Shown here: positions 1 through 26,633 of the stretch, piece after piece
How the letters are laid out: each line of letters begins with the position of its first letter
Position numbering within the stretch: position 1 is the stretch's first letter
IMG/VR virus record: IMGVR_UViG_3300036466_000062
Span: 1 to 26,633 of that record
Source of the DNA: a virus
Length of the DNA stretch: 26,633 bases
Direction: 5' to 3' (one strand)
The notes under the pieces: generated by a model
What the model saw: the letters and a program-made list of their open reading frames with translations, nothing else
Database searches by the model: none
Told to the model about the DNA's origin: nothing
Position numbers and translations under genes: made by a program

Positions 1-217
1 TGCTGCATCTCGATTCATTAAGCGTCAAAGACGTCTAACTGGAAAGGCATGGGCTAGGGCTAAGATTGATGTCAAGGCAGGTACAGCTACAACTATCTGG
101 TCTCCAGTAGGTCAGATATGTATTGAATCATTTGAGGAAACAGGTAAGAAGTTCAAATTGGATTGCCCTATTACAGGGGAGTATGACTTTGGATTTAGCT
201 GGCTGGATACGCATTAG
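1..217 (+). CDS. 3' end of an unidentified gene (partial)
   Basis: An open frame enters from the left edge (first full codon at 2) and stops at TAG 215-217, giving about 71 residues. The fragment is basic at its beginning (FIKRQRRLTGKAWARAK) and ends in a Gly/aromatic-rich stretch (YDFGFSWLDTH). I do not recognise the family. It is read in the same direction as the replication genes that follow and is separated from the next gene by about 50 bases with no obvious terminator, so it is probably part of the same transcription unit. The start lies outside the window. Confidence 0.6.
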   Translation, partial: AASRFIKRQRRLTGKAWARAKIDVKAGTATTIWSPVGQICIESFEETGKKFKLDCPITGEYDFGFSWLDTH

Positions 218-267
218 TGAAGTGATTGTAAAATAAAGAAACTTAAATAAATTAGGAGAAATAAAAT

Positions 268-1269
268 ATGAGCATGATCATTAAAACTACAGGTAACGCT
301 AAAACATTCGATCCAGATCCAGCATTAGATACAGGTCGTGACTATGAAGCACGAATCGTTGGTGTGTTCCACCGTGGTATATTTGAGAAAAATAAGTGGG
401 AGAATGATAAAATTGTAGGCACCGAGGAAGAAGAGCAGGTTACGCTTGTTATTGAACTCACTGAGGAGGACACATACGTTGAGCGTGGGGAAGATGACAA
501 CAAGAAGTTAGTACCTCGCCGTCCACAGTGGTTGACACTTAAATACAGCTCACATGAGAAATCTAACCTGTTTGCTACAGCTAAGTTGGCTAACCCTAAA
601 GCTGCATGGATGGAAGGTAAGCAGGGTTGTGTTGATCCAACTCTAATCCTTAATCAACCAGTTGCAGTTCAGTTCAACGAACCTACAGACACTGGTGCTC
701 AGTACATGAAGAAGAAGCTACTTGCTATCCCTGCTAAGTATAAAGATGGTGTTGCTCCTGCTACTTCTCCACTGTTCTGTTACTCAGTAGATACAGGTTC
801 CCATGTTGGCACTATTGAGGATGTTCCTGCTGGTATGTTGCGCCATGCAATTGACAATGCCATTAACGTTGAAGAGTTTGGTCAACTTGAGGCAATTGAG
901 GAGCACCTAGCTAAATTGGAAGCACAGAAAGAAGAAGGTACATCTCTTGAGGGTGATGAGTCTCCAGCTAAGAGAGAGAAAGCCCCTGAGAAAGCTCCCA
1001 AGGCTAAACGTACCAAAAAGGCAGATGAGCCTAAAGAGGAAGATAAAGTTGAAGATGCTGCCACTGAGGAGCCTGTAGAGAAGCCTAAACGTTCACGCCG
1101 AGCTGCTAAGGTTGAAGAAGTCGATCACTCAACTAAATCTGTGGCAGAGTTGGAGGATCTACTTATTGAAAAGGGCATCACTGATGAAGAGTTGGATGAG
1201 ATCAGTGATGCTGCTGAATCCGATGAAGGTTATCAGGAAGACTTGATTGCTAAGTTGAAGTCGTTGTAA
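268..1269 (+). CDS. Candidate phage single-stranded DNA-binding protein with charged tail
   Basis: A 333-residue protein starting at ATG 268 after a good TAGGAGAA site. Residues about 1-210 look globular with many beta-type stretches. Residues about 215-285 are a low-complexity Lys/Glu/Ala/Pro linker (for example SPAKREKAPEKAPKAKR), and the last 45 residues are very acidic and helical. A folded N-terminal core, disordered linker and acidic tail is the layout of many phage ssDNA-binding proteins, whose tails recruit partners. Its place directly ahead of an exonuclease and a RuvC-like nuclease supports a role in replication or recombination. I do not see a diagnostic OB-fold motif, so the assignment rests on architecture and context. 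Another DNA-replication accessory protein is possible. Confidence 0.45.
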   Translation: MSMIIKTTGNAKTFDPDPALDTGRDYEARIVGVFHRGIFEKNKWENDKIVGTEEEEQVTLVIELTEEDTYVERGEDDNKKLVPRRPQWLTLKYSSHEKSNLFATAKLANPKAAWMEGKQGCVDPTLILNQPVAVQFNEPTDTGAQYMKKKLLAIPAKYKDGVAPATSPLFCYSVDTGSHVGTIEDVPAGMLRHAIDNAINVEEFGQLEAIEEHLAKLEAQKEEGTSLEGDESPAKREKAPEKAPKAKRTKKADEPKEEDKVEDAATEEPVEKPKRSRRAAKVEEVDHSTKSVAELEDLLIEKGITDEELDEISDAAESDEGYQEDLIAKLKSL

Positions 1270-1275
1270 TGAACC

Positions 1276-1329
1276 TAGGTTGCCCCTCTAAGTTGTGAGG
1301 GGCTTCTACCTATCATAAGGGGCAACTTA
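1276..1329 (+). promoter_or_regulatory. Competing RNA hairpins in the exonuclease leader
   Basis: Two mutually exclusive stems can form between the 333-residue gene and the exonuclease gene. Stem A pairs GCCCCTC (1282-1288) with GAGGGGC (1297-1303). Stem B pairs TAGGTTGCCCCT (1276-1287) with AGGGGCAACTTA (1318-1329), 12 pairs with one G-U. Stem B would bury the AGGGG that is the likely ribosome site of the gene at 1336, while stem A uses the same 5' arm and would free it. The pairing is seen directly; a switch-like function is inferred. Confidence 0.45.
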
Positions 1330-1335
1330 AATAAT

Positions 1336-2748
1336 ATGATTATTAGAACAAAGGATGCTGCTATTGAGTATGAGCAGGATACAAGTGGTATTTTCCAATT
1401 CACGGAAGGTGGCCCAACACTATTATTAGATGGTGATCCAATTGCATACTCCTCAGCATCAGCATGTGACTCAGCAGAGCACAATATCAAATTAAATGGC
1501 ACCACTATCTATACGATACAAGGTGGCCTCACAGAGCTGTACAGCGCGTTAGGCTTTACTGACTATCGTGACTTTGGTGCTATGCTGGAGAAGAACCCAG
1601 ACATCACTTATGAGAAGGTTGTCACCTCAGATGATTCACGTAACATGTTCCACACCATCAAGGCTCAGATACGTAAGATTATCAAACGTACTGGTGCTGG
1701 TGATGTGAAGATTTACTTGACTGATGGTGCAACAAACTTCCGTATCACAGAGGATATTGCAACAGTCCTAAAGTATAAAGGAAATCGTTCATCTGATTCT
1801 AAACCTCAAATGCTAGGAAAGGCTCGGGACTATATGGTTGAAGAGCTTGGTGCTATCATGTGTAGTGGGTATGAGGCTGATGATGCATTAGCAATTGAGC
1901 ACCGTAATGCTTGGAAACAGGCTATGGAAGAGGCTGCTGAGTTCTATGCACCAGAAAAGGTATCAACTGAGCAGCTAGAGAAGAAGGCTATGGAGCTTTC
2001 TAAAACTATCTTGTGTACAATTGATAAAGACATAAAGATGGTTGCAGGTAAGTTCCTGAACCCAGATCAAGATCTAGGGATTGAGAACATTTATCCACTT
2101 GGTTCATTATTCCTTGAAGCTAAGTCTGATTCCAAGAAGTTGCGATTCAATGGACTTAAAGGTTTCTATTCTCAGTTGTTGATGGGTGATAGTACAGACA
2201 ACATTCCATCAGTCTACTTTTGTGGAGATAAACGTACATACGAAGTCCTGAAAGACTGTGAGAATGAAGAACAACTATTCAAGGCAACCTTACGTGAGAT
2301 TTACCAAGGGTTCCACAGGGAGCATCTGAAAACTCTTGACAGTGAGATTATGTCCCGTGTAGATGTAGCCATAGCTTCAGGTTTGCATGGTAATGACAAT
2401 CCATCTAATCGTGCTAAAGTTAAGAAGAAGATCAAGGTTTCACTTGACAAGACCATTGCATATGGTAATAAGCATTACTACCATTGGGCACTTTACAAGG
2501 AGAATGATGATGGGACTGTATCTAAGGAATTGAAAGATCCATCTACAGCTAGGCCACTTCAGATTACTCCAGTGGATTACATGGTTGAAGTTGCACGTTT
2601 GATTTATATGTTGGATGTATATCCAGATGACTGCACAAGTTCACACCTTTGGAAATTTACACCAGAGATGGAGAGGTGGGCATCACAAGTTGTATCTGAA
2701 TTTGAGGAAGAAAACCTTATGAGGGTTTCAACAGAGTGGGTGTTATGA
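1336..2748 (+). CDS. 5'-3' exonuclease / flap-endonuclease-like (PIN domain)
   Basis: A 470-residue protein of the PIN/FEN 5'-nuclease superfamily, which removes RNA primers and trims DNA ends during replication. Visible metal-site motifs are LLLDGD near residues 29-34, EADDALA at 180-186, the ILCTIDKDIKMV acidic motif near residue 230, and GDSTDNIP at 284-291, the typical start of the helix-hairpin region in this superfamily. At 470 residues it is longer than T4 RNase H or T5 D15; the extra length is mainly C-terminal (residues about 340-470) and of unknown role. It starts at ATG 1336 behind an AAGGGG that can be sequestered in a leader hairpin. The stop overlaps the next gene's ATG (ATGA at 2745-2748), implying translational coupling to the RuvC-like gene. 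Confidence 0.85.
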   Translation: MIIRTKDAAIEYEQDTSGIFQFTEGGPTLLLDGDPIAYSSASACDSAEHNIKLNGTTIYTIQGGLTELYSALGFTDYRDFGAMLEKNPDITYEKVVTSDDSRNMFHTIKAQIRKIIKRTGAGDVKIYLTDGATNFRITEDIATVLKYKGNRSSDSKPQMLGKARDYMVEELGAIMCSGYEADDALAIEHRNAWKQAMEEAAEFYAPEKVSTEQLEKKAMELSKTILCTIDKDIKMVAGKFLNPDQDLGIENIYPLGSLFLEAKSDSKKLRFNGLKGFYSQLLMGDSTDNIPSVYFCGDKRTYEVLKDCENEEQLFKATLREIYQGFHREHLKTLDSEIMSRVDVAIASGLHGNDNPSNRAKVKKKIKVSLDKTIAYGNKHYYHWALYKENDDGTVSKELKDPSTARPLQITPVDYMVEVARLIYMLDVYPDDCTSSHLWKFTPEMERWASQVVSEFEEENLMRVSTEWVL

Positions 2749-3458
2749 TCCCTAGTTCTGATCGTAGACAGTTGATGCGTGAGAGATGTTATAGACATGA
2801 ACACCTCTTAGTAGGTATCGATCAGTCATTCTCTAATTACGCAATGGTGCTATTCAAAGATGGTGTTCCAATTGACCGTGTTGTATACCATACAGGTGAT
2901 CCGACTGCTAAGAAGAATAAGGGTAAGCAGTACGGTAAGTATTTTGAAAACCCTATCTTGCAAATTGATTATCTCTATGGTGAGGTATTGACCAAACTTG
3001 CTGAATGGAATCCTAATGATGTTGTGATGGAGGGATTAGCATTTGGCAGCACTGGTCAATATGAGCGCAACCTCGCAGCACTTTACTTTGGTATAATGGT
3101 CTCACTTCACCGTGAGTTAGGGTACAAATATAATAATCTGCATACAGTCACACCTATCCAAGCTAAGTCCTTAGCCAGAGAGTTCATGATAGGTGATGAT
3201 AAGTACCACAAAGAGAATGGCATCATCACTACATTGAAGTCAGGTCGTAGGAAATTAAATCCTATGAATGATAAGGCAGATGTTGTGAAGGCATTACAAA
3301 ACACACCTCATAGGTGGTTGCTTGATGGGTACACTCGTGATGGGCTTGCATTAGCTAGGACTCGTGAAACAGGTATGCATGATATACCTGATGCATATTT
3401 TATTGGACTAACAATACTTGAAAGTCTATTCGGATTTAAAGAAAATAGACCTGATTAA
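2745..3458 (+). CDS. RuvC-like Holliday-junction resolvase / RNase H-fold nuclease
   Basis: A 237-residue protein if started at ATG 2745, which overlaps the preceding stop as ATGA; a GTG at 2736 is in frame but less likely. RuvC-family acidic residues are visible: Asp26 in GIDQSFSNYA (first beta strand), Glu in DVVMEGLAFGSTG near residue 90, and a C-terminal HDIPDAYFIGL holding the last catalytic acids. RuvC-type enzymes cut Holliday junctions and branched DNA, which suits debranching of phage DNA before packaging. Between the second and third motifs there is an unusually long insert (residues about 135-190) rich in Lys and Arg. It sits between the exonuclease and the A1-like gene in one rightward block. 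Confidence 0.8.
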   Translation: MIPSSDRRQLMRERCYRHEHLLVGIDQSFSNYAMVLFKDGVPIDRVVYHTGDPTAKKNKGKQYGKYFENPILQIDYLYGEVLTKLAEWNPNDVVMEGLAFGSTGQYERNLAALYFGIMVSLHRELGYKYNNLHTVTPIQAKSLAREFMIGDDKYHKENGIITTLKSGRRKLNPMNDKADVVKALQNTPHRWLLDGYTRDGLALARTRETGMHDIPDAYFIGLTILESLFGFKENRPD

Positions 3459-3471
3459 AAGGAGGATAAGC

Positions 3472-5058
3472 TTGAGTAATGAATTTACACATGATGAATT
3501 AGTTGAGATTATTCGACTCAAGCTACAGGATCATGTAGGTAGCAGACGTATTGCTAAAATGTATGGGAGGGGTAAGACAACTATTAATGATTTCCTCTCC
3601 CGTAAAACCTATAAACAGTTTTGGGAAGAGTATGATAAGCGACCTGTAGCTGGAGGTGTGTTATCACCACCTGAGAGTAAGAGGGGTGAACTTAACGGGA
3701 CTAGATTTGTATTTACATCAGCTCAGAATAATACCTATGTACATGACAAGTTCCTTAAGTCACTTGAGAAGTATTGTGAGCACAATAATGCACAATTGGT
3801 TGTAGGTACATTCCACTATAACAAGTCTGGATTCCAAAATGGTTCAGACAAAGAAGTGTGGTATGATCCTAAGATCCGTGAGTATACCTGTGACCAATCA
3901 ATGAAGGTGGCAAACAAACTGGTGTGGTGTGGAGAGTTAAACATCCTACCAACAGCTAAAACACCATTATCCGGATTGTATAACTATACAGCAGACAATA
4001 GTGCCATTGTCCCACATGCCAAGGTTCAACTTGAGAGCATCCCAACCCCTAAGTCTGATGATCCGAAGTTGATGTATACAACTGGTGCAGTTACTCAAAT
4101 GAACTATGTTCAAATGAAAGCTGGACAGGTAGCTGAGTGGCATCATATCTTTGGTGCATTGGCTGTGGAGATTGATGAAGATGGTGATTGGTTTGTTCGC
4201 CAACTGATAGCAGAGAGTGACACTGGTGAGTTCTATGATCTAGGTGAAAGGTACACACCATCTGGTGTCTCCTGTGATCACCGTGTAGAGGCGATCAACT
4301 ATGGTGACATCCATGCAGCTAAGCTTGATGATGTAGTCGCTGAGACAAGCTGGAGGGCTCAAAATTCAATTTTAGATACCCTTAAGCCTAAGTACCAATT
4401 CATACATGATGTATTAGATCAACAAGCACGTAACCACCATAATATACGTGACCCGCATTTCATGTTTAGGATGTTCAACAACCAAACTGAGTCTGTAAAG
4501 GATGAGGTCATCTTGACAGCCAATGTGATCAAGGAAACTGTGCGTGACTTTAGCCAAACTGTTGTGGTTGAATCCAACCATGACTTGGCATTGACAAAGT
4601 GGCTAAAGGAGCAAGACTACCGATGCGATCCAGTAAATGCTGTGTTCTTCCTAGAGATGCAGCTTGCATCATATAAGGCAATAGAGGCAGGTGGTTCACT
4701 AGCAGCATTCGAGTACGCATGTAAAAACTATTGTGATGGATTGGAAGGTGTAAGATTTCTAGGTACAGATGAGAGCTTCCGCATTGGAACAGGTATTGAG
4801 TGTGGCTCACATGGACATAACGGTAATAATGGAAGTCGTGGATCTATGCAAACATACCTGAAATTGGGAATTAAGCACAACTTAGGGCATGTACATGGTG
4901 CAGCTATTCGTGATGGGATATACTATGCTGGTGTCTCTGGCAAGTTAGAAATGGGGTATAATCAGGGAGGAGGATCTTGGAACCACTCTCATATCCTTAC
5001 CTACCAAAATAGCAAGAGGGCAATCATTACCTTGAAAAATGGTAAGTGGAGAGCTTGA
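3472..5058 (+). CDS. HTH-metallophosphoesterase, T5 A1-like DNA-transfer/nuclease protein
   Basis: I place the start at TTG 3472, seven bases after AAAAGGAGG (3457-3465), giving 528 residues; an upstream in-frame start at 3418 lacks this site. Residues about 5-50 look like a resolvase-type helix-turn-helix (SRRIAKMYGRGKTTINDFL). The second half has calcineurin-like metallophosphoesterase motifs: GDIH at 278-281, SNHD at 368-371, HGHNGNNG from 447, and GHVH at 472-475. The pattern and length are like phage proteins annotated as DNA transfer protein A1, which in T5 (556 residues) is needed for second-step DNA transfer and host DNA breakdown. The metal motifs are seen; the link to A1 is from memory of the family and needs an alignment. 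A DNA-binding nuclease is the safest functional call. Confidence 0.7.
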   Translation: MSNEFTHDELVEIIRLKLQDHVGSRRIAKMYGRGKTTINDFLSRKTYKQFWEEYDKRPVAGGVLSPPESKRGELNGTRFVFTSAQNNTYVHDKFLKSLEKYCEHNNAQLVVGTFHYNKSGFQNGSDKEVWYDPKIREYTCDQSMKVANKLVWCGELNILPTAKTPLSGLYNYTADNSAIVPHAKVQLESIPTPKSDDPKLMYTTGAVTQMNYVQMKAGQVAEWHHIFGALAVEIDEDGDWFVRQLIAESDTGEFYDLGERYTPSGVSCDHRVEAINYGDIHAAKLDDVVAETSWRAQNSILDTLKPKYQFIHDVLDQQARNHHNIRDPHFMFRMFNNQTESVKDEVILTANVIKETVRDFSQTVVVESNHDLALTKWLKEQDYRCDPVNAVFFLEMQLASYKAIEAGGSLAAFEYACKNYCDGLEGVRFLGTDESFRIGTGIECGSHGHNGNNGSRGSMQTYLKLGIKHNLGHVHGAAIRDGIYYAGVSGKLEMGYNQGGGSWNHSHILTYQNSKRAIITLKNGKWRA

Positions 5059-5075
5059 ATAAAACAATAATTTAT

Positions 5076-5126
5076 GAGGTGTAAGACCACCTCTGACTGT
5101 GGATTTCTCCCCGTGGTCAGTGGTGG
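5076..5126 (+). promoter_or_regulatory. Competing hairpins in the nrdA leader
   Basis: Two overlapping stems can form in the leader before nrdA. The first pairs GAGGTG (5076-5081) with CACCTC (5088-5093). The second is long: CCACC (5087-5091) with GGTGG (5122-5126), a T-T mismatch, then CTGACTGTGG (5093-5102) with CCGTGGTCAG (5111-5120), including three G-U pairs, around an 8-base loop. They share 5088-5093 and cannot coexist. Only a weak T-rich stretch follows, so this is either an inefficient terminator or a translational/attenuation control of the reductase genes. The structure is seen; the role is inferred. Confidence 0.45.
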
Positions 5127-5153
5127 CTTCCTACTTTAAGGAGAATTACCTAG

Positions 5154-7763
5154 GTGATTGAGACTATAATTAAGGCTGATGGAAGAATGGAGCCTTTTGA
5201 TGCAGGAAAGCTAAACCGATGGGGGCAGTACGCTGCAAAGACTGGTGGTGATTGGTCAACAGTGGTTATGAAAACTGTGAAGAGGTTGCCAAAAGTGGCA
5301 TCTTCAGATGATGTACACCAAACAATGATTGATGTGTGTGTTGAACTTGAATCCCTAGAATACTCCAAACTGGCAGCTAGGCTACAGTTTGCAACATTAC
5401 GAAAGAACTTAGGCAGACTAGGTGTAAGTGACTCTGGTAGCTTTGAAGATATCTATGAAACATTATGTGGTCATGGTGTATGGGACAAGGAATCATTACC
5501 AGAATATAACCCAGTGTGGGAACTTTGGTATAAAGATCTCTACCAATTACGGATGGACTACTGGCAAGTAAAACAGTTTGATGATAAGTATGGCCTAAAG
5601 TATAAAGGTAAGGTTGTGGAGACACCACATATTGCTGCCCTAGGATTGGCATTATCACACCACGGAACCACAGAGCTGGCGTACAAGACCGCTAAGGCAA
5701 TTTTGTCAGGTAAGCTGAACCTACCAACACCTGCACTGAATGGTGGACGTAATGGAGACTTTGATAGTGTATCTTGTTGTGTGATCACTGGTGGTGATAC
5801 TGTAGATAGTATTGGTGTTGCAGAGCATATTGCATACAAGATGACAGCTAAGAAGGCTGGGATTGGTATTGAATTTAATACGCGATCTAAAGGCTCACCA
5901 GTTAAAGGGGGTAGGGTTGCACACCTTGGTAAGCATGGGATCTACTCAACAGTTGACAAGGCTGTAAAGATGTTCTCTCAAATAACCCGCGGGGGGAGTG
6001 CAACTGTCACGTATGCAGCAATTGATCCACAGATCATGGAAATGCTGTTGTGGAAGACTCAGAAGATTGACATAGAGCAGCGCATTGACAAGCTAGATTA
6101 CTCACTGGCATATAATGACTCATTTGTCAATGCAGTTATAAGTAATGATGACTGGTATTTGTTTGACTATGCTTCAGCACCAGAAGTTCATGAAGCTTTC
6201 TATACTGAAGATTCCGATGGCTACAATTTAGTAGTTGAGCAAAACAAGCACAAGGCAGTATCAACAATCAAGGCACAGGAATTGCTAAAGAGGTTCCTCA
6301 CATCAAGACAGGAAACTGGACGTATATACTGTTTGAATGTAACTAGGGCTAATACTCATACACCCTTTATTGATAAAATCACCTTGAGTAATCTTTGTGT
6401 TGCACCAGAGACAAAAATCCTTACCAGAGATGGGTATAGGGAGATATGGGGACTTGAGGGCAGGACTATTGACATATGGAATGGTGAAGAGTGGTCATCT
6501 GTTGATGTAGTTAAGACTGGTGTTGATCAGGAAATGATCTCTGTGTCTGTTCATAGTTACGTTGACGGTAAGTTTGAAGGTACAAATACTCTTAGATGCA
6601 CACCCTACCACAAATGGTACAATTTAGATGGTAAGGGGTTAAGGACATTCCAACTTCAAGTTGGAGGAAGCTTACTCCCTTGGCATTCACCTGATGGTAG
6701 GTTGCACTACTCAATAGTAGAAAACTTAGAGGTCTCTTCCCGCAGTGACACCTTCTGCTTCAAAGAGCTTAAGAGGGGGATGGGTGTTTTCAATGGTATC
6801 CTAACCGGGCAGTGCCAAGAGATCATGCTACCAACCAAGGCATATGAGGGTATGTATGACCTGTACCAACAGGGTGAAAATCCAGTATCTGTAGGTGAGA
6901 CAGCATTCTGCTCATTAGCAGCAATTAATGTTGGTAAACTCAATACTGATTTATCTGAGTATGAAGAACTAGCAGATATTGCACTCCGCACTGTTGACTC
7001 TATGATATCCAAGACATCAGCAATGACACAGACTATGTTTGAATCAATGCAACGTAGACGTTCTGTAGGTATTGGTATCACTGGATTAGCACAGTACCTT
7101 TATAACTGTGGCTCAGACTACACAGGAGATACAGACTCACTATTGCTTGTGAGTAAGTTAGCTGAGAAACACTACCACTCGTTACTGGTTGCATCACAAG
7201 GTATGGTCACTGATGGCTCTTGTAAGCCTGTTAGCGGGATTAATCTTAATTGGCTACCAGTTGACACTGCATATAACAAATATGAGCCACATCTTGATTG
7301 GGAGTCTTTAAGGGGTAAGGATCGTGGACACTCAGTGTTGGTTGCCCATATGCCCACAGAAAGTTCAGCCGTTTTTTCTGGTGCGACTAATGGATTATAC
7401 CCACCACGTAACAAGATCATCTATAAGCAATCACGTAAAGGTGCTATTCAATTCATCTTAGATAAGGACAATTTTATCCCATTCTGGGATGTTGATAATA
7501 TTGTGATGAGTAAATATTACAGCCGTGTTCAGGACTTTACAGACCAAGGGATTTCTGCGGATTATGTGGTTGTTCCTGAGAAACACCCTAATGGAAAGGT
7601 TCCACTATCCCATTTAATGAAAGAGTGGGTAGCACAGGCAAGATTGGGCAACAAGACTATGTACTATGTCAATACAAAGCCTAATAAGAGTGTTAGTGTA
7701 AAGGATCTCGTTGCATCAAAAGAGGTAGAGGTAGAAGCCTGTGAAGGTGGATGTAAGATTTAA
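5154..7763 (+). CDS. nrdA: Class Ia ribonucleotide reductase large subunit, intein-containing precursor
   Basis: An 869-residue precursor starting at GTG 5154, ten bases after AAGGAG (5138-5143). It reduces ribonucleoside diphosphates to dNDPs with NrdB. Residues about 1-90 are an ATP-cone regulatory domain. Active-site elements are the Cys pair SVSCCVITGG (C208/C209; one matches E. coli C225), the N-x-C-x-E motif split by an intein (N413, then C554 and E556 after splicing), C586 in FCSLAAINVG (E. coli C462), FSGATNGLYPP near the C terminus, and a final redox tail CEGGC (C863, C867). Removing the 139-residue intein leaves 730 residues, close to E. coli NrdA (761). The intein sits immediately before the radical-bearing Cys (E. 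coli C439), so the enzyme should be inactive until splicing. NrdB follows 16 bases downstream. Confidence 0.95.
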   Translation: MIETIIKADGRMEPFDAGKLNRWGQYAAKTGGDWSTVVMKTVKRLPKVASSDDVHQTMIDVCVELESLEYSKLAARLQFATLRKNLGRLGVSDSGSFEDIYETLCGHGVWDKESLPEYNPVWELWYKDLYQLRMDYWQVKQFDDKYGLKYKGKVVETPHIAALGLALSHHGTTELAYKTAKAILSGKLNLPTPALNGGRNGDFDSVSCCVITGGDTVDSIGVAEHIAYKMTAKKAGIGIEFNTRSKGSPVKGGRVAHLGKHGIYSTVDKAVKMFSQITRGGSATVTYAAIDPQIMEMLLWKTQKIDIEQRIDKLDYSLAYNDSFVNAVISNDDWYLFDYASAPEVHEAFYTEDSDGYNLVVEQNKHKAVSTIKAQELLKRFLTSRQETGRIYCLNVTRANTHTPFIDKITLSNLCVAPETKILTRDGYREIWGLEGRTIDIWNGEEWSSVDVVKTGVDQEMISVSVHSYVDGKFEGTNTLRCTPYHKWYNLDGKGLRTFQLQVGGSLLPWHSPDGRLHYSIVENLEVSSRSDTFCFKELKRGMGVFNGILTGQCQEIMLPTKAYEGMYDLYQQGENPVSVGETAFCSLAAINVGKLNTDLSEYEELADIALRTVDSMISKTSAMTQTMFESMQRRRSVGIGITGLAQYLYNCGSDYTGDTDSLLLVSKLAEKHYHSLLVASQGMVTDGSCKPVSGINLNWLPVDTAYNKYEPHLDWESLRGKDRGHSVLVAHMPTESSAVFSGATNGLYPPRNKIIYKQSRKGAIQFILDKDNFIPFWDVDNIVMSKYYSRVQDFTDQGISADYVVVPEKHPNGKVPLSHLMKEWVAQARLGNKTMYYVNTKPNKSVSVKDLVASKEVEVEACEGGCKI
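6396..6812 (+). mobile_element. Mini-intein in NrdA, C-terminal Gln, no endonuclease domain
   Basis: In-frame insert of 139 residues (precursor 415-553) between SNL and CQEIMLPT of the reductase. It begins CVAPETKILTRDGY, a classical block A with nucleophilic Cys1. Block B is TLRCTPYHKW with T483 and H486 (intein 69 and 72). It ends FNGILTGQ followed by Cys+1. The length leaves no room for a homing endonuclease. Two unusual points: the last residue is Gln where most inteins have Asn, and the preceding residue is Gly where His is usual; inteins with C-terminal Gln are known and some splice. The block F stretch reads KELKRGMGVFNG, with no His. I see no stop or intron-like RNA structure, so a self-splicing intron is not needed to explain it. 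Splicing activity is inferred. Confidence 0.92.
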
Positions 7764-7779
7764 CATAAGAGAGGAACAA

Positions 7780-8853
7780 ATGTCTACAAAATTTAATAAA
7801 GACAACTCAGGGTACCTAGATGGAAAGTATCCACTATTTTTAGGGGAGGATCTTGGTTTTCCCGATAACGTGAATATTACATACCCAGTATTGGAGGAGT
7901 TGTACCAGAAACAACTCTCTCAGATATGGAATGAGCATGAGATTGACTTGACTCAAGATCGGATGGATATGATCTCCTTGCCAAAATCAACTGTCCTTCC
8001 TATGAAGTTGACTGTGATGACACAAGCTGTATCTGATGCTATGGCATCTCGTACCATTAGTTCGGTCATGATGCCACATGCATCCAACCCTGAGTTTGAG
8101 AACCTTATCAACTTGTGGACATTCTTTGAAACGATTCACAATAGAACCTATGCCCACATTATCAAACAGACATTTGAAAATCCGGTAGAGATGATGCAGG
8201 AAGCATATGCAAATGAACGGGTAATGCTACGATCGGAAACCATCTTAAAGGCATTTGATGATGCTGCAAGCTTACCATCTGGCTGCACTACATTAGAGGC
8301 TCAAGTGGCGATCCTGAAAGCATTCACTGCCCTCTTTGGGCTTGAGGCTATCATGTTCATGAGCTCATTCGCTGTAACCTTTGCAATATCAGAGACAGGT
8401 TCATTTCAAGGAATTGGTAAGCTAATCGAAATGATCTGCAAAGATGAAGTACTGCACACCCGTATGGATTATGAAGTACTTAACATCCTCAAGGGTGAAG
8501 GATGGGGTGTTGCTGTAGAACTTGCTGCACCTCATATGAAGGAAATCTTGGATGACATAGTGGATCATGAGTTATCTTGGTCAGAATATGTGTTCACCGA
8601 GGGGCAAATTGCAGGACTTACATCGGATCTACTCCAACAGTATGTACTCCACATGGCTAAACCTGTATATGATGCACTCGGTCTTGACTTCAGTTATGAA
8701 GTTGTGGAGAGTAATCCCCTTAAATATATGGATAAGTATGTTGATAGCTCTGTTATGCAAGTTGCTAATCAAGAGATGCAGTCAGGGCAATATCAGACTG
8801 GTGCTATTGTAGATGACACTAATGGTATTAGCTTTGATGATTTAGACTTTTAG
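7780..8853 (+). CDS. nrdB: Class Ia ribonucleotide reductase small (radical) subunit
   Basis: 357 residues from ATG 7780, after GAGAGGAA; an earlier in-frame GTG at 7741 lies inside nrdA and lacks a site. NrdB carries the di-iron centre and tyrosyl radical that drives NrdA. All expected ligands are visible: the Asp in AVSDAMASR, ETIHNRTY holding Glu, His and the radical Tyr in the E-x2-H-x3-Y spacing of E. coli (E115, H118, Y122), the Glu in LEAIMFMSSF, and the Glu/His of KDEVLH. The acidic, hydrophobic C terminus (SFDDLDF) should dock on NrdA as in E. coli. It is probably co-translated with nrdA. An inverted repeat follows the stop codon. Confidence 0.95.
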   Translation: MSTKFNKDNSGYLDGKYPLFLGEDLGFPDNVNITYPVLEELYQKQLSQIWNEHEIDLTQDRMDMISLPKSTVLPMKLTVMTQAVSDAMASRTISSVMMPHASNPEFENLINLWTFFETIHNRTYAHIIKQTFENPVEMMQEAYANERVMLRSETILKAFDDAASLPSGCTTLEAQVAILKAFTALFGLEAIMFMSSFAVTFAISETGSFQGIGKLIEMICKDEVLHTRMDYEVLNILKGEGWGVAVELAAPHMKEILDDIVDHELSWSEYVFTEGQIAGLTSDLLQQYVLHMAKPVYDALGLDFSYEVVESNPLKYMDKYVDSSVMQVANQEMQSGQYQTGAIVDDTNGISFDDLDF

Positions 8854-8859
8854 AACCAA

Positions 8860-8899
8860 GTCTACATCAAGTACACTTAAACAGGTATTTGGTGTAGAC
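8860..8899 (+). terminator. Inverted repeat after nrdB (weak terminator or mRNA 3' hairpin)
   Basis: GTCTACATCAA (8860-8870) pairs with TTGGTGTAGAC (8889-8899), 11 pairs with one G-U, around an 18-base loop. It lies between the nrdB stop and the MazG-like gene. What follows (CAATTTAATTTA) is AT-rich but not a clean T-run, so it may be a partial terminator or an mRNA-stabilising hairpin rather than a full stop signal. Confidence 0.4.
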
Positions 8900-8922
8900 C
8901 AATTTAATTTATGGAGAAATGA

Positions 8923-9417
8923 ATGACACAACAAACAGATTACCACAAGGCAATTGCAGCCACAGAGGTGAAAGAGGCACTAGCAGCAGGTATTAACCAG
9001 ATGGTAGATTTTGCACATGGAGTAGCTGTACAATCAGGTTGGTGGTTGCCAAAAGGTGAGGCTAAGATGGCTTTAGAGCTGTTAAATGATGATTCCCTTA
9101 CCATGGAACAGGAAGTACGAGATCTCCTGTTACAAGTGGCTACAAAGCCTCGTAACGTAGGTGAGGCACTTGCCCTAGTACACAGTGAAGTGAGTGAGGC
9201 CATGGAAGCAGCCCGTAAGAACCTTAATGATGATCACCTGACTGACCGTAAGGGGCTAGAGGTAGAGTTGGGAGATGCTGTTATTCGTATCTTTGACCTA
9301 GCAGGTGGACTAGGTTTAGACCTTGGTGGTGCTATTGTTGAGAAGATGGCTTACAATACCAAACGTGCTGACCATAAGCCCGAAAACCGTGAGAAGGATG
9401 GTGGTAAACAATTCTAG
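8923..9417 (+). CDS. MazG-like nucleoside triphosphate pyrophosphohydrolase
   Basis: 164 residues from ATG 8923 after TGGAGAAA. The C-terminal half shows the MazG/all-alpha NTP-PPase pattern: LVHSEVSEAMEAARK supplies the EExxE-like metal site and EVELGDAVIRIFDLAG the second E-x2-D motif. Enzymes of this fold hydrolyse (d)NTPs to monophosphates, for example removing dUTP or, for phage MazG, altering nucleotide or alarmone pools. The N-terminal 60 residues (HGVAVQSGWW and so on) are less conserved. Placed between the reductase and the dNMP kinase, it fits nucleotide-pool control. Substrate cannot be told from sequence. Confidence 0.75.
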   Translation: MTQQTDYHKAIAATEVKEALAAGINQMVDFAHGVAVQSGWWLPKGEAKMALELLNDDSLTMEQEVRDLLLQVATKPRNVGEALALVHSEVSEAMEAARKNLNDDHLTDRKGLEVELGDAVIRIFDLAGGLGLDLGGAIVEKMAYNTKRADHKPENREKDGGKQF

Positions 9418-9426
9418 GAGGACAAT

Positions 9427-10002
9427 ATGTCGATACTAAAGGGAAAGGTAATTCTTTTAAACAGCCCACCTAATAGCGGAAAGGACTTCGCAGCAACAGA
9501 AATCAATCGAATTACTGGTGCAAAACATTGTGAGTTTAAAGCAACACTCCACAACATTGCTATGTCAATAACTGGTCTCTCTGAGAAGGACTATTTTAAT
9601 ATCTACAATGACCGAAGAAAGAAAGAATTTCCACAACCTGAGTTTTTAGGCATGTCACCTAGGCAAATGTTGATATGGATATCTGAAGAAGTTTGTAAGC
9701 CTCAGTTTGGTGAACGATTCTTTGGTATGTCTGCTGCAAACTCTTTGGACTTGGTAAACGGATCAGTGTTCAGTGATAGTGGGTTCCCTGAAGAGATCTT
9801 TCCACTTGCTGACAAAGTTGGGGCTGAGAATATCTATGTTGTCAGATTTAACCGAGGTGGCTCAACCTTCGAAGGAGATAGTCGTGATTACTTGCAAGAA
9901 GATGATTGCCCAGTTGGTGTGAACTTCCTTGACTTAAAGAATGACAGCAGCATTGAGTGGTTTGTCAGTGAAATATTGTCTACAGTTAAGGTGGGTGGTT
10001 AA
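9427..10002 (+). CDS. Deoxynucleoside monophosphate kinase-like protein
   Basis: 191 residues, ATG 9427 after AGGAGG. The N terminus GKVILLNSPPNSGKDFAA is a P-loop variant (SPPNSGKD) like that of phage dNMP kinases such as T4 gp1 and T5 Dmk, which phosphorylate dNMPs to dNDPs for phage DNA synthesis. A central FEAT-like region (CEFKATLHNIAMSI) and a later basic stretch (NDRRKKEFPQPEF) match the general lid and substrate region of that family. It follows the MazG-like gene, which generates dNMPs, and its stop shares one base with the ATG of the methyltransferase (TAATG). Family assignment is good; nucleotide preference is unknown. Confidence 0.7.
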   Translation: MSILKGKVILLNSPPNSGKDFAATEINRITGAKHCEFKATLHNIAMSITGLSEKDYFNIYNDRRKKEFPQPEFLGMSPRQMLIWISEEVCKPQFGERFFGMSAANSLDLVNGSVFSDSGFPEEIFPLADKVGAENIYVVRFNRGGSTFEGDSRDYLQEDDCPVGVNFLDLKNDSSIEWFVSEILSTVKVGG

Positions 10003-10835
10003 TGTCATGTAACCCAGCAATACGTTACGCTGGCTCAAAAAGGAAGCTAACTCAGCAAATTCTTGAGAAGATGCCACAAACTACAAAATTGATAGTGGAG
10101 CCATTTTGTGGCTCTGCTGCATTCTCTTTTTCACAAGACAAACAGTTTGTACTAAATGATGCCAGTCTAGAACTTATCAACTTCTATAAGGTTCTACAGT
10201 TAAGAACAGAAGAGTTCATATCTGCCCTGAAGAAACTGGACAGTAACCTGAAAGACAAGGCTCGTTACCTCCAAATGAGGGAACTTGACCGACTACCTAA
10301 CTTTGAGGGAGTTGTCTCTACGATGGATAGAGCTATTAGATATTATTACATAATCAGATCAGGGTTCAACGGCCTATATCGTGTTAATGGAAAGGGTTAT
10401 TGCAACACACCATTTGGAGACAGATGTTATTCGACTGATGAAGTTGCACTACGAGAGGCTGCTAGTCATTTAAATAAGTATTGCCTTTATACACACTCGA
10501 CTCAATTTGACTCTGAGGGGATTATACCTGTAAACTTCTCACCTGATGAGGTGTTTGTCTTTATTGACCCTCCATACCAAACTGGTGATGATGGTAAGAA
10601 AGTATATCAAGAGTACACAGCAGATAAGGTCGATGAAGCATTCTACGCTAGGCTAGATAAATACCTTGACATGCTGGATGAAAGGGGTTACAAATTTCTG
10701 TTGACAAACACCTATTGCAAATTCATCACAGAAAGGTTTGCTAGGTTCAATGTAGATAGGTTGCCTATCAAATACTCCATTGCTGCTGATGGTGAGAAGC
10801 GTGGGACTAAGTTTGAGGCATTCATTTATAATTAA
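10002..10835 (+). CDS. dam: Dam-like D12-class DNA N6-adenine methyltransferase
   Basis: 277 residues from ATG 10002. The start AIRYAGSKRKL is the SAM-binding motif X region of the Dam/D12 class, motif I is VEPFCGSAA at 32-40 and the catalytic motif IV is DPPY at 189-192. Enzymes of this class usually methylate adenine in GATC. GATC sites are plentiful across this window rather than avoided, consistent with a phage that methylates its own DNA or a host that already does. It would protect against restriction or methyl-directed nucleases. It lies between the dNMP kinase and ligase genes with tight spacing. The target site is inferred from family. Confidence 0.85.
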   Translation: MSCNPAIRYAGSKRKLTQQILEKMPQTTKLIVEPFCGSAAFSFSQDKQFVLNDASLELINFYKVLQLRTEEFISALKKLDSNLKDKARYLQMRELDRLPNFEGVVSTMDRAIRYYYIIRSGFNGLYRVNGKGYCNTPFGDRCYSTDEVALREAASHLNKYCLYTHSTQFDSEGIIPVNFSPDEVFVFIDPPYQTGDDGKKVYQEYTADKVDEAFYARLDKYLDMLDERGYKFLLTNTYCKFITERFARFNVDRLPIKYSIAADGEKRGTKFEAFIYN

Positions 10836-10844
10836 GGAGTAAGT

Positions 10845-12266
10845 ATGATTCTTGATATCTTAGAGAGTATCAACAAAGAGAAAGGTAAGAAGAAAATTGT
10901 AGAACTTTCTAAGCACAGAGAGAATATGCTTCTACAAGAGTTGTGGCTCCTCACCTATGGAAGGGCTAATTTTCATACCAATGTGATTGTGGATCCTTCA
11001 ATCGGGGATTGTGGAGCTGTATCTGATTATGGTTCGGTTATATCACTTCTAGACAAACTACGCTGTAAGGTAGTTACAGGCAATTCTGCCAAGGAATTAA
11101 TCACAGATACACTCTCAAAACTAAACCCACGTTGTATTGAAATTTACAACCGAGTGATTAAGGGTAATTTGAAGTGCGGTATCGGTGAGAAGGCTGGTAA
11201 TGAAGTATGGGGCAAGGATTTCATTAAACCATTCCCTGTAATGCTCATATCCGCGCATTGTCCAAAGAAGGCTGCTAAGATTATCAGTGATCCATTAGGT
11301 GCTGTGATGCAATTGAAGTCCGATGGTGTTAGGTGTATTGTGCATGGTGAGTACCAGAGTGGTATCAAGTTCTACTCAAGACAAGGGGAAGAGTTCCATG
11401 GGCTATCAGGTAAGTTTGAGAAAGCTATCTGTAGATTCACAACCGACATGGGAACAGAGATAGGTGCATATCAAATTGATGGTGAGATGGTTTATATCGG
11501 TGAAGATGGTGTTCACGATCCACGCAAAGCTGCTGGCATCATGAATAGCTGTATACATGGAACTGCATCAGAAACGGATATTGATTCATTACACTATATC
11601 ATATGGGATATGATAGCAGAAAATGATGATATGGATATGAAGTATGATGACAGGATATCACTTTTACAGGACTATGTCCGCGACTACCAGTGCGTCTCTG
11701 TCGTTCCTTCTTGGGAAGTCACCACACTAGAGGAAGTTCACCAGAAATATAATGAAATCCTTGAGTCAGGTAATGAAGGTGTGGTCTTAAAGTCATTGTC
11801 AAATGTGTGGTCTAATAAAAGGGTTACTGATTGCATAAAGTACAAAGCCCGTCATCAGGCAGAATTTAAGATCACAGGTTGGTATAAAGGTGAATCAGGT
11901 AATGAAATGTGCAATGTGATTGGTGGTTTTAATGTAGAGTCTGCATGTGGAAAGGTTGTAGCCAGCACAGGGTCTGGACTCACGTTTGATGATAGGAACA
12001 TCCTCACAGAAGTAGTTGATGGAAAGGTGGTTGCAGTAAAAGATTCTGACGGGTATTATGTACCAAATCCTGACATTAACAATGATGATCTGATCGGGAG
12101 TATTGTAACTATTGAATACAATACCCGTACCTTGGATAAAAATGGGAGAGAAACATACTCTTTACGGTTCCCGATTTTCAAAGGTATCCGATTTGACAAG
12201 ACAGAAGCTGATACACTGGAGATTATGATTGCTCAGGAGTCTAGTACCAATGGACTTAGAACATAA
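10845..12266 (+). CDS. ATP-dependent DNA ligase, T4 type
   Basis: 473 residues from ATG 10845, after AAGGAGTAAGT. The adenylation motif is MQLKSDGVR with the nucleophile Lys158, one position from T4 ligase Lys159. Motif III-like IDGEMVYI, motif IV EGVVLKSL and motif V CIKYKAR follow in order. The N terminus (MILDILESINKEKGKKK, then LTYGR) and overall length resemble T4 gp30 (487 residues), an N-terminal DNA-binding domain followed by nucleotidyltransferase and OB domains. It seals nicks with ATP during replication and repair. Its 3' end overlaps a 48-residue small gene. Confidence 0.9.
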   Translation: MILDILESINKEKGKKKIVELSKHRENMLLQELWLLTYGRANFHTNVIVDPSIGDCGAVSDYGSVISLLDKLRCKVVTGNSAKELITDTLSKLNPRCIEIYNRVIKGNLKCGIGEKAGNEVWGKDFIKPFPVMLISAHCPKKAAKIISDPLGAVMQLKSDGVRCIVHGEYQSGIKFYSRQGEEFHGLSGKFEKAICRFTTDMGTEIGAYQIDGEMVYIGEDGVHDPRKAAGIMNSCIHGTASETDIDSLHYIIWDMIAENDDMDMKYDDRISLLQDYVRDYQCVSVVPSWEVTTLEEVHQKYNEILESGNEGVVLKSLSNVWSNKRVTDCIKYKARHQAEFKITGWYKGESGNEMCNVIGGFNVESACGKVVASTGSGLTFDDRNILTEVVDGKVVAVKDSDGYYVPNPDINNDDLIGSIVTIEYNTRTLDKNGRETYSLRFPIFKGIRFDKTEADTLEIMIAQESSTNGLRT

Positions 12267-12396
12267 AGAAGTTCCACCTAAAGGAACATCTGAAGCCTCT
12301 TTGGTAAGATCGCTGAGGCGCAAGGGTTACACAGAACAAAAGATCTCATCCTATCTTAGAGGTTGGAGAATGGCAGGAAACAATAGAGGTAGTTGA
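12250..12396 (+). CDS. Small helical basic protein overlapping the ligase end
   Basis: A 48-residue frame from ATG 12250 to TGA 12394-12396, overlapping the ligase 3' end by 17 bases. CAGGAG lies ten bases before the ATG. The middle reads SLVRSLRRKGYTEQKISSY, the length and pattern of a small helix-turn-helix, followed by LRGWRMAGNNRGS. It lies exactly in the gap between ligase and the PAPS-reductase-like gene, with the next ATG three bases after its stop, which supports it being a real gene. Function unknown; a small DNA-binding regulator is a guess. Confidence 0.6.
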   Translation: MDLEHKEVPPKGTSEASLVRSLRRKGYTEQKISSYLRGWRMAGNNRGS

Positions 12397-12399
12397 TTA

Positions 12400-13215
12400 A
12401 TGAGTAGAATAGTATGTTGGTACAGTCACGGTGCTGCTAGTTTAGTTGCAGCAAAACGTGCAATTGAGAAAAATAATGGTGAAAAGGAGTTATTGGTAGT
12501 TTGCATCCATCTAGAAAATGAACTTCATGAGCCTGAAAGGGAAAAAGAAGCAGAGAGATGGCTTGGTGTCCCCATTACATATATCAAAGATACAAAGTAT
12601 GGGGCGAATGTTGACACCGTTATTGAGAAAACAAGATATATGTCAGGGATATATGGTGCCCGTTGTACAAAAGAGTTGAAAAAACAGGTTAGATTCAATT
12701 GGCAGTTACCAGATGATATCCATGTTTTTGGAATGACGTCAGAAGAGGAGCACCGAATTGATAGGATACTGGATGCAGAACCGGAATTAAACATATGGGC
12801 TCCACTCATAGAGGATGGGCTCACTAAAGAAGATTGTTTCAAGATAATGACTAATGCAGGATTAACATTGCCAAAGATGTATTTGTTGGGGTATCACAAT
12901 AACAATTGTATAGGGTGCCTTAAAGCAGGTGGGGCTGGATATTGGAACAAAATCAGAAAGGATTTCCCATCTGTTTTCGAACGAAGAGCACATCAAGAAA
13001 AGATGCTAAATGTGTCATTGGTGAAGATGTCAGCCAATAAGATAAGGGCTAGGAACCCAGAGGTGTTTAGTCAAATGGAGTCAGATAATTATGTACCTAA
13101 AATAGACTCAAAAGGTACAATGCGGATACCTCTGAGATATCTCCCAAGTGATGCGGGAAGTCATAGAGACTTAGATATAGGTGATTGTGGTTTCTTTTGT
13201 GAAGTGAAGGAGTAG
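12400..13215 (+). CDS. PAPS-reductase-like / adenine nucleotide alpha-hydrolase family protein
   Basis: 271 residues from ATG 12400. The N terminus IVCWYSHGAASLVAAK fits the SGGxDS-type PP-loop of the adenine nucleotide alpha-hydrolase superfamily. Residues about 165-195 contain NNNCIGCLKAGGAGYW, a Cys pair followed by Gly-rich sequence typical of phage PAPS-reductase-like proteins. Such proteins are common in phages. Proposed roles include sulphur or nucleotide transfer in modification chemistry, but few have been tested. A role related to phosphorothioate or tRNA/DNA modification is possible here and not shown by the sequence. Classical sulphate assimilation is unlikely because no partner genes are present. 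Confidence 0.75.
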   Translation: MSRIVCWYSHGAASLVAAKRAIEKNNGEKELLVVCIHLENELHEPEREKEAERWLGVPITYIKDTKYGANVDTVIEKTRYMSGIYGARCTKELKKQVRFNWQLPDDIHVFGMTSEEEHRIDRILDAEPELNIWAPLIEDGLTKEDCFKIMTNAGLTLPKMYLLGYHNNNCIGCLKAGGAGYWNKIRKDFPSVFERRAHQEKMLNVSLVKMSANKIRARNPEVFSQMESDNYVPKIDSKGTMRIPLRYLPSDAGSHRDLDIGDCGFFCEVKE

Positions 13216-13218
13216 ATA

Positions 13219-13581
13219 ATGGATAATAAATTTGGTGAAGATTTTGAATTAGCAATCAGTGTAGATGCACAACAGAAGGCTGCACTATACGGCATTGGAA
13301 CAGGGTTGCTATCAATTGGTGGTATCCCGCATAAGAAACAAATTAAGCGTGTAGTGAAGCTACTACGCGCTCAGGTTGCACATACCATTGGTGATCCACA
13401 AGGTGCCAAGGAGGTATTAGCTCAGAATAGTGGTGCAGTCTCAATGGCTATCATGGGTATTCGTAGAGATCCCCACATTGATGACTCTTCACGTAAGAAA
13501 ATGCTATCATCAGTGAAAGAAGACTTGTTGAGTACGTTCTATAAGGGTGCGGCATTCCAAGGTATCAGCTTGGGGGGTTAA
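13219..13581 (+). CDS. Unknown 120-residue helical protein
   Basis: Starts at ATG 13219 after GAAGGAGTAG. Almost entirely helical with a basic patch (HKKQIKRVVKLLRAQVAH) and an Ala/Gly-rich centre (GIGTGLLSIGG). No recognised motif. It is spaced tightly after the PAPS-reductase-like gene and is followed one base after its stop by the next gene, so it is part of the same rightward operon. A DNA- or membrane-associated role cannot be chosen from sequence. Confidence 0.7.
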   Translation: MDNKFGEDFELAISVDAQQKAALYGIGTGLLSIGGIPHKKQIKRVVKLLRAQVAHTIGDPQGAKEVLAQNSGAVSMAIMGIRRDPHIDDSSRKKMLSSVKEDLLSTFYKGAAFQGISLGG

Positions 13582-14139
13582 ATGGCTAACAAGAGAGCAC
13601 ATATAGGTATCATTAGGCACACAGTACCAGAACCAACAGTATTCTATGGATGTAGCGCTGAGTGTGCAGAAAAGATGGGTATAACTATAAGGGCATTGAA
13701 CTACTTGAGGTCTGGTGTTAACAAGATTAACAAGCAAGGTTGGAAAGTAATGACTGAGGAGGAGTATGCTAAATACTACCAACCACCACGGCCTTACAAA
13801 CTTCCTGATAAGAAGCCAGGATCAAACGAGCGTAAGTATTGGAAGTTACTTATCCTAAAAGATTGGAAGGCTGGTGAGCTATACCCCAAAGAGAAAGAGA
13901 GGGTGTTCTCTGGTACTATAGTTGAATTTTCCAAAAGGATTGGTTGTCAAGTAGGACAGGTTCACAGGATGGTTAATGCTTACTTAGGCATACTCGATGA
14001 TTACCCATTACGCTCGCTGAGAGGCTGGAGAATAGCCAGATTACGTAAGTACACTGGTGATGAAGTACGTACCAAACGTGTGTGGTGTAAAGAACAGAAG
14101 AAGATGGTGTATGTCAAACAAACGATACGAGGGAGCTGA
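13582..14139 (+). CDS. Protein with two NUMOD-like DNA-binding repeats
   Basis: 185 residues from ATG 13582 after GGGGGGTTAA. Two similar segments occur: residues about 14-55 (TVFYGCSAECAEKMGI then RSGVNKINKQGWKVM) and 108-155 (VFSGTIVEFSKRIGC then RSLRGWRIARLR). Each reads hydrophobic start, a helix-turn-helix (xExAxxxGI), basic loop, then GW(K/R), the pattern of NUMOD/IENR1 repeats found in homing endonucleases. The rest is basic, fitting DNA binding. The 3' end overlaps a possible GIY-YIG endonuclease, so the two may be the separated parts of one homing enzyme. The repeat call is by eye. Confidence 0.6.
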   Translation: MANKRAHIGIIRHTVPEPTVFYGCSAECAEKMGITIRALNYLRSGVNKINKQGWKVMTEEEYAKYYQPPRPYKLPDKKPGSNERKYWKLLILKDWKAGELYPKEKERVFSGTIVEFSKRIGCQVGQVHRMVNAYLGILDDYPLRSLRGWRIARLRKYTGDEVRTKRVWCKEQKKMVYVKQTIRGS

Positions 14140-14797
14140 GATATACTTAACATCCTGCACCCATCCAGAGTTCTCACACTTGAGATATTTAGGTTTAGAC
14201 ACCAAATGTGACCCACAGTATATTGGTTCCAGTGTTGTACTCAAATGGTGGGTACAATACCTTGGTAGGCAATACTTTAGAAAAGATATCCTAGAACATG
14301 TATCTGGTAGTATGTCTGAGATGTGTGCAGTTGAACAAAAGTATATACTAAAGTATGATGCTGTCAGAAACCCCAATTTCCTAAACATGAATGGTGGTCA
14401 ACAGAACTTATCAGTTGAGGATTATGTTGTGAGTATGGATTTTAACATTGTACCTACCTCACAAGTATCTCAGGGATTCGTGAATCGCATTCTAAGGGGT
14501 TTTACTGACAATGGAGTACCATTATCGCAGGATAAGAAGAACGTGGCTTCTAGGGTACTCTGTGTGGCTCTGTATGGATACCTGAAGTATGGACAGGAGC
14601 AGTTTGAGTATTCAAAGTATAGAGACTACTGTGGGTGTGATAGTAACACAGTTTCAAGTGTGCTAGGTTTGCTAACTGATAATGGTTGGGTAGATGTGGC
14701 AGGTGGTTTTATAGTGATACAGGATAAGCTGATTGAGGAGATGCCAGATGAGGTGTTGTACACTCAGTTTAAATCTGTGATAATGAATTATGAGTAA
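14111..14797 (+). CDS. Possible GIY-YIG-like homing endonuclease with C-terminal HTH
   Basis: From ATG 14111 (228 residues; an in-frame start at 14057 would give 246 but would overlap the previous gene by 83 bases). The N-terminal part has YLGLDTKCDPQYIGSS, a candidate GIY-YIG motif with the first element degenerate (LRY), then GRQYFRKDILEHV, a Glu in MCAVEQKYI at the usual catalytic Glu position, and NPNFLNMNGG matching the final Asn. No Arg is obvious at the canonical Arg site. The C-terminal 110 residues look like a winged helix (YCGCDSNTVSSVLG). Together with the preceding gene it looks like a mobile insertion between 13581 and 14818. An inactive relative is possible. Confidence 0.5.
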   Translation: MSNKRYEGAEIYLTSCTHPEFSHLRYLGLDTKCDPQYIGSSVVLKWWVQYLGRQYFRKDILEHVSGSMSEMCAVEQKYILKYDAVRNPNFLNMNGGQQNLSVEDYVVSMDFNIVPTSQVSQGFVNRILRGFTDNGVPLSQDKKNVASRVLCVALYGYLKYGQEQFEYSKYRDYCGCDSNTVSSVLGLLTDNGWVDVAGGFIVIQDKLIEEMPDEVLYTQFKSVIMNYE

Positions 14798-14817
14798 CAA
14801 AAAGGGGAAGTAAAGTA

Positions 14818-15303
14818 ATGGCTTTCGAGAATCGAACAGTATTAAACACAGCAATTGGTAATATCAAGAAAAAGTACCCGAACGATGACTTCAATCCATT
14901 TTTGGCAATGGACTTCATCTATGATCATTGCCTTCACACTGGCACAGGTAACACAGTGTTGATTATTGGGCACACACCACGTTATCAAGACTGTATTGTT
15001 AATGCATGGCATCATGTACTGGCAGACCGCAATCTAATCCCTAGTGATAAGTTACCACCATACCCACAACAGGGAGAGTATGACACCCACACTGGTGCTA
15101 TGCTGAAGTTTGTTAACTTCCCTGATGTGAGTGCATCAGACCAGAAGATGCTAGAGTTGATGCAACGGGCTACAGTGATTGTGTTGTGCTCAAAGTATAA
15201 TTCACCTGAAATTCGTAACATCATCCGTGCATGTGCTCCAACTAAACTGATTTATGATGTATCAGAAAATAATGTGAAGAAAGGTGTTGACACAGAAGGA
15301 TAA
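14818..15303 (+). CDS. Unknown 161-residue cytosolic protein
   Basis: ATG 14818 follows AAAAGGGGAAG. No signal or membrane segment. The middle (NTVLIIGHTPRYQDC) and the C-terminal half (RATVIVLCSKYNSPEI, LIYDVSE) have the alternating strand-helix look of a Rossmann-like alpha/beta fold, with His-tyrosine clusters around YDHCLHTG. No family recognised. It is the last gene before a terminator at 15319-15348, so it closes the transcription unit that includes the ligase. Confidence 0.7.
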   Translation: MAFENRTVLNTAIGNIKKKYPNDDFNPFLAMDFIYDHCLHTGTGNTVLIIGHTPRYQDCIVNAWHHVLADRNLIPSDKLPPYPQQGEYDTHTGAMLKFVNFPDVSASDQKMLELMQRATVIVLCSKYNSPEIRNIIRACAPTKLIYDVSENNVKKGVDTEG

Positions 15304-15318
15304 CTGGATTAAATTTAA

Positions 15319-15348
15319 TGGGTAGGCCAATAACGGTCTGCCCATTTT
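15319..15348 (+). terminator. Rho-independent terminator
   Basis: TGGGTAGGCC (15319-15328) pairs with GGTCTGCCCA (15335-15344) as 10 pairs including two wobbles, around a 6-base loop, followed by TTTT. It ends the unit 14818-15303. Confidence 0.75.
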
Positions 15349-15381
15349 CACCAAAGTGATAAAACAACCAAGGAGTAAGAT

Positions 15382-15672
15382 ATGGAAACTAAGATTATTT
15401 TAGGTGTAATATTGTGTGTAGTAGTGATATTCACAATTGGTTCGTTAATTAAGTGGTTAGGTGATTTAAATAAGCCAAAGGAGGTTAAGGCTAATCCTGT
15501 TGGTAAATACCGTGAGGTGGAATACCCATCATATCACAAGAAAGTTGGCGAAACTAATCGATTCGGACGATTTAAAGTGACATTAGGTGATGGCACCAAA
15601 AAGACATTGGTCGGCAATCTGGCAACAATCTTAGAAGTTAATAATGTGGAGAGTTTCTATGAAATTAAGTAA
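15382..15672 (+). CDS. Small protein with one N-terminal membrane helix
   Basis: 96 residues, ATG 15382 after AAGGAGTAAG. Residues 5-25 (IILGVILCVVVIFTIGSLI) form a single transmembrane helix; the rest is soluble, basic and beta-rich (FGRFKVTLGDGTKKTLVGN). The domain after the helix may face the cytosol or periplasm. No family recognised. Its end overlaps the start of a second membrane protein, so the two are probably made together. Confidence 0.65.
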   Translation: METKIILGVILCVVVIFTIGSLIKWLGDLNKPKEVKANPVGKYREVEYPSYHKKVGETNRFGRFKVTLGDGTKKTLVGNLATILEVNNVESFYEIK

Positions 15673-15877
15673 ACTTCTGGTAGCTGCAACATGGTATATG
15701 GTATTCTTTTTGATTATCGGATTTTTGATTGCAGTACAGGTTATTCGATCTGGGATTGAGGTGCATTGGTCAGACTTGATCCTGATTGCTACACTCTCAC
15801 CAAGTGTACCAACATTCCTTGTGATGTGGTTATTCACTAGTGTAAGTGAAGGCTGCAAAGAGAGGATATGCTCATGA
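15659..15877 (+). CDS. Small two-helix membrane protein
   Basis: From ATG 15659 (72 residues), overlapping the previous gene by 14 bases, with GGAGAG before it. Two hydrophobic helices: residues 7-28 (LVAATWYMVFFLIIGFLIAV) and 40-63 (LILIATLSPSVPTFLVMWLF). The stop overlaps the glutaredoxin ATG as ATGA. Membrane topology like small phage inner-membrane proteins (holin or superinfection-exclusion type), but there is no lysin nearby and no function can be assigned. Confidence 0.65.
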   Translation: MKLSKLLVAATWYMVFFLIIGFLIAVQVIRSGIEVHWSDLILIATLSPSVPTFLVMWLFTSVSEGCKERICS

Positions 15878-16155
15878 CAATCCTAGTGTATGGTAAGTCA
15901 ACGCCTCCATGTAAGTTCTGTAAGTTAGCTATGGAGGTATTAGACAATAGGGGTGTGGATTATGAGTTAGTAGACCTCTCTCTTAACCCTGAGCTTCTGG
16001 AGTTGTTTAAGATGCATCACAAAACCATTCCTCAAATATATGAGAATGGTAAGCACAAGGGTGGAAGTGAGGCAGCTAACTATGTTGGCCATGTACAAAA
16101 GGATTACGGCAATCCATTAGATTGGGAGTGGACTAATGAAGTTACACCTACTTAA
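15874..16155 (+). CDS. Glutaredoxin
   Basis: 93 residues from ATG 15874 (ATGA overlap with the upstream stop, GAGG eight bases before; an in-frame ATG at 15868 sits too close to the site). Active site CKFC (C13, C16), cis-Pro in TIPQIY, and GGSEAAN late in the protein are the three glutaredoxin signatures. It would reduce the C-terminal CEGGC tail of NrdA and so supply electrons for dNTP synthesis, as in T4 NrdC. It is in a different unit from nrdAB but the functional link is clear. Confidence 0.9.
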   Translation: MTILVYGKSTPPCKFCKLAMEVLDNRGVDYELVDLSLNPELLELFKMHHKTIPQIYENGKHKGGSEAANYVGHVQKDYGNPLDWEWTNEVTPT

Positions 16156-16417
16156 GAGTTACCCTTACAACTTTCAGATGGTGGTTGACAAAACAATGTC
16201 ATTCCAACTAAGGTTTGCTGACAGAGATTATCAAGTTGATGACCTGATCTTCCTAGAAGAGTACAGTGGTGATACTGGGTATACAGGTCGTACTCAGTTA
16301 GCCAAGATTAATAACATAATCTTAGGTGATGGACTTGAAGATGGTTACGTAATCCTTAACATGGAGTTACGTTCACTTGCAATAGTTGATGGAGAAAAAT
16401 ATGTCACTAACGTATGA
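16136..16417 (+). CDS. DUF3850-like (ASCH/PUA-type) protein
   Basis: 93 residues from ATG 16136, overlapping the glutaredoxin end by 20 bases, with GGGAG nearby. The pattern LKSYPYNFQMVVDKTMSFQL, RFADRDYQVDDLIFLEEY, YTGRTQLAKI then GYVILNMEL follows DUF3850, an ASCH-like fold common in phages. ASCH/PUA proteins generally bind RNA or modified bases. Members with DUF3850 have mostly been annotated only by similarity, so an RNA- or nucleobase-binding role is inferred. Confidence 0.7.
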   Translation: MKLHLLKSYPYNFQMVVDKTMSFQLRFADRDYQVDDLIFLEEYSGDTGYTGRTQLAKINNIILGDGLEDGYVILNMELRSLAIVDGEKYVTNV

Positions 16418-16580
16418 TGAGAATGGTGAGGTGGTAAAGCCTGTATTCACCTCTAGCTTCGAGTATTGCCAGAAGTGTACCAGAAGATTACATAAAGACT
16501 TATTTGAGGGACACACCACTTGTAGATTTTGTAGAGGTGTGTATGATATACCTAATTCAACCAAAGATGGAGGTGTGTGA
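16401..16580 (+). CDS. Small zinc-ribbon protein
   Basis: 59 residues from ATG 16401 after GGAGAA, overlapping the previous gene's end. Two CxxC pairs (YCQKCTRR and TCRFCRG, about 20 residues apart) form a zinc-ribbon-like arrangement with a basic centre. Its stop shares one base with the SspB-like ATG, so the two are translationally coupled. Function unknown; zinc ribbons of this size often mediate nucleic-acid or protein contacts. Confidence 0.65.
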   Translation: MSLTYDENGEVVKPVFTSSFEYCQKCTRRLHKDLFEGHTTCRFCRGVYDIPNSTKDGGV

Positions 16581-17050
16581 TGATTGATTACCGTACTCAG
16601 GTGGAAAATGCTGTTACTACTGGATGGGAGAGAGGTGCTAAGGTTGGTATCATATTCCAAGTGACACAGGATGGTGAGTATATCGATGGACTCTCATTCC
16701 CTTATGGAGCAGATACATTGAAAACAGTAGGTGGTGAACGTGCTGTTATCATCAACCTGTCACTATCTGCATGTAAGCAGTTTAACTATGTAGCTGAGTT
16801 TGAGGAGTTCGTGTATGATGTATCTGTTAAGGGTAAGCCATTCTTTGGTAACATCCCGCCAGCTATGGTAGTTGATGTGATTGACATGAATACACTTGAG
16901 TCATTCTACGATCCAGAGGCACCTATCACAAAGGTAACAGACGCTATGGTTGAAGTACCTAGCCACAACTTTGTCAAGGCTAGGCTGGTGGTAGGTAACC
17001 CACATATTGCATCTCAGAAGAGTACAGCAACTTTAAAGGTGATACATTAA
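16580..17050 (+). CDS. SspB-like ClpXP adaptor protein
   Basis: 156 residues from ATG 16580 (TGATG overlap with the preceding stop, GGAGG six bases before). SspB binds ssrA-tagged proteins on stalled-ribosome products and delivers them to ClpXP. The match is by pattern: AVIINLSLSACKQF and KGKPFFGNIPPAMVVDVI line up with the beta-sheet core of E. coli SspB (NIAPSAVR-type and VPMAAVLAI-type segments), followed by an acidic FYDPEAP as in SspB's FEPE. A flexible tail ends in TLKVIH, like the ClpX-docking XB motif LRVVK at the end of E. coli SspB. Length matches (E. coli 165). A distant domain alignment could still refute it. Confidence 0.65.
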   Translation: MIDYRTQVENAVTTGWERGAKVGIIFQVTQDGEYIDGLSFPYGADTLKTVGGERAVIINLSLSACKQFNYVAEFEEFVYDVSVKGKPFFGNIPPAMVVDVIDMNTLESFYDPEAPITKVTDAMVEVPSHNFVKARLVVGNPHIASQKSTATLKVIH

Positions 17051-17051
17051 T

Positions 17052-17270
17052 ATGAACTTTGATGAATTAGTCTCCGCCAGAATGAATGAACAACTCATCA
17101 CCCACCCAAAGCACAATGGAGTTTACCGACTGTGTGAGCCAATTGAGGGTAAACACCCCGATGGTGCATGGGTGGTGGGGTATTTATACCAAGATGTAGA
17201 TACCTTGACAAAGTATTGGAGGCCAATCACAATGTTTGGTAATTTTAGTATTTGGAAAGATGGAGAGTAA
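17052..17270 (+). CDS. Unknown 72-residue protein, DUF1653-like
   Basis: Starts at ATG 17052, one base after the SspB-like stop, with AAAGGTG. The sequence NGVYRLCEP, then WVVGYLYQDVD and KYWRPITMFGNF, is faintly like DUF1653 (a GxY, Y-x-D and W-R-P-x-x-M-F pattern), a small beta-barrel of unknown function. Likely coupled to the gene above. The match is weak. Confidence 0.6.
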   Translation: MNFDELVSARMNEQLITHPKHNGVYRLCEPIEGKHPDGAWVVGYLYQDVDTLTKYWRPITMFGNFSIWKDGE

Positions 17271-17273
17271 CTA

Positions 17274-17840
17274 ATGAGATACTACACTGGTATAGGCTCT
17301 AGGAACGTCCCTGTTGAGATTGCGAGGTTACAGGTTAAGATTGGAACTGTGTTGGCTAAAAGTGGTGTGACGTTGCTTACAGGAGGTGCTATCGGATCTG
17401 ACTACAACTTCCTCAATGGTGCATCTAAGGCTAATCAACAGCTAACACAGGTTTGGAGGCCAAGTAACCTTGATGGTAAGTTGAATGCTGGTAAGATTCC
17501 GTTTGGTAAGCCCCATATACCAGTGTATTACATTGAAGAAGATGATTTCCAAAAGGCAAGGCGCTACTTGATTGATAATAAGATCCTCACCTACTTTGAT
17601 AAGATGGATGTTTACTCACAATGGCTACATGCACGTAATTATTATCAAGTGTTCTCTACATATGAGGTTGCACCATCTGAATTTGTGGTGTATTATGCAA
17701 GAGAATCAAATGGTGTTGTGGAAGGTGGGACAAGAACAGCAGTTGGTGTTGCAAGGAATGAAGGTATACTCACATATAATCTATATCTTCGCCATCAGCG
17801 TGAAGATTTTATGGATAAACTGAAAGGTGGAAACTTATGA
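17274..17840 (+). CDS. SLOG/DprA-like nucleotide-binding protein
   Basis: 188 residues from ATG 17274. The N terminus YYTGIGSRNVP, then LLTGGAIGSDYNFLNGA, and a later GVVEGGTRTAVGVAR form the Rossmann-like SLOG superfamily pattern (TGGAxGxD and GGT) of DprA and LOG proteins. SLOG proteins bind nucleotides; DprA loads RecA on ssDNA and others sense cyclic nucleotides or ADP-ribose derivatives in defence. Phage members are known but little studied. Its stop overlaps the next ATG as ATGA. Whether it acts in recombination or signalling cannot be decided. Confidence 0.75.
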   Translation: MRYYTGIGSRNVPVEIARLQVKIGTVLAKSGVTLLTGGAIGSDYNFLNGASKANQQLTQVWRPSNLDGKLNAGKIPFGKPHIPVYYIEEDDFQKARRYLIDNKILTYFDKMDVYSQWLHARNYYQVFSTYEVAPSEFVVYYARESNGVVEGGTRTAVGVARNEGILTYNLYLRHQREDFMDKLKGGNL

Positions 17841-18025
17841 TTGGTGAACTGGTGGTTGGTTCCTTTGCACTTACTGTAGTTGCTATATTCTTATACATTA
17901 TCTATATTGAGGTTGTAGTACCAGATTGGTATCAAAAGCAAAAGGATACTGCTGAGAGGAACAGAAAGCGCATGGATAAGGTATGGGCAACAAAGAACAA
18001 GAAACGGAGAATTCATGGCTGGTAA
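17837..18025 (+). CDS. Small membrane protein with basic tail
   Basis: 62 residues from ATG 17837, overlapping the SLOG gene as ATGA. One transmembrane helix at residues 5-27 (LVVGSFALTVVAIFLYIIYI) followed by a cationic cytosolic tail (QKQKDTAERNRKRMDKVW). The following gene starts inside its 3' end. Topology by the positive-inside rule puts the tail in the cytosol. Function unknown. Confidence 0.65.
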   Translation: MIGELVVGSFALTVVAIFLYIIYIEVVVPDWYQKQKDTAERNRKRMDKVWATKNKKRRIHGW

Positions 18026-18278
18026 TCAACAAAGAGAATATACCCCTGAGATGTCTGGGAGTGGGCAGATTGGAATTTGTAGTAAATGCAGATTACCTCC
18101 GTCAGAAGAAGGTCATGATGGTTGCCTAGGTGAACTGGAGGATCCACTCATAATGAATGCCTGTTGTGGGCACGGGGATACCGATTTGGCATACATACAA
18201 TACTGGGATGGAAGGAGGATTTCAGGTGAACGTGCAGTGTATGAGCAGGGCTTAATTATAAAACAGAGGAGAGAATAG
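18015..18278 (+). CDS. Phage zinc-binding-type protein of unknown function
   Basis: 87 residues from ATG 18015, overlapping the previous gene by 11 bases. Contains CSKCRLPPSEEGHDGCLGEL and MNACCGHGDTDLAYIQYWDG, a Cys/His-rich pattern seen in many unrelated tailed phages as an uncharacterised family. The two cysteine clusters are likely to bind zinc. No function is known to me. Confidence 0.7.
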   Translation: MAGNQQREYTPEMSGSGQIGICSKCRLPPSEEGHDGCLGELEDPLIMNACCGHGDTDLAYIQYWDGRRISGERAVYEQGLIIKQRRE

Positions 18279-18279
18279 T

Positions 18280-18627
18280 ATGAGGACACTTTTATGCACC
18301 ACAGCGCTATTGGCTGTTGCACTTTTCTGCACCACTGGTTGTGAAAAGGTACAGAAGTTTACCCCACAGCATGAACGAGCAGATATACACTTGAAGGTAA
18401 GACTCTTTGATAATGAACGAGAGTTGAACCACTACATTGAAAGTAATTTTGATGTGAACAAAGAGTACAAGCGTGATGGCTTCTCCCGTTGGTATGCACA
18501 GTCTTTTGATGGAATGCTTGATGAGTGTACCATCTTTGTAGTTCGTGGCACCACAGAGCGATTAGAGGGCATCTACGGGCATGAGTTGATGCATTGTGTG
18601 TATGGAACTTACCACAAGGAGCTGTGA
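18280..18627 (+). CDS. Putative lipoprotein with HExxH metallopeptidase-like motif
   Basis: 115 residues from ATG 18280 after AGGAGAGAA. The N terminus has a signal peptide with a candidate lipobox (TTGC, Cys21), so the mature protein would be lipid-anchored, probably to the outer or inner membrane. The C terminus ends GHELMHCVYGTYHKEL: H101-E102-x2-H105, then a Gly and H112 as a possible third zinc ligand. This resembles the metzincin motif but with one extra residue, so it is not a standard metzincin. A small envelope peptidase is possible; activity is unproven. Confidence 0.65.
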   Translation: MRTLLCTTALLAVALFCTTGCEKVQKFTPQHERADIHLKVRLFDNERELNHYIESNFDVNKEYKRDGFSRWYAQSFDGMLDECTIFVVRGTTERLEGIYGHELMHCVYGTYHKEL

Positions 18628-18628
18628 C

Positions 18629-18697
18629 ATGAAACTTGAATTTGAATGGTGTGGGATTAAGCACCTTGCAATGGGTCAAATTTATGGAAATGATTAG
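18629..18697 (+). CDS. Possible 22-residue microprotein
   Basis: ATG 18629 follows AAGGAGCTGTGAC, a strong ribosome site, and reads MKLEFEWCGIKHLAMGQIYG plus two residues to TAG 18695-18697. The spacing fits translation coupled to the lipoprotein stop. The short length leaves the call uncertain. Confidence 0.35.
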   Translation: MKLEFEWCGIKHLAMGQIYGND

Positions 18698-18708
18698 GGG
18701 ATGTAGTC

Positions 18709-18798
18709 ATGTATGAGTTCATACTTCTACTATTAGCTGTGTCCCCTATCATCCTTGCTGTGTATCTCTACATTTGCCAAACTAAGCGGTATTTGTAA
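18709..18798 (+). CDS. 29-residue single-helix membrane peptide
   Basis: ATG 18709 to TAA 18796-18798, read after GGGGATGTAG. A nearly uniform hydrophobic helix (FILLLLAVSPIILAVYLYI) then a polar, basic end (CQTKRYL), as in many small phage membrane peptides. It falls in an otherwise empty 277-base stretch (18628-18904). Role unknown. Confidence 0.5.
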   Translation: MYEFILLLLAVSPIILAVYLYICQTKRYL

Positions 18799-18904
18799 AT
18801 TAAGAAGGATGCTGAGGAGAGTAGGTAGTGGAGATAAGGTATTGGGCAAAGAAAGGGTCTAAACTGGAAACTATGTGGTCTTAATCTAACAAGTGAGGTA
18901 TTGT

Positions 18905-19351
18905 ATGCAAGAAGTATTATTATATGGTATAACCAAAGAACCGATTAGATGTTTTCACGGAGATCACTTAGAGGTTTATGAATATGGGAGGTATGCACCA
19001 GATAAGTTGTACCCTTGTTCAGATGGAGAATACCTTATAGGGGCTGATGTTGATAATGTGGTTGACATTAAATCACTACCAATTCACACCATGAGGATTG
19101 CCACCAAAGACCATCATGGTGATCATTACCATGATGAAAGGCTGATTGCATTCACACCTGAATTTGTAAAGGAGATTGGTGGTGATCCAGTCGAGATGAA
19201 GGAGAATATTAATACCCTGCAAGAACACAATAGGACGCTGTTTAACAAGATATATGACTTAGAGTATACAACTGAACAGCTTAAGTCTAATCTCTCAACA
19301 GCGAGCCTCTGGAAGCGTTTAAAGTGGGTATTCACAGGTGTGGAGGTGTGA
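18905..19351 (+). CDS. Unknown 148-residue protein with C-terminal coiled coil
   Basis: Start at ATG 18905 (GAGG seven bases before; a GTG at 18893 is in frame but less likely). The N-terminal 85 residues are mixed alpha/beta and include a His cluster, ATKDHHGDHYHDERLI, which may bind metal. Residues about 98-135 form a helix or coiled coil (KENINTLQEHNRTLFNKI). The C terminus is basic and hydrophobic (LWKRLKWVF). No family recognised. It is one base ahead of the release-factor-like gene. Confidence 0.65.
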   Translation: MQEVLLYGITKEPIRCFHGDHLEVYEYGRYAPDKLYPCSDGEYLIGADVDNVVDIKSLPIHTMRIATKDHHGDHYHDERLIAFTPEFVKEIGGDPVEMKENINTLQEHNRTLFNKIYDLEYTTEQLKSNLSTASLWKRLKWVFTGVEV

Positions 19352-19352
19352 T

Positions 19353-19589
19353 ATGTATATTAACCCTGATGACGTAATTCTTACTGATTACTCCAAAGGA
19401 AACTATTCTTGGAGATCTAAACCTGCCACATTTGTGACTCTTTACCACAAACCAACAGGAGTTATTGCAACTAGTGAAGAAGCTGGTTCACTCCACAAGA
19501 ACACACAGGCAGCACTTAACAAGTTATGTGATATGGTTGTGGAGAGAGAAGAACAAATGTGCTGGGAACTTTATAGTAAGGAGGGTTAG
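19353..19589 (+). CDS. Release-factor-like domain protein lacking GGQ
   Basis: 78 residues from ATG 19353 (an in-frame ATG upstream overlaps the previous gene). The core TFVTLYHKPTGVIATSEEAG then SLHKNTQAALNKL resembles class I release factor domain 3 (VRITHIPTGIV then RSQHKNKDQAM), the part holding the catalytic GGQ loop. The GGQ itself is absent: the equivalent region reads YSWRSKPA. It therefore could dock like a release factor without hydrolysing the peptide, or act as an RNA-binding module. The resemblance is by eye. Confidence 0.5.
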   Translation: MYINPDDVILTDYSKGNYSWRSKPATFVTLYHKPTGVIATSEEAGSLHKNTQAALNKLCDMVVEREEQMCWELYSKEG

Positions 19590-19592
19590 ATT

Positions 19593-19817
19593 ATGTTTGG
19601 ATTATTTGATGCTATATGCTACACAATTAAAAATGTTGTTGATGATCCTGTTGGAACCACAGTAGATATCATTAAACAACCTATTGTTGATGGCTGTGAC
19701 CTCCTAGATGGACTCACAGAGGGTGAATTAAGGTATAAAGCAGCATTACGACTTGGAGCAGATGTAGTAGCAGGGATGGCGATTGGTGAGCTTGTGGAGC
19801 TCATGACGGATGAATAA
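19593..19817 (+). CDS. Unknown 74-residue acidic protein
   Basis: ATG 19593 follows AAGGAGGGTTAGATT. Acidic throughout, with hydrophobic stretches (TVDIIKQPIVDGCDLLDGL and ADVVAGMAIGELVELM). The latter is weakly membrane-seeking but interrupted by charged residues. Its end overlaps the next gene. No family recognised. Confidence 0.55.
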   Translation: MFGLFDAICYTIKNVVDDPVGTTVDIIKQPIVDGCDLLDGLTEGELRYKAALRLGADVVAGMAIGELVELMTDE

Positions 19818-20010
19818 ATTATGTAAGATCTCTTGGTATGAAGGGAGAGAAACCCATGAGGCTGTAGTTGGTTCGCCTCAATCTGCATTCTTATTGTGTT
19901 GGATGTTAGATGCGGCAGAGGGTGTAACACAATGGACAACAGATAGAATAGATGGCGAGTTCTCTTGGGAAAAACAATCCAATTGGCGCAAGTGGAGGAA
20001 TTGGGGGTGA
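19810..20010 (+). CDS. Unknown 66-residue protein
   Basis: ATG 19810, overlapping the previous stop. Tryptophan-rich (seven Trp in 66), ending WRKWRNWG. The middle, SAFLLCWMLDAAEGVTQW, is amphipathic. It overlaps the macrodomain-like gene's GTG as GTGA, which supports translation. Function unknown. Confidence 0.5.
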   Translation: MNKLCKISWYEGRETHEAVVGSPQSAFLLCWMLDAAEGVTQWTTDRIDGEFSWEKQSNWRKWRNWG

Positions 20011-20480
20011 GTGGATCTACTAGAACTTATTGGAGTGGAAGTCTAATCATCTCCCTCCTACCTAACCAGATATTCGTATTTGGTTCTAATCCTGAAGGTA
20101 GACATGGTGCTGGAGCAGCCAAGCAAGCATTGCAATTTGGAGCCACCTACGGCGAGGGCAGGGGCCTGAGTGGCAGTACGTATGCCTTGGTAACTAAAAA
20201 CCTCACCAGAGGCTATATAGAGCCATCTACAGGCATTAAATATCGTAAGTATGGTGGTGTTAGTTGCTCCATGTTGACAGATAATATCAAAGAACTCTAT
20301 GATTGTGCAGAACAGCACCATGATAAGCAATTCTTGATACCGTATAAGGTAGGTGATACCAATCTTAATGGATATTCAACAGAAGTATTGACAGTATTAT
20401 TCAAGAAGCATAAGATACCCAGTAATGTAGTCTTCCACGAATCGGTGAGAGGATTATTGTGGGGTGGTATTAACGCATAA
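20007..20480 (+). CDS. Macrodomain-like phage protein
   Basis: 157 residues using GTG 20007 (GGAGGAATTGG before it and GTGA overlap with the previous stop). Core motifs IFVFGSNPEGRHGAGAA, then GATYGEGRGLSGSTYAL and later FLIPYKVG match a broad phage/bacterial family with a macro-like fold, whose GSNxxGxHGAGAA loop resembles ADP-ribose-binding loops. Whether it binds ADP-ribose or removes it is not established from sequence. It is followed by a HAD-like phosphatase and, further right, by a NADAR gene. Confidence 0.65.
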   Translation: MSGSTRTYWSGSLIISLLPNQIFVFGSNPEGRHGAGAAKQALQFGATYGEGRGLSGSTYALVTKNLTRGYIEPSTGIKYRKYGGVSCSMLTDNIKELYDCAEQHHDKQFLIPYKVGDTNLNGYSTEVLTVLFKKHKIPSNVVFHESVRGLLWGGINA

Positions 20481-20505
20481 TGATAGATAAGAATAAGGAA
20501 ACACA

Positions 20506-21012
20506 ATGAAGATTATATTTCTAGATGTAGATGGTGTACTAAACAACGCAGATGACTCAGATTACCATGTACACAATGGTGGATGTTACTTTTACAGTCC
20601 AAAGTGTGTTTCACTCCTGAACCAGATAACAGATGCAACTGGTGCCAAGATTGTTGTGTCTAGCACATGGAGACTTGGGGAAACTGTAGAACAACTACAG
20701 ATTAAGTTTAAGGAGATGGGTATCACAGGTGAGGTGATTGATAAGACATGCCAACTTAACCACCTAGATGGTTATCGTGGAAATGAGATTATCAAGTGGG
20801 TAAAAGATAACGAAGACCTTACTGGCCACTTCTACTACAACCTTAAATCATATGTTATTATTGATGATGACTCAGATATGTTACTTTGGCAGAAAGATAA
20901 CTTTGTCCACACTGATGGACAGAAAGGGTTGACACAGGCTGATGTATATGATGCAATCAACATCTTGAACACTGCTGTCAACATAGATAACAAAGTCTGG
21001 ACTGAAGCATAG
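20506..21012 (+). CDS. HAD-like phosphatase
   Basis: 168 residues, ATG 20506 after AAGGAAACAC. The N terminus KIIFLDVDGVLNNA is the HAD DxDx(T/V) motif, with SSTWR as motif II and YVIIDDDSDM as the acidic motif IV. This arrangement is like the small HAD domains of T4 polynucleotide kinase and related phage proteins, suggesting phosphate removal from a nucleotide or nucleic-acid end. A kinase P-loop is absent. Substrate unknown. Confidence 0.75.
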   Translation: MKIIFLDVDGVLNNADDSDYHVHNGGCYFYSPKCVSLLNQITDATGAKIVVSSTWRLGETVEQLQIKFKEMGITGEVIDKTCQLNHLDGYRGNEIIKWVKDNEDLTGHFYYNLKSYVIIDDDSDMLLWQKDNFVHTDGQKGLTQADVYDAINILNTAVNIDNKVWTEA

Positions 21013-21049
21013 TAACGGATAAGTATTAAACCAAACAAAGTAGGTCACA

Positions 21050-21220
21050 ATGTCAATGCACAAAGTACCACTAACAAAGCTTGAACGTGATTGGCTAGAA
21101 GCACACCACCTAAAAATTGTTACACCTAATCAGCTATCGGACTGTTTCAGGTCAGGTGTTAAGTGGGCTGAGAAGTATTACAGAGAAGAGTTGGAGAAAG
21201 TATGGAGCACTAAGGTATGA
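21050..21220 (+). CDS. 56-residue hypothetical protein
   Basis: ATG 21050 to TGA 21218-21220, whose stop overlaps the next gene's ATG (ATGA). Basic and helical (LTKLERDWLEAHHLKI, GVKWAEKYYREELEKV). It fills the gap between the HAD-like gene and 21217, with a weak ribosome site (AGTAGGTC). No recognisable domain. Confidence 0.6.
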   Translation: MSMHKVPLTKLERDWLEAHHLKIVTPNQLSDCFRSGVKWAEKYYREELEKVWSTKV

Positions 21221-21414
21221 AGAAACTAAAAGTAGGAACTAGAGTTCATATTAGAGATCATGACTTCCTCAGTGACGGTTATGTGAAAGAGGTGATAGGT
21301 AGCTCTCTTGCTACAGCCTATATAATTAAGCTTGATGAGAAAGCACCAAACACTTATGCATGGGAAACAGATGAAGTATTTATGTATCCTGAACACTTGG
21401 AGGAAATAATTTGA
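21217..21414 (+). CDS. Small SH3-barrel-like protein
   Basis: 65 residues from ATG 21217, coupled to the preceding gene as ATGA. The pattern KKLKVGTRVHIRDHDFLSDG, AYIIKLDEKA and VFMYPEHLEEI (GTxVxI, then a strand ending near VFMYPEHLE) looks like a small SH3-type beta barrel, common among phage regulatory proteins. No specific partner can be named. Confidence 0.6.
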   Translation: MKKLKVGTRVHIRDHDFLSDGYVKEVIGSSLATAYIIKLDEKAPNTYAWETDEVFMYPEHLEEII

Positions 21415-21509
21415 TGGACAAGACAAATAGGATAGTTAAGATTTGCAGACGAATAGAAGAACTCGAATGCCTATTAACACTCTCTGAGGGAGGGCACAGA
21501 CAGAGTTAG
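21414..21509 (+). CDS. Small helical ORF, possibly frameshifted
   Basis: ATG 21414 (TGATG overlap with the stop above, GGAGGAAATAATTTG before it) reads 31 residues, beginning MDKTNRIVKICRRIEELECL and stopping at TAG 21507-21509. In the -1 frame the sequence continues open (GWIDELAELEL to TAG 21545-21547), so a longer two-helix protein of about 44 residues may have existed or may still be made. It is followed by a terminator. Confidence 0.4.
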   Translation: MDKTNRIVKICRRIEELECLLTLSEGGHRQS

Positions 21510-21593
21510 ATGGATGGATAGACGAGTTAGCTGAACTGGAATTGTAGCCATAAGGCATAGGTGTCAAGCATAGTGTTCAATAGGAAATTAACC

Positions 21594-21625
21594 AAATGAC
21601 AAACCTTAACAGGTTTGTCATTTTT
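21594..21625 (+). terminator. Strong Rho-independent terminator
   Basis: AAATGACAAACC (21594-21605) pairs perfectly over 12 bases with GGTTTGTCATTT (21612-21623), loop TTAACA, then TT. It separates the small-gene operon from nrdD, and nrdD's ribosome site lies three bases beyond. It may also act as an attenuator of nrdD read-through. Confidence 0.85.
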
Positions 21626-21639
21626 ATAAGGAGAGACAA

Positions 21640-23469
21640 TTGGAAAGTTTAGTTGAGAAGATTTTATCGGTGGTGAATGGTGATAATGAGGAGGTTGTTA
21701 CAGGTAACGCGAATAAATCAACAGAGGTGTTTTCTACACAAAGGGATCTGATAGCAGGGGAAGCTGCAAAGTATATTGCACACAACTACTTGCTACCTAA
21801 GCACCTTTCAGAAGCACATTTAGAGGGTAAAATCCACATACATGACTTAGACTATGCACCATTATCAGGACAATCAAACTGTTGCCTAATAAACCTAGAT
21901 GATATGCTGACTAATGGGTTTAAGATGAATGGAGTAGAGATCACAACACCAACTAATATCAACACCGCTATGACATTAGCAAGTCAAATTGTAATGGCGG
22001 TGGCATCATGCCAATATGGTGGCATTAGCTTTGATAGGTTTGATGAGGTATTAGAGAAGTATGTTACAATGACATACAATAAGCATCTATTGGTTGCTAA
22101 TAATTTTAATATACAAGATAAAGAAGATTACGCTCACTCAAGAACAGAGAAAGATGTATATGACGCATGTCAGACATTTGAATATCAAGTTAACTCTATG
22201 ACATGCACATCAGGGCAAACACCCTTTATAACTATTGGCTTTGGCTTGGGGGCATCTTGGGAAGCTAAACTACTGCAAGAGTGTATATTAAAGATCCGCA
22301 TTGGTGGACTTGGGGAGCATAAGACTACAGCTATCTTCCCTAAATTGATTTATAGCATCAAAGATGGAGTCAATCATAAGAAGGATGATCCTAATTATGA
22401 TATTAAGCAGTTAGCTGTGGAGTGTTCTTCTAAAAGACTCTACCCTGATATCCTAAATTATGATCAAGTGGTTGATGTAACAGGCAGCTTTAAGGCTAGT
22501 ATGGGATGTCGATCATTCCTCTCTAAACTGGAGAAGGACGGCAAAGAAATCCACTCTGGTAGAAGCAATCTTGGTGTGGTTACTATTAACCTACCTATGG
22601 TCGCAATGGAAGCTGGCAGTGTAGATAATTTCTACCAGTTACTAGAGGAATACTTAGGTTTAGCTAAAGAGGTTTGTGAGTTTAGATTAGATTACCTTTC
22701 TAAGGTTAAAGCAAAATCAGCCCCTATACTCTATCAAGAAGGTGGCCTATTAAGGCTGCAACCAGATGAGTTAGTATTACCACATCTAATCGATCGTGGC
22801 AGCAGCATCTCTGTTGGATACATTGGCATCAATGAGACAGTAAATGCACTATTAGAGGGTGATCATTTGCTGCATGATAAGAATAAACAAAAGTTAGCCA
22901 TTGAAATTCTAGAGTTCTTTAATGAGAAGGTAACACAGTTCAAGGAAGAGTCTGGTGTAGGTTATTCTGTCTATGCAACACCATCAGAAAGCCAATGCAA
23001 GAGGTTACGTGATGCAGCATACAATAAGTTTGGTGAAGTGTCTGGTGTCACCGATAAGGAATATTTTACTAATAGTTTCCATCTAGAAGCATCAATGCAA
23101 ACTGATCCCTATACCCGTATGGACTTTGAACGTCAGTTTATCTCATTATCAGCAGGTGGTTTCATCTCCTATAGTGAGTTACCAGACATGAAAAACAACC
23201 TACAGGCACTAGAAGATTTATGGGATTTTAGCTACAACGTAACACCCTATTATGCAATCAATACACCAGTTGATGTTTGTTTTGAATGCAACTTTGGAGG
23301 GACGATGGACAACACAAGTAGGGGTTTCCGCTGTAAGCGCTGTGGTAACACTGACCAAAGAAGAATGTATGTAATTCGAAGAGTAAGTGGCTACCTAGGC
23401 AACCCAAACTCCAGACCTTTCAACAAAGGGAAAATGCAAGAATGTAATGATAGAAAAATAAACCAGTAA
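21640..23469 (+). CDS. nrdD: Anaerobic (class III) ribonucleotide reductase
   Basis: 609 residues from TTG 21640 after AAGGAGAGACAA. Reduces ribonucleoside triphosphates without oxygen using a glycyl radical. Visible elements are C124 (VASCQYGG), C290 (MGCRSF, the same number as T4 NrdD's catalytic Cys), four zinc-site cysteines (C547, C550, C565, C568 in CFEC and CKRC) and the glycyl radical loop RVSGYLGNPNSRP with Gly584. No NrdG activase gene is seen in the window; activation could come from the host or from elsewhere in the phage genome. A weak N-terminal ATP-cone region seems absent or very short compared with cellular NrdD (about 710). Confidence 0.93.
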   Translation: MESLVEKILSVVNGDNEEVVTGNANKSTEVFSTQRDLIAGEAAKYIAHNYLLPKHLSEAHLEGKIHIHDLDYAPLSGQSNCCLINLDDMLTNGFKMNGVEITTPTNINTAMTLASQIVMAVASCQYGGISFDRFDEVLEKYVTMTYNKHLLVANNFNIQDKEDYAHSRTEKDVYDACQTFEYQVNSMTCTSGQTPFITIGFGLGASWEAKLLQECILKIRIGGLGEHKTTAIFPKLIYSIKDGVNHKKDDPNYDIKQLAVECSSKRLYPDILNYDQVVDVTGSFKASMGCRSFLSKLEKDGKEIHSGRSNLGVVTINLPMVAMEAGSVDNFYQLLEEYLGLAKEVCEFRLDYLSKVKAKSAPILYQEGGLLRLQPDELVLPHLIDRGSSISVGYIGINETVNALLEGDHLLHDKNKQKLAIEILEFFNEKVTQFKEESGVGYSVYATPSESQCKRLRDAAYNKFGEVSGVTDKEYFTNSFHLEASMQTDPYTRMDFERQFISLSAGGFISYSELPDMKNNLQALEDLWDFSYNVTPYYAINTPVDVCFECNFGGTMDNTSRGFRCKRCGNTDQRRMYVIRRVSGYLGNPNSRPFNKGKMQECNDRKINQ

Positions 23470-23497
23470 ATATTAATATCATCTAAAAGGAGGCAAC

Positions 23498-23986
23498 ATG
23501 TTCCTACACCCATTCTATGATGGAAAGACCCACATAAACATAAGCCTCCTAACTGCTCAGACACGCCTAGGGAGGCTTTTATCAAATCTAGCACCCCTTG
23601 GCTTCACCCTCAATGGAACTCACTACAGCAGCATTGAGGGCTACTGGTATGAGCTCTCAATAAGCAAAGATTGCCCCTCTGATGAGATAGAGTACTTAAG
23701 AACCCTAAGTGGAACCTACAGCAAATACATAGGGAGAAAACTCCAATCAAAATATGGCTCACTCATAACGCATAATTTCGAATATCTTATTGCAGAGGCT
23801 CTACTACTCAAGGTAATGCAAAATAGGGAACTCAGGAGACTGCTCAAGCACTCAGAACTCCCCATCACTCACTATCTATGGTATGGAACAAAAGGGTGTC
23901 CAGAGGTACATAATCTAGACAGGCATTATTGGATGTGTGTGGAGTATGAGAAGATACGAGAAAGGTTAAAGAAGGGTGAGCTATAA
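23498..23986 (+). CDS. NADAR-family protein (YbiA-like)
   Basis: 162 residues from ATG 23498, after AAGGAGGCAAC. The N-terminal LGRLLSNLAPLGFTLNG then HYSSIEGYWYELSI is the NADAR start (SNxxPxxFxLxG, YxSxExxxx). AEALLLKVMQNRELRRLLK, then YLWYGTKGCPEVHN, matches the K-x-M-Qn-x-E-L and WG-x-G motifs. NADAR proteins in bacteria hydrolyse ADP-ribose from guanine in DNA and are antitoxins of DarTG-type systems, so a phage copy could reverse host ADP-ribosylation or make its own antidote. The catalytic residue set cannot be proved by eye. Confidence 0.7.
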   Translation: MFLHPFYDGKTHINISLLTAQTRLGRLLSNLAPLGFTLNGTHYSSIEGYWYELSISKDCPSDEIEYLRTLSGTYSKYIGRKLQSKYGSLITHNFEYLIAEALLLKVMQNRELRRLLKHSELPITHYLWYGTKGCPEVHNLDRHYWMCVEYEKIRERLKKGEL

Positions 23987-24143
23987 ATTTTAAAATTTTT
24001 GTAGGGTATATAGGGGGTCATTTATTTTTCAAAAATTTTAGGTATAGGAGGGGGTAGGGATTCAAGGGGGAATTTTATAATTTTTATTTTTATAGTTTGG
24101 GGGTGGATGGTATGGCAGATGGGAGGATTTAGGGTGATATTGG
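23987..24143 (+). other. C-depleted, G-run-rich spacer with A/T tracts
   Basis: In 157 bases only four C occur on the plus strand, but there are nine runs of three or more G, five of them five long (for example GGAGGGGGTAGGG). Between them lie repeated A/T tracts (AAAATTTT types). The 12-mer TTATTTTTCAAA here (near 24022) recurs near 24167 just downstream. No gene is seen. This could form G-quadruplexes, R-loops or be a bend/replication-associated element. Confidence 0.55.
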
Positions 24144-24197
24144 GTGAAGGGTATTTTAACAAAATTTTATTTTTCAAATTTGGGAGTGAGGGTGGCT

Positions 24198-24350
24198 ATG
24201 GGGTCAATCGGCAAGGGCCCACCCCAGTATAATTTCATAAAATCAGCCAATAGTGCCTATAAGCTCATAGAAAGCCATCAGCCATGCGATCATATCATAG
24301 AGGTGCATTGGTATATGTTAGATATAGATAACGTCAAAGTGAGCTATTAA
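24198..24350 (+). CDS. Small hypothetical protein at the strand switch
   Basis: 50 residues from ATG 24198, preceded by GAGGGTGG; an alternative GTG at 24144 gives 68. The sequence GPPQYNFIKSANSAYKLIES then CDHIIEVHWYML looks structured, but no family is recognised. It is the last rightward gene before the convergent junction. It lies partly in the G-rich region, so the true start is uncertain. Confidence 0.45.
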   Translation: MGSIGKGPPQYNFIKSANSAYKLIESHQPCDHIIEVHWYMLDIDNVKVSY

Positions 24351-24412
24351 GGAGGCCATAGATAGCATTGATTAGATATGATAGGTTAGATTAGATAGGA
24401 ATTTCAGACAAT

Positions 24413-24436
24413 AAAAAGCCCTCACAATGGAGGGCT
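24413..24436 (-). terminator. Terminator of the leftward operon
   Basis: On the minus strand AGCCCTC (+ strand 24430-24436) pairs with GAGGGCT (24417-24423), a perfect 7-pair stem with a 6-base loop, followed by a T-run (A's at 24413-24416 on the plus strand). It sits where leftward and rightward transcription meet. The 24351-24412 stretch above it holds only GATTAGATA-like low-complexity sequence. Confidence 0.8.
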
Positions 24437-24464
24437 GATTTAATAAGGTGATTGGTTTACTTAA

Positions 24465-24779
24465 TTAATCTTCACAGTAGTATAGATCATTAACTAGCAA
24501 ATAACCTTCAGTTATGTTTTCGCTGATCATTTCTAAATGACTGTCTAATGACATGTCAATATCCCACGGTAGCATATAACGATTATCATTAATCACTTCT
24601 ATACCACCATCGAATGCAACTCGTTTATTGTCGCTATAAAATGAAAATTCCAGACCATCATCAGTAAATTCAAGGTCTACAAGTAACCAATCATCTTCAC
24701 TGATTTGGTACTCAAAGCAGGGGATGATCCCACGGTCTAACATTGCTTGCCATTCTGATTTAAGTGTATCAATATTCAT
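24465..24779 (-). CDS. Unknown acidic 104-residue protein
   Basis: Reads leftward from ATG 24777-24779 with AAGGA nine bases before. Strongly acidic and aromatic (SEDDWLLVDLEFTDDGLEF, DGGIEVINDNRYMLPWDI). Highly negative charge is typical of DNA-mimic and anti-restriction proteins, but no known member is recognised. Last gene before the terminator at 24413-24436. Confidence 0.65.
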   Translation of the reverse strand: MNIDTLKSEWQAMLDRGIIPCFEYQISEDDWLLVDLEFTDDGLEFSFYSDNKRVAFDGGIEVINDNRYMLPWDIDMSLDSHLEMISENITEGYLLVNDLYYCED

Positions 24780-24791
24780 AATATTAGATCC

Positions 24792-24959
24792 TTATTTAGT
24801 TAATGTAATAAGTTGTAATGCCATTATAAACGGCTTAGGGAAACGCCCACTTGCACAATAATTTGTTATTGTCTGGCTTGATAGCCCCAGCTCAGTAGCC
24901 AATGATCCTTGAGTGTAACCATTAGTCACTAGCCAGATCTTGAAGTCGCGTGTGGTCAT
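24792..24959 (-). CDS. Small Cro/XRE-type helix-turn-helix regulator
   Basis: 55 residues read from ATG 24957-24959 to TAA 24792-24794. The sequence NGYTQGSLATELGLSSQTIT followed by NYCASGRFPKPFIMAL is a textbook XRE/Cro helix-turn-helix (Q-x3-A-x3-G-x6-I). The missing wing or dimerisation region makes it very short. It is a candidate repressor of the leftward promoter at 26443-26471 or of rightward early genes. It starts just after the end of the poly-Glu gene, with AAGGGG before it. Confidence 0.75.
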   Translation of the reverse strand: MTTRDFKIWLVTNGYTQGSLATELGLSSQTITNYCASGRFPKPFIMALQLITLTK

Positions 24960-24962
24960 TGG

Positions 24963-25385
24963 TCATACCCCTTCTTCTTCTTCTTCTTCTTCTTCTTCTT
25001 CTTCTTCTTCTTCTTCTTCGGTGGCCTCTTCGATTGTGTCTAGCTCGTCACTAATCATACCTTGCACATCTGCATACAATGCCCAGTATGCCACCGCTGT
25101 ATGGAGTCCACTTAAGCCGCCATTCTTAAGATGTTCGCCTGCCAATTCTGCGCCAAACTCTTCTATGAAATAATCTTCATTATCTGAGTGCTGGATAACA
25201 TCAAGATTATAAGCGTTATATATAATCCATTGGTGCCCGTCGATTGTTTCATGCAGCAAGCTATCATTGATCAATTCTTCAGCCTCATCCCGATTATTGT
25301 CGCATGATTGCATTGCATCGGTTGCAATTGAGTCAGCCAGCGCTTCGACTTCGATCCAGTATTCTGAGCTAGTAATGTTAGACAT
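24963..25385 (-). CDS. Very acidic protein with a Glu16 tail
   Basis: 140 residues from ATG 25383-25385 with AAGGAAACAAAAT before it. The folded part (about residues 1-115) includes HETIDGHQWIIYNAYNLDV, a pattern I recall in uncharacterised proteins of phages and conjugative elements. It ends in ATEEEE...GV: sixteen consecutive Glu codons, all GAA. Such acidity suggests a DNA mimic or anti-restriction protein, or a nuclease/RNA polymerase binder. Function is not established. Confidence 0.6.
   Translation of the reverse strand: MSNITSSEYWIEVEALADSIATDAMQSCDNNRDEAEELINDSLLHETIDGHQWIIYNAYNLDVIQHSDNEDYFIEEFGAELAGEHLKNGGLSGLHTAVAYWALYADVQGMISDELDTIEEATEEEEEEEEEEEEEEEEGV
24972..25019. repeat. (GAA/TTC)16 triplet repeat in coding DNA
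   Basis: Sixteen perfect CTT/GAA units at 24972-25019, coding Glu16 on the minus strand. Perfect repeats of this length in a compact phage genome are unusual; GAA/TTC tracts can form triplexes and change length by slippage. Length changes by whole units would keep frame. Confidence 0.9.
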
Positions 25386-25396
25386 ATTTTGTTTCC

Positions 25397-25741
25397 TTAT
25401 TTCAATCTTTTAGTTGTTGGTTTTAATTCAATTTTTTGTTGGTAAGTCCTTTCGAGGTCATCAAGAATGCTGTTAACAGTATTTTTAGAAAATCCGTCGC
25501 TGATAGTAATCGGCTTTACTAGCAACTCACCTCTGATTGTTGATATTGACAGGATGATAGCAGATCCCAGACAATGATCAGTGCTTAAACGCAACAACTC
25601 AATACTTGCAAAATGATAATTATGGATCTGAGATGCTTCCGACTCTTTAGCTTGGATCTCTGATAACTTTACTTGAAGTTTTAAAACTTCAGTGATTAGT
25701 TCTCTATCTTCCATACTCTTAAGCTGTTCAATGCTTAGCAT
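25397..25741 (-). CDS. Unknown 114-residue protein with coiled-coil N terminus
   Basis: Reads from ATG 25739-25741 after TAAGGGGATC. Residues 1-35 (LKSMEDRELITEVLKLQVKL) look coiled-coil, followed by a mixed region (HCLGSAIILSISTIRGEL) and a basic end (KIELKPTTKRLK). No family recognised. It lies within the leftward operon, 85 bases downstream of the previous gene; the gap contains a short inverted repeat (TGGGCA/TGCCCA) that is not a clear terminator. Confidence 0.6.
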   Translation of the reverse strand: MLSIEQLKSMEDRELITEVLKLQVKLSEIQAKESEASQIHNYHFASIELLRLSTDHCLGSAIILSISTIRGELLVKPITISDGFSKNTVNSILDDLERTYQQKIELKPTTKRLK

Positions 25742-25826
25742 AATTTTGATCCCCTTACTTTTGATTGATTGATTGAATAACGTTTATCAGTGGGCACTAT
25801 AACTGCCATAATGCCCATTATAAAAG

Positions 25827-26015
25827 CTATCGTGCTTTAATGCTGAAATAGGCCTGCATTGCTCTGATAACTAAATCAGATTGATCCAATTCATAAGCAA
25901 CGTAATTAAGCCAGTCTGATTTCTCAACGCTATCTAACCCATCAAACTGCCTCACAAATTGCTTGAATTGCCCGTTGACAATTGAGTCATAAAGATCATC
26001 ATATTTTGTATTCAT
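25827..26015 (-). CDS. Unknown 62-residue acidic protein
   Basis: I use ATG 26013-26015, which has GGGGAT before it and begins two bases after the upstream stop; a longer reading from 26072 lacks a ribosome site and would overlap the membrane gene. Sequence YDSIVNGQFKQFVRQFDGL then LNYVAYELDQSDL is helical and acidic. No family recognised. Confidence 0.6.
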   Translation of the reverse strand: MNTKYDDLYDSIVNGQFKQFVRQFDGLDSVEKSDWLNYVAYELDQSDLVIRAMQAYFSIKAR

Positions 26016-26017
26016 AA

Positions 26018-26179
26018 CTAAATCCCCGTAGTGTGCATAAAAGTCAGTGATACTATAGATAACAAAAGCCATTGGCCAGCGTCGAGTATCAAGTCAATTG
26101 AGTGGATCCCGATCCCATAGGCCACAGCGCATCCCATGACAAGTGCTAACATAATGAAAAAGGTTTTAAGTAGTTGCAT
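26018..26179 (-). CDS. Small two-helix membrane protein
   Basis: 53 residues from ATG 26177-26179 to TAG 26018-26020. Two hydrophobic helices (residues 6-27, FFIMLALVMGCAVAYGIGI, and 35-49, WLLLSIVSLTFM). Fits the gap exactly: it starts two bases after the upstream stop and ends two bases before the next start. Probably an inner-membrane host-takeover or exclusion protein; role unknown. Confidence 0.7.
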   Translation of the reverse strand: MQLLKTFFIMLALVMGCAVAYGIGIHSIDLILDAGQWLLLSIVSLTFMHTTGI

Positions 26180-26181
26180 GA

Positions 26182-26400
26182 TTAGAGCCCTTTTGAGAAG
26201 CGGATACCCAGTGGATTGGCTTCACTAATCTCATTAGCATCATACAAAACAACTGTGTGAAACCTGCTATCAGTAAACAGATCCATATAAGCGTTGAAAG
26301 CCTCATCAAATCTAGATGTTTTACTGATAACGCAAGCTAGTTGGCCAACTATCGGCGAACAACTAGCATAGACAGAATAAGGAAAAGATGCAGTGCCCAT
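26182..26400 (-). CDS. First gene of the leftward operon, 72 residues
   Basis: I choose ATG 26398-26400, eight bases after AGAGG, inside a longer reading that begins at 26475 but overlaps the promoter. The protein is mixed (MGTASFPYSVYASCSPIVG then SRFDEAFNAYMDLFTDS and VVLYDANEISEANPLG). No family recognised. Being first after a strong promoter it is likely among the earliest phage proteins made. Confidence 0.6.
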   Translation of the reverse strand: MGTASFPYSVYASCSPIVGQLACVISKTSRFDEAFNAYMDLFTDSRFHTVVLYDANEISEANPLGIRFSKGL

Positions 26401-26442
26401 TTTGTGACCTCTTTGTAAATCCGTTTTCGTTTTGATGGTGTA

Positions 26443-26471
26443 ACTATAGCTATAAATATTTTTTAGATCAA
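26443..26471 (-). promoter_or_regulatory. Sigma70-type leftward early promoter
   Basis: On the minus strand TTGATC (-35, 26466-26471) is followed after exactly 17 bases by TATAGT (-10, 26443-26448), with A/T-rich sequence upstream. Predicted start near 26436, about 35 bases before the first leftward ATG at 26400. Confidence 0.7.
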
Positions 26472-26487
26472 CCAATTTTATCGAAAT

Positions 26488-26508
26488 AAACCAAAATATT
26501 TTTGGTTT
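26488..26508. promoter_or_regulatory. Perfect 9+3+9 inverted repeat upstream of the leftward promoter
   Basis: AAACCAAAA-TAT-TTTTGGTTT at 26488-26508. It lies 16 bases upstream of the -35 element, a place suited to an activator or UP-element site. Symmetry suggests a dimeric protein, for example the XRE-type regulator at 24792-24959. Confidence 0.5.
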
Positions 26509-26575
26509 TATATAAAAATCTTTGTTTTACAGTCACTTACTCCACAACTAAACTCATTTAATCAAATAACAGCCA

Positions 26576-26633
26576 GCTACCCCCACTCAGGTATAAGGAA
26601 CGGGCTACCCCCACTCAGGTATAAGGAACGGGC
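26576..26633. repeat. 28-bp tandem repeat at the right window edge
   Basis: The unit GCTACCCCCACTCAGGTATA plus AGGAACGG (26576-26603) is repeated exactly at 26604-26631, and a third begins (GC). The array runs off the window. There are no spacers, so it is not CRISPR. Its position upstream of the leftward operon, next to an AT-rich region, fits a terminal-repeat or origin element. The 26401-26575 stretch between the array and the operon otherwise holds the promoter and inverted repeat only. Confidence 0.85.

What the first reader, a model, noticed from the sequence alone, without database searches (positions are those of the whole stretch)
6396..6812. Mini-intein immediately before the radical Cys of phage NrdA, with C-terminal Gln and Gly-Gln end
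The 139-residue insert is placed so that Cys+1 is the catalytic Cys equivalent to E. coli C439. Splicing would therefore create the active site, making dNTP production depend on intein excision. The last two residues are Gly-Gln instead of His-Asn, and no His is visible in the block F region (KRGMGVFNG). Inteins with terminal Gln are known, but this combination may splice slowly or be regulated, for example by redox state.
Basis: partly seen in the sequence, partly recalled or inferred. Interest (0 to 1): 0.72.

Follow-up and report, generated by a model that had tools for sequence, protein, structure and literature searches.

The report
Phage ribonucleotide reductase mini-intein, Gly-Gln end
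A phage gene for the enzyme that makes DNA building blocks carries a small self-removing protein segment exactly in front of its key catalytic cysteine; the segment's odd Gly-Gln ending turns out to be the commonest ending of a large, well-conserved family at this same site, so it is a real but ordinary member of a known kind.

Summary
Window 6396-6812 encodes a 139-aa class 1 mini-intein in phage nrdA (ORF 5154-7763), inserted as SNL|CVAPET...ILTGQ|CQEI. Cys+1 is the radical Cys (E. coli C439); intein-less relatives read straight through. An AlphaFold model (pLDDT 94) matches solved inteins (best NrdJ-1, Z 20). The Gly-Gln end and the Gly at the block F His position are also correct. The reading as an odd, perhaps slow or regulated intein is not supported. 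Scans gave 128 distinct inteins at exactly this site, in class I and II RNRs of phages and bacteria. None has penultimate His (121 have Gly); 85 end in Gln, 43 in Asn; F:13 is His in only 61; Cys1, block B TxxH, F:4 Cys and Cys+1 are invariant. The window's triple combination occurs in 39, including cholera phage ICP1; dN/dS between close relatives is mostly 0.05-0.17. The SPbeta intein sits at the same site, also with penultimate Gly. A published Gln-ended RNR intein (Chilo iridescent virus) splices better with Gln than Asn. So: new member of a known kind, most likely splicing-competent. Redox control is untested and has no specific support.

The parts
5154..7763 (+). nrdA precursor gene (class I RNR large subunit with in-frame intein), 869 aa, GTG start
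   Evidence: ORF; PF02867 E 2.5e-70; E. coli R1 alignment to the C-terminal CEGGCKI
5154..6395 (+). N-extein (414 aa), ends ...ITLSNL; contains the C225 and N437 equivalents
6396..6812 (+). mini-intein, 139 aa, no homing endonuclease domain
6396..6398 (+). intein Cys1 (block A nucleophile), start of CVAPETKILT
   Evidence: sequence; Cys in 128/128 same-site inteins
6597..6611 (+). block B C68-T69-P-Y-H72 (TxxH)
   Evidence: sequence; TxxH found in 128/128 same-site inteins
6756..6758 (+). block F:4 Cys121
   Evidence: Cys in 128/128
6777..6779 (+). block F:13 position: Gly128 in place of the usual His
   Evidence: His 61, Gly 40, Asn 26, Ser 1 in 128 inteins; alignment to a canonical block F
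6807..6812 (+). block G end Gly138-Gln139 (penultimate Gly, terminal Gln)
   Evidence: sequence; GQ in 81 of 128 same-site inteins
6813..6815 (+). Cys+1 = radical Cys of NrdA (E. coli C439 equivalent)
   Evidence: alignment to E. coli R1 and intein-less phage NrdA
6813..7760 (+). C-extein (316 aa) with E441, C462, Y730-Y731 and C-terminal Cys pair equivalents
7741..8853 (+). nrdB (class I RNR small subunit), partner of NrdA
   Evidence: PF00268 E 9.1e-38
21640..23469 (+). nrdD (class III anaerobic RNR), a second possible dNTP source; context only
   Evidence: phrog_487 E 1.2e-252

Best explanation
This is a class 1 mini-intein without a homing endonuclease. It belongs to the family of inteins that occupy the radical-cysteine site of ribonucleotide reductases (apparently the site called RIR1-l in the intein literature). 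It most likely removes itself soon after translation: Cys1 forms a thioester, the chain is passed to Cys+1, Gln139 cyclises to a glutarimide to release the intein, and the S-to-N shift joins SNL to CQEI, recreating the N-C-E active-site motif of NrdA. The Gly-Gln end and the missing block F His are a normal state of this family, not damage. Shown: the site, the Hint fold (by prediction), the intact nucleophiles, family-wide conservation and purifying selection on relatives. Inferred: that this copy splices, its rate, and that Gln cyclisation is assisted by residues other than the two usual histidines. It probably persists because only precise loss of an insert at an invariant active-site codon would keep the enzyme (inference).
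For: Exact insert against intein-less relatives. Intein profile hit, profile match to solved inteins, high-confidence intein fold with Z 20.2 to NrdJ-1. 128 distinct inteins at the same site, all with Cys1, TxxH, F:4 Cys and Cys+1, none with penultimate His, 85 ending in Gln; this holds for loci found by the N-terminal pattern alone, 60 viral and 26 genomic inteins, so it is not due to the C-terminal search pattern. 19 distinct mini-inteins of 132-151 aa, including one in an isolate, Nitrincola phage 1M3-16. dN/dS mostly 0.05-0.17 in pairs with reasonable divergence, among them ICP1/eugene with the window's own residue combination. Published: the CIV RNR intein splices with native Gln better than with Asn (PMC4031507).
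Against: Splicing of this protein was not tested, and no paper read here tests a member that lacks His at both F:13 and G:6 and ends in Gln. Gln-ended archaeal PolII inteins splice slowly (PMC4031507, PMC8175363). The window copy has only one other sequence, 100% identical at DNA level, so selection on this lineage itself cannot be measured. The CIV intein sequence was not examined here.
Confidence: 0.87

Rival explanations
1. Slow or conditional intein: the lack of both histidines and the terminal Gln make splicing slow or dependent on redox (for example a Cys1 to Cys+1 disulfide), so that NrdA activity is switched by reduction.
For: Gln-ended Pab and Pho PolII inteins are slow, and Pab carries a Cys1-Cys+1 disulfide (PMC8175363). 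The window intein has Cys at 1, 68 and 121 besides Cys+1. The phage also has an anaerobic NrdD, so NrdA could be dispensable in some conditions.
Against: The same residue combination is shared by 39 distinct inteins, including that of lytic phage ICP1. F:4 Cys is invariant in the family and the Cys before the block B Thr is present in 112 of 128, so neither is specific to this copy. There is no Cys in the adjacent N-extein (ITLSNL). The CIV RNR intein prefers Gln (PMC4031507). The bacterial cytoplasm is normally reducing (general knowledge).
Confidence: 0.1
2. Degenerate intein that no longer splices; NrdA of this phage is dead and dNTPs come from the host or from NrdD.
For: No homing endonuclease, two assisting histidines missing, terminal Asn missing.
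Against: Both exteins keep all catalytic residues and the ORF is intact over 869 aa. The nucleophiles are intact, and the same residue state is under strong purifying selection in relatives. An inactive intein in an active-site codon should be followed by decay of the gene, which is not seen.
Confidence: 0.04
3. Not an intein but a lineage-specific domain insertion in NrdA.
For: The Pfam scan shows no Hint model hit for the isolated insert, and TIGR01445 is just under its cut-off.
Against: Fold match to many solved inteins at Z 14-20, profile match to solved inteins, exact insertion before Cys, and allelic relatives annotated as inteins in ICP1, SelmaRatti and phiCbK.
Confidence: 0.01

Closest known systems
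NrdA intein of Vibrio phage ICP1 (gp203) and Vibrio phage eugene 12A10
   Same: Identical insertion site, same block F/G signature KRGMGMFNGILTGQ|C (Gly at F:13, Gly-Gln end), class I NrdA
   Different: 328 aa with a LAGLIDADG endonuclease (PMC10448857), the window has none; about 54% identity over the matched splicing segments
NrdA mini-intein of Nitrincola phage 1M3-16 (L008; not annotated as an intein)
   Same: Same site, mini-intein of 136 aa, Gly-Gln end, 51% identity
   Different: Asn at F:13 instead of Gly (LRNMG instead of KRGMG)
Chilo iridescent virus (IIV6) RIR1 intein
   Same: RNR large-subunit intein ending in Gln, splices (PMC4031507); said to share the phiCbK NrdA intein feature (PMC3556154)
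   Different: Insect virus; full-length intein (PMC1635734); not fetched or aligned here, so site identity rests on papers
SPbeta BnrdE intein and Corynebacterium phage P1201 NrdE intein
   Same: Exactly the same site SNL|C...TGN|C with penultimate Gly
   Different: Terminal Asn; block F with Asp at F:4 and His at F:13; they lack the WNGEEWS motif: a different branch
Pab and Pho PolII inteins
   Same: Terminal Gln
   Different: Penultimate His and block F His present, slow splicing, archaeal DNA polymerase (PMC8175363, PMC8229266)

Membership tests
Intein (Hint-domain protein splicing element), class 1 | In-frame insert absent from homologues, with exact junctions | tested here: met
   VCPH, Phriendly, D239 and E. 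coli uninterrupted
Intein (Hint-domain protein splicing element), class 1 | Hint fold | tested here: met
   predicted model pLDDT 94.4, Z 20.2 to the NrdJ-1 intein
Intein (Hint-domain protein splicing element), class 1 | Cys/Ser at position 1, TxxH in block B, Cys/Ser/Thr at +1 | tested here: met
   sequence
Intein (Hint-domain protein splicing element), class 1 | C-terminal residue able to cyclise (Asn, Gln or Asp) | tested here: met
   Gln139; Gln cyclisation described in PMC4031507
Intein (Hint-domain protein splicing element), class 1 | Penultimate His and block F His (common, not obligatory) | tested here: not met
   Gly138 and Gly128; about 5% of functional inteins have another G:6 residue and neither His is required in all inteins (PMC4031507), so this is not a defining feature
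Intein (Hint-domain protein splicing element), class 1 | Splicing activity | not testable with these tools
   needs expression
RNR radical-Cys-site inteins (RIR1-l) | Insertion immediately before the radical Cys of the RNR large subunit | tested here: met
   same junction in SPbeta and in the other 127 inteins collected; that the literature's name for this site is RIR1-l is inferred from PMC1635734 and PMC3556154
Class 3 intein (WCT type) | No nucleophile at position 1; F:4 Cys as branch nucleophile | tested here: not met
   Cys1 present; F:4 Cys also occurs commonly in class 1 (PMC4031507)
Homing (mobile) intein | Endonuclease domain | tested here: not met
   139 aa; fewer than 50 residues between block B and block F

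The most novel reading that the evidence does not exclude
The radical-Cys RNR inteins of this branch carry out C-terminal cleavage without the penultimate His, and often without the block F His, with Gln and Asn interchangeable, using other family-specific residues (the invariant F:4 Cys, the nearly invariant F:7 Glu, the invariant WNG motif). The window's 139-aa member would be a minimal natural model of His-free, Gln-terminated splicing.
Probability: 0.35. Interest if true: 0.5.

Novelty: new member of a known kind. Interest (0 to 1): 0.3.

Why it matters
RNR is a favourite target of inteins, and this family sits at the one codon that cannot be altered without killing the enzyme. The survey turns an apparent oddity into a rule: no penultimate His in 128 of 128, Gln in two thirds. 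It offers small natural inteins for studying how Gln cyclisation proceeds without the usual histidines.

Tried and rejected
Pfam scan of the isolated insert gave only a sub-threshold BPL_LplA_LipB match (E 0.09), rejected as chance: Hint fold and intein profiles fit instead. Single-sequence phmmer against PDB gave only spurious hits. Megablast of the N-extein DNA against phages found nothing. dN/dS on the window's own lineage was impossible: the only near copy, L002, is 100% identical over 4457 bases. The tree of 128 splicing domains (108 columns) is mostly unresolved; it needs 22 Gln/Asn changes on the best tree, but only 2 are forced by supported branches, so direction and number of changes are not claimed. 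No clear link between the F:13 residue and the Gln/Asn choice (H/Q 46, H/N 15, non-H/Q 39, non-H/N 28); the independent-pairs test had too few informative pairs. The primary CIV paper (Amitai 2004) and Dassa 2009 were not held. A structure of the whole precursor was not predicted.

Full report
What is there. The window is a virus record of 26,633 bases. ORF 5154-7763 encodes an 869-aa NrdA (PF02867 E 2.5e-70), followed by nrdB at 7741-8853. Aligned to E. coli R1, the protein keeps the catalytic set: the SNLC motif, the Glu two residues after the radical Cys, GETAFCSL, MYYVNT and a C-terminal Cys pair. One insert, residues 415-553 (6396-6812), interrupts it between SNL and CQEI. The Vibrio phages VCPH, Phriendly and D239 have the same stretch uninterrupted. 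A detail it did not spell out: the intein's own Cys1 takes the place of that Cys in the precursor, and the N437 and E441 equivalents lie on either side of the insert.

It is an intein. The insert matches intein_Nterm just under the curated cut-off. The profile of 19 mini-inteins at this site matches solved inteins by sequence. The AlphaFold model of the insert with five flanking residues on each side has mean pLDDT 94.4 and pTM 0.88; its matches are inteins and hedgehog Hint domains, led by the NrdJ-1 split intein. Block A Cys1, block B T69xxH72, block F:4 Cys121 and Cys+1 are present. There is no room for a homing endonuclease.

The odd end is the family rule. tblastn in phage records found 310 records with a similar stretch at E up to 1 (316 at E up to 10), against 4,648 records with a match to the whole NrdA. 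Pattern scans of viral contigs and of bacterial and archaeal genomes, combined with annotated phage regions, gave 128 distinct inteins. Every one sits directly before a Cys followed two residues later by Glu, mostly after SNL (84); ten follow NP, as in class II RNRs (for example NP|CGEQPLPPYG), and a mostly cyanobacterial set follows VNL. All 128 have Cys1, a TxxH block B, F:4 Cys and Cys+1. The last two residues are GQ 81, GN 40, SQ 3, and AQ, MN, LN and SN one each; penultimate His is never found. The block F:13 position is His 61, Gly 40, Asn 26, Ser 1. The combination no His at F:13, no His at G:6 and Gln at the end occurs in 39. Because one scan used the C-terminal motif, the count was repeated on loci found by the N-terminal motif only: 60 viral inteins (GQ 37, GN 20, MN, SQ and LN one each) and 26 from genomes (GQ 21, GN 3, SN and AQ one each), the same picture.

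Selection. Between pairs of relatives with usable divergence dN/dS is mostly 0.05-0.17, including GQ-ended pairs such as ICP1 and eugene (0.065, with dS near saturation) and two Xenococcaceae inteins (0.092, dS 0.16). That fits active inteins. For the window copy only an identical sequence exists, so the argument is by relatives.

What was known. The SPbeta BnrdE intein, among the first phage RNR inteins reported, is at this same site and ends TGN|C with penultimate Gly; so does the P1201 NrdE intein, whose host gene is stated to be experimentally functional (PMC3653736). [quoted passage not shown] the phiCbK sequence read here ends Gly-Asn. ICP1's NrdA intein and similar ones in other phages (at least 8 of 20 LAGLIDADG enzymes in that dataset) are in PMC10448857. 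RIR1-l allelic inteins are stated to occur in bacteria, phages and iridoviruses, with mini-inteins in two insect iridoviruses (PMC1635734). [quoted passage not shown]

How it most likely works. Standard class 1 splicing with Gln cyclisation in place of Asn. Shown: anatomy, predicted fold, conservation. Inferred: activity and rate of this copy, and the residues that assist step 3. Candidates are the family-specific conserved residues F:4 Cys (128 of 128), F:7 Glu (126 of 128) and the WNG motif (128 of 128); none is tested.

Regulation. The redox idea has no specific support. The potentially pairing cysteines are the catalytic ones or are family-wide. The PolII precedent for slow Gln splicing and a Cys1-Cys+1 disulfide (PMC8175363) keeps it alive at low probability. 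The phage also carries a class III nrdD at 21640-23469, so dNTP supply need not rest on NrdA alone.

Verdict. Observation confirmed; interpretation partly supported; new member of a known kind.

Noticed in passing
21640-23469: Anaerobic class III NrdD (phrog_487 E 1.2e-252) starting at TTG and matching the profile only from position 103; the N-terminal part of the profile is absent and the upstream frame is closed by stops.
   Followed up: partly
3418-5058: Protein matching the phage 'DNA transfer protein' family phrog_1745 (E 1.1e-194); with Demerecviridae-type Vibrio phages among the nearest NrdA relatives this suggests a T5-like phage.
   Followed up: no
14057-14797: Candidate free-standing homing endonuclease (phrog_314 E 5.6e-7), its listed ORF overlapping ORF 13582-14139; no Pfam match.
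   Followed up: partly
L003:4985-6250: In a related phage (contig 3300032607_000303) nrdA carries, besides a GN-ended mini-intein, a second interruption after ...SVLEAFMPK that holds a 305-aa ORF with weak zinc-ribbon and DUF559 matches, possibly a homing nuclease; no Rfam intron was found there.
   Followed up: partly
L188 and L189 (Methylophaga MAG contig PAJP01000006.1): The same intein match occurs at two places of one 114.8-kb contig; duplicate, repeated ends or chimera not checked.
   Followed up: no
L022: The phiCbK paper describes this intein's end as Gly-Gln while its own coordinates and the sequence give Gly-Asn (TGN|C).
   Followed up: yes
L193-L209, L214: Cyanobacterial genomes (Microcystis, Crocosphaera, Hydrococcus, Calothrix and others) carry large GQ-ended inteins at the equivalent radical-Cys site (mostly VNL|C), suggesting spread between phage and bacterial RNRs of different classes.
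   Followed up: partly

Follow-up and report, generated by a model that had tools for sequence, protein, structure and literature searches.

The window, the whole stretch of virus DNA that was analysed (26,633 bases), carries a gene whose product is read as a strongly diverged, phage-borne homologue of SspB: a putative adaptor in which the core would hold a cargo and the tail would provide a tether to host ClpX. A probability of about 0.6 is given to this reading. SspB homology and the conservation of a docking-type tail were found by computation; ClpX binding, cargo binding and delivery we infer. The folded core would bind a peptide or a folded partner, and the linker and C-terminal LKVIH tail would dock on the ClpX hexamer of the host at its zinc-binding N-domain. 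Docking would keep the bound protein near the ClpX pore, where host ClpXP would degrade it. In bacteria SspB (stringent starvation protein B) is an adaptor that passes other proteins on to the ClpXP protease. The coordinates of the gene and its parts are collected in Table 1.

Table 1. Position of the SspB-like gene in the window and of the parts of its product
Feature	Position	Strand	Basis or remark
SspB-like gene	16580..17050	+	156 aa from ATG 16580; GTG 16577 possible
Predicted N-terminal helix (residues 4-17) and first strand (residues 22-27)	16589..16660	+	AF2 from an SspB-containing alignment
Conserved core, residues 53-104	16736..16891	+	hhalign and alignments; AVIINLSLSACK ... YDVSVKGKPFFGNIPPAMVVDVI
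Linker, about residues 105-150	16892..17029	+	AF2 pLDDT <50 at residues 115-142
Putative ClpX-docking (XB-type) tail, TLKVIH	17030..17047	+	Conserved C-terminus; strict pattern; ZBD consensus

Gene, operon and phage family

The SspB-like open reading frame is real. It occupies a stop-bounded frame at 16577-17050 (+) and lies within a tightly packed operon of small genes. ATG 16580 is more likely to be the start codon than GTG 16577, because a GGAGG-like site is located upstream and the position agrees with the annotated start of the orthologue in Shewanella phage KASIA, a relative of the aquatic source phage. This ATG shares one base with the preceding stop codon, and the next ORF begins at 17052. 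The orthologue, KASIA p131, has 90% amino acid identity and the same ATG start. The two genes differ by 41 synonymous changes against 20 nonsynonymous ones, which gives a dN/dS of about 0.11, and the gene is under purifying selection. KASIA p130 (L001:4625-4999) lies between the p129 and p131 orthologues, at a place where the window has no gene; this difference, which adjoins the SspB-like gene, reads as an insertion or deletion.

No tmRNA or tRNA was found in the window or in KASIA. No conserved neighbour was found that could be a cargo candidate, the neighbouring genes being common only to close relatives. Upstream of the SspB-like gene of Vibrio phage 2.058.O, at a distance of a few genes, lies a gene (L003:927-1457) with the annotation of proteasome subunit, and in henriette a gene of equal length and place (L004:927-1457) is annotated as hypothetical.

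Two other genes of the window are recorded here. The ribonucleotide reductase large subunit gene (5154-7763) contains an interruption of about 139 amino acids at 6396-6812 (+), which is absent from KASIA. The interruption, with the sequence CVAPETKILT ... TPYH ... VFNGILTGQ/C, resembles a mini-intein whose last residue is Gln in place of Asn. The match to the Pfam reductase barrel extends across it, and no intein model matched it. Besides this aerobic reductase the window has an anaerobic, NrdD-like ribonucleotide reductase gene (Pfam NRDD) at 21640-23469 (+), and no NrdD-like gene is present in the KASIA annotation.

Translated searches of 50,697 phage records gave homologues in about 70 records of Vibrio phages besides KASIA; the family is known so far only from Vibrio and Shewanella phages. 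Identity to the window protein was 34% for Vibrio phage V6Aob and 25-29% for 2.058.O and henriette, and weak matches were obtained in Ackermannviridae-like Vibrio phages. The two subgroups of the family are related by hhalign (98% probability, E 1e-14) and are bridged in tblastn by 207E48.1 (E 5e-6 to henriette). Where annotations were inspected, the homologues were named hypothetical protein, with the single exception of an asparagine synthetase. IMG/VR and GTDB contigs were scanned with single proteins, with alignments and with degenerate patterns; the only finds were VAP7 and one near-identical contig, and a distant homologue from these scans aligned badly. A further pattern match (L100) was rejected as a relative, its ORF resembling a terminase by eye.

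The conserved core of the family is approximately VTINLG-SACK ... YDV--GGKPF-GNIP---I--I. Residues G85, F88 and G90 are invariant in the family alignment, and A64, C65, K66 and D80 are nearly invariant. The core motif of the window protein recurs in KASIA p131, V6Aob, 2.058.O, henriette, 1.244.A, 207E48.1, K469 and VAP7, and the tail is in the same position in all of these except VAP7, which has a short extension.

Relationship of the core to SspB

The window protein gave no match in Pfam, including a test at the cut-off of Pfam SspB (PF04386), none in NCBIfam, and none among PDB sequences using phmmer and hmmsearch. Nothing was found in PHROGs at E 0.5, so the PHROG 8945 profile was not matched; the homologues likewise did not match PHROG 8945 at E 1. 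Eight family members had no match to Pfam SspB even at E 10, and the family profile had no match among PDB sequences and did not find the host SspB in eight bacterial genomes. As the direct searches were silent, the resemblance of the core to SspB, which had been claimed from the sequence pattern, had to be tested by another route.

Bacterial SspBs were taken from GTDB contigs, and phage SspB-like proteins were found using E. coli SspB as the query. The phage comparison set is assigned to SspB by Pfam PF04386 (cut-off 27 bits), with four members above the cut-off (AH06, 44.4 bits; LucasX, 43.3; Psa21, 39.7; D181, 29.3) and the others below it. The family profile was compared by hhalign with a mostly bacterial SspB profile (the GTDB loci with pf16, Ea35-70 and one Acinetobacter sequence), with bacterial plus more phage SspBs, and with the phage SspB-like set alone. 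Probabilities of 57.5% (E 1e-4), 93.3% (E 2.7e-7) and 97.2% (E 2.9e-11, 129 columns) were obtained, respectively, each E-value referring to one comparison and not to a library search. Controls were run because such single-comparison values cannot be read as library E-values. Reversed profiles gave 0.1%. The real scores were 33.0, 47.8 and 69.9 in the same order, against maxima of 25.7, 27.8 and 19.2 in 300 column shuffles each. When the 328 stop-to-stop ORFs of the window and KASIA were ranked as single sequences, the window ORF was first and its KASIA orthologue second, with a clear gap before the third ORF, and these two ranks held for both SspB profiles. BLAST links from D181 or AH06 to the family were weak (best E 0.003 and 0.02 at realistic database size) and are not counted as evidence by themselves. 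Homology of the core to SspB, as originally predicted, is supported by the profile-profile comparison with its controls, together with a biased structure prediction that is described below.

The core AVIINLSLSACK ... YDVSVKGKPFFGNIPPAMVVDVI was aligned with SspB IVLNIAPRAV ... ARFGGIPRQVSVPLAAVLAIY. Core identity was 10-18% to bacterial SspBs (16% to an enterobacterial SspB), and most residues common to bacterial SspBs, for example the IYARENG stretch, are absent from the family core. A tree built from the core separated the family, as a single clade with 100/98 support, from every other sequence, the deeper branches being without resolution. A recent capture of host sspB was rejected on the low core identity and the separate clade.

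Something other than the plain ssrA tag is probably the cargo, since the core is conserved in the phage family and yet most of the residues shared by bacterial SspBs have been lost; a host or phage protein chosen by the phage would be held instead. The protein could also be an ordinary stand-in, binding ssrA tags or RseA as host SspB does and boosting, during infection, either the envelope-stress response or the removal of tagged fragments. Membership of the SspB family by profile is in keeping with that role, which has been proposed by modelling for the SspB of phage pf16 as an RseA binder (PMC5587285). The pf16 protein, however, has an identity of about 53% to its E. coli counterpart SspB, against the much lower core identity and absent shared residues of the window protein, and the likely hosts already have an SspB (Shewanella loci); a stand-in is considered quite unlikely.

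AF2 run on the single sequence gave no confident fold (pLDDT 29.7). A second AF2 model (monomer) was made from an alignment of one phage homologue and 13 bacterial SspBs; its block pLDDT was 66-87 outside the linker and one loop, and its overall mean was 64.7. The predicted N-terminal helix and first strand took positions that correspond to SspB helix 1 and strand 1 (block pLDDT 77-87, residues 1-30), and residues 1-116 of the model were structurally aligned to SspB chains. Using Foldseek against the PDB, the best matches of the SspB-aided model were SspB (E 1.5e-5); 17 of the 19 best were named SspB and two were Agrobacterium AGR_C_3712 chains. Structural alignment gave a Z of 11.5 to 1twb and of 5.4 to the best unrelated chain, and lower rows of the structure search held WYL-domain, Hfq and other small-barrel proteins. 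The match is partly circular because SspB was within the input alignment. BFVD models, which were made elsewhere using other alignments, also matched the model (VAP7 A0A4Y5TVB1 and annotated phage SspBs) and may be taken as a partial remedy for the circularity. The top BFVD match, A0A2I7SBC8, equals the 2.058.O protein in length and is a candidate for it on that basis only.

The linker differs in length and sequence among the homologues. It had been predicted to be flexible, and its low pLDDT (Table 1) agrees with flexibility but is no proof of it. Its net charge is -1, compared with -14 for an enterobacterial SspB, and it is neither strongly acidic nor low-complexity.

The C-terminal tail and its putative role

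The final residues of the window protein are TATLKVIH. Tails in the family are LKVIH, LKVVH, LSLVG, MHLVH, MYLVH, PSIVK, PTLVK, PTLVG and PTIVK; that of VAP7 is PTVIK, followed by GGKDEN. Ends of a similar kind, VIK or LIQ with GGK after them, occur in the jumbo-phage SspB-like proteins of PS119XW, Haymo and Psa21. Bacterial SspB tails are mostly LRVVK, with LKVIK or LKVVK in Aeromonas and LTLVK, LTLIK or LTVVK in Shewanella. A strict tail pattern, [LM]x[VIL][VI][KHGR] anchored at the very C-terminus, fits 76 of 80 bacterial SspB tails. Among 669 ORFs taken from the window, from KASIA and from the homologous loci, it was present in five, each of them a family member, and a looser pattern was present in 17, including nine family members. 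Since the pattern was composed after the family had been seen, the count of 5/669 expresses rarity elsewhere and is not a pre-planned test. The earlier observation that the protein ends in TLKVIH, near an LRVVK-type motif, holds well, and the conservation of a putative ClpX-docking tail of the SspB type across diverged homologues is supported.

For the zinc-binding domain of ClpX, a peptide-library study arrived at the consensus LKxh, where h is a small hydrophobic residue; this consensus resembles the SspB tail (PMC7226468). The window tail fits this consensus with LKVI, and its terminal residue is H, not K. In RssB, the C-terminal motif that had been proposed earlier belongs to the fold of the protein, and the ZBD does not bind it (PMC7226468); from this case, an SspB-like C-terminal motif is no proof of docking.

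An SspB fold could have been kept by descent in a protein with another present job, e.g. the binding of a phage protein or nucleic acid, and with a tail that has no docking role at ClpX. The fold is itself a small barrel, and the small-barrel proteins in the lower rows of the structure search are compatible with such a change. This reading is considered very unlikely, as members with 18-34% identity keep the tail at the extreme C-terminus and none of the other tested ORFs has the strict pattern.

The main rival is a decoy or competitor: the tail would occupy the ClpX N-domain and block SspB, RssB and others, so that their substrates are stabilised, and the protein would have no cargo of its own. 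For this, no part but the tail would be needed. Competition with RssB at ClpX has been shown for SspB and for its tail peptide, either of which inhibits RssB-dependent degradation of sigma-S in vitro (PMC7226468), and the disappearance of most SspB-conserved core residues could mean that the normal cargo has been lost. A mere tail carrier, however, would not need a core that is conserved in the family and a gene under purifying selection, and the decoy is considered unlikely.

The adaptor with a cargo of its own is the preferred reading. Its extension, that the family is a separate and widely shared class of ClpXP adaptors in Vibrio and Shewanella phages, with the core rebuilt for new cargo and host ClpXP redirected to, for example, a defence or transcription factor, is put forward tentatively and with some doubt. 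If true, a phage may steer host protein destruction via ClpXP, and a tool for aiming ClpXP would be common to marine phages of several kinds, namely KASIA-like siphophages, 2.058.O-like phages (about 100 kb) and Ackermannviridae. The family has been overlooked because no sequence model recognises it. It would offer small, easily expressed proteins for asking what phages make ClpXP destroy or spare.

Comparison with known SspB proteins

Phage SspB-like genes are already known as a kind. Pseudomonas phage pf16 gp18 was described in 2017 (PMC5587285), and gp039 of Erwinia phage RAY was seen in the cytoplasm and given the name of an SspB-like ClpXP adaptor (PMC10299810). PHROG 8945 is named as phage SspB-like, and Erwinia jumbo phages also have annotated SspB-like genes. 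With these earlier annotations, the gene is less unusual than the original prediction supposed. No functional test of a phage SspB-like protein was found in the literature searched. PhiKZ gp232 (L105:571-1458) scored 23.8 bits to Pfam SspB, just under the cut-off, and matched NCBIfam SspB down to E 3e-12; it appears to belong to the wider SspB-like group. It and its relatives in Pseudomonas, Xanthomonas and Serratia jumbo phages are "hypothetical" proteins that match SspB models, and some of the jumbo-phage matches to SspB models have long additional C-terminal regions.

PHROG 8945, pf16 gp18, RAY gp039, phiKZ gp232 and its jumbo relatives resemble the window family in being phage-borne SspB relatives, several of them with a similar tail, and the phage SspB-like proteins are its best profile match (97%). 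Most of them are recognised by Pfam or PRK11798 models, unlike the window family, which forms a separate clade from them (100/98). With gammaproteobacterial SspB (PF04386) the window protein has in common the core by profile, a helix followed by barrel strands in the model, a linker and a C-terminal tail of the docking type. It differs from that SspB in its low core identity (10-18%), the absence of a Pfam match, the loss of IYARENG, a 2-residue insertion before the strand carrying YDV, a linker that is not acidic and a tail ending in H. What is new is a very diverged and unnamed SspB branch, recognised by no sequence model and common to several groups of Vibrio and Shewanella phages.
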